Origin: Sphingomonas sp. Leaf343
GTDB lineage: Bacteria > Pseudomonadota > Alphaproteobacteria > Sphingomonadales > Sphingomonadaceae
Direction: 5' to 3'
DNA length: 64,000 bases
Assembly (NCBI RefSeq): GCF_001423765.1
Contig: NZ_LMPG01000016.1
Location: 1-64,000, forward strand
Shown here: piece by piece, positions 1 to 64,000 of the stretch
How positions within the stretch are numbered: the first letter of the stretch is position 1
How the letters are laid out: each line of letters starts with the position of its first letter
Notes under the pieces: model-generated
The model's input: the letters and a program-made list of their open reading frames with translations, nothing else
Told to the model about the DNA's origin: nothing
Database searches by the model: none
Translations under genes and position numbers: made by a program

Positions 1-216
1 CCCGCCGATGCTGCCAGGCGGGTTGTGCAACACCGCCCCGAGGGGCACCATACTAACCCCGGACTCCAGTTATGACTGGTAGAGCTTTGGGGAACACGTC
101 ACCGCTCTGGCGATGCTCGGCAAACATCTGTTCGACGAGGTTCAGGTCAGCACGCGGTGGAGACGAAGCTATAAGGCTCGCCCGCAGGACTATTTGTCTG
201 ATTTCCGTGAGCGTTG

Positions 217-884
217 ATGATGGCCGAGCACGAAATCATTGTCGTTAGCCGGGATGTCGGTGGCGGGTGGACGGTGCGGGAGAGTAGCGGCGTGTTGCTC
301 GGGCGCTTCATATCCGGTGCCGCAGCCAATCGCTTTGCCTTCGACGAGCAACACAGCCGGCTCGACAGCTCCGTCGCCCTATCAGACGGCGTTCTGACCC
401 TGCGGATAAGCGGCCATCCTCAAAGCCCGACACGCCTCTGGCGGAGAGCGGTTCGCGTAAGACTGACAGCATCCTCTATATCCATGCGACCCCGTTCGCG
501 ACGATATGCCTACATGAACAAACGGCCGAAGTTGGGAAGGCCCAAGGAGCCCGCGAGTGTCTGCTTGGGGTCCAAACGCCTGCCAATCGCCAAGCCGAGA
601 TTCTCGGTTTAAAGCCAAGCCGCGATTACGGCAGGAAGGGCACCATTGTCATAACCGAGCACTTGGCATCCGACGCTTATGGCCTCCTCATCCTTGCCCC
701 TGAGGTCGCGCTTGGCAGTGGCTGGCTGGGAGGCGACAGGGTCGTCGGTCGGGCAGCCATCCGTGACCTGTTGATCAAAGCCGCTCGTTTCACGAACGAT
801 GAACGGCAGAGGCTCACTATCTATTTGCCCAGCAGAGCGATCACGCTCCGGTTGGATGAGATCGAACGATACTTCCGAGCGTAA
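217..884 (+). pseudogene. Hypothetical gene, apparently frameshifted (DUF2188-like N-terminus)
   Basis: The first part reads from ATG 217 (or TTG 214) and gives about 60 natural-looking residues (EIIVVSRDVGGGWTVRE, then GRFISGAAANRFAFDE) resembling small DUF2188-type proteins. After about position 410 that frame becomes arginine-rich and stops at 612. The neighbouring frame stays open from before 410 to a stop at 884 and has better protein character (KTDSILYIHATPFATIC near 460, then LLIKAARFTNDERQRLTIYLPS near 770), but it has no ATG, GTG or TTG before 663. The simplest reading is one gene broken by a frameshift, or two fused remnants. I cannot assign a function. It lies inside the integrated element. 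Confidence 0.3.
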
Positions 885-1019
885 CATCGCTCCGCGGCGG
901 CTCCGAGCACTTGCCGAACGAGAGCAAAGTCCGGCCTAAGCTGAGAAGTTGGAAGCCGACCCCGGATGTCTGGGCCGAGCTCGCCGGCAACCTCAATAGC
1001 GAGCTCGACCCATTGTCGG

Positions 1020-1418
1020 TCATGTGGGGAAATGAATTCCACAAAGCTTGTTGCCATCGGGATCGCGGAAGTAGGCTAGTTCAATGGCCCCCATGGAGGG
1101 GCTCATTCGCGGTCCCGGTGGCGCTTCAACGGACGTGCCGCCGTTAGCGATGGCGACGTCGTGGAACTCCTTCACCTGCTCGGGCGAATTGCACGTGAAT
1201 GCGACGGTGCTGCCGTTTGCCACGGTCGCCGGCTCATCGTTGATGGGCTCGGTGACTATGAAGTTGGTGCCGTTCTCGTTGCGGTAGAACAGGCGGGTAT
1301 GGCCGCTGCCTGCGATATTGAGCGTGGCCTCGCTCACGCCAAGGACGCTCAGCACTTCGTCGTAGAAGCGCTTGGAGCGCTCGATATCGTTCGAACCTAC
1401 CATCGTATGAAACAGCAT
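1020..1418 (-). CDS. VOC-fold (glyoxalase/bleomycin-resistance type) protein
   Basis: The 132-residue product begins MLFHTMVGSNDIERSKRFYD and ends with FRDPDGNKLCGIHF, the paired beta-alpha-beta signature of the vicinal oxygen chelate superfamily. The metal-ligand-like positions are His4 near the start and the acidic/FRDPDGN strand at the end. The start at 1418 is chosen because AGGAGAGAG lies just upstream (1421-1430 read on the minus strand); a longer reading to 1478 adds a tail without family character. Members include glyoxalases, dioxygenases and antibiotic-binding proteins, and the substrate cannot be told from sequence. It is the only intact cargo-like gene seen in this end of the integrated element. 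Confidence 0.8.
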   Translation of the reverse strand: MLFHTMVGSNDIERSKRFYDEVLSVLGVSEATLNIAGSGHTRLFYRNENGTNFIVTEPINDEPATVANGSTVAFTCNSPEQVKEFHDVAIANGGTSVEAPPGPRMSPSMGAIELAYFRDPDGNKLCGIHFPT

Positions 1419-1689
1419 GGTCTCTCTCCTGACAGATGGCTGCCTGGTGCAAGGCGCCTGTAGGTGTCCCATAGCCAAGACAGACGCGCAGTCACGCCTC
1501 CTTCGTCATCGACATCGCCGGAGGACGGCAAAGGTATGTGGTCGTGCGGGCGAAGCAATAGCGACCAAGCTTCGGCGTTGGCTGGAGACAAATGACGCAT
1601 GACGGTGCAGGGCCTCTTGGCGCGGACATCCCGCTTAAAACAGGCACGAAACACCTTTGTGACCGTCAAAAGGGTCATCCCCCATCTGG

Positions 1690-2018
1690 TCAGGACATTG
1701 CACGTCGCCAGCGGCACAAATCAGGCAGTTCGTACATCAGCTTCAGGGCATCAGGCCAGCCGACGTCGGAGAATAAGCCGAGGATCGAGACCAGCTGTGC
1801 ACGGCGCCCCGGATGATCCGGACGACGACGCTGTTGGCAAGGCTTTCGTGATGATAGCCCTCGCGCGCTGCCGGCCCCGGCAGCACGGCGTGCACGATGT
1901 CGAACACGGCCGCAGGGTCCGCCGGGATCAGATATTCGCAGAGCTTGATCAGATGAGGGATCGTCGCCGGATTGCTCGAATAAGCGAGCAGATCGGGAAC
2001 GCCAGCAATCTGCTACCG
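1690..2018 (-). pseudogene. Remnant of a conserved hypothetical gene, frameshifted
   Basis: On the minus strand two frames must be joined to give a natural protein. From about 2017 down to 1815 one frame reads GVPDLLAYSSNPATIPHL, then AVFDIVHAVLPGPAAREG and SVVVRII. From about 1805 to the stop at 1690 the next frame reads AQLVSILGLFSDVGWPDAL and ends KLMYELPDLCRWRRAMS. The text is helical and leucine-rich, like the C-terminal part of a large protein. There is no start codon and stops close the first frame just upstream, so this is a decayed C-terminal fragment. I do not recognise the family with confidence. Confidence 0.4.
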
Positions 2019-2085
2019 TCACGGCGATGAATATCCGTCCATCGCCCGATAATGGACTTATTCAACAGCCTGCAAAGACTGTTGC

Positions 2086-3495
2086 TCATCCTGCGGCAAG
2101 CCGCGCCACTGCCGACCGGAGTTGATCGGCATCGATGCCGCCGCCCGCAAACTGCGCAGCCAGTGTGGCGATGAGCATGTTGTCGTCCACCTCGGCAGGC
2201 ACCGATCGGCTCACCGGTCGCGCCGGCACATGAGAAACCGTCCATCGTCGGGGCGCAATGCGCCGTTCCTTGCCATCCAGCACGGCGGCGATCTTGGCCG
2301 CCACCGCATCGGCAGCCGAGCGCAGCAGATCGTCGATATGGATATACCCCTGCGTCACGCCACGCTTGCCGTGTCCAAGCAAGCCCGCGATCGTCAGCTC
2401 GGAATAGCCCAACTCGCCCGCGATACTGGCGAAGGTGTCCCGAAAGACGTGCGGGGTGACGCCCTCGATCTGCGCGGTCTTGCAAAGCCGTTCGACCAGA
2501 TCGGGCACCTGCTTGTACCATGTCCCCGTCCAGTCCGAGGGGAAGATATAGGGATTGCCCGGCTGCTCGGCCTGCGCCTCGATCAGCTCCATCGCCACCG
2601 CGCCGACCACGCGGACCTGCGCGCCACTTTTGGTGTCGGGGAACATCACGCAGTCGGCATCGAAGTCGACCCAGCCACGCTGGAGCGCCTGCGCCTCGTT
2701 GCGGCGGAAGCCGGTCAACAGGATCAGCCGTACCGCGGCAAGGCCGACGGGATGCTCACCTTGGTCCGCCGCGGTTCGCATTGCCTTGCCTAATGTGGCC
2801 AACTCCGCGACCGACAGCCGGCGGGTCCGCTGGCCGCTTGCCAGCCGACGGACGCCCCGCGCTGGATTGTTGTCGATCTTGCCGAGCCGCAGCGCATGCT
2901 CGAACACGGCATGAAGCGTCGAGATGCTCCGCGATCCCGCACCAACGCCGCCGATCGTATCGCGCCCGCGCCCGACCCCGCGTGACCGCGACGACTTCCC
3001 CTGCGCGACATCGGCCTGGAAGGCGGCGATGTCGGGCGGCCCCAGCGACTTCACCTTGCGGGTGCCGATCAGCGGCTTGATGTGCCGCTCGATCCGGCTG
3101 CGATCCATCCGCAGCGTGGACATCTTGATCGGCAGCCGCCGCCGGCCGAGCAGCCGCCCGCTTTCGGCCTCTTCCAGATACCAGTCGCAGATGTCGGCCA
3201 CGGTGGGCGCCGCGCGTGCGGCATCGCGCGTCTCGATCGGATCGTTGCCCCTCGCTACGTCACCCAGCCGCTTCTTCGCCTCGATGCGCGCCTGCTCGAC
3301 CGTCAGCACCCCGCACCGGGCCAGCGTCAGCCGGCGGCTGCGGCCATCCGCATTGCGATACTGGAGGACGAAGGTCTTAAGGCCGGATGGCAGCACCCGC
3401 ACGCCAAACCCTCGCAACTCCTTGTCCCAGTGCGTTTCCTGTCCGGATGCCAGGATCGGCAATGCGTCGATCCGGGTCTTGGTGAGCTTCGCCAT
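2086..3495 (-). CDS. Tyrosine recombinase / phage-type integrase
   Basis: The product has 469 residues. An N-terminal DUF4102-like arm-binding domain (about 1-95, [20 protein letters not shown]) is followed by a SAM-like core-binding domain and the catalytic domain. The catalytic set is complete: Arg264/265 in [11 protein letters not shown], Lys289 in DTKSG, His349 and Arg352 in HVFRDTFA, His375 in LLGHG and Tyr384 in TQGYIHI. The start at 3495 is supported by GGGAGG eight bases upstream and by [12 protein letters not shown], the usual beginning of this family; a reading from 3564 adds nothing homologous. The gene points away from the tRNA-Thr fragment at 3683-3727, as expected for an integrase at an element end. 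An A-B-A'-B' inverted-repeat arrangement covers its leader. Confidence 0.95.
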
Positions 3496-3502
3496 AAGCA
3501 AC

Positions 3503-3564
3503 CCTCCCGCGTATTTTGCTGACAATAGCGCGGGAGGTCGAAATTGTAAGCATATTGTCAGCAA
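3503..3564 (-). promoter_or_regulatory. Two interleaved perfect inverted repeats in the integrase leader
   Basis: Repeat A is a perfect 12-base pair: TTGCTGACAATA (3516-3527) and TATTGTCAGCAA (3553-3564). Repeat B is a perfect 9-base pair: CCTCCCGCG (3503-3511) and CGCGGGAGG (3529-3537). On the minus strand the order is A-B-A'-B' followed by the start codon at 3495. B' contains the GGGAGG ribosome-binding site. In RNA the A and B stems interlock, so they could form a pseudoknot or exclude each other. In DNA, A could be an operator for an excisionase or repressor. The geometry is seen directly; the function is inference. Confidence 0.6.
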
Positions 3565-3598
3565 GTTCGATCAAAACAGGGCGTATTCGAGAGATTTA

Positions 3599-3658
3599 TG
3601 GCGTAGGTACAATTCTCACTAAGTGTTGAATAATAGTGGTTTGGCGTAGGATGGCGTA
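3599..3658. repeat. Three TGGCGTA direct repeats, possible integrase arm sites
   Basis: TGGCGTA occurs at 3599-3605, 3642-3648 and 3652-3658, all in one orientation, between the integrase gene and the tRNA-derived core. Short direct repeats beside the crossover core are typical arm-type sites for the N-terminal domain of tyrosine recombinases. Binding is inferred only from position. Confidence 0.4.
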
Positions 3659-3682
3659 CAACAGCGAACTATATTTCTCAAA

Positions 3683-3727
3683 TTGGTAAGGCTGAGGTCG
3701 TGAGTTCAATCCTCACCGGCAGCACCA
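3683..3727 (+). other. Attachment-site junction: 3' half of a tRNA-Thr(GGT) gene
   Basis: The sequence fits a tRNA from anticodon loop to CCA: loop TTGGTAA (3683-3689, anticodon GGT), anticodon-stem 3' strand GGCTG, variable loop AGGTC, T stem GTGAG with loop TTCAATC and CTCAC (3700-3716), acceptor strand CGGCAGC (3717-3723), A, then CCA at 3725-3727. No matching 5' half (expected to begin GCTGCCG) precedes it. It is therefore a displaced 3' end left by recombination at the anticodon loop, and it marks the end of the element carrying the adjacent integrase. The intact tRNA is predicted at the other element end, left of the window. Confidence 0.75.
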
Positions 3728-4571
3728 TTTTCCGATGACTTGGCTGGCTTCCGTTCAGAGGGAGGTGCGCCAAGCGTCACGGGGGCATCATCCGGCGACG
3801 CTAAGATCTGACGCGCTGCGTCGGCAGCCGACGGCTGAAAACTTCGCACAGACGGGTCGAAACGCCTCCTCAAAGGCGGGCTGAGCAGCGCCGCGTTGCA
3901 GAGAACGGCCAACCTGACGTGGCGGAGGCGCGAAGTATGACAGGACTGTGAAGTCGACACGCCGGCCGCCCGTGCTGCGGGCATCGATACCTCGCTCAGC
4001 GCCACGCTGCGAGCCAGCCCCGCCTGGGCAATCGAAGTAGCACTGCGCGGCGACCCCGTACGACGCACGTCGCTCACGCGCTTGCCGTTCGTATGGACAT
4101 CCGGCCGCGACCGGCGGGTACGAGAACGGGTATGTTGAACCAGTCTTCCACCACACGCACTCCGTCTTGCGTCGCAAGCCCGCGGATCAGGTGGCCGCGT
4201 GGGATGGGCGAGGTCTTACCCGCCGCCGTATGGATCGGGCGGCTCCTCGCTGGTCGTCGTCGGTCCGGGTCCGGACTCGCGGGCCGACGGTGATCCGCAA
4301 ATGGATAAGCTGCGGAATGACACTTATCCCGCCAGCCCATCATCGGCATCAATAACTAACCTTTTCAAGATTTAACTCATAAATTCTTGAGGGATTAACC
4401 TTGCGTGATTATTGTTCTGGTACGGATTTGAAGTACAAAATCCAAAGGGTTAGAAGAAGCTATTGGAATTACAGGAGAGGGGGTATAGTTATCGCGAACA
4501 GGTACCCGCATAACACGCGCCTTGGATCGAGGGCGAGCTGTCGAACGACTGTGGATTGACATGGAGAATGC
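3728..4571. other. Long stretch without a convincing gene
   Basis: No open frame here has good protein character. On the minus strand, 3706-4077 includes VALSEVSMPAARAAGVSTSQ, which faintly recalls the helix-turn-helix of IS66-type accessory proteins, but the surrounding frame is not convincing. Positions 4350-4480 are clearly more AT-rich than the surroundings and probably hold the promoter of the glycosidase gene that follows; I do not name -35 and -10 boxes. Confidence 0.4.
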
Positions 4572-6128
4572 ATGAAAAGGCTGATACTTATCGCGGCGGT
4601 ATTGCCGGCTATCGCCTTCACGCAGTCCACTCCCGCGCCGCAGCCGGTACAGACGCGGGGCAATCCCATCCTGTCGGATGGTCGTTACTACTCAGCCGAT
4701 CCGGCGCCCCTGGTCGATGGCGACACGCTTTATGTCTCGGCTGGTCGGGACGAGGCGCCTGCGGACGTCAACGATTTCATCATGAAGGAGTGGCAGCTGC
4801 TGGCGACGGCAGATCCCGGAACCGGGCGATGGCGTCATTATCCCGCCGTCATCGTACCGGAACGGGTGTTCGCCTGGGCGGAGCCGGCGCGCGCCTATGC
4901 CGGCCAGATGGTCAAGGGGCCGGACGGCCGCTTCTATTTTTACGCGCCGGTGCTGGAACGCGATAGTGCGGCGAAGGATCGCTTCGCCATCGGCGTCGCG
5001 GTGGCAAGCGCCCCGACCGGCCCATGGGCCGACGCCCATCCTACCGGCCCGATCATCTCGCAGCAGACGCCCGATACCAACGATCTCCAGAACATCGATC
5101 CGACCGTGCTGGTCGACGATGACAAGCGGGTCTTCGTCTATTGGGGTACGTTCGGCCGGATGCGCGGAATGGAACTCGCCGCCGACATGGTGACCCCGAA
5201 AAGCGCGCCGCGTCCCATGGTCGGCGTCGACGGCTTCTTCGAGGCGGCGTGGATCATGAAACGCCGGGGCGTCTATTATATGATGTATGCGGCCAACACT
5301 GCCGGCCCCGACAGCGCCTGCACGCCGGCGGTTTATCATGCCTGCCAGGCCTATGCGACCGCCACCTCGCCGTTGGGACCGTGGACGTATCGCGGCGTCC
5401 TGTTGAAGCCTGTGTCATCGACGACCTCTCATGCCGGTGCGGTCGAATTCAAGGGTCGGTGGTACCTCGTCTATCATACCGCCGACGCAAGGAACGGTGG
5501 CCACTTCCGCCGCTCGGTGGCGATCGATCGGCTCGACTGGGACGACAGCGTATCTCCGGCGGCGATGCGCGTCGTGCAGCCCACCCGTGCGCCGCAACCC
5601 GCTCCCGCCCCCACGCGCAACCTGGCGCGCCGGGCTACCGCCGCCGCATCGAACGAACCGCTTCCCACGCAATTCTGGATCAAGGCGCTGAACGACGGGA
5701 TAGTACGCAGTGCGCCGCTGCCGCCGGACGTGTGGAGCACCGCGCTGGACCAGCGACCGGCGGACGCGCCGTGGATCGAATATCGCTGGCCGACGCCCGT
5801 GACGATCGACGGCAGCCGCATCCGCTTCTTCGCGGGTACCCTGATGGGAACGCCCGACGGCACCACGGCACCCGTATCGTGGCGGCTCGAATATTGGGAC
5901 CAGGGTTGGCGGCCCGTCCGCGGCGTGATCGGCGACGTTTCCGTTTCCTCGCCGGTCTCCGAGGTGCGCTTTCCCGCGATCCGCACCCGTTGCCTGCGGG
6001 CAGTCTTCACGCCAGACACGGCGGAGGGCAGCAACCACGCCATGGCCGTGAGCGAATGGGAAGTCCTTGCGCCCGCCGCGAAGGTTTCTGCCTCCAGAAC
6101 GTCGATCGCGCCGGCGTGCGGCGCATGA
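4572..6128 (+). CDS. Secreted GH43-like glycosidase with C-terminal discoidin-like domain
   Basis: The 518-residue product starts with a Sec signal peptide (MKRLILIAAVLPAIAFTQS). Residues 35-330 form a five-bladed-propeller glycosidase of the GH43 type. Candidate catalytic residues are Asp43 (SADPAPLVDGDTLYV), Asp176 (NIDPTVLVDDD) and Glu224 (GFFEAAWIMK), with His286 in TSHAGAVEF. Known GH43 activities are beta-xylosidase, alpha-L-arabinofuranosidase, arabinanase and exo-1,3-galactanase; the exact one cannot be read here. Residues 345-505 resemble an F5/8 type C (discoidin) carbohydrate-binding fold. GGAG stands five bases before ATG. Its position upstream of a galactose catabolic set suggests a plant or galactan-type polysaccharide as substrate. 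Confidence 0.8.
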   Translation: MKRLILIAAVLPAIAFTQSTPAPQPVQTRGNPILSDGRYYSADPAPLVDGDTLYVSAGRDEAPADVNDFIMKEWQLLATADPGTGRWRHYPAVIVPERVFAWAEPARAYAGQMVKGPDGRFYFYAPVLERDSAAKDRFAIGVAVASAPTGPWADAHPTGPIISQQTPDTNDLQNIDPTVLVDDDKRVFVYWGTFGRMRGMELAADMVTPKSAPRPMVGVDGFFEAAWIMKRRGVYYMMYAANTAGPDSACTPAVYHACQAYATATSPLGPWTYRGVLLKPVSSTTSHAGAVEFKGRWYLVYHTADARNGGHFRRSVAIDRLDWDDSVSPAAMRVVQPTRAPQPAPAPTRNLARRATAAASNEPLPTQFWIKALNDGIVRSAPLPPDVWSTALDQRPADAPWIEYRWPTPVTIDGSRIRFFAGTLMGTPDGTTAPVSWRLEYWDQGWRPVRGVIGDVSVSSPVSEVRFPAIRTRCLRAVFTPDTAEGSNHAMAVSEWEVLAPAAKVSASRTSIAPACGA

Positions 6129-6269
6129 ACGGTTTTCGGGGCGGCGACGTCTGTCGCGTGAAACGAGCGCCACGACGATAGCAAGAACCGCCTGCTCGTT
6201 CGCCGAGCGAACGATGCGGCGGCACCCCGCCACGGCGACGTGGTTCACTGCATTCGCATGGGATACTGG

Positions 6270-9053
6270 ATGTCGGACCGCAAATCTCGCTTGCACGTGC
6301 CGGATGCCCTACGGCTGAACCGACGCGACCTGATGTCACGCGCCGCCATCGCGACGACGGCGACCGCTCTGGCGGGATGCGGCGGGAGCGATGGCGCCGG
6401 CCAGACCGGGACGCCGCCCGACCTGCCTGGCACCATCGACCGGCCCGGTACCATCGCCTTGCCGCCTGCGGAAAGCAGCTTCGTTCTGAAGAGCGAACGC
6501 GCCGCGATCACCAGCTTGCGATACCGGCAGGACCGGGTCGATACCGACTATATCAGGGCAGGCACGACGCTTGGTCCGGTATACGCCAGATGGCGGTCCG
6601 CCGGTGGGAACTGGGCGTCGCTGGACACGGCGTCGGCGCCGGGAATACAGGACACCCGGTCGATGACCGTCACGGCGAGCGATGGTACCGCGTCGCTGAC
6701 CTCCTCGTTCGCGATCGACGGCAACGAATTGATCTGGCGGGTGTCGGTGCGCAATCAGGGCAGCGCGACGATAGAGGTGGGCGACCTTCTGTTGCCGATG
6801 CCCATGAACACCGATTTCTCCTCCGGAAAACCGGTGACGGCATCGGTGCTGAAGCACAGTTTCGTATCGGGTCACGGTTCGCACGTTTTCTGGATGCGGG
6901 CCAACAGCGTCGGTCCGTATCTTCTGTTGCTGCCCGACCAGACGACGCAGTTGCAATATTGGGAGGTGCGCAGCCTTGCGGCTGGTGCGCCGGGGCAATG
7001 GTGCGCCTTCATCCACGCCGACGCATCGGAAGCCGAAGCGCGGGCAGGCGGCACCCGGTGGCGCCAGCCCGTCACGTCGCTGACGCTTCGCGGTGGCGAG
7101 GAAAAGCAATACTCGCTCCGCTTCCAGTGGGTGGCGGATTACGAACAGGCGCGGGCGGCCATCGCCGACCGCGGGCTGATCGACGTCGATGTCGCGCCGG
7201 GCATGACGGTGCCGCGCGACCTGCACGTCGATATCGCGCTTCGGTCCAGCCGGCGCGTGGCGGCGATCGAAGCGGAGTTTCCCTCCACCACGACGATCAC
7301 GCCGCTGCCCGACAATGCGGGCCGGCAGCTATACCGCGTCCGCTTTACCCGGCTGGGCGAGAACCGGCTGACGCTGGTGCAGGACGGCGATCGCCGCACG
7401 CATCTCGAATTCTTTGCGACCGAACCGCTCGAAACGATGATCGCCAAGCGCGCCGCGTTCATCGCCAGACGCCAGCATCGGGATCCCGAGAAATGGTATG
7501 ATGGCCTGTTCGGCGAATGGAATATGGAGACGGGTACGCTGCTCGGCCCGGACAATTACGATCGGATCACCGGCTGGCGCATCTACGAGGTCACCTGCGA
7601 CGATCCGGGTTTGAGCAAGCCTGCGTTCCTCGCCATCAAGAACGCCGAGCATCCGGTGCCCGCCGAGGTCGAGGCGCTGGACCGTTATATCGAGCGGTTC
7701 GTCTGGGGCGGTCTGCAACGCAAGGACACCGAGGAACACGCCTTCGGCATCTACGGCATCCCCGACTGGAAACAGAATCGCGAGAGCGCGGACGCCGGTC
7801 CGAACGGGCGTCTGCATATCTGGCGGCCCTTCGACTATCCCCACATCTTCGCGATGTATCTGTCGATGCATCGCATCGCCCGCGATCATCCTTCCGTGCC
7901 GACCTTGCTGGATGCACGTACGTATCTGATGCGCGCCTATGGCACCGCGCTGGGCATGTTCACGATCCCGATGCGGATCAGCGGGTGGTCGGCGTACCAC
8001 ACCGGCTTCTACAACGAATGCGTGTTGCCCGAGCTGATGGTTGCCTTGCGGCAGGCGGGCCTGAATGCAGAGGCCGCTACACTGCAGGGGCATTGGGCGA
8101 CCAAGATCCAGAACTTCACCCGTTCCGACGCCGACCTGTTCGGCTCGGAATATCCCTTCGATTCGACGGGGTTCGAATCGACGCAGGCGCTGGCGCGGTC
8201 GGCGGTGGACGACCCGGCGGCGGCAGGCATATCGCGCGACGCGGCGGTGGCGTTCCGCGACCGGCAGATCGCAGCCAACCTGTTCTGCCGCGGCTGGCTT
8301 GAACCAGCCTATTATTATCTCGGCAGCGACTACCGGCAGACCGCGGGCAACGCCTATGTGCTGACCTATATGGCGCAGATGGGTGGCTGGGCGATCCTCG
8401 ACTATGCCTTGAACGACGCAAGCGACCCGCACCCGTTGCTACGACTGGGCTATGCCTCACAGCTCAGTTCGTGGGCGCTCCTGAACAGCGGCGGGGCGGC
8501 GGACGGTCACGGCTACTGGTATCCGGGCGAGGCCAATGACGGCGGTGCCGGTGGCGGTTTCGAGCCGGCACCGCGCGGCAAGACATGGCTCGACCAGCCG
8601 CACCACCGCGGATCATGGTATTATTCCTGCGAGATCGACCTCGGCTTCTGCGGGGCGATACGGGCGGCGCGGACGATCGTGGCGGACGACCCCATTTTCG
8701 GCCGGGTCTGTTACGGGGGTCGGCTGGGGCCGGATGGACCGGAGATTGCCGTCGAGCCGGCAGACGGCGTCCGCCGCCGCCTGTCGGTCCGGATCGCGGC
8801 GGGAAGCTGCGACGTCACTCTCGAAAACGCACGCTTCGCGCAGGGGCAACGCATCCGGATCGCGGCGGACCTGTCCAGCATAGGTTTCGGAGTCGAGCCA
8901 TACGACAACAGTGTCGATCTTCGCGTTACACTACGCCGCAACGGTGGCGCATGGCGCACAGTACGCGTTCCATCAACCAACGGCCCATCTACCAACGGCC
9001 CATCTACCAACGGCCCATCTACCAACGGCGAGCTCACACTTCCCCTGAGCTGA
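6270..9053 (+). CDS. DUF5695-like exported lipoprotein, probable glycan-active enzyme
   Basis: The product has about 927 residues. LNRRDLMSRAAIATTATALAGCGG combines a twin-arginine motif with a lipobox (LAGC), so it is a Tat-exported lipoprotein candidate. After a proline-rich linker comes a beta-rich domain (about 50-380), then a large helical region rich in aromatic and acidic residues (FGEWNMETG, FDYPHIFAMYLSMHRIA, GWSAYHTGFYNECVLPELMV), resembling the alpha/alpha-barrel of DUF5695 proteins. Catalytic residues are unknown. The C-terminus carries a PSTNG repeat. ATG 6270 is chosen as the start nearest the signal; ATG 6258 and GTG 6240 are in frame. The gene follows the GH43-like gene by about 140 bases on the same strand, so the two probably act on the same glycan. 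Confidence 0.65.
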   Translation: MSDRKSRLHVPDALRLNRRDLMSRAAIATTATALAGCGGSDGAGQTGTPPDLPGTIDRPGTIALPPAESSFVLKSERAAITSLRYRQDRVDTDYIRAGTTLGPVYARWRSAGGNWASLDTASAPGIQDTRSMTVTASDGTASLTSSFAIDGNELIWRVSVRNQGSATIEVGDLLLPMPMNTDFSSGKPVTASVLKHSFVSGHGSHVFWMRANSVGPYLLLLPDQTTQLQYWEVRSLAAGAPGQWCAFIHADASEAEARAGGTRWRQPVTSLTLRGGEEKQYSLRFQWVADYEQARAAIADRGLIDVDVAPGMTVPRDLHVDIALRSSRRVAAIEAEFPSTTTITPLPDNAGRQLYRVRFTRLGENRLTLVQDGDRRTHLEFFATEPLETMIAKRAAFIARRQHRDPEKWYDGLFGEWNMETGTLLGPDNYDRITGWRIYEVTCDDPGLSKPAFLAIKNAEHPVPAEVEALDRYIERFVWGGLQRKDTEEHAFGIYGIPDWKQNRESADAGPNGRLHIWRPFDYPHIFAMYLSMHRIARDHPSVPTLLDARTYLMRAYGTALGMFTIPMRISGWSAYHTGFYNECVLPELMVALRQAGLNAEAATLQGHWATKIQNFTRSDADLFGSEYPFDSTGFESTQALARSAVDDPAAAGISRDAAVAFRDRQIAANLFCRGWLEPAYYYLGSDYRQTAGNAYVLTYMAQMGGWAILDYALNDASDPHPLLRLGYASQLSSWALLNSGGAADGHGYWYPGEANDGGAGGGFEPAPRGKTWLDQPHHRGSWYYSCEIDLGFCGAIRAARTIVADDPIFGRVCYGGRLGPDGPEIAVEPADGVRRRLSVRIAAGSCDVTLENARFAQGQRIRIAADLSSIGFGVEPYDNSVDLRVTLRRNGGAWRTVRVPSTNGPSTNGPSTNGPSTNGELTLPLS
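8976..9029 (+). repeat. 15-base tandem repeat encoding PSTNG
   Basis: ACCAACGGCCCATCT is repeated exactly at 8976-8990, 8991-9005 and 9006-9020, with a partial fourth copy to 9029. It lies inside the coding sequence and encodes (N)GPST units just before the C-terminus. Fifteen is a multiple of three, so changes in copy number keep the frame. Confidence 0.9.
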
Positions 9054-9292
9054 ACCAGGCGCGGTTCGGCGTCGATGTCGCTGCCGGCAAACGCCGTGTC
9101 GGGAAGAGGCGGCGCATCACGCGCAGGCGGCCGGCCATCTTACCGGGGGTGCGAACCTCCGGCTGGGCCGCGGCGACCTTCTCCGCGACCGGCGGCTCCG
9201 GTTTCCCCGACGCCCGGGCGATCCCCGTACCGATGATCTTGTACGGCCGATCGTCGCTCGGCTACAGCGCCGCCAACGATCAGGAGACGGAT

Positions 9293-10162
9293 ATGCCCAC
9301 CCCGGCCCACGACGCGCGCATCATCGTCCGCGACTGCAGCGACCGGCTGGGGGAGGGGCCGACCTGGTCCGCGCGCGAGAATGCGCTGTATTGGGTCGAC
9401 ATCCTCGGCCGGCGGCTGAACCGCCTCGATCTGGCGACCGATGCCGTGACGAGCTGGGACATGCCCGACACGATCGGCTGGGTGGTGGAGCGGGAGGACG
9501 CGCCGGGGTTCATCGCCGGGCTGGGCCGCCGCTTCGTGGAACTGACGCTCGACCCGGTCGTGATCCGCACCATCGCCGCGCCCGAAGACGACCGCGACGG
9601 CAATCGCTTCAACGATGCCAAGGCGGACTCGCAGGGGCGGATATGGGCCGGATCGATGCCCTTCACCTGCGACCGGCCGAGCGGCAGTTTCTACCGCCTC
9701 GATACGAACCGGACGGCGACGCGGGTGGATGACGACTACACGATCGCCAACGGCCCGGCGATCGCCGCCGACGGCTCGTTCCTGCTCCACACCGACACCG
9801 CGCTCGGCACCATTTTCCGGTATCCTCTGAACGACGACGGTTCGCTCGGCGCCCGTACGCCGTTCATCGTCTTCGAGGATGATTGGGGCAGCCCCGACGG
9901 CATGACCTTCGATGCCGATGGCGGGCTGTGGGTTGGATGCTGGGGCGGGTCGTGCGTCACGCGCTTCACGCCGGGGGGCAAGCGCGACCGCAGCATCGCG
10001 TTGCCTGCGTCGCAGATCACCAGTTGCACCTTCGCCGGGCCGGATCTCGACCGGATGTTCGTGACGTCGTCGGGGGACGGTGTCGACGAAAAGGCGGGCG
10101 GCGCGCTGTTCGAGATCGATCCGGGAGTTCGCGGACTGCCGACGCTCCGCTACCGGGGCTGA
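9293..10162 (+). CDS. SMP-30/gluconolactonase-family lactonase (probable galactonolactonase)
   Basis: The 289-residue product is a six-bladed propeller of the SMP-30/gluconolactonase/LRE family. Probable metal ligands are Glu21 (LGEGPTW), Asn153 (IANGPAI) and Asp202 (GSPDGMTFDADG); RFNDAKADSQGRIWAGSM (105-122) is the family's most conserved block. It should hydrolyse a sugar 1,4- or 1,5-lactone to the aldonate. Given the neighbouring galactose dehydrogenase, KDGal kinase and KDPGal aldolase, D-galactono-lactone is the likely substrate. ATG 9293 has AGGAG seven bases upstream; earlier in-frame starts lack family sequence. Its 3' end overlaps the convergent aldolase gene by 13 bases. Confidence 0.85.
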   Translation: MPTPAHDARIIVRDCSDRLGEGPTWSARENALYWVDILGRRLNRLDLATDAVTSWDMPDTIGWVVEREDAPGFIAGLGRRFVELTLDPVVIRTIAAPEDDRDGNRFNDAKADSQGRIWAGSMPFTCDRPSGSFYRLDTNRTATRVDDDYTIANGPAIAADGSFLLHTDTALGTIFRYPLNDDGSLGARTPFIVFEDDWGSPDGMTFDADGGLWVGCWGGSCVTRFTPGGKRDRSIALPASQITSCTFAGPDLDRMFVTSSGDGVDEKAGGALFEIDPGVRGLPTLRYRG

Positions 10163-10773
10163 TGGATCGCCGCGACGAATGCCCTGGCAGCCGCGCCGAC
10201 CTTCGTCGCATCGTCGCCCGCCTTGTAGAGCGCCGAACCCAGCCCGAAGCCATTCGCCCCCGCAGCCAGCCACGGCGTCATCGTATCCGGCGCGACGCCG
10301 CCGACGACCAGCATCGGCACGTCCTTCGGCAGCACCGCGCGCTGCGCCTTCAGCACGCCGGGACTGGCGGCTTCGGCTGGAAACAGTTTCAGCGCGGTGG
10401 CACCGGCGGCGAGCGCGGCGAACCCCTCCGACGGCGTGAAGTAACCGGGCAGCGATGCCATGCCCCTTGTGGCCGTCGCGCGGATCACGTCGGGATTGGT
10501 GTTGGGCGAGATGATCATCCGCCCGCCCGCATCCTGTACGCGGCCGACATCCCCAACGGTCAGCACGGTGCCCGCGCCGATCATCGCCCGGTCGCCGTAG
10601 CGCTTCGCCAGCGTCGCGATGCTGGTGAACGGATCGGGCGAGTTGAGCGGCACCTCGATCAGCGTGAAGCCTGCTTCGACCAGTACGTCGCCGATCGCCT
10701 CGACCTCGTCGGGACGAATGCCGCGCAGGATGGCGATCAGCGGGCAGGCGGCGAAGGCGGGGGCGAAGTCCAT
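10150..10773 (-). CDS. dgoA: 2-dehydro-3-deoxy-6-phosphogalactonate aldolase
   Basis: The 207-residue product is a class I KDPG/KDPGal aldolase. It has PLIAILRGIRPDE near the start, Glu40 in LIEVPLNSP (the general acid/base), IGAGTVL (65-71), SPNTNPDVI (89-97) and the Schiff-base Lys129 in ATALKLFPAE. It cleaves 2-dehydro-3-deoxy-6-phosphogalactonate to pyruvate and glyceraldehyde 3-phosphate. The NSPDP motif and the adjoining galactonokinase favour the galactonate enzyme over the Entner-Doudoroff KDPG aldolase. Its ATG at 10773 overlaps the last base of the kinase stop codon (TGATG), so the two are translationally coupled. Confidence 0.92.
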   Translation of the reverse strand: MDFAPAFAACPLIAILRGIRPDEVEAIGDVLVEAGFTLIEVPLNSPDPFTSIATLAKRYGDRAMIGAGTVLTVGDVGRVQDAGGRMIISPNTNPDVIRATATRGMASLPGYFTPSEGFAALAAGATALKLFPAEAASPGVLKAQRAVLPKDVPMLVVGGVAPDTMTPWLAAGANGFGLGSALYKAGDDATKVGAAARAFVAAIHQPR

Positions 10774-11651
10774 CAGATCAGGTCCTGGATGCGGGTGATG
10801 CCGGCGACGAACGCGGCGTGGCTGTCGATCAGATGGGCACGGCCGCCGGCGATGTCGATGGCGGTCGCATAGAGGCCGCCCAGCACCGGATCGGCCAGCA
10901 AATACACGTCGCGCGGATCGCCCTTCAACCGTGCGTGACAGTCGCCACCTATCAGCAGGCCGCTGACATAGCTCGCGGCATCCTCCTTCGGACGCAGGCT
11001 GAGCAGGCCGGCGGCGCGCACGCCGAACAGTGCGGAGGGCAGGTCGCGTGTGGCCGAATCCTCCGCCCCGGCGCGGAAGGCCGCGTCGTCGGCGACGTCC
11101 CCCATCGCCATGTCCGCGCCGATCAGGCTGTGCGCCTTCAACAGCGAGAAAAGCTCGCCCGTCATCGCGGTCGTGAAGTCGGCAATCGCACCCGCCGCCA
11201 TCCACGCCCATTTGCAATGCGTGCCGGGCTGGCAGAGCAACGCGTCGCCGGGCGCCAGGCCGGCGGCGACCGCGCCGAACAGCTGCACCTCTTCGCCGCG
11301 CATCACATCGCCGCGTCCCTCGCCGGTGCGGCTGACGCCCGGCACGATGCGGATGCCGTCGCCGGCGGCGACCGTCGCGCCCGCGACCGCGTCCAGCGTG
11401 GCCGGGCAGGGCACGTAGCCCGCGTCGATCCAGCCGCGGTTCGACCCGACCATGCCCGCGAGCAGCATCGGCGCGTCGGTGTCGAACCGCGCCCGGATCG
11501 CCGCCGCCGCCGCCGGGAAACCGCCGGCGGGCACCGCGAGGATCCCCTCCGCATCGCGCTCGGTCCGCAACACCGCGCCGTGCGCGTCGATCGCATAGGC
11601 GCGGCGGTTCGTGGTGCCCCAGTCGACGGCGATGAAGGCGATGTCGGTCAT
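10773..11651 (-). CDS. dgoK: 2-dehydro-3-deoxygalactonokinase
   Basis: The 292-residue product has the DgoK family hallmarks: AVDWGTTNRRAYAID near the N-terminus (phosphate-binding loop), GMVGSNRGW, VPGV, DVMRGEEVQ (conserved RGEE), LCQPGTHCKWAW and TGELFSLLK. It phosphorylates 2-dehydro-3-deoxy-D-galactonate with ATP at position 6, feeding the aldolase encoded just downstream. It lies 10 bases after the symporter gene on the same strand, giving a symporter-kinase-aldolase operon. Confidence 0.93.
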   Translation of the reverse strand: MTDIAFIAVDWGTTNRRAYAIDAHGAVLRTERDAEGILAVPAGGFPAAAAAIRARFDTDAPMLLAGMVGSNRGWIDAGYVPCPATLDAVAGATVAAGDGIRIVPGVSRTGEGRGDVMRGEEVQLFGAVAAGLAPGDALLCQPGTHCKWAWMAAGAIADFTTAMTGELFSLLKAHSLIGADMAMGDVADDAAFRAGAEDSATRDLPSALFGVRAAGLLSLRPKEDAASYVSGLLIGGDCHARLKGDPRDVYLLADPVLGGLYATAIDIAGGRAHLIDSHAAFVAGITRIQDLI

Positions 11652-11661
11652 GCGGGTTGCC

Positions 11662-13254
11662 TCACCAGAAGGTCGCGTAAAGGACGATCAGGATCAGGAC
11701 GACGCCGATCGCGCCGACGTTGAAGCGCGAACTGGTCGCATAGCGGACCTCGCCCGTGTCGATCGTGTCCGCTTTGCGACGCGTCGGGATGACCAGCGAC
11801 GCGACCACCGCCAGCGCCAGCGCGGCGAGGAAGACCAGACCCATCCGGTCCATGAACGGCAGTGTCGGCATCGCCACCTTCAGCAGCCACGACAGCACGA
11901 CCGAAGCGATCGCCGCCGCCAGCGCGCCGGCTTCGTTGGCGCGCTTCCAGAACAGGCCGAGCAGGAAGATGACGGTGATGCCGGGTGTGAAGAATCCGGT
12001 GAACTCCTGAATGAACTGGAACGCCTGATCCGATGCACCCAGCAACGGCCGCGCGGTCAGGATCGCGATCAGGATCGCGACGGCGGCGGCGATCCGGCCG
12101 ACCAGCACCAGCTTGCGGTCGTCGACACCCGAACCATCCTCGGCGGCGCTTCGCCGACCCTTCATCTTGGCCCAGACATCGAGCGTGAAGATCGTCGCGA
12201 TCGAATTGATCTTGGATGCCGTCGACGCGATGATGGCCGCGATCAGCGCCGCGAAGACGAGGCCGAGCAGGCCGGTGGGCAACAGCCGCATCATCGTCGG
12301 ATACGCCTCGTCCGGCTTGGCGAGGTTCGGTGCCAGCACCACCGCGGCGATGCCGGGCAGGACGATGATGATCGGCATGATGAGCTTGATGAACGACGCG
12401 AAGAGGACGCCCTTCTGCGCCTCGTCCAGCGACTTGGCCGCCAATGCCCGCTGGATGATGTACTGGTTGAACCCCCAGTAGCTCAGGTTCGCGATCCACA
12501 TGCCGCCGATCAGCACCGACAGGCCCGGCAGATCCATGTAATGCGGATCGCCCTTTTGCAGGATCATGTGGAAATGACCGGGCAGTTCGGTGGTCAGCCG
12601 GCTGAAGCCGCCGAGCACGCCCGCATCGCCGCCGATCTCGCCCAGCGTCAGATACGCGATGATGAGGCCGCCGAGCACCAGCAGCGTGACCTGCACGATG
12701 TCGGTCAGCGCAACCGCCTTCAGCCCGCCCTTCAGCTGATAGAGCAGCGCGAACGCGCCGAGCGCGACGAGCGCCACGTCCTGATCGACGCCCGCCACCT
12801 TGGTTACCGCGATCGAGCCGAGCCAGATGATGCTCGTCAGGTTCACGAACACGTACAGCAACAGCCAGAACACCGCCATCAGCGTGCGGATGTTGGGGCC
12901 GTACCGCCGCTCCAGGAACTGCGGCATCGTGTAGATTTCGTTCTTCAGGAAGATCGGCAGGAAGAACTTGCCGACGATCAGCAGCGTCAGCGCCGCCATC
13001 CATTCATAGGACGCGATGGCGAGGCCGATCGCATAGCCCGATCCGGACATGCCGACGATCTGTTCGGCCGAGATGTTGGCCGCGATCAGCGATGCGCCGA
13101 TCGCCCACCAGGGCAGGTTCCTGGACGCAAGAAAGTAATCGGTGGAGTTCTTCGGCCCCGCCCCGGCCTTGTCGCGCGAGACCCACTGCGCCAGCGCGAA
13201 GATGCCGATCGCATAAGCGATCACGACGATGATATCGAGCGTCGCCAACTGCAT
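11662..13254 (-). CDS. SSS-family sodium/sugar symporter (SglT-like)
   Basis: The 530-residue membrane protein has about 14 hydrophobic segments. Typical sodium:solute symporter (SSF) elements are STDYFLASRNLPWWAIGASLIAANIS at 37-62, MSGSGYAIG, WLGSIAVTKV, LKGGLKAVALTDIVQ and YWGFNQYIIQRALAAKS. It resembles the sodium/galactose branch, and the linked genes make galactose or a related hexose the likely substrate. It is the first gene of the minus-strand dgoK-dgoA operon, divergent from the GntR-type regulator, so both probably share a control region. ATG 13254 is the natural N-terminus with a short periplasmic start before TM1. Confidence 0.9.
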   Translation of the reverse strand: MQLATLDIIVVIAYAIGIFALAQWVSRDKAGAGPKNSTDYFLASRNLPWWAIGASLIAANISAEQIVGMSGSGYAIGLAIASYEWMAALTLLIVGKFFLPIFLKNEIYTMPQFLERRYGPNIRTLMAVFWLLLYVFVNLTSIIWLGSIAVTKVAGVDQDVALVALGAFALLYQLKGGLKAVALTDIVQVTLLVLGGLIIAYLTLGEIGGDAGVLGGFSRLTTELPGHFHMILQKGDPHYMDLPGLSVLIGGMWIANLSYWGFNQYIIQRALAAKSLDEAQKGVLFASFIKLIMPIIIVLPGIAAVVLAPNLAKPDEAYPTMMRLLPTGLLGLVFAALIAAIIASTASKINSIATIFTLDVWAKMKGRRSAAEDGSGVDDRKLVLVGRIAAAVAILIAILTARPLLGASDQAFQFIQEFTGFFTPGITVIFLLGLFWKRANEAGALAAAIASVVLSWLLKVAMPTLPFMDRMGLVFLAALALAVVASLVIPTRRKADTIDTGEVRYATSSRFNVGAIGVVLILIVLYATFW

Positions 13255-13374
13255 CGCCGCATTCCTCCCCGGCCAGCCGGTTCCCGCCGGTCGCTGAGGT
13301 CTTTTTATATGATCGTTCGGACTTGTCGAGGGCCGAAACCTGCGCCATGCTCAGGCAAAAGACGGGAGGGTGAC
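13255..13374. promoter_or_regulatory. Divergent control region between symporter operon and GntR-type regulator
   Basis: This 120-base gap separates two divergent starts. An AT-richer patch (TTTTTATATGATCG, 13303-13316) near the middle could hold promoter elements for either direction. No clear palindromic FadR/GntR operator could be picked out by eye. That the regulator acts here on itself and on the symporter-dgoK-dgoA operon is inference from layout. Confidence 0.4.
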
Positions 13375-14118
13375 TTGGCCGGCGACATGGTTGGCGGGGA
13401 GGGCGGATTGCAGGTGCGGGGGCAGCTCGGCCGCAACCTGACGTTCGGCCTGCTCGAAGTTCTGGGTCGATCCATCGTGGTCGGGGAATATCGCGGCCGG
13501 CCCTTCCCGACCGAAGCGGAGCTGGTGAAGCTGCACGGTGTCAGCCGCTCCGTCACGCGGGAGGCGGTGAAGATGCTGGGTGCCAAGGGGCTGCTCGGCG
13601 CCCGTCCCAAACAGGGCACCTTCGTCCAGCCGGACGAACAGTGGAACCTGTTCGATACCGACGTGCTGCGCTGGTTGCTGGAACGGAAATCCTCGATCGT
13701 GCTGCTGCGCCGCTTCAACGAACTGCGGATCGGCGTCGAACCTCAGGCGGCCGGGCTCGCGGCGCAGCGCGCGACCGCGGACCAGCGTGCGGCGATCGCC
13801 GCCGGGCTGGTGCGGATGCACGATGCGGAGATGGGCGACGACGACACGCTGGACGCCGACATCGCCTTCCACGTCGCGATCCTGCGCGCGTCGAACAATC
13901 CGTTCTTCGTACAATTTCGCGAAGTCGTCTCGACGGCCTTGCGCACATCGATCCGATTCACCAATCGGATCAGCGGAAGAAGCGCCAGCATCGCGGATCA
14001 TGCCGCGGTCGCCGACGCGATCCAGGCCGGCGATGCCGCCGCGGCACGCGCCGCGATGGCGAAGCTGATTGACGACGTCCTCCAGCTGATCGAGCGAGAC
14101 GCCGACCAGCGCGAATGA
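13375..14118 (+). CDS. FadR/GntR-family transcriptional regulator
   Basis: The 247-residue product has an N-terminal winged helix (about 18-88: LPTEAEL-like FPTEAELVKLHGVSRSVTREA, then GLLGARPKQGTFV) and a C-terminal FCD ligand-binding domain (about 100-235) with helices rich in metal-binding-type residues (DIAFHVAILRASNNPFF and ADHAAVADAI). A TTG start at 13375 is chosen because GGGAGGG ends five bases upstream; ATG 13387 is the alternative but is too far from it. FCD regulators of this type (DgoR, LgoR) respond to sugar acids. It is 22 bases upstream of the galactose dehydrogenase gene and divergent from the symporter operon, so it probably represses both in response to galactonate or KDGal. 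Confidence 0.88.
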   Translation: MAGDMVGGEGGLQVRGQLGRNLTFGLLEVLGRSIVVGEYRGRPFPTEAELVKLHGVSRSVTREAVKMLGAKGLLGARPKQGTFVQPDEQWNLFDTDVLRWLLERKSSIVLLRRFNELRIGVEPQAAGLAAQRATADQRAAIAAGLVRMHDAEMGDDDTLDADIAFHVAILRASNNPFFVQFREVVSTALRTSIRFTNRISGRSASIADHAAVADAIQAGDAAAARAAMAKLIDDVLQLIERDADQRE

Positions 14119-14140
14119 TTGTAACAAGGAACGTGACTTC

Positions 14141-15073
14141 ATGACCATCCGGCTTGGGATCGTCGGCGTCGGCAAGATCGCCCGCGACCAGCATCTGCCC
14201 GCCATCGCCGCCAATCCGGCTTTCGATCTGGTCGCCGCCGCCAGCCGGCACGCCAGCATCGACGGAATCGCCAGCTTCGCCACGATCGAGGAGATGCTGG
14301 CTGCCGTTCCCGATCTCGATGCGGTGTCGATCTGCACCCCGCCGGGCGGGCGTGGCGACATCGTCCGCGCCGCCATCGCCGCGGGCAAGCACGTGATGAT
14401 CGAAAAGCCCCCCGGCGCGACGGTGTCCGAAGTCGTCGCGCTGGAGCGGCTGGCGGCGGACGCGGGTGTCACGCTGTTCGCGACGTGGCACTCGCGGGAG
14501 GCGGCGGGCGTCGACGAGGCGCGCGACTGGCTGGCCGACAAGCAGGTCACGTCGGTGGCGATCTCCTGGCGCGAGGACATTCGCGTCTGGCATCCCGGAC
14601 AGGACTGGATCCTGGGACCGGGCGGGTTCGGCGTGTTCGATCCCGGCATCAACGCGCTGTCGATCATCACGAAGATCCTGCCGACCGGACTGTCCGTCGA
14701 AGGCGGCGCGCTGCACGTGCCCGACGGTCGCGAATCGCCGATCGCGGCGACCGTGCAGATGCGCTGCGGCAACGGCGCGCCGGGCCGCGTGGACCTCGAC
14801 TTCCTGCAGACGGGTCCGCAATCCTGGGACATCGTCGTGGAGACGACCGCCGGCACGCTGACGCTGCGCGACGGTGGCAAGACGCTGTCGATCGACGGTG
14901 AAGGCGCGGCCGAGGGCGGCGGCATCGACGAGGGCGAATATCCGCGCCTCTATGCCCGCTTCGCCGAACTGGTCCCGACGGGATCGCGCGACGTCGACCT
15001 GCGCCCGCTGCAGCTGGTGGCGGACGCCTATCTGGTCGCGCACCGCATAGTGGCCGATCCGTTCGAGTTCTGA
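14141..15073 (+). CDS. Gfo/Idh/MocA-family D-galactose 1-dehydrogenase (probable)
   Basis: The 310-residue product has an N-terminal Rossmann fold (IVGVGKIARDQHLPAI, 7-22), the family EKPPGATVSE motif at 88-97 with the catalytic Lys89, and a C-terminal alpha/beta domain. VWHPGQDWILGPGGFGVFDPGINAL is typical of the galactose/arabinose dehydrogenase branch of the family. The reaction would be NAD(P)-dependent oxidation of D-galactose to galactono-lactone, the first step of the De Ley-Doudoroff pathway. L-arabinose 1-dehydrogenase is a close alternative; dgoK and dgoA next door argue for galactose. It follows the GntR regulator by 22 bases and is probably co-transcribed with it. Confidence 0.8.
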   Translation: MTIRLGIVGVGKIARDQHLPAIAANPAFDLVAAASRHASIDGIASFATIEEMLAAVPDLDAVSICTPPGGRGDIVRAAIAAGKHVMIEKPPGATVSEVVALERLAADAGVTLFATWHSREAAGVDEARDWLADKQVTSVAISWREDIRVWHPGQDWILGPGGFGVFDPGINALSIITKILPTGLSVEGGALHVPDGRESPIAATVQMRCGNGAPGRVDLDFLQTGPQSWDIVVETTAGTLTLRDGGKTLSIDGEGAAEGGGIDEGEYPRLYARFAELVPTGSRDVDLRPLQLVADAYLVAHRIVADPFEF

Positions 15074-15086
15074 AGTATCAGCCGAA

Positions 15087-15185
15087 CCTTCCCTGCAGGG
15101 GGAGGTGGCGCGACGCGACGGAGGGGTGACTTGACACCCCTCCGTCAGCGCAAAGGGCCGCCGCCCCCATGCAGGGGACGAGTGC
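15087..15185. repeat. Mirrored pair of GC-rich palindromic units
   Basis: The first unit begins CTTCCCTGCAGGGGGAGGTG and ends GACGGAGGGGTGAC near 15131. The second is its near reverse complement (GACACCCCTCCGTCAGCG, then CCCCCATGCAGGGGACG). Inner arms pair perfectly as GACGGAGGGGTG and CACCCCTCCGTC. The whole forms a long hairpin between the dehydrogenase stop and the PBP gene and may act as a terminator. A related mirrored pair lies at 35664-35780. Confidence 0.75.
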
Positions 15186-15238
15186 GCCGACAAAACCTGC
15201 TCTTTCCCACGTCATTGCGCAGGGTGTCCTAGCCCTGT

Positions 15239-17404
15239 ATGACAGCGGCCGTGTCCTGGAACCCGCCGATGCGCCCCGACCCCTATGATCCCTATGCGTC
15301 GAGCGGTTCGCGACCGTGGCGGGACGGCGACGAGCCGCCCGTCTATCCGACCGGCGGCCAGTGGACACCTCCGCCAGAGCCCCCGGAATCGCGGCGCCGC
15401 GGCATCCGCTGGCGCAACATCCGGTGGGGGCGCTGGATCGTGCGGGGGCTGGCGGCGGCGCTGGTCCTGCTGGTCGTCGCGATCGCCTGGCTCGCGGTCA
15501 CCGCCCCGCTGTCGCAATCGCTGAAGCCGCCGACCCCGCCCTCGATCACGCTGACGGCGGAGGACGGAACGCCGATCGCCCGGCGCGGCGCGGTGATCGG
15601 TGCGCCGGTCGACGCCGCGAAGCTGCCCGGTCATGTCCGGGAGGCGTTTCTGGCGATCGAGGACCGGCGCTTCTATTCGCACTGGGGCATCGATCCGCGC
15701 GGGATCGCCCGGGCCGCCTGGGCGAACGTCGGCTCGGGCGGCGTTCGTCAGGGCGGCAGCACGATCACGCAGCAGCTCGCGAAGAACGCCTTCCTTGATT
15801 CCGACCGCACCGCCACGCGCAAGCTGCGCGAGGCGATGATCGCGTTCTGGCTGGAGGCGTGGCTGACCAAGGACGAGATCCTCTCGCGCTATCTGTCGAA
15901 CGTCTATTTCGGCGACAATGTCTATGGCATCACCGCCGCGTCTAAACACTATTTCGGCCGCACGCCGCAGGCGCTGAACATCGGCCAGGCGGCGATGCTC
16001 GCCGGCCTCGTCAAGGCACCCTCGCGACTGGCCCCGACCGTCAATCTGAAGGGCGCCCGCGCCCGTGAGATGGTCGTCGTCGGTGCGATGGAGGATGCCG
16101 GTTTCCTGACCCACGCGCAGGCGGAGGCGGTGCAGCCGCAACGCGTGCTGCCGCGTCAGGCGGGCGCGCTGCCCAGCGGCACCTATTTCGCGGACTGGGT
16201 CCTGCCGGCCGCGCGCGACAGCGCGGGCGAGGTGCAGTCGGAGACGACCGTCAAGACCACGCTGGACCGCCGGATGCAGCGGATTGCCGAACGCTCGATC
16301 CGCTCGGCGGGGTTGCGTCAGGCGCAGGCAGCCTTGGTCGCGATGCACCCGGACGGTCGCGTCGTGGCGCTGGTCGGCGGCCGCGATTACGGGAAAAGCC
16401 CCTTCAACCGCGCGACGCAGGCCCGCCGTCAGCCCGGATCGACGTTCAAGCTGTTCGTTTACCTTGCCGCGATCCGCGCCGGCATGACCACGTCGTCGAC
16501 CGTCGACGACAGCCCGGTCGAGATCGCCGGCTGGAAACCGAAGAACGACGACGGCCGCTATCTGGGCGAGATCAGCCTGGCCCGTGCCTTCGCCCGCTCG
16601 TCCAACGTCGCGGCCGCGCGGCTGACGCAGGAAGTCGGCGTCAGGAACGTCATCAAGGCGGCGCGCGATCTCGGCATCTCCACCCCGATCGCGAACGAGG
16701 CGACGATCGGGCTCGGCACGTCGGAGGTGTCGCTGCTGGAACTGACCGCCGCCTATGCCGCGATCGCCAACGGCCGCTATCCGGTGTCGCCGCGCGGCGT
16801 CGATACGAAGGACGACAAGAACTGGTACGAACAATTGACCGGCGGCACGCGCGAAATTCCGGAGGCGCAGCGCGAACAGATGCTGTCGCTGCTCAATTCT
16901 TCGATTCGCGGGACCGGCAGGGAAGCCGTTCTGAGCATCAAGGCATACGGCAAGACCGGTACCTCGCAGGACAGCCGCGACGCGTGGTTCATCGGCTTCG
17001 CGGGCGATCTGGTGGTAGGCGTCTGGGTCGGCAACGACGACAATTCGCCCAATCCGGGCCTGCACGGCGGCACGGTGCCCGCGCGCATCTGGCGCAGCTT
17101 CATGCAGGACGCCCTCAACATCGCGCCGGTCGTGGTCGAAACGCCGGACGAGGTGACGATCGACGGCAACACGGTCGACGGCGTGGGCGACATGTTCGGC
17201 AACGAGATCGGCGACCTCGTTCCGCAGGCGCTCGACCGCGCGACCGAACAGCTCGACCAGATGGGTCTCGAGGTCCGCCGCGCACCCGATGGATCGATCA
17301 CCGTCGGCCCTCGCGGCCCCCGCCGCGACCGCGAACCACCCGCTCGCGAGGACCGCCGCCCACCGGACGAGGAGGATGGCGGCGAGGATCAGGGCGGCTT
17401 CTAG
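15239..17404 (+). CDS. Class A penicillin-binding protein (PBP1A-type)
   Basis: The 721-residue bifunctional peptidoglycan synthase has a proline-rich cytoplasmic tail (1-60), one membrane anchor (about 66-88), a GT51 glycosyltransferase domain (about 105-290) with catalytic Glu141 in AIEDRRFYSHWG and QGGSTITQQLAKN at 171-183, and a transpeptidase domain with SxxK at Ser401-Lys404 (PGSTFKLF), SSN at 454-456 and KTGTSQ at 572-577. It polymerises and crosslinks lipid II-derived glycan in the periplasm. The C-terminal tail is charged and proline-rich. ATG 15239 is used; ATG 15269 (MRPDPYDPY) is possible. The gene stands alone after a mirrored repeat. Confidence 0.95.
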   Translation: MTAAVSWNPPMRPDPYDPYASSGSRPWRDGDEPPVYPTGGQWTPPPEPPESRRRGIRWRNIRWGRWIVRGLAAALVLLVVAIAWLAVTAPLSQSLKPPTPPSITLTAEDGTPIARRGAVIGAPVDAAKLPGHVREAFLAIEDRRFYSHWGIDPRGIARAAWANVGSGGVRQGGSTITQQLAKNAFLDSDRTATRKLREAMIAFWLEAWLTKDEILSRYLSNVYFGDNVYGITAASKHYFGRTPQALNIGQAAMLAGLVKAPSRLAPTVNLKGARAREMVVVGAMEDAGFLTHAQAEAVQPQRVLPRQAGALPSGTYFADWVLPAARDSAGEVQSETTVKTTLDRRMQRIAERSIRSAGLRQAQAALVAMHPDGRVVALVGGRDYGKSPFNRATQARRQPGSTFKLFVYLAAIRAGMTTSSTVDDSPVEIAGWKPKNDDGRYLGEISLARAFARSSNVAAARLTQEVGVRNVIKAARDLGISTPIANEATIGLGTSEVSLLELTAAYAAIANGRYPVSPRGVDTKDDKNWYEQLTGGTREIPEAQREQMLSLLNSSIRGTGREAVLSIKAYGKTGTSQDSRDAWFIGFAGDLVVGVWVGNDDNSPNPGLHGGTVPARIWRSFMQDALNIAPVVVETPDEVTIDGNTVDGVGDMFGNEIGDLVPQALDRATEQLDQMGLEVRRAPDGSITVGPRGPRRDREPPAREDRRPPDEEDGGEDQGGF

Positions 17405-17490
17405 CCTGACGAGAGCAGTTTTAGAAGCTGTCGGGCGGACGGCCGGCCCACCCTTGACGCCCGCCACCCCGCCGGTCCAACCGGCTGGCC

Positions 17491-18492
17491 ATGCGCTTCT
17501 TTTCCGACAATGCCGCCCCCGTCCATCCGCGCGTCATGGCCGCGATGGCCGATGTCGACGTGCTCGACACCGCCTATGACGGCGATCGTTGGTCCAGATC
17601 GCTCGACGGCCGTCTGTCGGAGCTGTTCGAAACCGAGGCGCGGGCGATCTGGGTGCCGACCGGTACCGCCGCCAATTGCCTCGCGCTGGCGGCGTTCTGC
17701 CCGCCTTATGGCGGCGTCATCTGCCACCGCGACGCGCATATCCAGAACGACGAGGGCGGCGCGCCCGAATTCTACACGCACGGCGCGAAGCTGATGCTGG
17801 CCGAGGGCGTCGGCGCGAAGCTGACGCCGGCCGACATCGCCGCCGTCGCGGATGCCGTCGCCAACGACGTCCACCGCGTCCAGCCGCATGCGGTATCGAT
17901 CACCAACGCCACCGAATACGGCCTCGTCTACCGCCCCGACGACGTCGCCGCGATCGGCGACCTGTGCCGCGCGCGCGGCTGGCGCTTCCACATGGACGGC
18001 GCGCGGTTCGCCAATGCCGTCGCCAGCGTCGGCTGCTCCCCCGCCGACGTGACGTGGCGCGCGGGCGTGGAGGCGCTGTCGTTCGGATTCGTCAAGAATG
18101 GCGCGATGAGCGCGGAGGCGCTGGTGTTCTTCGACCCCGCGCTGCACGACGCGACGTTGCGCCGTCGCAAGCGCGCCGGATTGCTGCTGTCGAAAGGCCG
18201 CTACCTCGCCGCGCAGATTCTCGCGATGCTCGACGGCGACCTGTGGCTGGACAATGGCCGCGCCGCCAATGCCGGTGCCGCGCGCCTCGCTGCGGCGGCG
18301 GGCGACCGGCTGGTGCACCCGGTCGAGGCGAACGAGCTGTTCCTGCGCGCCACCGCCGACGAAGCGGCCGCTCTCCGCGCCGCCGGGTTCGATTTCTACG
18401 ACTGGGCACCGGGGGAGGTTCGCCTCGTCACCGCATGGGACACGAACCCGGATCATATCGCCGCCCTCGCCGCCGCGATCGCCGGGTTGTGA
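17491..18492 (+). CDS. Low-specificity L-threonine aldolase (PLP enzyme)
   Basis: The 333-residue fold type I PLP protein begins MRFFSDNAAPVHPRVMAAM, the typical threonine aldolase N-terminus. It has VPTGTAANCLAL (55-66, cofactor phosphate binding), HRDAHIQNDEGGAPEF, MDGARFANA (168-176, with Asp169 facing the pyridine nitrogen) and the presumed Schiff-base Lys202 in FGFVKNGAM. This FVKNGAM form differs from the SKGLGAP of E. coli LtaE but fits a related alphaproteobacterial branch. The reaction is L-threonine or allo-threonine to glycine and acetaldehyde. Its TGA overlaps the GTG start of the downstream transporter (GTGA). Confidence 0.88.
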   Translation: MRFFSDNAAPVHPRVMAAMADVDVLDTAYDGDRWSRSLDGRLSELFETEARAIWVPTGTAANCLALAAFCPPYGGVICHRDAHIQNDEGGAPEFYTHGAKLMLAEGVGAKLTPADIAAVADAVANDVHRVQPHAVSITNATEYGLVYRPDDVAAIGDLCRARGWRFHMDGARFANAVASVGCSPADVTWRAGVEALSFGFVKNGAMSAEALVFFDPALHDATLRRRKRAGLLLSKGRYLAAQILAMLDGDLWLDNGRAANAGAARLAAAAGDRLVHPVEANELFLRATADEAAALRAAGFDFYDWAPGEVRLVTAWDTNPDHIAALAAAIAGL

Positions 18493-19409
18493 GCCTGTCG
18501 GGGGAGCGGCCACGTTCGACCAGAGCGAGCGTGCTCGTTCCCTTCGCGATCGTCACGCTGATCTGGGGATCGACGTGGCTCGTCATCCGCGACCAGATCG
18601 CCGTCGTCCCGGCAAGCTGGTCGGTCACGTACCGCTTCATCGTCGCCGGGCTGGCGATGGCCGGCTGGGCCGCGCTCCGGCGCGAGAGCTTTCGCATCGG
18701 CACGGGCGGGCTCGCCTTCGCCGTGGTGCTGGGCGTTCTCCAGTTCGTGCTGAACTTCAACTTCGTCTACCGGGCGGAGCATTTCATCACGTCCGGGCTG
18801 GTCGCGGTCGTGTTCGCGCTGCTGCTGGTGCCCAACGCGCTGCTGTCGCGCGTTTTTCTCGGCCAGCGGATGGGGCGACAGCTCGCGGCGGGCTCCGCCA
18901 TAGCGATGGCCGGCGTTTCCCTGCTGTTCCTGCACGAGGCGCGCGCCGATCCCAACGGCACGGCGACTACCGTCGCCGGCATCGGCTGGACCTTGTGCGC
19001 GATCCTGTCGGCCTCGGCGGCGAACGTGCTGCAGGCGACGCCGACCGCCAGACGCTATCCGATGCTGCCGACGCTGGCGGCGGCGATGCTGATCGGCGCG
19101 GGGCTGGACGGCGTCTTCGCGTGGATCACCACGGGCCCGCCGGTATTCGAGGCGCGGCCGGCCTATATCGCCGGCATCCTGTATCTGGGCATCTTCGCGT
19201 CGGCGTTGGCGTTTCCGCTCTATTACGGCGTGCTGCGGACGATCGGGCCGGCCAAGGCCGCCTATTCCAGCGTTATCGTCCCGGTCATCGCCATGTTGCT
19301 GTCCACCCTCTTCGAGGGTTATCGCTGGTCGCTGCTGGCGGGCGCTGGCGCCGCGCTGGCCGGCGTCGGGCTAGTCATCGCGCTCAGCGCGCGCAGGCCG
19401 AACCGGTAA
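18489..19409 (+). CDS. EamA/DMT-family transporter
   Basis: The 306-residue product has ten hydrophobic segments in two EamA repeats: PFAIVTLIWGSTWLVIRDQI at the N-terminus, and a second half ending YYGVLRTIGPAKAAYSSVIVPVIAM. The WGSTW and GPAKAA motifs are typical of drug/metabolite exporters such as RhtA- or YdcZ-type amino-acid or metabolite efflux pumps. The GTG start at 18489 overlaps the threonine aldolase stop by four bases, which suggests coupling and perhaps export of an amino acid. The 3' end overlaps the convergent SDR gene by 91 bases; both frames keep family character in the overlap. Confidence 0.85.
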   Translation: MSLSGERPRSTRASVLVPFAIVTLIWGSTWLVIRDQIAVVPASWSVTYRFIVAGLAMAGWAALRRESFRIGTGGLAFAVVLGVLQFVLNFNFVYRAEHFITSGLVAVVFALLLVPNALLSRVFLGQRMGRQLAAGSAIAMAGVSLLFLHEARADPNGTATTVAGIGWTLCAILSASAANVLQATPTARRYPMLPTLAAAMLIGAGLDGVFAWITTGPPVFEARPAYIAGILYLGIFASALAFPLYYGVLRTIGPAKAAYSSVIVPVIAMLLSTLFEGYRWSLLAGAGAALAGVGLVIALSARRPNR

Positions 19410-20143
19410 TCGGGATAGGCGGGTCGCCAGCCGAGCACCCGCTTCGCCTTCAGGTTCGCCACCCGCCGGTTCTCCGCATGGAAGCCGCGCGCCATCGGCG
19501 ACAGGCTGTCGACCGGCACGAACGGCGGCGGCGCGATGCCCAGCAGTTCGGCGGCGTACTCGACCACCGCATTCTGCGAGCAGGGCAGGTCGTCCGACAG
19601 ATTATAGGCCCCCGCCGGCGCGTCGAATGCGGCGATCACGCACGCGACGATGTCATCGACATGCACCCGGCTGAACACGCCGCCCGTGTCGACCCGGTGC
19701 GCCGCTCCGTCCCGCACCTTGTCCAGCGGCGAGCGGCCCGGCCCATAGATGCCCGGCAGGCGGAATACGTGCGCGCCCCGCGCCAGCCACGCCGCGTCTG
19801 CCGCCGCCCGCGCCTTGCGCCGCCCGCCGCCGGTCGGCGCGCTTTCGTCCACCCATGCGCCGCCGGTGTCGCCGTACACGCCGGTCGAGGACAGATAGCC
19901 GACCCATCGCGCCCGGACGTCATACGCCGCCAGCACGGGGTCGTCCTCCCCCTCCGGCGGCACCGATGACAGGACATGCGTCGCCGCCGCCATCTCCGCC
20001 GCAACCGCATCCCGGTCGTCGAAGCGCACCGTTTCGCCGCGTCCGTCGCGGGTCGTGCCGACGACGCGCCAGCCGTCGGTCCGCAACCGGGCCGCCAGCG
20101 CGCTCGCGACATAGCCCATGCCAAAGACCAGCAGGCGGCTCAT
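19319..20143 (-). CDS. NAD(P)-dependent epimerase/SDR-like protein (YeeZ-type)
   Basis: The 274-residue product has an N-terminal Rossmann fold (MSRLLVFGMGYVASALAARL) and later YLSSTGVYGDTGG, RLPGIYGPGRSPLD, SRVHVDDIV and YNLSDD, the pattern of extended SDR proteins of the YeeZ type. Substrate unknown. The last about 25 residues (ending PASAAPAPASSDQR) lie in DNA shared with the convergent transporter gene and look like low-complexity filler. Its ATG at 20143 overlaps the stop of the upstream M28 peptidase gene by four bases (ATGA), so it is translated with that gene. Confidence 0.85.
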   Translation of the reverse strand: MSRLLVFGMGYVASALAARLRTDGWRVVGTTRDGRGETVRFDDRDAVAAEMAAATHVLSSVPPEGEDDPVLAAYDVRARWVGYLSSTGVYGDTGGAWVDESAPTGGGRRKARAAADAAWLARGAHVFRLPGIYGPGRSPLDKVRDGAAHRVDTGGVFSRVHVDDIVACVIAAFDAPAGAYNLSDDLPCSQNAVVEYAAELLGIAPPPFVPVDSLSPMARGFHAENRRVANLKAKRVLGWRPAYPDYRFGLRALSAMTSPTPASAAPAPASSDQR

Positions 20144-21807
20144 TTCGCCGCCATCGGCCCCTTGTAGAGCGTGCCGAAATAATCGCCCTTGTTCCACACC
20201 GGCCGCTGCGGCCCGTCGGCGATCTCGCGGGCGATGCGATAGTTGACGTCGACGAAACGCACCCCCTGATCCCACAGGATCGGCTGCGTCAGGTCGTCGC
20301 CGGGCTGGTGATAGCGGTGGGCCATGAAGTCGTCGATCGCGGCCTTCCCCGGCCCCTTTGCGCCCGGCCACAGGAACACCGCCGGAATGCCCTGCTGCAC
20401 GAAGCGGAAATGGTCGGAGCGGACGAAGATGGCCTGTTCCGGCAGGGGATCGGGCGACAGCACCACGCCCGCCGATTCCACCGCGCGGCGCACGATCGGA
20501 CCAAGCGTCGATCGTTCGGCACCGTACACGACCATATCCTCGAATGTATACAGCAGCATCGGCATGTCGAGGTTCACGTCGGCGACGATGTTCGCCTTCG
20601 GCACGGTCGGGTGGTTCGCGAAGTAATCGGAGCCGACCAGCCCCTTCTCTTCCGCCGTTACCGCCATGAACAGGATCGTGCGTCTGGGCGGCGTCCCGCT
20701 CGTCTTGAAGCGTTTGGCCTCCTCGATCAGGCTGGCGATCCCGATCGCGTCATCCAGCGCGCCGTTGTAGATCGTGTCCCCCTCGCCGGTCCGGGCCATG
20801 CCGATATGGTCGAGGTGCGACGACAGCACGACCACTTCCTTGCCGACCTGCGGATCGCTGCCGGGGATCATGCCGATGACGTTGCTGCTGGTGGCCGGCG
20901 TCATCGTCGTCTGGGTTGCGACCGTCAGCGTGCCCGGCGCGCTGGCGGCGCGGAACCTGGGCGTGGATTTCTCGAATTCCGTGGCGATGCGTGCCCAGCC
21001 CTTGCCGAACAGCCTGGCCGCGCCTTCCGGGCTCAAGATGGCCAGCAACGGTGTCCCGGCATCGTCGACGAAGCCGCTGCCATCCGGACGAGCCCATGTC
21101 ATCCGCGCCCGATCATAGCCTTGGGCCATCGTCTTGACCGAGCCGCGGCGTCCGCCACCGATCATGATCGCGCCGACCGCGCCGTGAGCAGCGGCGAATT
21201 TCTGTTTGGCGGCGGGCGATCCCAGAAACGCGCGCTCTTCGCCGCCCAGCGATGCCGGTGCGCCCGGCATGAACGCCACTACCTTGCCGCGCACGTCGAC
21301 ACCGCGATAGTCGTTCAGCCCCAGCGTCGGCGCATCCAGCCCATATCCGACGAACACCACCGGCGCCGACACGCTGGTCTCCGCCCTGGCGGGGTTGGCG
21401 ACCGGGATGTAATCCTCTCCGAACACCAGCGTACGGGGCTGGCCGCCGGCTGGCGTCCATACCGCGCTGCCCTGTCCGGCCGCCTTGTAGCTGACCAGCG
21501 GCACCTTCTGCAGGAACCCGCCCTCGTCGCCGCCCGGCTTCAGCCCCGCGGCATAGAATTGCGCGGCCACATATTCCGCGGCGATGTCGTATTCCGCGCT
21601 CCCCGCCTCGCGCCCGTGCATCGCGTCGCTCGCCAGGAACATGACGTGCGCCTTCATCGCCGCCTGATCCGCAGGCAGGGGCGCGGTGATCCGGGCGTTG
21701 ATCTCGGCCGTCGTTGGTGTGGTCTTCGCGGCGGGAGCCGGGGCATCCTGTCCGGTCGCGGTGGCGGAAACGGCCAGCGCGGCCAGCGCGGCGAACGTGC
21801 GGTACAT
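20140..21807 (-). CDS. Secreted M28-family metallopeptidase
   Basis: The 555-residue product has a signal peptide (MYRTFAALAALAVSATATGQ), a protease-associated (PA) domain insert (about 145-300) and an M28 peptidase domain. Di-zinc ligands are visible: His331 (SSHLDHIG), Asp352/353 (GALDDAIG), Glu386-Glu387 (TAEEKGLVG), Asp414 (DVNLDMP) and a C-terminal His (YHQPGDD). It should be a periplasmic or secreted aminopeptidase. It is the first gene of a two-gene unit with the SDR gene and diverges from pepN, another aminopeptidase, about 100 bases away. Confidence 0.92.
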   Translation of the reverse strand: MYRTFAALAALAVSATATGQDAPAPAAKTTPTTAEINARITAPLPADQAAMKAHVMFLASDAMHGREAGSAEYDIAAEYVAAQFYAAGLKPGGDEGGFLQKVPLVSYKAAGQGSAVWTPAGGQPRTLVFGEDYIPVANPARAETSVSAPVVFVGYGLDAPTLGLNDYRGVDVRGKVVAFMPGAPASLGGEERAFLGSPAAKQKFAAAHGAVGAIMIGGGRRGSVKTMAQGYDRARMTWARPDGSGFVDDAGTPLLAILSPEGAARLFGKGWARIATEFEKSTPRFRAASAPGTLTVATQTTMTPATSSNVIGMIPGSDPQVGKEVVVLSSHLDHIGMARTGEGDTIYNGALDDAIGIASLIEEAKRFKTSGTPPRRTILFMAVTAEEKGLVGSDYFANHPTVPKANIVADVNLDMPMLLYTFEDMVVYGAERSTLGPIVRRAVESAGVVLSPDPLPEQAIFVRSDHFRFVQQGIPAVFLWPGAKGPGKAAIDDFMAHRYHQPGDDLTQPILWDQGVRFVDVNYRIAREIADGPQRPVWNKGDYFGTLYKGPMAAK

Positions 21808-21905
21808 CCAGTCGAACCCCTCGAAGATAACATGGAGCGCCTACCACGGCGTCGCCGTCGCGCAAGTCGCTGGCACGCACCGTCGGCGCGACATATACCG
21901 GCGTC

Positions 21906-24503
21906 ATGGATATCCAGCACGCCGTCGCGCAACCGCCTTTGGTGATCCGTCGCGAGGATTACCGTCCGCCCCAATGGCTTGTGCCCGACACGCGGCTGGC
22001 GTTCGATATCGATCCCGCCGCGACCCGCGTTCATGCGACCTTGTCCGTCTTGCGCAACGGTCGCCATGACGAACCATTGCGCCTCGACGGGGCTGGCCAG
22101 ACGCCGCTTTTCGTCCGGGTCGACGGGGTCGCGATCGACGACTGGCGGATCGAGGACGAGCAGCTCGTCATTCCGCTCTCCGGCGACGCACACAGCATCG
22201 AGACGGAGGTGGAGATCGCCCCCGATCGCAACACGCAGTTGATGGGGCTCTACGCCAGCGGCGGCAACATCTGCACCCAGTGCGAGGCGGAGGGGTTCCG
22301 CCGCATCACCTTCTTCCCCGATCGCCCCGACGTCCTCAGCCGCTATTCGGTGCGCCTGACCGCGGACGAGGCGCGCTTCCCCGTCCTGCTCGCGAACGGC
22401 GATCCCGTCGCGCAAGGCGATGCGGGCGACGGCCGGCACTGGGCCGAATGGAACGACCCGTTCCCCAAGCCCAGCTACCTGTTCGCGCTCGTCGCCGGCG
22501 ACCTCCAGGTCCATCGCGGCAGCTTCGTGACGGCATCGGGCCGCACCGTCGAACTCGGCATCTGGGTCCGCGCCGCCGACCTGCCGCGCACCGACCACGC
22601 GCTCCACGCGCTGAAACTGTCGATGGCGTGGGACGAGCGGGTCTATGGCCGCGAATACGACCTCGACGTGTTCAACATCGTCGCGGTCGACGATTTCAAC
22701 TTCGGCGCGATGGAGAACAAGGGGCTGAATATCTTCAACAGCCGCTACATTCTCGCCGATCCTGATACCGCGACCGATTACGATTACGACGGCATCGCCG
22801 CCGTCGTCGCGCACGAGTATTTCCACAACTGGTCGGGCAACCGCATCACCTGCCGCGACTGGTTCCAGTTGTCGCTGAAGGAGGGTTTCACCGTCTATCG
22901 CGATCAGGGCTTCTCCGCCGATCAGGGGTCGGCCGCGGTGAAGCGGATCGAGGATGTGCGCGGCCTGCGCGCGGCGCAGTTCCCGGAGGATTCGGGGCCG
23001 CTCGCGCATTCCGTTCGCCCGGACGAATATCAGGAGATCAGCAACTTCTACACCGCGACCATCTATAACAAGGGTGCTGAGCTGATCCGGATGATGGCGA
23101 CGATCGTCGGCCCCACCGCCTTCCGCGCCGCCACCGACCTGTATTTCGACCGGTTCGACGGCACCGCGGCGACCTGCGAGGATTTCGTCGCGAGCATGGA
23201 GGAGGCGTCGGGCGTCGATCTCTCGCAATTCCGCCTCTGGTACAGCCAGGCCGGCACTCCCCGCGTCTCCGCCAGTCTGGAGCATCAGCCGGGTGGTGGC
23301 CGCGCGACGCTGCGTCTCGGCCAGCGGGTGCCGCCGACGCCGGGCCAGCCGGTAAAGCAGCCGATGCTGCTGCCGCTGCAACTGCGCCTGTTCGGGGCCG
23401 AGACCGGCCGGCCGCTCACCGACGAGCGCCTCGTCCTGCTCGACAGCGCGGCGGAGACGATCGTGTTCGAGGCGGTGACCGAGCGTCCCGTGCTGTCGAT
23501 CAACCGCGGCTTCTCCGCGCCCGTCGTGATCGAAAGCGACCGCAGCCCCGCCGACCTCGCCTTCCTGTCGCGCCACGACGACGACCCCTTCGCCCGGTAC
23601 GAGGCGATGCAGCAGCTAATGCTCGATACGCTCGTCGCCGGTGCCGTCGAGGGGCGCGCGGATCACGAACCCGCGATCGCCGCCGTGGCGGACACGCTCG
23701 ACAATCCCGACCTCGACCGCGCCTTCGTCGCGGAGGCGGTGCTGCTGCCGTCCGAGGCGTTCGTCGGCGACCAGCTCTCGCGCGTCGACCCCGAAGCGAT
23801 CTTCCGCGCGCGCGAGGCGCTGCGCCGCGATCTCGGACATCGGCTGGAGGATCGCTGGCGCGCGGCCTATGCGCAGGCGCCGCAGATCCCCTACGTCTAT
23901 TCCCCCGCGGAGAAAGGCAAGCGCCGGCTGCGCAACGTCGCGCTCGGCTATCTTGCGGCGGCAGGTGTGCCGGATGCGGCGACGCTGGCCTTCCGCCAGT
24001 TCGAGGCCGCGGACAATATGACCGATCGTCAGGCGGCCCTGACGACTCTGGTCAGCAGCGACGACGATCTTCGCATCGCCGCGCTCGACATCTTCTACAA
24101 TCGCTATCGTGACAACCCGCTGGTGCTGGACAAGTGGTTCCAGACACAGGCGCTGTCATCGCGCGACGATGCGGCGGCGACGGTCGCGGCGCTGGCGGAG
24201 CATCCCGGCTTCACGCTCGCGAATCCCAACCGCGCCCGTTCGCTCATCGGCGCGTTCGGCGTCAACCAACGCGCCTTCAACCGCCCGGACGGGGCCGGCT
24301 ACCGCTTCCTGGCCGACCAGCTGATTGCGCTCGACCGATTAAATCCGCAGACCGCCGCAAAGCTGCTTCCCCCGCTTGGCCGCTGGCGCCGCTTCGACGA
24401 TGATCGCGCCGCCCTGATGCGCGAGCAGCTCCAACGCATCGTCGCGCAGCCGGGGCTGTCGAAGGATTTGTTCGAACAGGCGTCCAAAAGCCTCGAGGGT
24501 TGA
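21906..24503 (+). CDS. pepN: Aminopeptidase N (M1 family)
   Basis: The 865-residue product has full-length PepN architecture. Residues 1-190 form the beta saddle; GAMEN is at 267-271 (substrate N-terminus binding), HEYFH at 303-307 with third zinc ligand Glu326 (SLKEGFTVYRDQ). NKGAELIRMM and the C-terminal all-helical domain from about residue 545 follow. It cleaves N-terminal residues from peptides in the cytoplasm; no signal peptide is visible. The length matches proteobacterial PepN (about 870). It stands alone and diverges from the M28 gene. Confidence 0.96.
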   Translation: MDIQHAVAQPPLVIRREDYRPPQWLVPDTRLAFDIDPAATRVHATLSVLRNGRHDEPLRLDGAGQTPLFVRVDGVAIDDWRIEDEQLVIPLSGDAHSIETEVEIAPDRNTQLMGLYASGGNICTQCEAEGFRRITFFPDRPDVLSRYSVRLTADEARFPVLLANGDPVAQGDAGDGRHWAEWNDPFPKPSYLFALVAGDLQVHRGSFVTASGRTVELGIWVRAADLPRTDHALHALKLSMAWDERVYGREYDLDVFNIVAVDDFNFGAMENKGLNIFNSRYILADPDTATDYDYDGIAAVVAHEYFHNWSGNRITCRDWFQLSLKEGFTVYRDQGFSADQGSAAVKRIEDVRGLRAAQFPEDSGPLAHSVRPDEYQEISNFYTATIYNKGAELIRMMATIVGPTAFRAATDLYFDRFDGTAATCEDFVASMEEASGVDLSQFRLWYSQAGTPRVSASLEHQPGGGRATLRLGQRVPPTPGQPVKQPMLLPLQLRLFGAETGRPLTDERLVLLDSAAETIVFEAVTERPVLSINRGFSAPVVIESDRSPADLAFLSRHDDDPFARYEAMQQLMLDTLVAGAVEGRADHEPAIAAVADTLDNPDLDRAFVAEAVLLPSEAFVGDQLSRVDPEAIFRAREALRRDLGHRLEDRWRAAYAQAPQIPYVYSPAEKGKRRLRNVALGYLAAAGVPDAATLAFRQFEAADNMTDRQAALTTLVSSDDDLRIAALDIFYNRYRDNPLVLDKWFQTQALSSRDDAAATVAALAEHPGFTLANPNRARSLIGAFGVNQRAFNRPDGAGYRFLADQLIALDRLNPQTAAKLLPPLGRWRRFDDDRAALMREQLQRIVAQPGLSKDLFEQASKSLEG

Positions 24504-24568
24504 ACGTCTGCCTGTCGAACGCCGCCGCCCCTGCCCCGTCGGAAAGACGCGACGCTGGATGGTGATGG

Positions 24569-24922
24569 TCAACCCGTAAAGCCCCTGGGCGGCTCGGCGA
24601 TGATGATTCTGTTGCCATCCCGGTCTGCGATCTCGGCGATCGCGCCGAAGTCGCCGCGGCTGATCTGCCCGAGATCGAGGCCCAGATCTGCGAGCCTGCT
24701 CTTTTCTCGCTCGATATCCGGCGTCACCAGGGTGATAATCGACCTGCCGGCTTTCTCGGCATCGACCATGAGCTGGATACCGGCCGTGCCGATGTTCCGC
24801 CATTGCGTCAGGACCGGCATGGGGTGGTCGTCCGCGGGGCGGGCCAACAACGCCGTATACCACTCTTCCGCGCCGGCCATATCGGTCACGCTCGCTACCG
24901 CATACACGCCCTGAATGTTCAT
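24569..24922 (-). CDS. VOC-fold protein
   Basis: The 117-residue product has two VOC modules: MNIQGVYAVASVTDMAGAEEWY at the start and GDFGAIAEIADRDGNRIIIAEPP at the end. This is the usual single-domain glyoxalase-like layout. The normal first metal ligand is replaced by Tyr or Val-rich sequence, so metal binding is unsure. Function unknown. It converges on pepN and is separated from tRNA-Leu by about 200 bases. Confidence 0.82.
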   Translation of the reverse strand: MNIQGVYAVASVTDMAGAEEWYTALLARPADDHPMPVLTQWRNIGTAGIQLMVDAEKAGRSIITLVTPDIEREKSRLADLGLDLGQISRGDFGAIAEIADRDGNRIIIAEPPRGFTG

Positions 24923-25122
24923 CGCGTCTCACCGATCAGCCTGTGCGCGAAGCTAACCCGAGGTGCGTTCGCCGACAACGCCGATCCACTCCCGCACTCC
25001 GCTGGGACTGCGTCAGGAGGGGTGATATCGCGTTGCGGCGCAGATGCCGAGAAGGTGAAACAGACCTCGTGGCCCTGACCTTGAGGCCCTGTCGCTTTCC
25101 GGACGGCGCAAAGCCCGAAAAA

Positions 25123-25209
25123 TGGTGCCCAGAAGAGGACTCGAACCTCCACGACCTTGCGATCGCCAGCACCTGAAGCTGGTGCGTCTACCAATTCCGC
25201 CATCTGGGC
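25123..25209 (-). tRNA. tRNA-Leu (anticodon CAG)
   Basis: Read on the minus strand, the 87-base sequence has acceptor arms GCCCAGA and TCTGGGC plus A and an encoded CCA, D-arm sequence GGCGGAATTGGTAGACGC, anticodon stem CCAGC/GCTGG with loop TTCAGGT (anticodon CAG), a long class II variable arm, and T arm GGAGGTTCGAGTCCTC. It reads CUG leucine codons, the most used leucine codon in this GC-rich DNA. Confidence 0.96.
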
Positions 25210-25331
25210 ACGGGGTAGGCGGCGGCCTTTAGGGGGGGCGATGGAGCCTTGTCAACAGGCATCCCGAACGGCAAAGGCTTCGCGACGCCAATAGCCGGTC
25301 CTCGGGCCGGCAGCAGGGACGGTATGCGGAC

Positions 25332-26270
25332 ATGAAGAACAAGCTGGTGACGCTGATCGGAGGCGGTGGATTCGTCGGCCGCTACGCCGCGCAGGCGCTG
25401 CTCCGGGCCGGTGCCCGCGTGCGGATCGCCCAGCGCGATCCGCGCCGGGCCTGGTACCTGAAACCGCAGGGCGGCCTCGGGCAGACGCAGTTCGTCGCGG
25501 CCGACGTCAACCGCCCTGAGACCGTGCTGCGGGCGGTGCAGGGTGCGGATGCCGTCGTGAACCTCGTCGGCGTGCTGGCGGGCGATTTCGAGCGTGCCCA
25601 TGTCGATGGCGCTCGGACGATCGCCGATGCCGCCGCCAAGGCGGGTGTGGAGGCGCTGGTCCATGTCTCCGCGATCGGTGCCGATCCGGACTCGGTGTCG
25701 CGCTATGGCCGGTCGAAGGGGAATGGCGAAACCGCGGTGCGCGAGGCGTTCGCGAACGCGACGATCCTGCGTCCCTCGATCGTGTTCGGGCGCGAGGACA
25801 ATTTCGTGAACCGCTTCGCCGGGATGATCGCGGTCGCGCCGATCGTTCCCGTGCTGCGGACCGGTACGAAGTTCCAGCCGGTGTTCGCCGCCGATGTCGG
25901 GGAGGCGATCCGCGCCGCGCTGGCGTCACCGGGCGAGTTCGCGGGCCGCACGCTGGAGATCGGCGGGCCGGACGTCATCACGATGGGCGGCCTGATCCGC
26001 TGGATCGCCGATGCGATCGGCCGCACGCCGACGATCGTCGAGCTGCCCGACATGGTCGGCGCGGCGATCGCGCGGGCCGGCTTCCTGCCGGGCGCGCCGA
26101 TCACGTGGGACCAGTGGCTGATGCTGGGGCGCGACAATGTCGTAGGCGGTGAGGACGGGCTAACGGCGCTGGGCATCGATGCCACGCCGATGGCCGCGGT
26201 CGCGCCGGAATGGCTGGTCCGGTTCCGCAAGCAGGGCCGCTTCGGACGTCGCATGGAACAGGCGCTTTGA
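25332..26270 (+). CDS. NDUFA9-like (complex I-associated) NAD(P)-binding protein
   Basis: The 312-residue product is an atypical SDR with glycine-rich VTLIGGGGFVGRYAAQALL, DAVVNLVGVL, HVSAIGADPDSVSRYGRSKGNGE and ILRPSIVFGREDNFVNRFA. These match the family of mitochondrial complex I subunit NDUFA9 and its alphaproteobacterial relatives. The active-site YxxxK is present as YGRSK, but enzymatic activity is not established for the family. It overlaps the uppP TTG start by four bases (TTGA), so the two form a coupled pair; the functional link is not obvious. Confidence 0.88.
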   Translation: MKNKLVTLIGGGGFVGRYAAQALLRAGARVRIAQRDPRRAWYLKPQGGLGQTQFVAADVNRPETVLRAVQGADAVVNLVGVLAGDFERAHVDGARTIADAAAKAGVEALVHVSAIGADPDSVSRYGRSKGNGETAVREAFANATILRPSIVFGREDNFVNRFAGMIAVAPIVPVLRTGTKFQPVFAADVGEAIRAALASPGEFAGRTLEIGGPDVITMGGLIRWIADAIGRTPTIVELPDMVGAAIARAGFLPGAPITWDQWLMLGRDNVVGGEDGLTALGIDATPMAAVAPEWLVRFRKQGRFGRRMEQAL

Positions 26271-27067
26271 ACGACTGGCTGGTCGCGATCATCCTCGGCA
26301 TCGTCGAGGGGATCACCGAATTCCTGCCGGTGTCCTCGACCGGGCATCTGGTGCTGGCGACGGAACTGCTCGGCTTCGATGCGGCGCGCTGGTCGGTATT
26401 CAACATCGCGATCCAGCCGGGTGCGATCCTGGCGATCGTGGTGCTGTACTGGCGGACGTTTCTGGCGGTGTTGCAGGGGCTGTTCCGGCGCGAACCCAAC
26501 TCGGTCGCGTTCGTCCGCAACCTGCTGATCGCGTTTCTGCCGGCGGCGGTGCTGGGGTTCGCCTTCAACGATCGGATCGAGGCGCTGCTGGAGAATGCGA
26601 CGGTCATCGCCTGGGCGTTGATCGTCGGCGGCGTCGCGATCCTGATCGTGGAGCGTCTGGCGAAAACCTACAAGACGGGCGGTATCGCGGGCGTCTCATG
26701 GTTCGACTCGCTCCGGATCGGCCTCGTCCAGTGCATCGCGATGATCCCGGGCGTCAGCCGGTCAGGCGCGACGATCATGGGCGCGATGACGCTGGGGATC
26801 GAGCGGCGCACCGCGGCCGAGTTCAGCTTCTTCCTCGCGCTGCCGACGCTGACCGGTGCGACGGTGTTGCAGATGGTCAAGCATCGCGACGCGATCACGG
26901 CGGACAGCCTGCAACTGATCGGCGTCGGGTTCGTGGTGTCCTTCATCGTCGCGCTGGTCGTCGTGAAGGGGTTCATGGCGCTGGTAACCAGACATGGCTT
27001 CGCGCCATTCGCCTGGTATCGAATTGTTGCGGGTGGCGTAGCATTGATCGCCCTCAATATCCATTAG
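26267..27067 (+). CDS. uppP: Undecaprenyl-diphosphate phosphatase
   Basis: The 266-residue integral membrane protein has both UppP/BacA signature blocks: EGITEFLPVSSTGHL near the N-terminus and PGVSRSGATIMGAM in the second half. It dephosphorylates undecaprenyl diphosphate to recycle the lipid carrier for peptidoglycan and is known to give bacitracin tolerance when abundant. The TTG start at 26267 is chosen because the conserved sequence begins there (NDWLVAIILGIVEG) and it overlaps the upstream stop as TTGA. Confidence 0.95.
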   Translation: MNDWLVAIILGIVEGITEFLPVSSTGHLVLATELLGFDAARWSVFNIAIQPGAILAIVVLYWRTFLAVLQGLFRREPNSVAFVRNLLIAFLPAAVLGFAFNDRIEALLENATVIAWALIVGGVAILIVERLAKTYKTGGIAGVSWFDSLRIGLVQCIAMIPGVSRSGATIMGAMTLGIERRTAAEFSFFLALPTLTGATVLQMVKHRDAITADSLQLIGVGFVVSFIVALVVVKGFMALVTRHGFAPFAWYRIVAGGVALIALNIH

Positions 27068-27213
27068 GGCCGCTTATAGCCCTAATCCTAGGCAGAAATG
27101 TCGATCGGGGGTTCAAAGTAGCCAAGCATCGGGAATATAGGTCAGCGTGGCTGCCTAGTATGACTTGCACGTCTGCGATATGTCCTGTGGTGTCATAATC
27201 GAAGGTGCCCCGC

Positions 27214-28656
27214 ATGGCTCAGGAGCAGATGCTGAAGTTCGTCGTTCGCGATCAGGCCTATCCTGACAAGCGAACGGCCGACGAACGCGCACACGACTTT
27301 CGCGAGATCGCGAATCGCTATGCCGTGCCGGCCGCCGAGGATCAGGCGAGCCGCTGCTCGCAATGCGGCGTGCCATATTGTTCGGTGCATTGCCCGCTCC
27401 ACAATCACATACCGGACTGGCTGCGCCTGACCGCCGAAGGTCGCCTGCGCGAGGCGTATGAGCTGTCGAACAGCACCTCCACGATGCCGGAGATCTGCGG
27501 CCGGATCTGCCCTCAGGACCGGTTGTGCGAGGGCAATTGCGTCATCGAATTCTCCGGCCACGGCGCGGTGACGATTGGGTCGGTCGAAAAGTTCATCACC
27601 GACACCGCCTGGGCGGAGGGTTGGGTGGAGCCGGTGCAGGTCGCGCCCGCTCGCGGCCAGTCGGTCGGTGTGATCGGCGCGGGACCGGCGGGGCTGACGA
27701 CGGCCGAACTGCTCCGCGCCCGCGGTTACGAGGTCCATGTCTATGATCGCCACGATCGTGCCGGCGGCCTGCTGACCTATGGCATTCCCGGCTTCAAGCT
27801 GGAGAAGCCGGTGGTCATGCGCCGGGTGGAGCGACTGGAGCAGGCAGGCATCGTCTTTCATTATGGCTTCGCGGTCGGACAGGATGCGACGCTCGACGAT
27901 CTGCGCCGCCGCCATGACGCGGTGTTGATCGCGACGGGCGTGTACAAGGCGCGCCAGGTCGAAGTGCCGGGCGCGGAGACGAACGGTGTGGTCGCCGCGC
28001 TCGACTATCTGACCGCCTCCAACCGCAAGGGCTTCGGCGATGCGGTGCCCGAGTTCGACGGCGGCGCGCTGGATGCGGCCGGCAAGGACGTGGTCGTGGT
28101 CGGCGGCGGCGACACCGCGATGGACTGCGTCCGCACCGCAATCCGCCAGGGGGCGAAGTCGGTGAAGTGCCTGTATCGCCGCGACCGTGCCAACATGCCG
28201 GGATCGCAGCGCGAGGTCGCCAACGCGGAGGAGGAGGGCGCGGAGTTCGTCTGGCTCTCCGCCCCGCTCGCGTTCGACGGGGCGGAGAGCGTCGGCACGG
28301 TCCGCGCCAGCCGGATGCGTCTCGGCGCGCCCGACGCGAGCGGTCGCCGCGCACCGGAGGTCGATCCGGGCGGAGAGCTGGAACTGCGGGCCGACCTCGT
28401 CATCAAGGCGCTCGGTTTCGATGCGGAGGATCTGCCGACTCTGTGGGGTGCGCCCGAACTGGGTGTCAGCCGCTGGGGCACGGTGCTGGCCGACGGCAAG
28501 ACGCTGATGACCTCTCTGGAGGGCGTGTTCGCCGCCGGCGACATCGTCCGCGGGGCGTCGCTGGTCGTCTGGGCGATCCGCGACGGCCGCGACGTGGCGT
28601 CGTCGATGCACAAATGGCTGAAGGCGAAGGCGGCGGCGGAGAAGGTCGCGGCATGA
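27214..28656 (+). CDS. gltD: Glutamate synthase, small (beta) subunit
   Basis: The 480-residue product carries the N-terminal cysteine-rich region that binds 4Fe-4S clusters (CSQCGVPYCSVHCPLHNHIP and CGRICPQDRLCEGNC), the FAD-binding GAGPAGLTTAELL, and the NADPH-binding GGGDTAMDCVRTA, ending with FAAGDIVRGASLVVWA. It passes electrons from NADPH to the large subunit. ATG 27214 has GAAGG nine bases upstream; an in-frame GTG at 27205 is less likely. Instead of gltB, the next genes are a HepT/MntA pair: the gltD stop overlaps the mntA start (ATGA). Confidence 0.96.
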   Translation: MAQEQMLKFVVRDQAYPDKRTADERAHDFREIANRYAVPAAEDQASRCSQCGVPYCSVHCPLHNHIPDWLRLTAEGRLREAYELSNSTSTMPEICGRICPQDRLCEGNCVIEFSGHGAVTIGSVEKFITDTAWAEGWVEPVQVAPARGQSVGVIGAGPAGLTTAELLRARGYEVHVYDRHDRAGGLLTYGIPGFKLEKPVVMRRVERLEQAGIVFHYGFAVGQDATLDDLRRRHDAVLIATGVYKARQVEVPGAETNGVVAALDYLTASNRKGFGDAVPEFDGGALDAAGKDVVVVGGGDTAMDCVRTAIRQGAKSVKCLYRRDRANMPGSQREVANAEEEGAEFVWLSAPLAFDGAESVGTVRASRMRLGAPDASGRRAPEVDPGGELELRADLVIKALGFDAEDLPTLWGAPELGVSRWGTVLADGKTLMTSLEGVFAAGDIVRGASLVVWAIRDGRDVASSMHKWLKAKAAAEKVAA

Positions 28657-28952
28657 GGCTGAAGCAGAGGGACATCGACGCGATCAAGGCTGCGGCCTGC
28701 GCGGCGTTCGGCCCGTCTGCCGTCGTTCGCCTGTTCGGCAGCCGCATTCGCGATGATTTGCGCGGGGGCGATATCGACCTGTTGCTGGAGGTCGACCCGG
28801 TCGACGATGGTCGTTCGCGCACCGCGCTTTTCCGTCGCCGGCTGTTCGACCGTATCGACGAGCAGAAGGTCGATGTCGTGCTGATGATGCGCGGCCACAC
28901 GCCGTCCGCATTCGCGCGGATGGTGTCCGCGGACGCGGTGCCCCTGCCGTGA
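28653..28952 (+). CDS. mntA: MntA-type nucleotidyltransferase antitoxin
   Basis: The 99-residue minimal nucleotidyltransferase has RLFGSRIRDDLRGGDIDLLLEV: Gly29-Ser30, then Asp40 and Asp42 form the GSx9DxD catalytic motif, and Asp74 in KVDVVL is the third acidic ligand. MntA enzymes AMPylate the partner HEPN toxin HepT and so neutralise it. The ATG at 28653 overlaps the gltD stop and its own stop overlaps the hepT GTG start by four bases. The pair is thus embedded in the gltD-gltB operon. Confidence 0.85.
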   Translation: MRLKQRDIDAIKAAACAAFGPSAVVRLFGSRIRDDLRGGDIDLLLEVDPVDDGRSRTALFRRRLFDRIDEQKVDVVLMMRGHTPSAFARMVSADAVPLP

Positions 28953-29422
28953 CCGACGTCGCGCCTTTGCTCCGCGGCGGGCTCGAACGGTGCGCCCGGA
29001 TCGTCGCCGGTTGCGAGGAACTGGTTCCGTTCCTCGCCCCCGTGTTGCCCGTACAGGATGACGATCTCGCGCGCCTGCCCGTGATCGAACGCATCGCGTC
29101 CATCGCCCTGCTCAAGCGATACGAGCAGTTACAGGACATGATCGGCCGCCTGTTTCGCACCTATCTCAGTTGGGACGGCGAGGATGTGCGCGACATGTCG
29201 CGGCGCGATCAGGCGAACCGGATGGAGCGGTACCACCTGATCGGCGACGCCGACGACTGGATGGACTTTCTCGATCTGCGCAACCGGCTCGTCCACGAAT
29301 ATCCGGTCAACGAAATCGAGCAGGTCGACCGGGTCAACGAATGCTGGGCGGCGATCCCCCGCCTGACCGACATCTACGAGAAGCTGCGCCAGCGGCTGAG
29401 CGAACAGGGCTTTCACGCATGA
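28949..29422 (+). CDS. hepT: HepT-like HEPN-domain toxin (DUF86-type)
   Basis: The 157-residue helical product has RNRLVHEY at 111-118, which fits the RX4HXY motif of HepT: Arg111 and His116 are RNase active-site residues and Tyr118 is the position AMPylated by MntA in characterised pairs. YEQLQDMIGRLFRTYLSW (58-75) is typical of DUF86 proteins. GTG start 28949 overlaps the mntA stop; its own stop overlaps the gltB ATG. HepT toxins cleave RNA or tRNA; here it must be co-expressed with glutamate synthase. Confidence 0.85.
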   Translation: MTDVAPLLRGGLERCARIVAGCEELVPFLAPVLPVQDDDLARLPVIERIASIALLKRYEQLQDMIGRLFRTYLSWDGEDVRDMSRRDQANRMERYHLIGDADDWMDFLDLRNRLVHEYPVNEIEQVDRVNECWAAIPRLTDIYEKLRQRLSEQGFHA

Positions 29423-32400
29423 CCGACCAGCACGCCTATCTTGCCGAACACGGCATGTACCGCCCCGAGTTCGAGGGCGATGCCTGCGGTGTCGGCCTCG
29501 TCGCCGCCACCGACGGACAGCCGTCGCGGCGTGTGGTGCAGTCGGCGATCGACGCTTTGAAGGCGGTCTGGCACCGCGGCGCGGTCGATGCGGACGGCAA
29601 GACCGGTGACGGTGCGGGCATCCATCTCGACCTGCCGCATCGCTTCTTCGACGATTGCATCGCGGCGTCGGGGCACAAGGTGATGCCGAACCGGCTCGCG
29701 GTCGGCATGGTCTTCCTCCCGCGCACCGATCTGGGCGCGCAGGAGACGTGCCGGACGATCGTCGAAAGCGCGATCATCGAGGCGGGCTACACCATCTATG
29801 GCTGGCGTCAGGTGCCCGTCGACGTGTCCGTCATCGGCATGAAGGCACAGGCGACCCGGCCGGAGATCGAGCAGATCATGATCGCCGGGCCGCTGCCGGG
29901 CGACATGGACGAGGCGGAGTTCGAGAAGAACCTGTATCTGGTCCGCCGCCGCATCGAGAAGCGGGTGATCGCGGCGCAGATCCAGGGCTTCTACATTTGT
30001 TCGCTGTCGGCGCGCTCGATCGTCTACAAGGGGCTGTTCCTCGCCGAGAGCCTGTCGGTCTTCTATCCCGATCTGACCGATCGCCGCTTCGAAAGCCGCG
30101 TCGCGATCTTCCACCAGCGCTATTCGACCAACACTTTCCCGCAATGGTGGCTGGCGCAGCCGTTCCGCTGTCTCGCGCACAATGGCGAGGTCAACACGAT
30201 CCGCGGCAACAAGAACTGGATGCTCAGCCACGAGATCCGGATGGCCTCGATCGCGTTCGGCGACAATTCGGAGGATATCAAGCCGGTGATCCCCGCCGGC
30301 GCGTCCGACACCGCGGCGCTGGATGCCGTGTTCGAGGCGATCTGCCGCTCCGGCCGCGACGCCCCGACCGCGAAGCTGATGCTGGTGCCGGAGGCGCTGG
30401 ACGAGCGCGGCGACACGCCGGACAGCCACGCCGCGATGTACCGCTATCTCGCCTCCGTCATGGAGCCGTGGGACGGCCCGGCCGCGCTGGCGATGACCGA
30501 CGGTCGCTGGGCGGTCGCCGGCATGGACCGCAACGCGCTGCGCCCGCTGCGCTATACGCGCACCTCGGACGGGCTGCTGATCGTCGGATCGGAAAGCGGC
30601 ATGGTCGTCGTTCCCGAATCGACGATCGTCGCCAAGGGCCGGCTGGGACCTGGGCAGATGATCGCCGTCGATCTTCAGGAAGGGATCGTGCTGGAGGATC
30701 GCGCGGTCAAGGACCGGATCGCGGGCGAGCAGGACTATGCCGCGATGACCGGCGAGTTCCTGACGCTGGACGATCTTCCGCCCGCGCCCGGCGACCCCGT
30801 CGTCCGCTTCCCGCGCGCCGAGCTGACCCGCCGTCAGGTCGCGGCCGGCCAGACGCTGGAGGATATGGAGCTGATCCTGTCGCCGATGGTGGAGGGCGGC
30901 AAGGAAGCGATCGGATCGATGGGCGACGATACGCCGCTCGCCGTCATCAGCGACAAGCCACGCCTCATCAGCCAGTTCTTCCGCCAGAATTTTTCGCAGG
31001 TGACGAACCCGCCGATCGACAGTCTGCGCGAGCGGCATGTGATGTCGCTGAAGACGCGGTTCGGCAATCTCGCCAACATCCTCGACGTGCGCGACCAGCG
31101 CGAACACGTGCTGGTGCTCGACTCCCCCGTGCTGACCGGCGCGATGTGGGAGCGGTTGAAGACGCATTTCGGCCGTTCGGTGGCGGAAATCGACTGCACG
31201 TTCGAGGCGGACGGCGGACCGGAGCGGCTGCGTGCCGCGATCCAGCGCATCCGCAACCAGGCCGAACAGGCGGTGCGGGAGGGCAAGAGCGAACTGTTCC
31301 TGACCGACGAGAACGTGTCGGAGGACCGCGTCGCTATCGCCGGCGTGCTGGCTGCCGCCGCCGTCCACACGCATCTCGTCCGCCGTGGCCTGCGCAGCTA
31401 CGCGTCGATCAACGTCCGCACCGCCGAATGCCTCGACACGCATTATTACGCGGTGCTGATCGGCGTCGGCGCGACGACGGTGAACGCCTATCTGGCGGAG
31501 GCGTCGATCGCCGATCGCCATGCGCGTGGCCTGTTTGGCGACCTGACGATCGAGCAATGCCTCGACCGGCATCGTGTCGCCGTCGAGGAGGGATTGCTCA
31601 AGATCATCTCCAAGATGGGCATTGCTGTCATCTCGTCCTATCGCGGCGGCTATAATTTCGAGGCGGTCGGGCTCAGCCGCGCGCTGGTGAACGACCTGTT
31701 CCCCGGCATGCCCGCGAAGATCTCGGGGGAGGGCTATGCCTCGCTCCACCTCAATGCCAAACTGCGCCACGACACGGCGTTCGACGACGACATCGTCACG
31801 CTGCCGATCGGCGGCTTCTATCGCCAGCGCGCGGATGGGGAGACGCACGCCTATTCCGCGCAGCTGATGCACCTGCTCCAGACCGCCGTCGCGACCGACA
31901 GCTATTCCAGCTATCTGCAATTCTCGCGCGGTGTCGCCGATCTGCCGCCGGTGTATCTGCGCGACCTGTTGCAGTTCAATTTTCCGTCGGAAGGCGTGCC
32001 GATCGACCAGGTCGAGGCGATCACCGAAATCCGCAAGCGCTTCGTGACGCCGGGCATGTCGCTGGGTGCGCTGTCGCCGGAAGCGCACGAGACACTGGCC
32101 ATCGCGATGAACCGCATCGGTGCGAAGGCGGTGTCGGGCGAGGGGGGCGAGGACGTCGTCCGGTTCAAGCCGTACGCGAACGGCGACAACGCCAATTCGG
32201 GCGTCAAGCAGATCGCCAGCGGCCGGTTCGGCGTCACCGCCGAATATCTCGGCGCATGCGAGGAGATCGAGATCAAGGTCGCGCAGGGTGCCAAGCCTGG
32301 CGAGGGCGGCCAGCTGCCCGGATTCAAGGTTACCGAATTCATCGCGAAGTTGCGCCACGCGACTCCGGGCGTGACGCTCATCAGCCCGCCGCCGCATCAC

Positions 32401-33930
32401 GACATCTATTCGATCGAGGACCTCGCGCAGCTCATCTACGACTGCAAGCAGATCAACCCGCGCGCCCGGGTCTGTGTGAAGCTGGTGTCGTCTGCCGGGA
32501 TCGGTACCGTCGCGGCGGGCGTCGCCAAGGCGCATGCCGACGTCATCCTCGTCTCCGGCCATGTCGGCGGCACCGGCGCTTCCCCGCAGACGAGCATCAA
32601 ATATGCCGGCACGCCGTGGGAAATGGGCCTGTCGGAGGTCAACCAGACGCTGACGCTCAACGGCCTGCGCGGCCGCATCCGCCTGCGTGCCGACGGCGGG
32701 CTGAAGACCGGGCGCGACATCGTCATCGCCGCGATCCTCGGTGCGGAGGAGTTCGGCATCGGCACGCTGTCGCTGGTCGCAATGGGCTGCATCATGGTGC
32801 GCCAGTGCCATTCGAACACGTGTCCGGTCGGCGTCTGCGTGCAGGACGAGCGGCTGCGCGCCAAGTTCACCGGCACGCCGGAAAAGGTCATCAACCTGAT
32901 GACCTTTATCGCCGAGGAAGTCCGCGACATCCTCGCCCGGCTCGGCGTCACCTCGCTCGACGAGGTGATCGGCCGCACCGAGTTCCTCCGTCAGGTCAGC
33001 CGCGGTGCCGAGCATCTCGACGATCTCGATCTCAACCCGATTCTCGCCAAGGTCGACGCGACCGATGCCGAGCGCCGCTTCTCGCTTTCGACGTTCCGGA
33101 ACGCGGTACCCGACAGCCTGGATGCGCAGATCATCAAGGACGCGGCGGCGGTGTTCAGCCGCGGCGAGAAGATGCAGCTGACCTATTCGGTGCGCAACAC
33201 GCATCGCGCGGTCGGCACGCGCCTGTCGAGCGAGATCACGCGCACCTTCGGCATGTCGAAACTGGCGGACGGCCACGTTACTATTCGCCTGCGTGGATCG
33301 GCGGGCCAGTCGCTCGGCGCATTCCTGTGCAAAGGCATCACGCTAGAGGTGTTCGGCGACGCCAACGACTATGTCGGCAAGGGGCTGTCGGGCGGCATCA
33401 TCGTCGTGCGACCGGCGGTATCCTCACCGCTCGCCAGCCAGGACAACACGATCATCGGCAACACCGTGCTGTACGGCGCGACCAGCGGCCGGCTGTTCGC
33501 GGCGGGGCAAGCGGGCGAGCGCTTCGCCGTGCGCAACTCCGGCGCGCAGGTCGTGGTCGAGGGCTGCGGCGCGAACGGCTGCGAGTATATGACCGGCGGC
33601 ATCGCCGTCGTGCTCGGCGCGGTCGGGGCGAACTTCGGAGCCGGCATGACCGGCGGCATGGCCTTCGTCTACGATCCCGACGCGAAGTTCGACCGGCGTG
33701 CCAATGGCGAGAGCATCGTCTGGCGCCGGCTGTCGTCGGCGCATTGGGAGGGTGTTCTGCGCGACCTGATCGCTGCGCACGTCGCCGCGACCGACAGCCG
33801 CTGGTCGAAGGGCCTGCTGGAGGATTGGGAGCGGGTCGCCGGTGACTTCTGGCAGGTCGTGCCGAAAGAGATGCTTACGCGCCTGTCGCACCCGCTGGAC
33901 GACATGCTGGAAGCGGTGGCGGCGGAGTAG
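29419..33930 (+). CDS. gltB: Glutamate synthase, large (alpha) subunit
   Basis: The 1503-residue product is full length for GltB. After a 22-residue propeptide, Cys23 (DACGVGLVA) is the glutaminase nucleophile of the class II amidotransferase domain (to about 420). A central domain, the FMN/2-oxoglutarate synthase domain (about 800-1190, SGEGGEDVVRFKPYANGDN, KPGEGGQLPG, SGHVGGTGASPQTSIKYAG), the 3Fe-4S cysteines (CIMVRQCHSNTCPVGVC) and a C-terminal GXGXG beta-helix follow. It makes glutamate from glutamine and 2-oxoglutarate with GltD. The ATG overlaps the hepT stop; its TAG directly abuts the TAG of the convergent vapC. Confidence 0.97.
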   Translation: MTDQHAYLAEHGMYRPEFEGDACGVGLVAATDGQPSRRVVQSAIDALKAVWHRGAVDADGKTGDGAGIHLDLPHRFFDDCIAASGHKVMPNRLAVGMVFLPRTDLGAQETCRTIVESAIIEAGYTIYGWRQVPVDVSVIGMKAQATRPEIEQIMIAGPLPGDMDEAEFEKNLYLVRRRIEKRVIAAQIQGFYICSLSARSIVYKGLFLAESLSVFYPDLTDRRFESRVAIFHQRYSTNTFPQWWLAQPFRCLAHNGEVNTIRGNKNWMLSHEIRMASIAFGDNSEDIKPVIPAGASDTAALDAVFEAICRSGRDAPTAKLMLVPEALDERGDTPDSHAAMYRYLASVMEPWDGPAALAMTDGRWAVAGMDRNALRPLRYTRTSDGLLIVGSESGMVVVPESTIVAKGRLGPGQMIAVDLQEGIVLEDRAVKDRIAGEQDYAAMTGEFLTLDDLPPAPGDPVVRFPRAELTRRQVAAGQTLEDMELILSPMVEGGKEAIGSMGDDTPLAVISDKPRLISQFFRQNFSQVTNPPIDSLRERHVMSLKTRFGNLANILDVRDQREHVLVLDSPVLTGAMWERLKTHFGRSVAEIDCTFEADGGPERLRAAIQRIRNQAEQAVREGKSELFLTDENVSEDRVAIAGVLAAAAVHTHLVRRGLRSYASINVRTAECLDTHYYAVLIGVGATTVNAYLAEASIADRHARGLFGDLTIEQCLDRHRVAVEEGLLKIISKMGIAVISSYRGGYNFEAVGLSRALVNDLFPGMPAKISGEGYASLHLNAKLRHDTAFDDDIVTLPIGGFYRQRADGETHAYSAQLMHLLQTAVATDSYSSYLQFSRGVADLPPVYLRDLLQFNFPSEGVPIDQVEAITEIRKRFVTPGMSLGALSPEAHETLAIAMNRIGAKAVSGEGGEDVVRFKPYANGDNANSGVKQIASGRFGVTAEYLGACEEIEIKVAQGAKPGEGGQLPGFKVTEFIAKLRHATPGVTLISPPPHHDIYSIEDLAQLIYDCKQINPRARVCVKLVSSAGIGTVAAGVAKAHADVILVSGHVGGTGASPQTSIKYAGTPWEMGLSEVNQTLTLNGLRGRIRLRADGGLKTGRDIVIAAILGAEEFGIGTLSLVAMGCIMVRQCHSNTCPVGVCVQDERLRAKFTGTPEKVINLMTFIAEEVRDILARLGVTSLDEVIGRTEFLRQVSRGAEHLDDLDLNPILAKVDATDAERRFSLSTFRNAVPDSLDAQIIKDAAAVFSRGEKMQLTYSVRNTHRAVGTRLSSEITRTFGMSKLADGHVTIRLRGSAGQSLGAFLCKGITLEVFGDANDYVGKGLSGGIIVVRPAVSSPLASQDNTIIGNTVLYGATSGRLFAAGQAGERFAVRNSGAQVVVEGCGANGCEYMTGGIAVVLGAVGANFGAGMTGGMAFVYDPDAKFDRRANGESIVWRRLSSAHWEGVLRDLIAAHVAATDSRWSKGLLEDWERVAGDFWQVVPKEMLTRLSHPLDDMLEAVAAE

Positions 33931-34317
33931 CTACGCCGCCGCCATGTCGGTCCGCGCGAAGTCGTCGCCCTTGTAGAGCAGGGGGCACCCGGCGACCTTC
34001 GCGACCGCATACGCCATGCAGTCGCCATAGTTGAGGCGGGCCGGGTGACGCCCCTTGCCGAAGCGGTCGAACGCCTCGGTCGCGGCGGCGAGGTGGTCGG
34101 TGGTGAAGTGGATCACCTGCCAACCGTCGGCCAGCATAGCCATCGCCTTTTCGGCGGTGGTCGGACCGAAACGGCCGGCGAGCACCATTCTTGCTTCCAG
34201 CAAGGTTGGAACACCGATGATGATGGAAGGATCGGTCGAGAGGACGTGGTCGAAACGCTCCGCCTCCGGCTCGGCCAACGCGATCGCGATGATGGCCGAG
34301 GTATCGACGGCGATCAC
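33931..34317 (-). CDS. vapC: VapC-type PIN-domain ribonuclease toxin
   Basis: The 128-residue PIN protein begins MIAVDTSAIIAIALAEPEAE (Asp5 first acidic ligand), has TLLEARMVL (conserved Glu) and LNYGDCMAYAVAKVAGCPLLYKGDDF near the end (conserved Asp of GDCxAYA and the terminal GDDF). These make the Mg-binding quartet of VapC RNases. Its ATG overlaps the vapB stop by four bases. Its stop codon is contiguous with the gltB stop, leaving no space for a terminator between the convergent genes. Confidence 0.92.
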   Translation of the reverse strand: MIAVDTSAIIAIALAEPEAERFDHVLSTDPSIIIGVPTLLEARMVLAGRFGPTTAEKAMAMLADGWQVIHFTTDHLAAATEAFDRFGKGRHPARLNYGDCMAYAVAKVAGCPLLYKGDDFARTDMAAA

Positions 34318-34568
34318 GCTGGTAGGCCATTCTCGTCATAGCCGATGATCTCGTCCGCGCTCCGGGGGTCGAGGACGGGCGCATCCCGCAACATCGCCTG
34401 CACTACGCGGGCACGCTCGGTGAACGACAGCGACGCCATCGCCACCCCCTCCCGCGCCAGTTCGTTGCGCACGGCGACGCCCACGGCATCGGCCTCGCTG
34501 ATGCCCCGATGCGCGGCGAGCAGGCGGATCATGCGCTCGTGCTCGTCATGTTCGATGATGATGCCCAT
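34314..34568 (-). CDS. vapB: VapB-type antitoxin
   Basis: The 84-residue product begins MGIIIEHDEHERMIRLLAAHRGISEADAV, resembling the VapB/Rv0623-type antitoxins whose N-terminal ribbon-helix-helix region binds DNA. The C-terminal part (SFTERARVVQAMLR, then ADEIIGYDENGLPA) is the toxin-binding tail typical of this class. It precedes vapC with a four-base overlap, the standard order. The pair probably represses its own promoter just upstream of 34568. Confidence 0.88.
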   Translation of the reverse strand: MGIIIEHDEHERMIRLLAAHRGISEADAVGVAVRNELAREGVAMASLSFTERARVVQAMLRDAPVLDPRSADEIIGYDENGLPA

Positions 34569-34651
34569 GCCGTCCGCCTCCCGCGCCGTTCGTCGATTCT
34601 ACGCGCCTTCAGCCGGTGGAACAATGCCGACCGGGGGCGTAGAGGGGCGGC

Positions 34652-35323
34652 ATGTGGCAACTCTATCAATTTCCCCTCTGTCCCTTCTCGCGCAAGATCC
34701 GGCTCCAGCTGGGGGAGAAGGGGGTCGGGTACGAACTCGTCCGCGAATCGCCGTGGGAGCGGCGGGACGAATTCCTCGACATGAACCCGACCGGGCAGAC
34801 GCCGGTGATGGTCGATGCGCAGCGCGGGATCGTGCTGATGGATTCGATGGCGATCGCCGAATATTTCGAGGAGACGGTCGACAAGTCCGCGACGATCAAC
34901 GGCACCGCGACCAATCGCGCGGAAATCCGCCGGCTGGTGACGTGGTTCGACACGCATTTCTACCGCGACGTGACCGAACGCCTGCTGCACGAACGCATGG
35001 TCAAGCGCATCGCGCAGCGGACCGCGCCCGATGCCAAGGGCCTGCGCGAAGCGATGAAGGCGGCGGTCGGGCATCTCGACTATACCGATTACTTGCTCGA
35101 TCACCGGCAATGGCTGGGCGGCGCGACGATGAGCCTCGCCGATCTCGCGGCGGCGGCGCAGATCTCGATCGCCGACTATCTGGGCGGCATCGACTGGAAG
35201 GGGCATGAGCAGACCGCGCGCTGGTATCGCGGGCTGAAGAGCCGGCCCAGCTTCCGCCCCCTGCTCGCCGAGCGGATGGAGATGGTCGCGCCGCCAGCGC
35301 ACTATGACAATCTGGATTTCTGA
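34652..35323 (+). CDS. Glutathione S-transferase family protein
   Basis: The 223-residue product has an N-terminal thioredoxin-like domain ([17 protein letters not shown], with Cys10 in a CPFS motif; [11 protein letters not shown] cis-Pro loop; [11 protein letters not shown]) and a C-terminal helical domain ([25 protein letters not shown], the SLAD motif of GST folds). The CPFS active site suggests thiol-transfer rather than classical Tyr/Ser GST chemistry. Substrate unknown. Its stop codon shares a base with the csaA start at 35323, so the two are coupled. Confidence 0.9.
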
Positions 35324-35655
35324 TGATCGACTATGACGACTTCCTGAAGGTCGACATCCGCGTCGGCACGATCGTCGCCGCCGAGCCGTTCCCGGAGGCG
35401 CGCAAGCCGGCGATCAAGCTGGTGATCGACTTCGGTGCGGAGATCGGGCGCAGGCGATCGTCGGCGCAGATCACCGCGCACTATACGCCAGCGTCGCTGG
35501 TCGGACGGCAGGTGGCGGCGGTCGTCAACTTTCCGCCACGCCAGATCGGGCCGATGATGTCGGAAGTGCTGACCCTGGGCTTCCCGGACGAAGCGGGCGA
35601 GGTCGTACTGATCGGGCCGGAGCGCGCGGTGCCGAACGGCGGACGCCTGTTCTGA
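35323..35655 (+). CDS. csaA: CsaA-type tRNA-binding protein
   Basis: The 110-residue OB-fold protein begins [27 protein letters not shown] and continues [28 protein letters not shown] and [18 protein letters not shown]. These blocks are those of CsaA, a dimeric protein related to the C-terminal tRNA-binding domain of methionyl-tRNA synthetase and described as an export-related chaperone. Length is normal. It overlaps the upstream GST gene by one base. Confidence 0.93.
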
Positions 35656-35663
35656 CTTTCAAT

Positions 35664-35780
35664 CCTCCCCGGCACGGGGAGGGGGACCGCGAAGCGGTGG
35701 AGGGGGAGCCACGGGCGACGTCGCTTGAGGCTGCCCCTCCGTCAGCGCTACGCCCTGCCACCTCCCCTTGCAGGGAGGAA
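35664..35780. repeat. Mirrored pair of GC-rich palindromic units
   Basis: The first unit is CCTCCCCGGCACGGGGAGG followed by GGACCGCGAAGCGGTGGAGG. The second, in the opposite sense, reads GCCCCTCCGTCAGCGCTACG and then CCACCTCCCCTTGCAGGGAGG. The layout copies that at 15087-15185, although the sequences differ in detail. It fills the gap after csaA and may end its transcription. Confidence 0.7.
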
Positions 35781-35933
35781 TGGAGCGGAAGGTCAGTCCG
35801 ATGCGGCGTTTCGCGGCGGGGTGGCCGGGCACACGGAAGCTGGCGTGCGAAGATTACGAGACATCTTACCTCATGCCCCGGCTTGCAGGACAGAGGTTCC
35901 TTTGCCGCCCCCCGCACCCTATCTGCGGAGGCG

Positions 35934-37064
35934 ATGACCGGAATCACCGCACGCCTCGCCGATGGGGTTCGATCGATCGCCGCCGCCGAGTGGGACGCCT
36001 GCGCCGGCAGCGGTAATCCGTTCGTCGGCCATGCCTTTTTGAGCGCGCTGGAGGACTCCGGCAGCGTCGGTGGCCGGTCCGGGTGGCAGCCGATCCCGAT
36101 CGTCGTCGATGATGCCGACGGTTGCCCCGTTGCCATCGCGCCCGCCTATGCCAAGAGCCACAGCCAGGGCGAATATGTCTTCGATCACGGCTGGGCGGAC
36201 GCGTGGGAGCGGGCGGGCGGCGCCTATTACCCGAAGCTTCAGGTCGCATCGCCGTTCAGCCCGGTACCCGGTCCCCGCCTGCTGCTGCGCGACGACAGCT
36301 ACGCGCCTGCATTGATCGGTGGGCTGGAGGCGGTGGTCGACCAGCATGGCCTGTCGTCCGCGCATGCGACCTTCGTGACGGAGGCGCAGGTGCCGCTGTT
36401 CGAGGCGGCGGGCTGGCTGATCCGTCAGGGGGTGCAGTTCCACTGGGCGAACGACGGCTATGCGACGTTCGACGACTTCCTCGCGGCGCTGGCGAGCCGC
36501 AAGCGCAAGGCGATCCGCAAGGAGCGGGCGGCGGCGGTCGAGGGGCTGACGATCCGGCACCTGAGCGGCGCGGCGATCGAGGCGCATCACTGGGATGCGT
36601 TCTGGACCTTCTATCAGGATACCGGCAACCGCAAATGGGGCCGGCCGTACCTGACGCGGTCGTTCTTTCCGCTGTTGGGCGAGACGCTGCGCGATCGGGT
36701 GCTGCTGATCCTGGCGGAACGGGACGGGGTGCCGATCGCCGGCGCGCTCAACCTGATCGGCGACGATGCGCTGTACGGCCGCTATTGGGGCGCGTGCGAG
36801 GAGGTGCCGTTCCTCCATTTCGAACTTTGCTATTATCAGGCGATCGACGCCGCCATCGCCCGCGGCCTCGCCCGCGTGGAGGCGGGGGCGCAGGGCGAGC
36901 ACAAGCTGGCGCGCGGATATGTGCCGGTGCCGACCTGGTCGGCGCATTACATTCCCGACCCCAACTTCCGCCGCGCCATCGCCGATTTCCTGGAGCGGGA
37001 GCGCGCGGGAGTGGAGGCGGAGGCGGATTATCTGGCGGAACTTGCACCCTTCAAGAAGGGCTGA
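35934..37064 (+). CDS. FemAB/GNAT-like acyltransferase (DUF482-type)
   Basis: The 376-residue product matches the peptidogalycan-biosynthesis/GNAT DUF482 family: EWDACAGSGNPFVGHAFLSALEDSG near the start, SRKRKAIRKERA (conserved basic block), FYQDTGNRKWGRPYLTRSFF, GRYWGACEEVPFLHFELCYYQAI and GAQGEHKLARGYVP near the end. These proteins have a double acetyltransferase fold; substrates are unknown. ATG 35934 is chosen because GGAGG lies just upstream and the conserved region starts there. Its 3' end overlaps the convergent membrane-protein gene by 37 bases. Confidence 0.88.
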   Translation: MTGITARLADGVRSIAAAEWDACAGSGNPFVGHAFLSALEDSGSVGGRSGWQPIPIVVDDADGCPVAIAPAYAKSHSQGEYVFDHGWADAWERAGGAYYPKLQVASPFSPVPGPRLLLRDDSYAPALIGGLEAVVDQHGLSSAHATFVTEAQVPLFEAAGWLIRQGVQFHWANDGYATFDDFLAALASRKRKAIRKERAAAVEGLTIRHLSGAAIEAHHWDAFWTFYQDTGNRKWGRPYLTRSFFPLLGETLRDRVLLILAERDGVPIAGALNLIGDDALYGRYWGACEEVPFLHFELCYYQAIDAAIARGLARVEAGAQGEHKLARGYVPVPTWSAHYIPDPNFRRAIADFLERERAGVEAEADYLAELAPFKKG

Positions 37065-38722
37065 AGCGGCCGGCGGATCGGCATGTCGGCGGGCAGGGGC
37101 GGCTGCGTCCGGTCGTCGATCCGATACAGCGTGTCGTCACCGTCGTGCCAGATCGGGGTGAAGCCCGCGACCAGCGCCGGATCGAATTTCGGCGCGTTGA
37201 CGATCCAGACATAATCGAACGCATCGCGCGGAATCAGCGGCAGCGACCACGCGATCGGCCGCCACCATTCGCCGCGACAGCGCCGGTCGGTGACGATCTG
37301 CGACGGATCGTGCGCGAAGCGGCCGGCGGCGCGGTAGCGCGCGGTCAGCAACTGTGCGCCGGCCATCGACCATTGGTCGTTCATATACGCCATGCGCCGG
37401 ACCATCGCGATGCCGGGCACATGCTCCAGCCGCGAATAGGCCCAGTCGTCGTAGCAGCGCCGGCCGATCATCGTCACCAGCCGCGCGCGCATCGGTACCC
37501 TGTCCAGCGCAGTCAGCGTGCGGTCGAACTGTTCGGCATACTGCCAGTAGCTGATCGTTGTTCCCGCCAGCCGCGCCCCGAAGAACGCCAGCCCGATCGC
37601 CGCCAATGTCGTCGCGCCGCGCAGCGACAGGCCCCGCTTCGGTCGCAGCGCGATGACCGCGATGGCGAGCGCGAACGGCGCGAGCCGCATATCGGCATAG
37701 GCGGAGCCGAACACGATCCGCGGCAGCGCGACGTACACCGCCAGCAGGAACAGCGCCGACAGCCCCAGATTGCGCGAATATTCGATACGCGCGTCGCGGA
37801 AGCCCTTGATGAGGATCGCGAACAGCACGAACGCGGAGGCGATATCCCAGAACTGCCAGCGATCGCGCAGGATCATCAACACCCAGTTGATCTTCGCCTG
37901 CCAGTTGAACCAGTCGGCGGTCTGGCCGGTGACATGCTCGCCCGACCGCCACACGATCATCAGCACCATCGGCAGCGCCAGCGGCAGGCAACTGAGCCCG
38001 GCGCGCACCCACGCCTCCAGCCAGTGCCCGCCCCCGTCGCGGCCGTCCCGACCGCCCTTGCGCAGGTCGTGCTGGCGGATCATCTCCGCCGAGAAGGCGA
38101 GCACGCCTAGCACGCCCCAGCCGAACGTGTGGCACAGCCACAACAGGCATGAGAGCGGCACGAACAGGATCGCGCGGAACCGCAACCGGCCGAGCCGTCC
38201 CAGCCGCAGCCACAGGGCGAACAGCACGAACGACAGCGCGATCGACAGCGCGAAGTTCACGAAGCCGAACTGGAAGGGGTAGCTGTAGGCCAGCGGCAGC
38301 GCGAACAGCGCGGTCGCGGGGATGCGGCCGTGCACTTCGCGCGCGATCCACAACAGGCCGGCGACGGTCAGCACCGGGATGGCCATGACGATCAGCTTCA
38401 CCGCCAGCTCCAGCCCGAAGACCGGTGTGAGCGGGATGATGAGCAGGTCGATGCCCAGATTGCCGATCAGCTGCCAGCGGAAGTCGAACCACTGATACAG
38501 CCACGGATTGTCATTGATCGCGATCTGGACGCGGTACCGGCCCATATGGCCGAGCAGATCGACCAGCGGCGGGATCTCCGGCCGCAACAACGGGATCGCG
38601 GCCGCCAGAGCCGCGACCGCAACGAACCACCGTGTCTGCCACCAGTGCAGCTTGTCCCCCTGCATGGCGCGAGCCTTAGGATGCGCGACGAACGCGCGCA
38701 ATCGCTTAGCGGCGGAGTGCAT
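37028..38722 (-). CDS. Polytopic membrane protein of unknown function
   Basis: The product of up to 564 residues has about ten hydrophobic segments between residues 30 and 395, then a soluble C-terminal domain of about 150 residues (RARLVTMIGRRCYDDWAYSRLEHVPG, IPRDAFDYVWIVNAP). That layout, a multi-span region followed by an extracytoplasmic domain, recalls GT-C-type glycosyltransferases, but I see no clear catalytic motif. The start is uncertain: ATG 38722 or ATG 38665 (MQGDKLHWW). The gene lies just downstream of argG on the same strand; no functional link is apparent. Confidence 0.75.
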   Translation of the reverse strand: MHSAAKRLRAFVAHPKARAMQGDKLHWWQTRWFVAVAALAAAIPLLRPEIPPLVDLLGHMGRYRVQIAINDNPWLYQWFDFRWQLIGNLGIDLLIIPLTPVFGLELAVKLIVMAIPVLTVAGLLWIAREVHGRIPATALFALPLAYSYPFQFGFVNFALSIALSFVLFALWLRLGRLGRLRFRAILFVPLSCLLWLCHTFGWGVLGVLAFSAEMIRQHDLRKGGRDGRDGGGHWLEAWVRAGLSCLPLALPMVLMIVWRSGEHVTGQTADWFNWQAKINWVLMILRDRWQFWDIASAFVLFAILIKGFRDARIEYSRNLGLSALFLLAVYVALPRIVFGSAYADMRLAPFALAIAVIALRPKRGLSLRGATTLAAIGLAFFGARLAGTTISYWQYAEQFDRTLTALDRVPMRARLVTMIGRRCYDDWAYSRLEHVPGIAMVRRMAYMNDQWSMAGAQLLTARYRAAGRFAHDPSQIVTDRRCRGEWWRPIAWSLPLIPRDAFDYVWIVNAPKFDPALVAGFTPIWHDGDDTLYRIDDRTQPPLPADMPIRRPLQPFLKGASSAR

Positions 38723-38749
38723 GTCCCTTACCCCAAGGGGGAGCAGAGA

Positions 38750-39988
<1,239 letters not shown>

Positions 39989-40127
39989 GGCGCGCCCCTA
40001 TTCGCTGCGCCGGTCGCGTGCAACCGGTGGTTCAGGGGGGCAGTGGTTCAGGGGGTAGCGGTTCATGGGCGGTGCAGCCGCGGAGGGCTATGCGCGCGGC
40101 CGACATCAATTTTCGTGGAAGCTCCCG

Positions 40128-40511
40128 ATGCGCCTCGTCCTGCTGCCCCTCATCGCCCTGATCGCGGTCCCCGCCGTCGCGCAGGAGACGCGCGCCACCG
40201 CAGCGGCGAAGTTCGACAAGGAGTTCACGGCGTCCGATACCGACCGGGACGGCGTGCTGACCCGCGACGAGGTGCAGGCGCGGATCGCGAAGATGGCGGT
40301 CGGCAAGCGGCAACTCGACGCGACCCACGCCAAGCGCGTGACCGACCTGTGGTTCGACAACGCCGATGCGAACAAGAACGGCAAGGTCACCAAGGCCGAG
40401 GCGCAGGCGCTGCTGGCGAAGACCTTCGCCAAATACGACGCGAACGGCGACGGGCAGGTCGGCACCGACGAACGCGCCGCCGCGGTGGCCGGGATGAAGA
40501 AGGGGCGGTAA
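40128..40511 (+). CDS. Exported EF-hand calcium-binding protein
   Basis: The 127-residue product has a signal peptide (MRLVLLPLIALIAVPAVAQ) and three EF-hand loops: DTDRDGVLTRDE, DANKNGKVTKAE and DANGDGQVGTDE, each with acidic residues at calcium-ligand positions 1, 3, 5 and 12. It is probably a periplasmic calcium sensor or buffer of the calmodulin-like type common in sphingomonads. ATG 40128 is the start that begins the signal peptide; earlier frames only extend it without a signal. Confidence 0.9.
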   Translation: MRLVLLPLIALIAVPAVAQETRATAAAKFDKEFTASDTDRDGVLTRDEVQARIAKMAVGKRQLDATHAKRVTDLWFDNADANKNGKVTKAEAQALLAKTFAKYDANGDGQVGTDERAAAVAGMKKGR

Positions 40512-40527
40512 TCCGCCCGATGACTTC

Positions 40528-40545
40528 CTCCCCGCAAGGGGAGGG
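40528..40545. terminator. Hairpin between convergent genes
   Basis: A perfect 7-base stem CCTCCCC/GGGGAGG closes a GCAA tetraloop, between the EF-hand gene stop (40511) and the cfa stop (40549). Rightward it is followed by GAGTTT, a weak T-run. It could stop transcription from both sides. It is also half of the palindromic unit seen at 15087 and 35664. Confidence 0.6.
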
Positions 40546-40548
40546 AGT

Positions 40549-41772
40549 TTAACCGCGAAACCCCGCCTCCGCCTCGCCGATATAATCGCGCGTCAGCGGT
40601 ACGGTGAGGCGGCTCTTCGACAGCTGCACCTGATAATTGCACATGCCGCCGGTGCGGAAGGCCGCCGCCGCGCCCGCGAGATAGAAGGTCCACATCCGGT
40701 AGAAGCGCTCGTCGTACAGCGCGACGATCTGGTCCTTCGCCGCCACCGTACGGTCGTACCAGTGGTCGATCGTCAGCGCATAATGGACACGCAGCACCTC
40801 GATATCGGTCGGGAACAGCTTGGTGCCCTCATACCCGCGCACGATCTCCGACAGCGCCGGGTTGTACCCGCCTGGAAAGATGTACTTGGTCGTGAAGGTG
40901 TCGGTGACGCCGGGCACGCCCATCCGCCCGATCGTGTGCAGCAGCATGACGCCGTCATCGGCCAGCAGGTCGCGGCACTTGCGGAAGAACGCCTTGTAAT
41001 GCGGCGGGCCGACATGTTCGAACATGCCGACCGACACGATCCGGTCGAATTGGCCGGTGACCGCGCGGTAATCGATCAGCTCGAACTTCACCTTGTCCGC
41101 CACACCCGCGGCCTCGGCGCGAGCGCGCGCGACCTTCAGCTGTTCCTCCGACAGGGTGACGCCCAGCACCTCCGCGCCGGTCTTCGCGTGCAGGTACAGC
41201 GCCATCCCGCCCCAGCCGCAGCCGATGTCGAGCACCCGCATCCCCGGTTTCAACAGCAATTTGGCGGCGATATGCGCCTTCTTGTCCGCCTGCGCTTGCT
41301 CCAGCGTACTGTCGGGATTGGTGAAGTAGGCGCAGCTATACTGGCGGTCGGCGTCGAGGAAGAGGTCGTAGAGCCGGTCCGACAGGTCGTAATGATGTGC
41401 GACGTTGCGCTTCGACCGGCGCGCCATGTTCACGCGATCCAGCCGATGGATCATCTCGCCCGCCAGCCTGAGCGGCAGCGACGGCTTCAGCGCACCGCCC
41501 CGCTCCCACGGGGTATTGCCCTTCAGCAGGTTGACGAGGTCGCGGATGTCGCCCTGATCGATTACCAGCGTGCCGGCCATGAACGCCTCCGCCGCGCCGA
41601 GCGCGGGGTGGCGGACGATGCGACCGGGCGTGGCGCGATCGGTGAAACGGATCGCGACGTCGCGGAAGGCGGGATCGGCGGCGCCCAGTTCGGCGACCTT
41701 GCCGTCGGCATGGGTGATACGGAGGCGGCCACGCTTCACGAGGCGGCCGAGGAAACGATCGATCAGAGGCAT
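40549..41772 (-). CDS. cfa: Cyclopropane-fatty-acyl-phospholipid synthase family methyltransferase
   Basis: The 407-residue product has an N-terminal lipid-binding region (1-120) and a SAM methyltransferase domain (about 130-400) with NVAHHYDLSDRLYDLFLD, YSCAYF, VLDIGCGWGGMALYLH (SAM motif I), GVTLSEEQ, DRIVSVGMFEHVG and YIFPGGYNPALSEI. These are the CFA synthase hallmarks. It transfers a methylene from SAM to cis double bonds of membrane phospholipid acyl chains. Confidence 0.95.
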   Translation of the reverse strand: MPLIDRFLGRLVKRGRLRITHADGKVAELGAADPAFRDVAIRFTDRATPGRIVRHPALGAAEAFMAGTLVIDQGDIRDLVNLLKGNTPWERGGALKPSLPLRLAGEMIHRLDRVNMARRSKRNVAHHYDLSDRLYDLFLDADRQYSCAYFTNPDSTLEQAQADKKAHIAAKLLLKPGMRVLDIGCGWGGMALYLHAKTGAEVLGVTLSEEQLKVARARAEAAGVADKVKFELIDYRAVTGQFDRIVSVGMFEHVGPPHYKAFFRKCRDLLADDGVMLLHTIGRMGVPGVTDTFTTKYIFPGGYNPALSEIVRGYEGTKLFPTDIEVLRVHYALTIDHWYDRTVAAKDQIVALYDERFYRMWTFYLAGAAAAFRTGGMCNYQVQLSKSRLTVPLTRDYIGEAEAGFRG

Positions 41773-41790
41773 CGCGGCGCTTTTACTTCG

Positions 41791-42546
41791 CTAGATGCCT
41801 GCATACCAATCATAGTCTACATTGTCCTCCCAATAGCCGCCTTGCCCCTTGCCTATCCCGTTCAGGCTGGCGACCGCGCTCACCTGCATCAGGTATTTGG
41901 CGTGTTTATAGCCGAGTTGCCGTTCCACGCGCAGGCGGAGCGGCGCGCCGTTCATCACCGGCAGGAACCGGTCGTTCAACGCCCAGGCGAGGATCGTCTG
42001 CGGGTGGAAGGCGTCGACCAGATCGATCGACTCGTAATAGGGTTCGCCCCCGTACAGGTCGGCGCAGGTGAACACGATGTAGCGCGCCGCGTCGCGGAGA
42101 CCCGCGGCACGCAGCACGGTGCCGAGCTGCGGCCCCTGCCACTTGGCGATGGCACTCCACCCCTCGACACAGTCGTGGCGCGTGATCTGCGCGCGCTGCG
42201 GCATCGCGCCAAGGTCGGACAGCGACAGCGACAGCGGCCGCGTCACCAGCCCACCGACCTGCAAGCGCCAGTCGGCGAATCGGCCCGCCTGCAACGCGCG
42301 ATACGCATCGGTGCCGGGATCGCGCGTGCCGTTGGGCCGGAAGAAGGGCGACCGCTGCGCCGCCGTGAATTCGGGCGCGAGTGCGTTCCGGTCCATCAGC
42401 GCGCGATGCAGGCCGCGCTGCATATCCTCGCCCGCGAACAGGATCTTGCGTGCCGCGGGAATCTGCACGACCCGATCGCAGCCGGACAGGATCAGGCCGG
42501 CCCCGCCCGCGAGGCCGCCCGTCAGGAGTTTCCGCCGCGCGATCAT
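41791..42546 (-). CDS. YedY/MsrP-like molybdopterin oxidoreductase, exported
   Basis: The 251-residue product of the sulfite-oxidase fold begins MIARRKLLTGGLAGGAGLILSGC: a short twin-arginine signal that also contains a lipobox (LSGC23). Cys126 in HDCVEGWSAIAKWQG is the molybdenum ligand, as in the CVE motif of YedY, and YGGEPYYESIDL, LRVERQLGYKHAKYL complete the family pattern. E. coli MsrP reduces protein methionine sulfoxide using MsrQ (YedZ). Here the partner is a cytochrome b561-like gene whose stop overlaps the ATG at 42546 (ATGA), so the electron donor differs. Substrate undetermined. Confidence 0.88.
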   Translation of the reverse strand: MIARRKLLTGGLAGGAGLILSGCDRVVQIPAARKILFAGEDMQRGLHRALMDRNALAPEFTAAQRSPFFRPNGTRDPGTDAYRALQAGRFADWRLQVGGLVTRPLSLSLSDLGAMPQRAQITRHDCVEGWSAIAKWQGPQLGTVLRAAGLRDAARYIVFTCADLYGGEPYYESIDLVDAFHPQTILAWALNDRFLPVMNGAPLRLRVERQLGYKHAKYLMQVSAVASLNGIGKGQGGYWEDNVDYDWYAGI

Positions 42547-43280
42547 TCCGGCACCTTCCACTTGCCCGTCACCATAGACCGGACTTCGTTGATCGGGCCC
42601 GCGAGGATCACCAGCACCAGATGCACGACCGCGAACAGCGCGATCAGCGTCATCGCGATGAAATGCAGCGAGCGCGCCGACTGTCGCCCGCCGAACAGGT
42701 CCAGCACCCACGGCCACGCGGCGTCCATGCCCGGCGACAGCGCGATCCCGGTCAGGATGACGAGCGGCAGGGCGATGAAGATGACGCCGATATAGGACAG
42801 CTTCTGGAACACGTTATACTCGCGCGGTCGCTCCGGATCGTGAAAGCGGAAGGCGAGGTGCGCCTTGACGTCGGCCCAGATATGTCCCCGGTTCAGGTCG
42901 CGCCGCGTCAGTTTCAGGTCGCGCTGGAAATGCCGGGTGAGCAGGCTGGCGATCATATACGCCAGCAGCCCGAACCCCAGCACCAGCGCGAAGAACAGGT
43001 GCCACCGCCGCGATATGGCGAGGTTGTAGCTCGCCGGGATCGTGATCCACGCCGGAAAGCGGGGCAACTGCGCCCATGCCGCATCGAAATTCGCGCCGTA
43101 TCGCCCCCAGTAGAGCCGCGGATGCGCGTTGGAGATGCCGAGGCCGGAACCGATCAGGATGAAGATCGCGACCGCATTCACCCAGTGCCAGATCCGCGTC
43201 GCGATGCCGTGGCGGCGGATCACGGTGCCGGGCGGGGCAACCTTTGGCGGGGCGGCTTCATGCTGATCGTCTGGACCCAT
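42543..43280 (-). CDS. Cytochrome b561/b6-like membrane subunit
   Basis: The 245-residue membrane protein has four main hydrophobic segments and candidate haem-ligand histidines in RIWHWVNAVAIFILIGSGL, SRRWHLFFALVLGFGLLAY, SLHFIAMTLIALFAVVHLVLVI. It resembles the diheme cytochrome b of Ni/Fe-hydrogenase and formate dehydrogenase type and should pass quinol electrons to the exported molybdoenzyme encoded next. ATG 43280 (MGPDDQHE) is chosen; a longer reading to 43358 would run into the start region of the divergent flavin reductase. The two divergent starts are only 27 bases apart. Confidence 0.85.
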   Translation of the reverse strand: MGPDDQHEAAPPKVAPPGTVIRRHGIATRIWHWVNAVAIFILIGSGLGISNAHPRLYWGRYGANFDAAWAQLPRFPAWITIPASYNLAISRRWHLFFALVLGFGLLAYMIASLLTRHFQRDLKLTRRDLNRGHIWADVKAHLAFRFHDPERPREYNVFQKLSYIGVIFIALPLVILTGIALSPGMDAAWPWVLDLFGGRQSARSLHFIAMTLIALFAVVHLVLVILAGPINEVRSMVTGKWKVPE

Positions 43281-43307
43281 GTCGCGCTTGATAGCATTCA
43301 GAAGCTC

Positions 43308-43919
43308 ATGACCGAATGGCATTTCTACGAACCCGCGAACGGCCACCGCCTGCCGCACGACCCCCTCAACGCGATCGTCGCGCCGCGGCCGATCGGCTGG
43401 ATCAGCACGCTGTCCAGCGAGGGCGTCCGCAATCTTGCGCCGTACAGCTTCTTCAACGTGCTGAACTACAAACCACCGCTGATCGGCTTTTCATCGATGG
43501 GGTGGAAGGATTCGGTCGCGAATGCGGAGGCGACGGGCGAGTTCGTCTGGAACCTCGCGACGCGGCCGCTGGCGGAGGCGATGAACGCCACGTCGGCGGC
43601 GATCGAGGGCGACGAGTTCGCCGCCGCCGGGATCGAGGCCGCGCCCTGCCGCATCGTCGCCCCGCCCCGCGTCGCGGCCAGCCCGGTCGCGTTCGAATGC
43701 GTGGTGACCCAGATCGTCCGCCTCGAAACGCGCAACGGCCGCTCGCTCGACCAGTGGCTGGTGATCGGCGAGGCGGTCGGCATCCACATCGACACCTCGC
43801 TGCTCGACGACGGCGTCTACCAGACCGCCCGCGCCCGCCCGATCAGCCGGGGCGGCGGCCCGGAAGATTATTTCGAGACGACGCCGGCCACGCTGTTCCG
43901 GATACGACGGCCGGGGTGA
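43308..43919 (+). CDS. Flavin reductase-like (FMN-binding split-barrel) protein
   Basis: The 203-residue product has the flavin-reductase-like split barrel: IVAPRPIGWISTLSSEGVRNLAPYS (conserved RPIAWVST-like FMN-binding block), FNVLNYKPPLIGFSS, and FVWNLATRPLAEAMN. Members reduce flavins with NAD(P)H or bind FMN as part of two-component oxygenases. It diverges from the molybdoenzyme/cytochrome operon by 27 bases, which suggests shared control. A strong hairpin overlaps its stop codon. Confidence 0.88.
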   Translation: MTEWHFYEPANGHRLPHDPLNAIVAPRPIGWISTLSSEGVRNLAPYSFFNVLNYKPPLIGFSSMGWKDSVANAEATGEFVWNLATRPLAEAMNATSAAIEGDEFAAAGIEAAPCRIVAPPRVAASPVAFECVVTQIVRLETRNGRSLDQWLVIGEAVGIHIDTSLLDDGVYQTARARPISRGGGPEDYFETTPATLFRIRRPG

Positions 43920-43932
43920 ACCGGCCGTCGTA
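43903..43932. terminator. Strong hairpin overlapping a stop codon
   Basis: A perfect 12-base stem TACGACGGCCGG (43903-43914) and CCGGCCGTCGTA (43921-43932) encloses GGTGAA. The TGA of the flavin reductase gene (43917-43919) lies in the loop. It sits 10 bases from the stop of the convergent PEP-CTERM gene and can serve both directions. There is no long T-run, only TATTCC on the right. Confidence 0.7.
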
Positions 43933-43942
43933 TTCCAGTTCG

Positions 43943-44527
43943 TCAGGCGTAGCGGACCGTCGTCCGCACCGCCGTGCGACGGCGCATCGCTCCGCCGACC
44001 AGCCCGATACCTGCGATCATCAGCGCCCAGCTTGCGGGTTCCGGCACCGCGCCGGCCGCGGTCGTCGCGGTGATCGCCGTATCCGCCACATCCTCGAAAC
44101 CGATGCTGTTGAGGACGTTGTCCGTGGTGTACGCGAAGCCGTAGAACGTACCGCTTCCCGTCACCGCCCGCAGACCGATGAAGTTACCGCCATTGCTGAA
44201 GCGAATGACCGTCGGACCGGCGAACGCGCCGTAATTCATCCCCGGCCCGAACGTCACCGGACCACCACGGCCATCGGTGAAGTTCGTCGTCGGCTCACCG
44301 AAGATAGTATTGACCTCGCCGCCGTTCGCCGTGCTGATGGTGATCGGTCCGGCGAACAACTGGCCGTTGAATCCGAAGGTGAAGCGGCTGCCCTGCGTGG
44401 TGAAGGTGTACGGTGATGCCGACAGATCCGCGCCGATGCTGGTGATGACCGGCGCTGCCGAGGCCGGAACCGTAAAGCCGAGCATCGAGGCGGCGGCGAG
44501 AAGTACTGCGTGCGACGTGATACGCAT
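43943..44527 (-). CDS. PEPxxWA-CTERM sorting-signal protein
   Basis: The 194-residue exported protein has a signal peptide (MRITSHAVLLAAASMLGFTVPASA), a glycine/threonine-rich beta domain, and the C-terminal sorting signal PEPASWALMIAGIGLVGGA followed by MRRR: the PEPxxWA motif, a transmembrane helix and an arginine cluster. PEP-CTERM proteins are processed by an exosortase in species making extracellular polysaccharide. Function of this one is unknown. No exosortase gene is in the window. Confidence 0.93.
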   Translation of the reverse strand: MRITSHAVLLAAASMLGFTVPASAAPVITSIGADLSASPYTFTTQGSRFTFGFNGQLFAGPITISTANGGEVNTIFGEPTTNFTDGRGGPVTFGPGMNYGAFAGPTVIRFSNGGNFIGLRAVTGSGTFYGFAYTTDNVLNSIGFEDVADTAITATTAAGAVPEPASWALMIAGIGLVGGAMRRRTAVRTTVRYA

Positions 44528-44686
44528 GGTCGAAATGTCCCCTAAGACGGGTCAGGCGCCATTCGCGCAGGACCTCAAAGGGGTTAACGCCAGATTAACC
44601 AACGAGTTTTATCGACGCCGGCAGGAATTTCGGCACCGACGTCCCGAAATGGGACCGCCGCCATAGGGCTGGTGTCGAAGCGTTCT

Positions 44687-45079
44687 CTAATAACAGACTG
44701 CCGCCCCACCCTTGGGTCCCGCCGATTTCGCGCACAGCAGGATCGGTTTCGTCTCGATCAGCTTCAGCGACCGGACCATCTTTTCGGTCGAGGTCTTGTA
44801 CTTGACGAAATGGGGCGCCCTCAGATGCGCCTCATACGCGGCGCGGCTCGCATAGACCTCCAGCAGGCGGACATGCGTCGGCTCATCCGCGAGCGTAACG
44901 GAGTGCAGCATCAGCACGCCCGGCTCCAGCCGCACCGACGCCTCCTGCTCCTCCGCGAGGATCGCCTTGTATGCGTCGATCTGCGCCGGATCGATCTCCA
45001 GCTCGGCGATCCGCACCATTGGCGTGCTCTCCGCCGGGACCAGAGCGACGGCGGTCATCGCCAGGATCATGCTCAACAT
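44687..45079 (-). CDS. ABM-domain (antibiotic biosynthesis monooxygenase-like) exported protein
   Basis: The 130-residue product begins with a short signal-like segment (MLSMILAMTAVALVPAES), then one ABM domain: MVRIAELEIDPAQIDAYKAIL, ASVRLEPGVLMLHSVT, VRLLEVYASRAAYEAHLRAPHF. This dimeric ferredoxin-like fold includes quinol monooxygenases such as YgiN. Substrate unknown. It is likely periplasmic, which is less common for the family. Confidence 0.85.
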   Translation of the reverse strand: MLSMILAMTAVALVPAESTPMVRIAELEIDPAQIDAYKAILAEEQEASVRLEPGVLMLHSVTLADEPTHVRLLEVYASRAAYEAHLRAPHFVKYKTSTEKMVRSLKLIETKPILLCAKSAGPKGGAAVCY

Positions 45080-45106
45080 CGCGTCACCTCGAAATCGGTA
45101 ACGGGC

Positions 45107-45865
45107 TCACCAGTAAGCCCGCCAGAAGAACACCGCCGTCGTCGCCGCGGTGACGAGGATTGTCCACCACCGCACGACTCCGTCCGGCAGACGCTTGCCG
45201 AGATGCGCGCCCAGCCAGCCGCCTGCCAGCCCGCCCGCGATCATCGGCCCGCACGCATCCCATCGCACCAGCCCTGTCGCCATGAACACCAGGGCGGCGG
45301 CAAAGTTCGCCGTCGTCAGCATCAGCGTGCGCGGTGCGAACATCGTTCGCGGCGTCTCGCCCGCCAGCAAGCCATAGGTCGCGGTCGTCATGATCCCGAC
45401 GCCGCCCCCGAAATAGCCGCCATAGGTGCCGAGCAGCGCCTGCGCGACGAACAGCGTCGTGCGCCCGATCGTCACGCGCCGCCGCAACCACTCCGACAGG
45501 CGCGCGCCGAACGCGATCGCCAGGAATGCGATCAGCAGCAGCCACGGCACGATCACGTCGAACGCGGCGGCGGGCGTCGCCACCAGCAGCGCGCTGCCCG
45601 TCAGCCCGGTGGCGAAGGTGATGCCCGCCAGCATCCGCACCGACACGCCGCCGACCGGCCGCAATTCGTCGCGGAACGTCCATGCGCTCGCCGCCGCACC
45701 CGGCATCAGCGCCAGATTAGACGTGGCGTTGGCGATGTTGGCGGGCGTGCCCATGGCCAGCAGCGCCGGCATCGTCGCGAAGGTGCCACCCCCCGCCAGC
45801 GCGTTCATCGCCCCGCCGACCACGCCCGCCCCGGCGGCGAGCGCGATCGTCGTGACGTCAAGCAA
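45107..45865 (-). CDS. TSUP-family (TauE/SafE-like) membrane permease
   Basis: The 252-residue protein has about eight hydrophobic segments and the TSUP signature near the start ([26 protein letters not shown]) and again in the middle ([21 protein letters not shown]). TSUP proteins move sulfite, sulfoacetate or other organosulfur anions. Its start overlaps the rlmN stop by eight bases, so it is downstream in the same transcript. Confidence 0.9.
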
Positions 45866-47087
45866 GCGCGGCGGCTTCGATCGTCTCGTCCGCAGCCGCC
45901 TCTGCCGCTTCGCGGTCCAGCTGCGCGCGACTCTTCTTCTCGGCGGCGGTCTTCAACTGGCCGCAGGCGGCGTCGATGTCGCGCCCGCGCGGCGTGCGGA
46001 CGGGGGCGGAGATGCCGCCGCCGAACACGATGTCGGAAAACGCACGGATGCGCTCCGGCGTGGAGCATTCATATTCCGCGCCCGGCCACGGGTTGAACGG
46101 GATCAGGTTCACCTTCGCCGGCAGGTCGTAATGGCGCAGCAGCCGGACCAGCTCGCGCGCATCCGCGTCGCTGTCGTTCTTGCCCTTCAGCATGACGTAT
46201 TCGAACGTGATGCGGCGCGCATTGTTGGCGCCGGGATAATCGGAGCAGGCCTGAAGCAATTGTTCGATGCCGTATTTGCGGTTGAGCGGCACGATCTCGT
46301 CGCGCACGTCCTTCGTCACCGCGTGCAGCGACACCGCGAGGTTGACGCCGATCTCCTCGCCGGCCCGCGCCATCATCGGCACCACGCCCGACGTCGACAG
46401 CGTGATCCGCCGCTTCGACAGCGCCAGCCCGTCGCCGTCCATCACCAGCTTCAGCGCGTCGCGGACATTGTCGAAATTGTACAGCGGCTCGCCCATGCCC
46501 ATCATGACGATATTGGTCAGCATCCGCCCCTCCGGCTGCGACGGCCACTCGCCCAGCGAATCGCGCGCCAGCATCACCTGACCGACGATCTCGCCCGCGG
46601 TCAGGTTGCGCACCAGCCGCATCGTGCCGGTGTGGCAGAAGGTGCAGTTGAGGGTGCAGCCGACCTGACTCGACACGCACAAGGTTCCGCGATCGGCATC
46701 GGGGATGAACACCATCTCGTAATCCTGCGCGTCCGGCGACCGCAGCAGCCATTTGCGCGTGCCGTCGGTCGACACCTGCGCCTCGACCACCTCCGGCCGG
46801 CCGACGACGAAGCGTTCGGTCAACCACGGATGCTGCGCCTTGGCGATGTCCGTCATCTGCGCGAACTCGGTCGCGCCGCGATTGTACAGCCAGTGCCAGA
46901 TCTGCTTCGCGCGCAGCTTCGCCTGACGCGCGTCCATGCCGGCGGTGGCCAGCGTCTCGCGCAACTGGTCCTTGGACAGGCCGATCAGGTCGACACGCCC
47001 GTCGGGTCGCGGCGCCAGATTACGCGGAACGGGCACGGGATCGATATGCCCGGGAATGGGCATGGGGGGCGACGAAGCTGTCAGCAT
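45858..47087 (-). CDS. rlmN: Dual-specificity 23S rRNA / tRNA adenine C2-methyltransferase
   Basis: The 409-residue radical SAM enzyme has the CxxxCxxC cluster motif in [16 protein letters not shown] and [11 protein letters not shown], and [45 protein letters not shown] and [14 protein letters not shown] (conserved NPxPG) also match RlmN. It methylates A2503 of 23S rRNA and A37 of some tRNAs. The C-terminal extension ([19 protein letters not shown]) is typical of alphaproteobacterial members. A leading stretch before [11 protein letters not shown]-like sequence is normal. Confidence 0.96.
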
Positions 47088-47154
47088 CGGCCGCGCCTAG
47101 CAGAAAATCGGGCCGATCGCCACTGTGGTGCATCATTGTCTGCAAATCTGCAAC

Positions 47155-47241
47155 CGTTCGCCCTCAGCCTGTCGAGGGGCAACCCTCCCCAACCCGAGCT
47201 CTGGGGGCGAGCGGGGCTTCGACACGCTCGGCCCGAACCGT
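47155..47241. repeat. Inverted repeat of the CCTGTCGA / TTCGACA type
   Basis: The left arm CGTTCGCCCTCAGCCTGTCG (47156-47175) pairs with TTCGACACGCTCGGCCCGAACC (47218-47239) with some mismatches, around a 42-base spacer. Such arms, with a CCTGTCGA core, are dispersed in sphingomonad genomes in my general knowledge. It lies between rlmN and the small exported protein gene. Confidence 0.6.
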
Positions 47242-47286
47242 CGTGGATGGGGCGGGTCGGACGGGGGCGTTTACGGCGAAGCCGCG

Positions 47287-47757
47287 CTACCCCGCGCAGG
47301 CCAGCACGGCGGCGTCGATCGCGGTCGCCGCGCCGCTCAGCGCGTAGCTGTCGGCGAACGGACGGCCGCTCGCGCCGACCGCCTCCACGCTCATGCTGCG
47401 GCCCGACCGCAGCGCCGCGACGATCGCACGGTCGCTGGCGGCGTCGGCGGCCCAGGCATCGACCGCGTTGCCGACGAGTTCGAACCGGCGCTCGCCGATG
47501 GTCAGCGTCACCGGTGCGGCGCGGCTGCGTTCGCGGCTCAACCGGACATGGAGCGACGCGCGCAGCCGCTTGGCGGGCCAGTTGCCGACGCTGGCGAACG
47601 GTCGCCAGCGTGCCGCTCCACCCGCGACGACCGGCTGCGCGATGGCGTAGCAGCGGTCCGGATCGCGGAATGCCGCCCAGCCCTTGTACACACCGATCGT
47701 CTCGCGCGCCGCCGCTGGCCCGGCCGCCAGCAGCAACAGCAGTGCCAGCGCCTTCAT
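47287..47757 (-). CDS. Exported protein, possibly invasion-associated locus B-like
   Basis: The 156-residue product has a signal peptide (MKALALLLLLAAGPAAARE) and a beta-rich domain: IGVYKGWAAFRDPDRCYAIAQP, VTLTIGERRFELVGNAVDAWA and IVAALRSGRSMSVEAVGASG. The pattern recalls the invasion-associated locus B (IalB) domain, in which a W and two cysteines are conserved (Cys36 and Cys154 here). That assignment is moderate. Its start overlaps the stop of the upstream phosphatase gene (ATGA). Confidence 0.7.
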   Translation of the reverse strand: MKALALLLLLAAGPAAARETIGVYKGWAAFRDPDRCYAIAQPVVAGGAARWRPFASVGNWPAKRLRASLHVRLSRERSRAAPVTLTIGERRFELVGNAVDAWAADAASDRAIVAALRSGRSMSVEAVGASGRPFADSYALSGAATAIDAAVLACAG

Positions 47758-48380
47758 GCCGGCGCCCGCCCGGAGCCGTGATGGATCACCGTCTCGCGTC
47801 CACCCTCGATCATCACCACCGATCCCTGCGGCAGTCCCGCCGCGATCGGTGCGCCCAGTTCCGGATCGTTCGGCAGCCCCGTCATGACGCCGCGCATCAC
47901 CCGGCTGGAGATACCGTGCATCACGACCAGCCGGTCGCCGGGCGCATCGCTGTCGGACAGCCAGCCGCCGACCCGCGCCGCGATCATCGGATAGGTTTCC
48001 CCGTCCGGCGCGGCGACCAGCGCCCCGTCCGCGCGGACGATCGATCCGCCATGCTCCGCGGCGACATCGGCATAGCTGCGCCCGCCCCACGAACCGGTGC
48101 CGATCTCCACCAGCCGCGCGTCCGTCCGCACCGCGTGCCAGTCCAGCCCCAGATGTTCCGCGACGATCGCCAGCGTCTGGAGCGCACGATCGGTCGGCGA
48201 CGCCCAGAGCTCCAGCCGTGGCGATACGCCCAGTTCCACCCGCAGCGCCGCCCCGATCGTATCCGCCTGCGCAAAACCGGCGCGGGTCAGCGGCGTGTGC
48301 GGCGCGTCGCCCTGCAACCGCGCGGCGGCGTTGAACACGGTCTCGCCATGGCGCGCGATGAAGTCCCGACCCTGCCGCAT
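47754..48380 (-). CDS. Histidine phosphatase (phosphoglycerate mutase-like) protein
   Basis: The 208-residue product has the RHGET phosphohistidine motif near the N-terminus (FIARHGETVFN), SPTDRALQTLAIVA, VEIGTGSWGG and the second catalytic His in VVMHGISSRVMRG. It belongs to branch 1 histidine phosphatases; substrates range from sugar phosphates to alpha-ribazole phosphate. ATG 48380 is chosen for its GGAAAG site eight bases upstream. It is translated with the IalB-like gene. Confidence 0.88.
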   Translation of the reverse strand: MRQGRDFIARHGETVFNAAARLQGDAPHTPLTRAGFAQADTIGAALRVELGVSPRLELWASPTDRALQTLAIVAEHLGLDWHAVRTDARLVEIGTGSWGGRSYADVAAEHGGSIVRADGALVAAPDGETYPMIAARVGGWLSDSDAPGDRLVVMHGISSRVMRGVMTGLPNDPELGAPIAAGLPQGSVVMIEGGRETVIHHGSGRAPA

Positions 48381-48722
48381 GCGCTCGCTTTCCGGCGGCG
48401 ATGCGCGCAATGCAACGGCTTTCGGCGGTGGCGCGCTGTCCTACAGCCGGACGGATGCGGTATGACGGGCGGATGCGCCGTGCCGTCGCCCCCCTCCTGT
48501 CCCTGCGCTGGCCCCCGTGATGCCGCCGCCGATGTGGCGAATGGTCCCGGCTGCGCGCGATATCCCGTGACCTTCGGGACCTTTCGCGCGGCGCGCCGCA
48601 TCGCACCGGTTCTGCCGGTCACCGCACATTAACCGTCACGCGATGACGAGTCCCACCTTGCCCAAGCCGATGTTTCGGCTAGGACTGACCGTCATTTCGG
48701 CCGGAATCGGGCCCGGGGGATC
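48381..48722. other. Intergenic region upstream of dnaN
   Basis: This 342-base gap separates the minus-strand phosphatase gene from dnaN. A short plus-strand frame at 48462-48632 has no protein character that I can recognise. No cluster of DnaA boxes (TTATCCACA) is visible, so nothing here supports an origin of replication. A dnaN promoter is expected in 48600-48715. Confidence 0.5.
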
Positions 48723-48725
48723 ATG

Positions 48726-49844
48726 ATGAAGGCGACGATCGAACGCGCGACGCTCCTGAAGGGGCTGAGCCATGTCCAGTCCGTGGTGGAGCGCCGCAAC
48801 ACCATACCCATTCTCTCCAACGTCCTGCTCGAAGCGACGGCGGAGGGCGTGCTGAAGATGATGGCGACCGACCTCGATCTTCAGATCAACGAATCGGTGC
48901 AGGCCGCCGTCGACCAGCCGGGCGCGACGACCGTGTCCGCGCACACGCTGTTCGACATCGCCCGCAAGCTGCCGGAAGGTAGCCAGGTGTCGCTGTCCGC
49001 GGCCGAGGGGCGGATGACGATCGTCGCCGGTCGCGCGCGCTTCTCGCTCGGCACGCTGCCGCGCGACGACTTCCCGGTGATTGCCGAGGGCGAGCTGCCG
49101 ACGCAGTTCGAACTGCCGGCCGACACGCTGAAGCAGATCATCGACAAGACCCGCTTCGCGATCTCGACCGAAGAGACGCGCTATTACCTGAACGGCATCT
49201 TCCTGCACGTCGCGGGCGGCGACGGGTCGGACCCGGTGCTGAAGGCGGCGGCGACGGACGGCCACCGGCTGGCGCGCGTCACGCTGCCCCGGCCCGAGGG
49301 CGCGGAGAACATGCCCGACGTGATCGTGCCGCGCAAATGCGTGGCGGAGCTGCGCAAGCTGCTCGACGAGGTCGACGGTTCGGTCGGCGTGTCGCTGTCC
49401 GGCACCAAGATCCGGTTCGACCTCGGCCGCGCGCTGCTGACGTCGAAGCTGATCGACGGCACCTTCCCCGATTATTCGCGCGTCATCCCGACCGGCAACG
49501 ACAAGATCCTGAAGCTCGATCCGAAGAGCTTCATGCAGGGCGTCGACCGCGTCTCCACGATCGCGACGGAAAAGACCCGCGCGGTGAAGATGGCGCTCGA
49601 CCGCGACAAGATCACGCTGTCAGTCACCAGCCCCGAAAACGGCACTGCGGCGGAGGAAGTCCCCGGCGACTATATCGCCGCGCCGTTCGAGATCGGCTTC
49701 AACAGCCGCTATCTGATGGACATTCTCGGCCAGATCGACGGCGATCTGGTGGAGGTCCACCTCGCCGATGCCGCCGCTCCCACCCTGATCCGCGAGAACG
49801 ACAAGAGCCCGGCGCTCTACGTGCTGATGCCGATGCGGGTGTGA
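48726..49844 (+). CDS. dnaN: DNA polymerase III sliding clamp (beta subunit)
   Basis: The 372-residue product is a full-length clamp. It begins MKATIERATLLKGLSHVQSV, has RRNTIPILSNVLLEA, FPDYSRVIPTGNDK and the C-terminal DAAAPTLIREND-SPALYVLMPMRV that forms part of the protein-binding cleft. It tethers polymerase to DNA. ATG 48726 is preferred to ATG 48723 because GGGGG lies closer to the ideal distance. Unusually, a toxin-antitoxin pair rather than recF follows. Confidence 0.97.
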   Translation: MKATIERATLLKGLSHVQSVVERRNTIPILSNVLLEATAEGVLKMMATDLDLQINESVQAAVDQPGATTVSAHTLFDIARKLPEGSQVSLSAAEGRMTIVAGRARFSLGTLPRDDFPVIAEGELPTQFELPADTLKQIIDKTRFAISTEETRYYLNGIFLHVAGGDGSDPVLKAAATDGHRLARVTLPRPEGAENMPDVIVPRKCVAELRKLLDEVDGSVGVSLSGTKIRFDLGRALLTSKLIDGTFPDYSRVIPTGNDKILKLDPKSFMQGVDRVSTIATEKTRAVKMALDRDKITLSVTSPENGTAAEEVPGDYIAAPFEIGFNSRYLMDILGQIDGDLVEVHLADAAAPTLIRENDKSPALYVLMPMRV

Positions 49845-49892
49845 TTGCGATGTTGGACCTCCGCGCATAGATTGCGCGCGGAGGCGACGGAT

Positions 49893-50141
49893 ATGGATGC
49901 GTACATACTGTCCGATGCGGATCAGCGTTTGGCGGAATTCGTCGATCGCCTGAAGGAAGGCGAAGGCGCGGAGATCGTGCGTGATGGCCGTGTGGTGGCT
50001 CGATTGATCGTCGAGACATCGTCGCCTTTCAAGGCAACCCGGCATAAGGCAGCGATGGAGCGCATCCGCGCGGCAACATCGGGGATGGCCGTCGATCCGA
50101 CCGACAGCGTAGCCGAAATGCGGAAACAGGCCCGCTATTAG
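49893..50141 (+). CDS. Phd/YefM-like antitoxin
   Basis: The 82-residue product begins MDAYILSDADQRLAEFVDRLKEGE and continues IVRDGRVVARLIVE, the N-terminal DNA-binding and dimerisation pattern of Phd/YefM-type antitoxins, followed by a charged C-terminal tail (TDSVAEMRKQARY) that would wrap the toxin. GGAGG lies seven bases before ATG 49893. Its stop overlaps the toxin GTG by one base. The pair stands between dnaN and recF on the same strand. Confidence 0.8.
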   Translation: MDAYILSDADQRLAEFVDRLKEGEGAEIVRDGRVVARLIVETSSPFKATRHKAAMERIRAATSGMAVDPTDSVAEMRKQARY

Positions 50142-50557
50142 TGATCTATTGCGATACTTCGTTGATCGTCTCCGTTCTGACGGAAGAGGCCCCGACGGAA
50201 CGGATGCGTGAATGGATGGCGAACGTCGATGATCCTCTGGCGATCAGCGACTGGACCTTGACCGAAGTGGCGAGCGCTCTGGCGATGAAGCAACGCCGGG
50301 ACGTGTTGACAGCCGACGAGCGCAACGTGGTCGAACACGAGTGGTCGGAGATGCAGTCGCAAATCTTCGATCGGGTGCCAATCGAAGCGAAGCATTTCCA
50401 TCGCGCGGCCAAACTGGTCGACGCCGCGCCCCGTGGATTGCGACCCGGTGACGCTCTGCACCTTGCCGTCGTGCTGGATCGTAACTGCGCCTTCGCGACA
50501 CTCGACCTCGGTCTGGGCGCGGCAGCCGCCGTCTTCGGCGTCATCGTTCACCCTTGA
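50141..50557 (+). CDS. vapC: VapC-type PIN-domain toxin
   Basis: The 138-residue PIN protein begins [20 protein letters not shown] (Asp5), has [12 protein letters not shown] (conserved Glu), [24 protein letters not shown] (Asp of GDALHLA and the final TLD). These are the acidic Mg-binding residues of VapC RNases. GTG 50141 is the start. Its own TGA overlaps the TTG start of recF by four bases, so recF translation is coupled to toxin translation. Confidence 0.9.
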
Positions 50558-51600
50558 TCGCCCGTCTCACCCTCACCGATTTCCGCAATCACGCCGCGCT
50601 GTCGCTGTCGCCCGGTGGCGGGTTCGTGGTGCTGACGGGGGAGAACGGCGCGGGCAAGACCAATGTGCTGGAGGCGGTGTCGCTGCTCGCCCCCGGCCGC
50701 GGGCTGCGCCGCGCCAGCCTGTCGGCGATGGCCCGGCAGGAGGGTGCGGGCGGGTTCGGCGTCGCCGCGACGGTGGCGGGCGATGTCGAGGTCGCGACCG
50801 GCACGCTCGCCTCCGCGCCCGAGCGCCGCATCGTGCGCGTGCAGGGCGCGACCGCCGCCGCGACCACGCTGCCGGAATGGTTGACGGTGCTGTGGCTCAC
50901 CCCCGCCACCGACCGGCTGTTCGTGGAGCCGGCGGGGGAGCGCCGCCGTTTCCTAGACCGGCTGACGCTGGCGCTGTCGCCCGGTCACGCCGTCCACGCC
51001 ACCCGCTACGAAGCGGCGATGCGGGAGCGCAACCGCCTGCTCGCCGACGATCGCCCTGCCGATCCGAGCTGGCTCGACGCGCTGGAGGCGCGGATGGTGG
51101 AGCATGGCGCGGCGTTGGACACGGCCCGCGTCGCGACCGTCACGCTGCTGGCCGAGCGGCTGGCGAACGCACCCGCCGGACCGTTCCCGCGCGCCGGGCT
51201 GGCGCTGGAGGGGGAGGCGGTGGAGCCGGACGCGTTCCAGCGCGCGCTGGCGCTCGGACGGCGGCGCGATGCGGCGGCGGGGCGGACACTCACCGGACCA
51301 CACCGCGCGGACCTCGCCGTGACGCATCTCGACAAGGGCCAGGCGGCGGCACTGGCATCGACCGGGGAGCAGAAGGCGCTGCTGCTCGGTATCGTGCTGG
51401 CGCATGCCGAACTGGTGGCGGAACGGACCGGACGCGCGCCGGTGCTGCTGCTGGACGAGGTCGCCGCGCATCTCGATCCGGTGCGGCGCGCGGCGCTGTT
51501 CGATCGGCTGGCGGGGCGCGGCCAGACATGGATGACGGGTACCGAACCCGGCTTGTTCGACGCGATCGGTGCGGAGGCGACCCGCGTGGCGCTCGGCTGA
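50554..51600 (+). CDS. recF: DNA repair and gap-filling protein RecF
   Basis: The 348-residue ABC-type ATPase has the Walker [43 protein letters not shown], signature-like [19 protein letters not shown] and Walker [17 protein letters not shown]. RecF loads RecA at gaps with RecO and RecR. The start is TTG at 50554 ([12 protein letters not shown]), overlapping the toxin stop. Its 3' end is 45 bases from gyrB. Confidence 0.95.
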
Positions 51601-54213
<2,613 letters not shown>

Positions 54214-54321
54214 GGGCTCTTTCGCCCTCACCCGTACGAAAGGCTGGGGCGGGGCCTTTGACACGAGCGACGCGGGCGGGGCTCCAGCACCAGTACCGCT
54301 TCAGCTACCCGGACTGGCGGC

Positions 54322-55356
54322 CTACCCCACCGCCGCGGTCAACGTCGCGCGCACGCCCGCATAGCCGGCGTCGTACTCGACCGCCGCCTGCAGGCTCTGC
54401 GCCATCGCGCGGATCAGCTTCGTGCCGAGCCCGGTCCCCTTCGGCGCGGCATCGGCCGGCAAGCCGCAGCCATCGTCTTCGACGGCGAGCGTAAACCGGT
54501 CCTCGCCGTCGCGGGTCAGCGCGACTCGGACTTCGCCGGCGGTGTCAGGGCCGTACGCATATTTACAGGCGTTCGTGACCAATTCCGTCACGATCACGCC
54601 CAGCGATACCGCGCGGTCGGTGGGCAGGCGGATCGGCTCGACCGCGAGGCTCAGCGCGCGGGGGGCGGAGTCGGTCGACCACGTCTCCGCCAGTTCGTCG
54701 ATCAGCGCGGTCAGGTAATCCTGCATGTCCACGCCCTCGACATCGTTCGAGGTGTAGAGCCGGCGATGCACTTGCCCGATCGCGCGGATGCGGCGCTGTG
54801 TGTCCTCCAGCGCGTCGCGCGCACCCGGATCGGTCAGCGCGCCCGCCTGTAGCCCGACCATTGCCGACACGAGTTGCAGTGAGTTGGCGACACGGTGGTT
54901 CACCTCCACCAGCAAAGCCTCCAGCCGGGCGTTGCTGGCGCGCAGTTCGTCCTCGGCCGCCTTCTTGCCCCGCTCCAGCCGGTCGCGGGCCAGCACCTGT
55001 TCGAACGCGGCCGATAGCAGGTCGAAGAAATCGTCGCCGACCGTCTTCACCACGTAATCGGCCGCACCCGCCTTCAGCGCCGCGACGGCGATGCGGCCCT
55101 CTTCCGATCCGGTGACGTAGACGACGGGCGGCGAGCCCGCGATCTTGCGCAGCCGCTCCAGCGTCTCGATGCCGTCCATCCCGGGCATGTAATGGTCGAC
55201 CGCGATCAGATCGAACTGGCCCTCACCCGCCAGCGCGATACCCACTTCTCCGCCATCGGCGGTCGTCACGTGATAGCCGCGCCGCTCCAGCGCGCGCGTC
55301 GCCAGCCGGCGCAATCCGGCATCGTCGTCGATGAACAGGATGCGCGGCGGCGTCAC
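54322..55356 (-). CDS. Receiver domain fused to HWE/HisKA_2 histidine kinase
   Basis: The 344-residue soluble protein has an N-terminal receiver domain (1-120) with acidic pocket DDDAG, phosphoacceptor Asp54 (VDHYMPGMDG) and Lys104 (YVVKTV). A coiled-coil-like link (125-150) leads to a HisKA_2/HWE kinase: His154 in VEVNHRVANSLQLVSAMVG, then ELVTNACKYAYG and DDGCGLP, GTGLGTKLI in the ATPase domain. It is probably a phosphorelay node that receives a phosphate and signals onward. Its ATG overlaps the stop of the upstream response regulator (ATGA). Confidence 0.92.
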   Translation of the reverse strand: MTPPRILFIDDDAGLRRLATRALERRGYHVTTADGGEVGIALAGEGQFDLIAVDHYMPGMDGIETLERLRKIAGSPPVVYVTGSEEGRIAVAALKAGAADYVVKTVGDDFFDLLSAAFEQVLARDRLERGKKAAEDELRASNARLEALLVEVNHRVANSLQLVSAMVGLQAGALTDPGARDALEDTQRRIRAIGQVHRRLYTSNDVEGVDMQDYLTALIDELAETWSTDSAPRALSLAVEPIRLPTDRAVSLGVIVTELVTNACKYAYGPDTAGEVRVALTRDGEDRFTLAVEDDGCGLPADAAPKGTGLGTKLIRAMAQSLQAAVEYDAGYAGVRATLTAAVG

Positions 55357-55805
55357 TCGACCTCGGGCACCTGGATCACCGACAGGAACAGGCCGAGCTG
55401 GCGGATCGCCTGTGCGAAGCTCTCATAGTTCACCGGCTTGGTGATGTAGACGTTGCAGCCCAGATCGTAGCAGCGCTGGATCTCGACCTTGTCGTCGGTG
55501 GTGGTCAGCACGACGACGGGTGCGCGGCGTAGCGGGCTGTCGTCCGCCTTGATGCGGGTCAGGATGTCGGTGCCGCTCATGTCCGGCAGGTTGAGGTCGA
55601 GCAGCACGAGCGCGGGGCCGTTCTTCGCCGGGCCATCATCGTCCTCGAACAGGTGGCGCAGTGCCGTGCCGCCATCGGTGAAGTGGCGGATCGGGTTGTT
55701 GATCCCGGCGCGGCGGATGTTCTTCTCGATCAGGCGGGCGTGGCCCTCGTCGTCCTCGATCATCACGATACCGACGGGGCGGTGCGGTTGGCCGTGAGCG
55801 TTCAT
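55353..55805 (-). CDS. Stand-alone response regulator (Rcp1-like)
   Basis: The 150-residue single receiver domain has EDDEGHA (18-24), phosphoacceptor Asp70 in LVLLDLNLPDMSG, VVLTTTDD (Thr switch) and YITKPVN (Lys). The spacing and DLNLPD motif match Rcp1-type regulators that pair with phytochromes and similar kinases. It has no output domain. It lies between two kinase genes with ATGA overlaps on both sides, so it is a likely shuttle between them. Confidence 0.92.
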   Translation of the reverse strand: MNAHGQPHRPVGIVMIEDDEGHARLIEKNIRRAGINNPIRHFTDGGTALRHLFEDDDGPAKNGPALVLLDLNLPDMSGTDILTRIKADDSPLRRAPVVVLTTTDDKVEIQRCYDLGCNVYITKPVNYESFAQAIRQLGLFLSVIQVPEVE

Positions 55806-57295
55806 GCGGTCTGGTCCTGGGGCAATGTGAGGTGGAACGTCGCGCCCTCGCCAAGCGCCGATTCCACGGAGATGGTGCCACCCATCCGATAGGCGAGCGC
55901 GCGGACATGGGCCAGCCCGATCCCTTCGCCCGGCTGGTCCTGCATGCCGGAGCGGCGGAAGAGGTCGAAGATGCGCTGGTGATCCCGCGGATCGATGCCG
56001 CGGCCGTTGTCCGCGACAGACATGACGATGCGACCCAGATGCTTGCGGGCGGACAGGGTCACGGTGCCGGGGCGGCCGGGGGAAAGGTATTTGGTCGCGT
56101 TCTCGACCAGATTGGACAGGATCTGCTCCACCGCGACCCGGTCGGCGATCATCGTCGGCATCGGCCGCACGACGGTGGCGGTGACGCCGCGATCGTCGAT
56201 GACGTGGCGGATCGCGCCGATGACGGTATCGCACACCGCCGCGAGATCGAGCGGCTCGGGCGCGAGCGTGCGCCGGCCCTGCCGCGATAATTGCAGGATC
56301 GCATTGATGAGCCGGTCCATCTTCGCGGTCGAGGTGCGGATGAAGCCGAGCGCCTCGGGCAGATCCTCGCGCGCCGCCAGCCGCGCCTCCTCGGTCAGGA
56401 TCTGCGGGGCCTCCGCTTCGGCGCGCGTGACCAGTTCCGCGAGCGGTGCGGCGGCGGATTCCAGCTCGGCGGTGAAGCCCATGACGTTGACCAGCGGCGA
56501 TCGCAGGTCGTGACTGACGATATAGGCGAAGCGCTGGATCTCCTCGTTCGCCAGCGCGAGGTCGGCGGTGCGTTCGGTGACGCGGTCCTCCAGCGACCCG
56601 GCCAGCCGGCGCAGGTCGTCGCGCGACGCGGTCAGCGCGCGCGTGTTGCGGACGACGACGGTGAGCGACAGCGCCGCCACGATCACCAGCAGGACGGAGG
56701 CGACGCTGGCCATGATGTAGAACAGCCGCGCCGCATTCGCCTGTTGCTGCGTCCGCAACGCCAGCAGGGCCGCTTCCTCGCCCGCCATCGCCCGCAGGCG
56801 ATAGCGGATCGCGCGCATCAGCGGCACGCTGGCGTCTCCGGCAAACTCCGCCTGCGCCGGGGCCAATTGACCGTTCCGGACCAGCGCGATCGATTTGGCG
56901 CGCAGCAGGGTCAGGCGTTGCAGCAGCGGCGTGATCCGGTCGAGCCTCCCGATCTGTGCGGCATTATCCTCGACCAGCCGCCGGATCGTGCGATAGCGCG
57001 CCGGGATCATGCCGCCCGTCGTCCGGTATGCGGTCAGGAATACCGGCTGACCGGTCAGGAGATAGCCCCGCCGGGCGGTCTCCGATTGCTCCAGGTCGAC
57101 CTGGAGATCGGCGACCGCTTGCCGCACCTGCTGCGTATGGGCGACGCGCTGAGTGTGCTGGCCGGTGCGGACGGTGTTCCAGCCGACCGCGACCGCCGCG
57201 GCGATCAGCAGGCCGAAGCCGAGCGCGACGAAGGCGACCAGCGCGCGGCCGAACCGCTCTTCCGATACCGCTACCTTGTCGAAAGCCCCAGCCAT
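55802..57295 (-). CDS. Membrane sensor histidine kinase with CHASE3-like domain
   Basis: The 497-residue product has TM1 (about 18-40), a periplasmic CHASE3-type helical region (QSETARRGYLLTGQPVFLTAY is typical), TM2 (about 188-212), a coiled coil, HisKA (RFAYIVSHDLRSPLVNVMGF, phosphoacceptor His) and HATPase_c (NLVENATKY, ADNGRGIDPRDHQRIFDLF, GEGIGLAHV). It is the first gene of a three-gene operon with overlapping starts and stops. The ligand is unknown. Downstream transfer to the Rcp1-like receiver, then to the receiver-HWE kinase, is inferred from gene order. Confidence 0.92.
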   Translation of the reverse strand: MAGAFDKVAVSEERFGRALVAFVALGFGLLIAAAVAVGWNTVRTGQHTQRVAHTQQVRQAVADLQVDLEQSETARRGYLLTGQPVFLTAYRTTGGMIPARYRTIRRLVEDNAAQIGRLDRITPLLQRLTLLRAKSIALVRNGQLAPAQAEFAGDASVPLMRAIRYRLRAMAGEEAALLALRTQQQANAARLFYIMASVASVLLVIVAALSLTVVVRNTRALTASRDDLRRLAGSLEDRVTERTADLALANEEIQRFAYIVSHDLRSPLVNVMGFTAELESAAAPLAELVTRAEAEAPQILTEEARLAAREDLPEALGFIRTSTAKMDRLINAILQLSRQGRRTLAPEPLDLAAVCDTVIGAIRHVIDDRGVTATVVRPMPTMIADRVAVEQILSNLVENATKYLSPGRPGTVTLSARKHLGRIVMSVADNGRGIDPRDHQRIFDLFRRSGMQDQPGEGIGLAHVRALAYRMGGTISVESALGEGATFHLTLPQDQTA

Positions 57296-57378
57296 CCCGA
57301 CGCTTTACCGCAGGACGGCGCAAACGCCACCCTTTGGTACGCTACCGTTATGGCGAAGGGCGTTACGACGGAGCAGCG

Positions 57379-58152
57379 TTACAGCAGCAGGTCTTGCGGC
57401 GTCATGCGGCCGATATGGCCGCCGCCGCGTCGGCGCGCCATTTCGGTTTCCGCGGTGAAGCGGATGTCGGGATCGCGATCGGTCAGGAAGCCGATCAGGC
57501 TCTCCTCCTCGATTTCACGCCATTCCTTGCCGCGATCGGGGCCGTAACGGACGCGCGGCAGCAGGCCCGGCTCCTTCGACCACTGGATCAACTGCGCGAC
57601 AGAGGCCTCGTTCAGCTGGTCGCGCAGGTGGTGGGCGGTGACATAGGCGTCGGGGAAGGCGCGGTGCACCGGCAGGCCACGTTCGTGGATCATCCCCTCC
57701 GGATTGCGCCAGTAGCGCAGCACCTGATTGGAAAAGCTCGGGCTGTCCGGCCACAGCCTGAGCGCGCATTTCCACGTACAGATCCAGTCGGCGCCGTGGG
57801 TCAGCGACGGCGTGCAGAACTGCTCCTCGAAACTGGCGCGATGCGCGGCCAGCGCGACGCGGCGCGGCCACGGATCGAGTACCGGCCGCGCGACGTCATG
57901 CCACCAGCGCGCCTCCTCGACATCCTCGTTGCGGATGTGGTGGATCGCCATCGTGATCGGCGGGATCTGGCGGCCGGGATTGACCAGGATGTTGCCACCC
58001 TCGCCGTACAACTCCCAGCGCCCGTCGGGACCCTGCGCCACATCCTGCCAGCCGACCTCGCACACCCCGTGGGCGGGCGGGGCGTTGCCGGTGGTTTCGA
58101 GATCGATGACGCGGATCAGGGTCGGTTGCGGACGGGAGGCCATGCGCGTCAT
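57379..58152 (-). CDS. DEDDh-type 3'-5' exonuclease domain protein
   Basis: The 257-residue product has the DnaQ-like exonuclease motifs: ExoI IRVIDLETTGNAPP (Asp, Glu), ExoII (LAAHRASFEEQF) and ExoIII (VHRAFPDAYVTAHHL: His and Asp, DEDDh type). A C-terminal segment ends RRGGGHIGRMTPQDLLL. It could be a proofreading-like or RNA-trimming nuclease. Start 58152 (MTRMASR) overlaps the stop of the phosphohexomutase gene (ATGA). It is the last gene of the mipZ operon. Confidence 0.88.
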   Translation of the reverse strand: MTRMASRPQPTLIRVIDLETTGNAPPAHGVCEVGWQDVAQGPDGRWELYGEGGNILVNPGRQIPPITMAIHHIRNEDVEEARWWHDVARPVLDPWPRRVALAAHRASFEEQFCTPSLTHGADWICTWKCALRLWPDSPSFSNQVLRYWRNPEGMIHERGLPVHRAFPDAYVTAHHLRDQLNEASVAQLIQWSKEPGLLPRVRYGPDRGKEWREIEEESLIGFLTDRDPDIRFTAETEMARRRGGGHIGRMTPQDLLL

Positions 58153-59540
58153 GTGGGGGCAAGCAGGCCCGAAAGCGAGATGTCGATGCCGTTGTCGCCG
58201 AGCGACGCCTCGACCTCGCCGAGCAGCCGCAGCAGGGCGGGGCGGTCCGCTGCTTCCGCGCGCACGGTCAACGCCCCCTGCGTGTTGGACGCGCGCAGCA
58301 GCCACCAGCCGGTGTCGCTCGTCACCCGCACGCCGTCGGTCTCGTCCACCGCCACGCCTTGCGCGATCAACCGGTCCCGAACGTCCGCGACGATCGCGAC
58401 CGTGCGCGTTTCGGCGACGGGGATGCGGAGGTCGGGCGTCCGCTCCACCGCGGGCATCGCATCGACCAGTTCGGTGAGCGAGCGGCCGGACAGATGCACC
58501 GCGCGGATCAGCCGTACCGCCGCGTAGAGCGCGTCGTCGAACCCGTAATAATCCTGCGCGAAGAACAGGTGGCCGGACATTTCGCCGGCCAGTGGCGCGC
58601 CCGTCTCCAGCATCTTCGACTTCAGCGTCGCATGACCGGTCTTCCACATCAGCGGCGTGCCGCCCAGTTCTGCGATGCGATCGAACAGCGCCTGACCCGA
58701 TTTCACGTCGGCGACGATCGTCGCGCCGGGCAGTTCGCGCAGCAGCGGTTCGGCGAGGATGCCGAGGATCTGGTCGCCCCAGATCGTCCGCCCGCGCGCA
58801 TCGACCGCCGCGATCCGGTCGCCGTCGCCGTCGAACGCCAACCCGAAATCGAGACCCTCGCGCGCGACCAGCGCCTTCAGGTCAGCCAGATTGGCCTCGA
58901 TCGTCGGATCGGGATGGTGGTTCGGAAAATCGCCGTCGATGTCGGTGAACAGCAGGTGATGTTCGCCCGGCAACACGCGGGCCAGCGTCTCGACCGCCGG
59001 CCCGGCGGCGCCATTGCCGCAATCCCAGCCGATGCGGTACGCCCCGCCGCCATAGCCCGCCATCAGTCGCCGGACATAGTCGCCGCAAATCTCGACGTCG
59101 GTGACGGTGCCGCGCCCCTCCAGCCAGTCGCCGGACGCGGCCAGCCCGGCCAGAGTCTGGATATCCTCGCCGAAGAAAGCGCGGCGCTGGAGAACCATCT
59201 TGAAGCCGTTGTCCTGCTTCGGATTATGGCTGCCGGTGACGTGGATGCCGCCATCGACGTCCAGCACCGCCTCCGCATAATAGAGCATCGGCGAGGGGCC
59301 GATACCGATCCGCACCACGTCGACGCCGCCGGCGACCAGTCCCACGACCAGAGCCGACTCCAGCATCGGCGAACTCGTCCGCCCGTCGCGGCCCACCGCG
59401 ATACGCCTGCCGCCCGCACGGCGCAGCACGGTCGCGAAACTTCGCCCGAGCGCTCGCGCGTCCGCTTCGAACAAGGTTTCGCCGACGACGCCGCGCATGT
59501 CGTATTCGCGCAGGATCGTGGGATGGAAGCGGTGACTCAC
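58149..59540 (-). CDS. Phosphomannomutase/phosphoglucomutase
   Basis: The 463-residue alpha-D-phosphohexomutase has the catalytic Ser104 in VTGSHNPKQDNGFK, the metal loop FDGDGDRIAA, GEMSGHLFFAQDYYGFDDALY (sugar specificity region) and a C-terminal phosphate-binding domain. The length and GEMSGH motif match AlgC/ManB-type enzymes that act on mannose and glucose phosphates, precursors of exopolysaccharide and LPS. It overlaps both neighbours by four bases. Confidence 0.95.
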   Translation of the reverse strand: MSHRFHPTILREYDMRGVVGETLFEADARALGRSFATVLRRAGGRRIAVGRDGRTSSPMLESALVVGLVAGGVDVVRIGIGPSPMLYYAEAVLDVDGGIHVTGSHNPKQDNGFKMVLQRRAFFGEDIQTLAGLAASGDWLEGRGTVTDVEICGDYVRRLMAGYGGGAYRIGWDCGNGAAGPAVETLARVLPGEHHLLFTDIDGDFPNHHPDPTIEANLADLKALVAREGLDFGLAFDGDGDRIAAVDARGRTIWGDQILGILAEPLLRELPGATIVADVKSGQALFDRIAELGGTPLMWKTGHATLKSKMLETGAPLAGEMSGHLFFAQDYYGFDDALYAAVRLIRAVHLSGRSLTELVDAMPAVERTPDLRIPVAETRTVAIVADVRDRLIAQGVAVDETDGVRVTSDTGWWLLRASNTQGALTVRAEAADRPALLRLLGEVEASLGDNGIDISLSGLLAPT

Positions 59541-59785
59541 CCCTTCAGCAACCGGTCCCGCGCCGCGTTGATGCGCCGCGCCAGTTCCACCGATCCGCCG
59601 CGATCGGGATGCACCCCCGACAGCAGCCGACGATGCGCCTCCCGGATCACGTCCGCGCCGTCGCGGGGGCCGACGCCCAGCACCGCGCGCGCCTCCGCCT
59701 CGTCGGCGGCCATGCGCCGCTTGCCGCTGGGCTTCAGGTACGTCCAGACCACCCAGATGACGAGGACGGCGATCAGGAATTTCAC
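59537..59785 (-). CDS. Small membrane-anchored J-domain protein
   Basis: The 82-residue product has one N-terminal hydrophobic segment (MKFLIAVLVIWVVWTYL) and a compact J domain with the HPD motif at 59-61 (GVHPDRGG) and AEARAVLGVGPRDGADVIREAHRRL ahead of it. It resembles the Tim14/Pam18-like J proteins of alphaproteobacteria, which recruit DnaK at a membrane. The client is unknown. It lies between mipZ and the phosphohexomutase with four-base overlaps to each. Confidence 0.9.
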   Translation of the reverse strand: MKFLIAVLVIWVVWTYLKPSGKRRMAADEAEARAVLGVGPRDGADVIREAHRRLLSGVHPDRGGSVELARRINAARDRLLKG

Positions 59786-60600
59786 GCCGCTTCCTCGCCG
59801 ATGCTCACGCCCGGCAGTTCCGGTTCGACGGGGCCGATCTCGGGCAGTTGCAGCGCCGCCATCATCTCGCGCAGTTCCTGCCGCGCGGCGACATGGGCCA
59901 GCCCCATCGCGCCGAATTCGCGGCTGTCGATCATCGTCAGCCCCTGCGGGAACAGCTCGCGATAGATCACGCGCTCACCCAGCCCCGGAATGATGCGGAA
60001 GCCGACGCGCTTGGACAGTTGCGCCAGCGCGTCCGACACGCGGCGCATGTTGCGCGCCTCGATATGCTGAAGCCGGTTGCGCAGCACGACCCAGTCGATC
60101 GTGGTGCCGTCCGCCCGCGCCCGCTGCTTGCGCGCGTCCCAGATCAGCTCCGAGTAAAAGGAGGGCCGGGTGACGTTGTAGGTATCGGGATCGACCTGCC
60201 CGATCAGGTCGAAATCGACGAAGCTGTCGTTCATCGGCGTGACCAAGGTGTTCGACAGCGTCGCGGCAGTGCGTGCGAAATGATCGTCGCGCCCCGGCGT
60301 GTCGATGACGAGGAAGTCTGACCCCTCTGCCAGCTGGTGCCAGTTATCCTCGAAGAACGCCTCGCTGGTGCCGTCGTGCGTGGCATGGCGCGGCATGGGC
60401 AGCTCCACGCTGCGACGGCGCATCGTCTCGGCGCGGTTGTCGAGATAACGGCCGACGGTACGCTGGCGATGATCGAGGTCGAAGCACGCCACGCGCGCGC
60501 CCTTCGCCGCCAGCGCGATCGCGACGTGGACAGCCGTCGTCGACTTCCCCGTGCCGCCCTTTTCGTTGGCGAAGACGATGATATGTGGGCCAGCGGTCAA
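59782..60600 (-). CDS. mipZ: Division-plane positioning ATPase MipZ
   Basis: The 272-residue ParA/MinD-type ATPase has the deviant Walker A EKGGTGKSTTAVH at 13-25, ACFDLDHRQRTVGRYLDNR, LVIDTPGRDDHFAR (Walker B) and VTPMNDSFVDFDLIGQVD, all typical of MipZ. It forms a gradient from the ParB-parS poles that limits FtsZ to midcell. A TTG start at 60600 is chosen: AGGGGGG precedes it by about nine bases and the length matches Caulobacter MipZ (273). ATG 60654 is in frame, but has no ribosome site. It heads the four-gene operon. Confidence 0.92.
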   Translation of the reverse strand: MTAGPHIIVFANEKGGTGKSTTAVHVAIALAAKGARVACFDLDHRQRTVGRYLDNRAETMRRRSVELPMPRHATHDGTSEAFFEDNWHQLAEGSDFLVIDTPGRDDHFARTAATLSNTLVTPMNDSFVDFDLIGQVDPDTYNVTRPSFYSELIWDARKQRARADGTTIDWVVLRNRLQHIEARNMRRVSDALAQLSKRVGFRIIPGLGERVIYRELFPQGLTMIDSREFGAMGLAHVAARQELREMMAALQLPEIGPVEPELPGVSIGEEAA

Positions 60601-60691
60601 TGCCGGGTTCCCCCCTGTTGCGCGTTGGTGTTGATCGTTGGTCCTCTCCTCCATAGAAGCCCCCGGCCCCCGTTTCGAGAGGAAGTTTCCC

Positions 60692-61534
60692 GTGCGCACC
60701 GTCCGCGACCTGATCGACCTGCGTGCGGTGCTCGGCGAATGGCGGGCGGAGGGCGCGCGGATCGCGCTGGTGCCGACGATGGGCGCGCTCCACGCCGGCC
60801 ATATGGCGCTGGTCGAGGCGGCGCGGCGGCCCGGCACGAAGGTGGTGGCGTCGATCTTCGTCAACCCGAAGCAGTTCGGCCCGAACGAGGATCTCGGCCG
60901 CTATCCCCGGCGCGAGGCGGCGGATACGCGCCTGCTGACGGAGGCGGGATGCGACCTGTTGTGGTTGCCGCCGGTGGAGGTCATGTACCCGGCGGGCTTC
61001 GCGACGAATATCAGCGTGGCGGGCGTCAGCGAGCATTTCGACGGTGCGGCGCGTCCCGGTCACTTCGATGGCGTCGCCACGGTGGTGACCAAGCTGTTCA
61101 ACCAGACCCGCGCCGACGCCGCCTATTTCGGCGAGAAGGATTACCAGCAACTGGCGGTGATCCGTCGCTTCGTCGCCGATCTGGATATCGATATCGACAT
61201 CGTCGGCGTCCCCACGCAGCGCAACGACGACGGCCTCGCCCTGTCCTCGCGCAACATCTACCTCGACGAGGGGGAGCGCGCGAAGGCGGTCGCGCTGCCG
61301 CGGGCGCTGGGCATCGCCGCCCGCGCGATCGGCAAGGGGGATGATCCCGCTGCGGCACTGGCCGATGCGACGGCGACGCTGGAAACGGCAGGCTTCGTGG
61401 TGGATTACGTTGCACTGGCGGATGCGGAGACGCTGGCACCCGATCCCGCCGCCGACCGGCCCCGCCGGCTGCTGGCGGCGGCGCGGATGGGACAGACGCG
61501 GCTGATCGACAACATCGCGATCGAACCGAATTGA
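60692..61534 (+). CDS. panC: Pantoate-beta-alanine ligase
   Basis: The 280-residue product has PTMGALHAGHMALVE (HxGH nucleotide motif, His34 and His37), SIFVNPKQFGPNEDLGRYPR, PGHFDGVATVVTKLFN, YFGEKDYQQL and LALSSRNIYLDEGER (KMSKS-like). It makes pantothenate from pantoate, beta-alanine and ATP. GTG 60692 has AGAGGAAG six bases upstream and is preferred to a TTG at 60638. It diverges from mipZ. Confidence 0.96.
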   Translation: MRTVRDLIDLRAVLGEWRAEGARIALVPTMGALHAGHMALVEAARRPGTKVVASIFVNPKQFGPNEDLGRYPRREAADTRLLTEAGCDLLWLPPVEVMYPAGFATNISVAGVSEHFDGAARPGHFDGVATVVTKLFNQTRADAAYFGEKDYQQLAVIRRFVADLDIDIDIVGVPTQRNDDGLALSSRNIYLDEGERAKAVALPRALGIAARAIGKGDDPAAALADATATLETAGFVVDYVALADAETLAPDPAADRPRRLLAAARMGQTRLIDNIAIEPN

Positions 61535-61654
61535 CGGTCAAGAATAGCTAACGTGCTGCAAATCGAACGAGGTTAAGCCGTTAACCATTTGAGAAGGCGT
61601 TGCCCCCCAAACCACTCTCATCACCTGCAACGGTTTGCAGCGAAGGGGCCAGCA

Positions 61655-61951
61655 ATGGGCAACAGTTTCAAAAGTGCGCAATTCCTGATCGAAAGCCGGA
61701 TCGCCGATGCCGCCGCCGGCGACGGCGATGCGCTGTACGATCTCGGCATCTGCTACCAGACCGGCACGTCCGGCGTCGCCGTCGACCTGATCGAGGCGCA
61801 CAAATGGTTCAACCTCGCCGCCGTGTCCGGCTTCTCCGCCGCACAGGACGCGCGGGCCGAAGTGGCCGAGGACATGACGGCGCGGGAGATCGCCACCGCA
61901 CAGGCGGCGGCGCGGGCGTGGCTGGGCACGACGCGGCGGCTGGCAGCCTGA
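61655..61951 (+). CDS. Small Sel1-repeat protein
   Basis: The 98-residue product contains about one Sel1-like repeat unit: ALYDLGICYQTGTSGVAVDLIEAHKWFNLAAVSGF, the AHKWFNLAA part being diagnostic. The C-terminal helix (ATAQAAARAWLG) follows. Sel1 proteins act as scaffolds; the partner is unknown. GAAGGGG precedes ATG 61655. Just before it, CTGCAA/TTGCAG (61625-61640) could form a small hairpin near the ribosome-binding site. Confidence 0.88.
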   Translation: MGNSFKSAQFLIESRIADAAAGDGDALYDLGICYQTGTSGVAVDLIEAHKWFNLAAVSGFSAAQDARAEVAEDMTAREIATAQAAARAWLGTTRRLAA

Positions 61952-61959
61952 ACCGTCGA

Positions 61960-62183
61960 ATTCCCGCGAAGGCGGGAATGCAGTGGTCGGGCTACCGGCG
62001 GCTGTCCAAGTACCCCTTACTCCCGCCTTCGCGGGAGCACGGGCGGCGGGCGACATCGTGCCGGGCTGTGGCGCTTGATAGCGCGAGCGCCCCCATTCTC
62101 CTCCCCGGCGAAGGCCGGGGTCCAGTCTGGCCAGCGTTCCCGAGTCTCACACGATCAGCGGCAGATGGACCCCGGCCTTCGCC
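61960..62183. repeat. Cluster of four palindromic units with GAAG/CTTC loops
   Basis: Unit 1 is ATTCCCGC-GAAG-GCGGGAAT (61960-61979). Unit 2 is CTCCCGC-CTTC-GCGGGAG (62020-62037), the opposite orientation. Unit 3 is CCCCGGC-GAAG-GCCGGGG (62103-62120) followed by TCCAG. Unit 4, TGGACCCCGGCCTTCGCC (62166-62183), is the inverted and decayed partner of unit 3. Units 1-2 and 3-4 form two mirrored pairs of REP-like elements between the Sel1 gene and topA. Confidence 0.8.
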
Positions 62184-62219
62184 AAGCGGGTGTAACGCTT
62201 CGAGGCCGCCCGGGGTAAC

Positions 62220-64000
62220 CTACTCCGCTGCCGCCTTCTTCTTCGCCGGTGCCTTCTTCGCGGCCGATTTTTTCTCCGCCCCTGCCTTCGCGGCCGGCTT
62301 CTTCGCGGGTGCCTTCTTGGCCGCCGCCTTCTTCTTCGGCTTCGGGGCCGCCGCAGCGCGGGCGTCGATCAGCAACGCCGCCTCTTCCAGGGTCAACTGG
62401 TCCGGCGTGATCGACTTGGGCAAGGTCGCGTTGGTTTCGCCATCGGTGACGTACGCGCCGTAGCGGCCTTCCATCAGCTTCAGCTCAAGCTCGGTGCGCG
62501 GATGTTTGCCGAGTTCCTTCAACGGCGCTCGCGCGGCACCCCGCTGAGGGCGGCCACCACCCGCAGCCGCTTCCGCCAGCTTGACGACGGCGGCGTTCAT
62601 GCCCGTCTCGAAGACGTCAGCAGTCGATTGCAGGCGCGCGTACTTTCCCGAATGCGCCAGATACGGACCATAGCGGCCGATCGAGGCAGTGATCGGTTCG
62701 CCCGACTCGGGATGCGTGCCGACCGTGCGGGGCAGCGACAGCAGCTTCAGCGCCCATTCCAGATCGAGGTCGACGTCCTTGGGGATCGAGGCGCGCTTCG
62801 CCTCCTTGCCCTCGCCGAGCTGGATGTACGGACCGAATCGCCCGGACTTGCGCTCCACCGGCAGGCCCGTCTCGGGATCGTTGCCCAGCGTCTCGGGTCC
62901 CGAGTCTTCATCCGCCGAGCCGCCTTGTGCGAATCGCCGCGTATATTTGCACTCGGGATAGTTGGAGCAGGCGACGAACGCACCGAATCGACCGCCGCGC
63001 AGCGCGAGTCGCCCCGCGCCGCAATTGGGGCACAGCCGCGGATCGCCCCCGTCCGCCTGTTGCGGGAAAAGATACGGCGCCAGAAACTGATCCAGTTCGG
63101 CGGTGATCGCCGACGGCTGCTGCTCCATGACCTCGCTGGTGCGCGGCTTGAAGTCGCGCCAGAATGCTTCCAGCACCGCCTGCCACTGGGCACGGCCACC
63201 GGACACGTCGTCCAGCTCCTCCTCCAGCTCGGCGGTATAGTCGAAGCCGACATATTTCTCGAAGAACCGCTCCAGGAACGCGGTCACCAGCCGGCCGGAT
63301 TCCTCCGCGAAGAACCGGTTCTTCTCGATCCGCACATAGGCGCGGTCCTTCAGCGTCTTGATGATCGACGCGTAGGTGGAGGGGCGGCCGATGCCGAGTT
63401 CCTCCATGCGCTTGACCAGCGACGCCTCGGAAAAGCGCGGCGGCGGCTGGGTGAAATGCTGCTCCGCGTCGACCGCTTTCTTCGCGGGGGCATCACCGTC
63501 CTTCATGCGCGGCAGGCGGCGGGCGTCCTCGTCGGCACTGTCGTCGGTGCCCTCTTCATAGAGCGCGAGATAGCCGGGGAAGAGCACGACCTGACCGGTG
63601 GCGCGCAATATGTTGCGGCCGGTGCCGTCCGCCAGTTCGACGGTCGTGCGCTCCATTCGCGCCGACGCCATCTGACTGGCGAGCGCCCGCTTCCAGATCA
63701 GGTCGTACAGCCGCGCATGGTCGCCGCCTCCGACCTTGTCCTTGCCGAAATCGGTCGGCCGGATCGCCTCGTGCGCTTCCTGCGCATTCTTGGCCTTGGT
63801 CTGGTACTGGCGCGGCTTGTCCGGGACGTAGCTGGCGTCATAGCGGTTCGCGACCGCCAGCCGCGCCGCGGAGATGGCGCTGCCGTCCATCTGCACGCCG
63901 TCGGTCCGCATGTACGTGATCGCGCCGTCCTCGTAGAGCCCTTGCGCAATCCGCATCGTGTGGTCGGCGGAAAAGCCCAGCTTGCGCGCGGCTTCCTGTT
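62220..64000 (-). CDS. topA: DNA topoisomerase I (type IA), C-terminal part
   Basis: The gene runs off the right edge, so the N-terminal TOPRIM is missing. The window starts just before the active-site tyrosine in GAITYMRTDG (Tyr codon at 63912-63914). ARLYDLIWKRALASQM and GIGRPSTYASIIKTL follow. C-terminal zinc-binding cysteines are seen in CPNCGAG and CSNYPECKY, then repeated FGPYI/YGPYL/YGAYV modules. The last about 45 residues are a lysine-alanine-proline tail (KKKAAAKKAPAKKPAAK). It relaxes negative supercoils by single-strand passage. The stop is at 62220. Confidence 0.97.
   Translation of the reverse strand, partial: QEAARKLGFSADHTMRIAQGLYEDGAITYMRTDGVQMDGSAISAARLAVANRYDASYVPDKPRQYQTKAKNAQEAHEAIRPTDFGKDKVGGGDHARLYDLIWKRALASQMASARMERTTVELADGTGRNILRATGQVVLFPGYLALYEEGTDDSADEDARRLPRMKDGDAPAKKAVDAEQHFTQPPPRFSEASLVKRMEELGIGRPSTYASIIKTLKDRAYVRIEKNRFFAEESGRLVTAFLERFFEKYVGFDYTAELEEELDDVSGGRAQWQAVLEAFWRDFKPRTSEVMEQQPSAITAELDQFLAPYLFPQQADGGDPRLCPNCGAGRLALRGGRFGAFVACSNYPECKYTRRFAQGGSADEDSGPETLGNDPETGLPVERKSGRFGPYIQLGEGKEAKRASIPKDVDLDLEWALKLLSLPRTVGTHPESGEPITASIGRYGPYLAHSGKYARLQSTADVFETGMNAAVVKLAEAAAGGGRPQRGAARAPLKELGKHPRTELELKLMEGRYGAYVTDGETNATLPKSITPDQLTLEEAALLIDARAAAAPKPKKKAAAKKAPAKKPAAKAGAEKKSAAKKAPAKKKAAAE

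Follow-up and report, generated by a model that had tools for sequence, protein, structure and literature searches.

The leader of a tyrosine recombinase (integrase) gene in Sphingomonas sp. Leaf343 carries three copies of one motif, two direct and one inverted, which very probably form a three-site arm-type array for the N-terminal arm-binding domain of the integrase and constitute one arm of an attachment site, a reading that draws on the comparison of related sequences. The window, the whole 64,000-nucleotide (nt) stretch of DNA analysed here, had attracted attention for two interlocked inverted repeats upstream of the integrase gene (int). The original prediction saw in them an RNA pseudoknot or two exclusive folds that would hide or expose the int ribosome-binding site, or alternatively, in DNA, an operator at the first arm.

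Both inverted repeats are exact, as originally described. Arm A (3553–3564) pairs with A′ (3516–3527) at 12/12 positions and arm B (3529–3537) with B′ (3503–3511) at 9/9, in the minus-strand order A-B-A′-B′, and the last arm includes the int Shine–Dalgarno sequence CGGGAGG (3503–3509). Both are improbable in shuffled sequence: a 12-bp inverted repeat was reached in 1 of 1,000 dinucleotide shuffles of the 185-nt leader, and a fraction of 0.00095 of 20,000 shuffles gave a 9-bp inverted repeat that placed an arm on the Shine–Dalgarno sequence. Arm A also has a direct copy 11 bp away, at 3542–3552, which the original prediction overlooked and which changes the interpretation of the repeats (Table 1).

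Table 1 Features of the int-side end of the element in the window
Feature	Positions	Strand	Remarks
Integrase gene (tyrosine recombinase, 469 residues)	2086–3495	−	ATG at 3493–3495
Arm B′, CGCGGGAGG, contains the int Shine–Dalgarno sequence	3503–3511	−	From the sequence
Arm-type site 3 (arm A′), inverted copy, TGCTGACAATA	3517–3527	+	Inverted third copy also in 18/38 second-array loci
Candidate −10 hexamer TATTGT, within A′	3522–3527	−	Putative; 17 bp from the −35 candidate; RNA would start near 3515
Arm B, CCTCCCGCG, complementary to the Shine–Dalgarno region	3529–3537	−	Found only in the four closest leaders
Arm-type site 2, direct copy 2, TGCTTACAATT	3542–3552	−	Spaced 11 bp, one helical turn, from copy 1
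Candidate −35 hexamer CTTACA, within arm-type site 2	3545–3550	−	Putative
Arm-type site 1 (arm A), direct copy 1, TGCTGACAATA	3553–3563	−	The closest complete element has a near-identical motif at its far end
Three T(A/T)CGC(C/T)(A/G) repeats, 10-bp period, between core and arm sites	3642–3668	−	Candidate excisionase (RDF) sites
Attachment core, 3′ part of tRNA-Thr(GGT)	3683–3729	+	47/47 identical to the intact tRNA-Thr region

The integrase comprises an Arm-DNA-bind_3 domain (Pfam; residues 4–92, E = 8.9e-16) and a Phage_integrase domain (residues 236–389). Its start was placed at the ATG from which close homologs align, instead of the TTG at 3564 given by the list of open reading frames (ORFs). 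Against NCBIfam, the protein matched only Xer-type and integron-integrase models, every one below its cut-off; a sequence search of solved structures at E 0.001 returned no match, and a pattern-based search of viral contigs returned no close relatives. Upstream of int lies a 47-bp copy of the tRNA-Thr core; its counterpart, identical at 47/47 bases, is the intact tRNA-Thr region that this genome carries on a different contig (G000:C11:336764–336810). Because the core is identical to the 3′ part of the intact tRNA-Thr gene, the window holds the int-side end of a tRNA-integrated element.

Arrays in related leaders and at far ends

To place the repeats in a wider family, we collected leaders of related integrase genes from a search of genome contigs, from a family-wide search (matches at E 0.001 in 368 of 397 genomes, with part of the matching places taken) and from a genus-wide search (15 of 295 genomes at E 1e-100, that of the window included). 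Removal of L169, which has 25 nt of leader, and of 19 near-duplicates reduced the 107 leaders to 87 distinct ones. A direct repeat matching at 8/9 or more positions with a period of 11 bp is present in 60 of these 87 leaders, versus 0.5 expected, and 73 reach 7/9; the other periods tested (6–23) gave 0–5 in the same set. In 22 of the 73, the direct pair is accompanied by a third copy that is inverted and has no more than one mismatch; in 19 of these it lies 35–39 bp past the first copy. The motif itself differs widely among elements, yet agrees inside each, as illustrated by TGCTGACAA, TGCTTACAT, TGGAGACAA, TGGTGACAA, TGCTTCCG, GTGAGTTTT and TGGACACCA.

The spacing extends beyond the family. 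A class-wide draw, in which 12 of 142 genomes, that of the window included, gave matches at E 1e-60, yielded 12 further leaders, 10 of which score at least 8/9 at period 11, with two (L277 and L280) also scoring 9 at period 10. Nine plasmid records were found, and in the six inspected the leaders reach 8/9 in four cases, 7 in one and 5 in one. In viral contigs, the arm pattern gave two exact matches, L262 (inspected for its flank, tRNAs and ORFs of at least 150 residues overlapping 1–3500) and L263 (flank and tRNAs); both lie in AT-rich DNA and were judged to be chance matches rather than real arrays.

The array does not always coincide with the ribosome-binding site. In L037 (with its near-duplicates L033, L035, L036, L038 and L052) and in L173, an array of the TGCTTCCCC type starts about 122 bp before the start codon, so the position of the array is not always that of the ribosome site. 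In a further leader (L026, genome G341), the inverted arm copies can be extended by eye, toward the int start, to about 17 complementary bases, an extension for which the arm motif alone does not account; the Shine–Dalgarno sequence of this leader is among the most hidden relative to shuffles (rank 0.00).

The same motif recurs at the opposite end of related elements. The integrase of Sphingomonas sp. 8AM is 95% identical to that of the window, and its element spans about 15.7 kb from the core copy to an intact tRNA-Thr gene. At this far end, TGCTGACAATG occurs twice at 11 bp, followed by an inverted TGCTTACAATG, in an array that ends 50 bp from the intact tRNA-Thr gene and is the sole other array across the 17.5 kb scanned; neither B/B′ nor an int gene was seen there. 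Among the four closest elements, a far-end array was demonstrated in this one. Beside the intact tRNA-Thr genes in the genomes of L014 and L019, we found no array, only one isolated two-mismatch match.

For the window element, a search of all 17 contigs of its genome allowing two mismatches recovered the int-side array and no second array, and the flank of the intact tRNA-Thr gene holds no arm array. The far end of the element may have been lost, leaving the element stranded, or may lie in an assembly gap. Downstream of the intact tRNA-Thr(GGT) gene (G000:C11:336734–336808) are a serine recombinase gene (Pfam Resolvase and Recombinase) and a DUF2924 gene (L048, 735–3139), a neighbourhood that looks as though another element took the site.

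Searches for far arrays with motif patterns, in sets of 9, 11 and 29 genomes picked mostly because their int leaders carry the motif, gave matches in 7, 9 and 24 genomes, respectively, and none in the other 2, 2 and 5. Reversed-pattern controls gave 0 matches apart from one in G107. As read from the match tables, 28 elements (in 27 genomes, some of them closely related) have a second array in the same orientation and on the same contig as the int leader, at distances of 15–132 kb. Across 38 second-array loci, some of which lie on contigs other than that of the integrase, ARAGORN identified an intact tRNA in 21, and in each of these the tRNA starts at position 77–100 from the start of the array.

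An intact tRNA is present at 17 of 18 second arrays with an inverted copy versus 4 of 20 without one, where the 20 include G511, which is another int leader. The integrase group lacking a close inverted copy (for example, G162, G189 and G342) has mainly two direct copies, of the TGCTTCCGTGG or TGCTTACGTGG types, and with G511 left out, ARAGORN detected a tRNA within about 600–700 bp of 4 of its 19 far arrays; given so few tRNAs, the target of this group may differ. Two further sets of pattern matches appear unrelated to arm arrays: eight in G220, which belong to a dispersed repeat with TGCAGACATCTCGGAGACA, and one in G246.

The probable reader of the sites and the possible control of int

We compared motif similarity with protein identity over 46 loci (85 tried; 33 skipped, including 28 whose repeat match fell short of 8/9; 52 kept; and 6 redundant ones removed). 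Motif similarity correlates with identity in the arm domain (rank r = 0.655) and less with identity in the catalytic domain (0.388). The partial rank correlation for the arm domain given the catalytic domain is 0.572 (permutation p = 0.0005), whereas that for the catalytic domain given the arm domain is −0.014 (p = 0.61). The motif thus tracks the arm domain and not the catalytic domain, which points to the integrase's own arm domain as the reader of the sites. Since the DNA encoding the arm domain adjoins the leader, linkage could inflate this co-variation; linkage leaves unexplained the recurrence of the same motif tens of kilobases away, an agreement that by itself names no reader. The suggestion that arm A could act as an operator in DNA therefore came close, in that A, its direct copy and A′ are very probably DNA sites bound by the integrase.

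These observations suggest a model for the array. In relatives, two direct copies 11 bp apart recur at both ends of an element, with a motif that changes between elements, and in the window's group an inverted copy, likewise at both ends, begins 36–39 bp after the first copy. The arm domain of the integrase would read these sites, as the co-variation suggests, and by precedent the integrase would then bridge arm and core sites to assemble a recombination complex. The array in the leader would represent one arm of attP, as suggested by the two-ended layout and by the systems discussed below; in related elements, its partner would be the far-end array that adjoins the intact tRNA gene.

Because the int-side array overlies the int leader and, probably, the int promoter, integrase bound there would also repress int; by precedent, we consider such autorepression likely. 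The best promoter candidate, CTTACA-17 bp-TATTGT, is weak, and a σ70 consensus scan of 3300–4000 returned no promoter passing its stricter rule. The −10-like hexamers average 2.83 in int-side arrays versus 2.06 in far arrays (33 versus 17; p = 0.023), in a post hoc contrast among related rows in which a loose cut-off admitted about 13 two-site types, as we read them, to the 33 'near three-site' rows, and from which G511 (an int leader) and G290 (a near-duplicate of G033) were left out. The remaining two-site group goes the opposite way (2.0 near versus 2.74 far).

Alternative readings of the interleaved repeats

The B/B′ repeat differs from the array in its distribution. It was detected in the four closest leaders and in no others, and 34 of the 36 pair cells of their alignment are kept (9/9 pairs in the window and L013, 8/9 in L012 and 8/9 with one G–U in L014, as read from the alignment). 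We regard it as a clade-specific extra of the int leader, and an RNA fold of B with B′ is possible. One use of such a fold, as an addition to arm-site function, would be to hide the int ribosome site, together with A/A′, only in transcripts begun outside the element, with the element's own promoter starting inside A′ and escaping the hiding. Transposases of IS10 and IS50 are protected from read-through transcription, and hiding confined to external transcripts would match that idea. The candidate promoter fits, as its RNA would begin downstream of both A and B, and the modelled pairing of the Shine–Dalgarno sequence is higher in transcripts that include B (99, 82, 98 and 98% paired from starts at 3600, 3570, 3552 and 3540, respectively) than in those that lack it. 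Yet in the latter, starting at 3528, 3521 or 3515, the site is already 71% paired. Furthermore, the conservation concerns four sequences, with no family-wide occurrence, and its covariation is weak: two pairs are doubly changed among the four leaders, a number equalled by 75 of 500 shuffles. L012 keeps 8/9 B pairs, yet its Shine–Dalgarno sequence is no more hidden than in its own shuffles (rank 0.77). Protection against read-through is thus an unlikely, though conceivable, role for B/B′. A broader proposal, which we consider doubtful, is that one 60-bp stretch combines the arm array, an int promoter core with −35 and −10 hexamers taken from arm sites, and a B/B′ block on the translation of outside read-through, and that the family-wide combination of a strict array with a drifting motif offers a readable recognition code between Arm-DNA-bind_3 domains and their sites.

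The repeats might instead be operator sites for an excisionase (recombination directionality factor, RDF) or a separate repressor, rather than for the integrase. Direct repeats spaced by one helical turn are typical of RDF sites, according to excerpts of one report (PMC7498355), and the RdfS protein of ICEMlSymR7A binds immediately upstream of intS, according to excerpts of another (PMC11963761). However, instead of direct repeats confined to one arm, there are arrays at the two ends, with a tRNA adjoining many of those at the far end, and the arrays of the window's group include an inverted copy. The motif also follows the arm domain of the integrase beyond the catalytic domain, and the separate repeats with a 10-bp period near the core (3642–3668) are better RDF candidates. 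We therefore consider excisionase or repressor binding to the arm sites improbable. The candidate excisionase repeats, seen so far at the int end, include a fourth at 3599–3605 on the minus strand, and comparable repeats are present in the three closest leaders.

We find it very hard to credit an RNA device in which the leader folds into a pseudoknot, or alternates between A:A′ and B:B′ folds to expose or hide the int ribosome site. In its favour, the two stems are stable alone (−13.9 and −18.2 kcal/mol, respectively) and compete with each other, the Shine–Dalgarno pairing given above is high, and B/B′ has two doubly changed pairs. RNA pairing does not explain, however, why A and A′ vary in step with a direct third copy, and also with distant copies, tens of kilobases off, that adjoin a tRNA gene and not an int gene. 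For A/A′, an RNA pseudoknot or switch was rejected on account of this third copy and the far-end arrays of the same motif. By the same count in four leaders, 93.8% of A/A′ pairs are kept and one pair is doubly changed; the arms change together because both are DNA copies of one drifting site. The check named in advance by the original prediction, covariation in homologous leaders, gave the weak B/B′ result above, which falls short of the compensating changes expected of a structured RNA. The predicted RNA control of the ribosome site also found no counterpart in the family: across 69 family leaders, hiding of the Shine–Dalgarno sequence does not exceed that in shuffles (mean rank 0.48; rank 0.05 or lower in 3 of 69), and the ranks disagree even among close leaders (0.15 in the window, 0.77 in L012 and 0.00 in L019; L014 was dropped from this set as a near-duplicate). 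A transcript from the best, if weak, promoter candidate would moreover lack A and B altogether, a start that the original prediction itself listed as a refutation. The 4 nt joining A′ and B′ would be short to span a 12-bp stem in a pseudoknot, and an Rfam search at gathering scores returned no match at the leader, only a tRNA elsewhere in the window.

Relation to known systems

Arm-type sites, their position at the int promoter and autorepression by integrase are already known. The arm-type sites P1, P2 and P′1–P′3 of phage lambda are short direct repeats, spaced by about one turn and flanking the core on either side, that the N-terminal domain of Int binds; the domain family and the layout differ from those of the window integrase.

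A closer parallel is ICEMlSymR7A of Mesorhizobium japonicum R7A, likewise alphaproteobacterial, in which several arm-type sites of about 10 bp lie in the attP adjoining intS, as described in the available excerpts of PMC11963761. That attP is 283 bp long and holds five sites of consensus TGKTGGTATC, all required for efficient integration (PMC11963761), whereas the window's group has two direct copies and one inverted copy. IntS reduces the activity of its own promoter by about 25% (PMC11963761). In the KplE1 prophage of Escherichia coli, arm-type sites lie in the promoter region of intS, a gene subject to autorepression that no single arm-site mutation derepressed, as far as the excerpted text of PMC2951348 reports. 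The int promoter of KplE1 overlaps the end of an attachment site at a tRNA gene, and the window may resemble it if the weak promoter candidate within the array is the int promoter; KplE1 differs in its host, in its TAAA arm motif and in that its autorepression was measured, whereas here it is inferred (PMC2951348). Our literature search, which left most subscription journals outside its reach, returned no description of a two-direct-plus-one-inverted array at both ends of sphingomonad elements and no paper joining Sphingomonas with arm-type integrase sites.

The findings bear on how such elements are analysed. The pairing of A with A′ persists from element to element because both arms copy one drifting DNA site, and an RNA covariation test applied to A/A′ alone could mislead. 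Two copies 11 bp apart before an Arm-DNA-bind_3 integrase are a usable signature for locating the other end of an element, where a matching array is often present and in many cases adjoins the target tRNA. The drift of the motif with the arm domain provides dozens of natural domain–site pairs for working out the code by which these integrases may recognize their arm sites.
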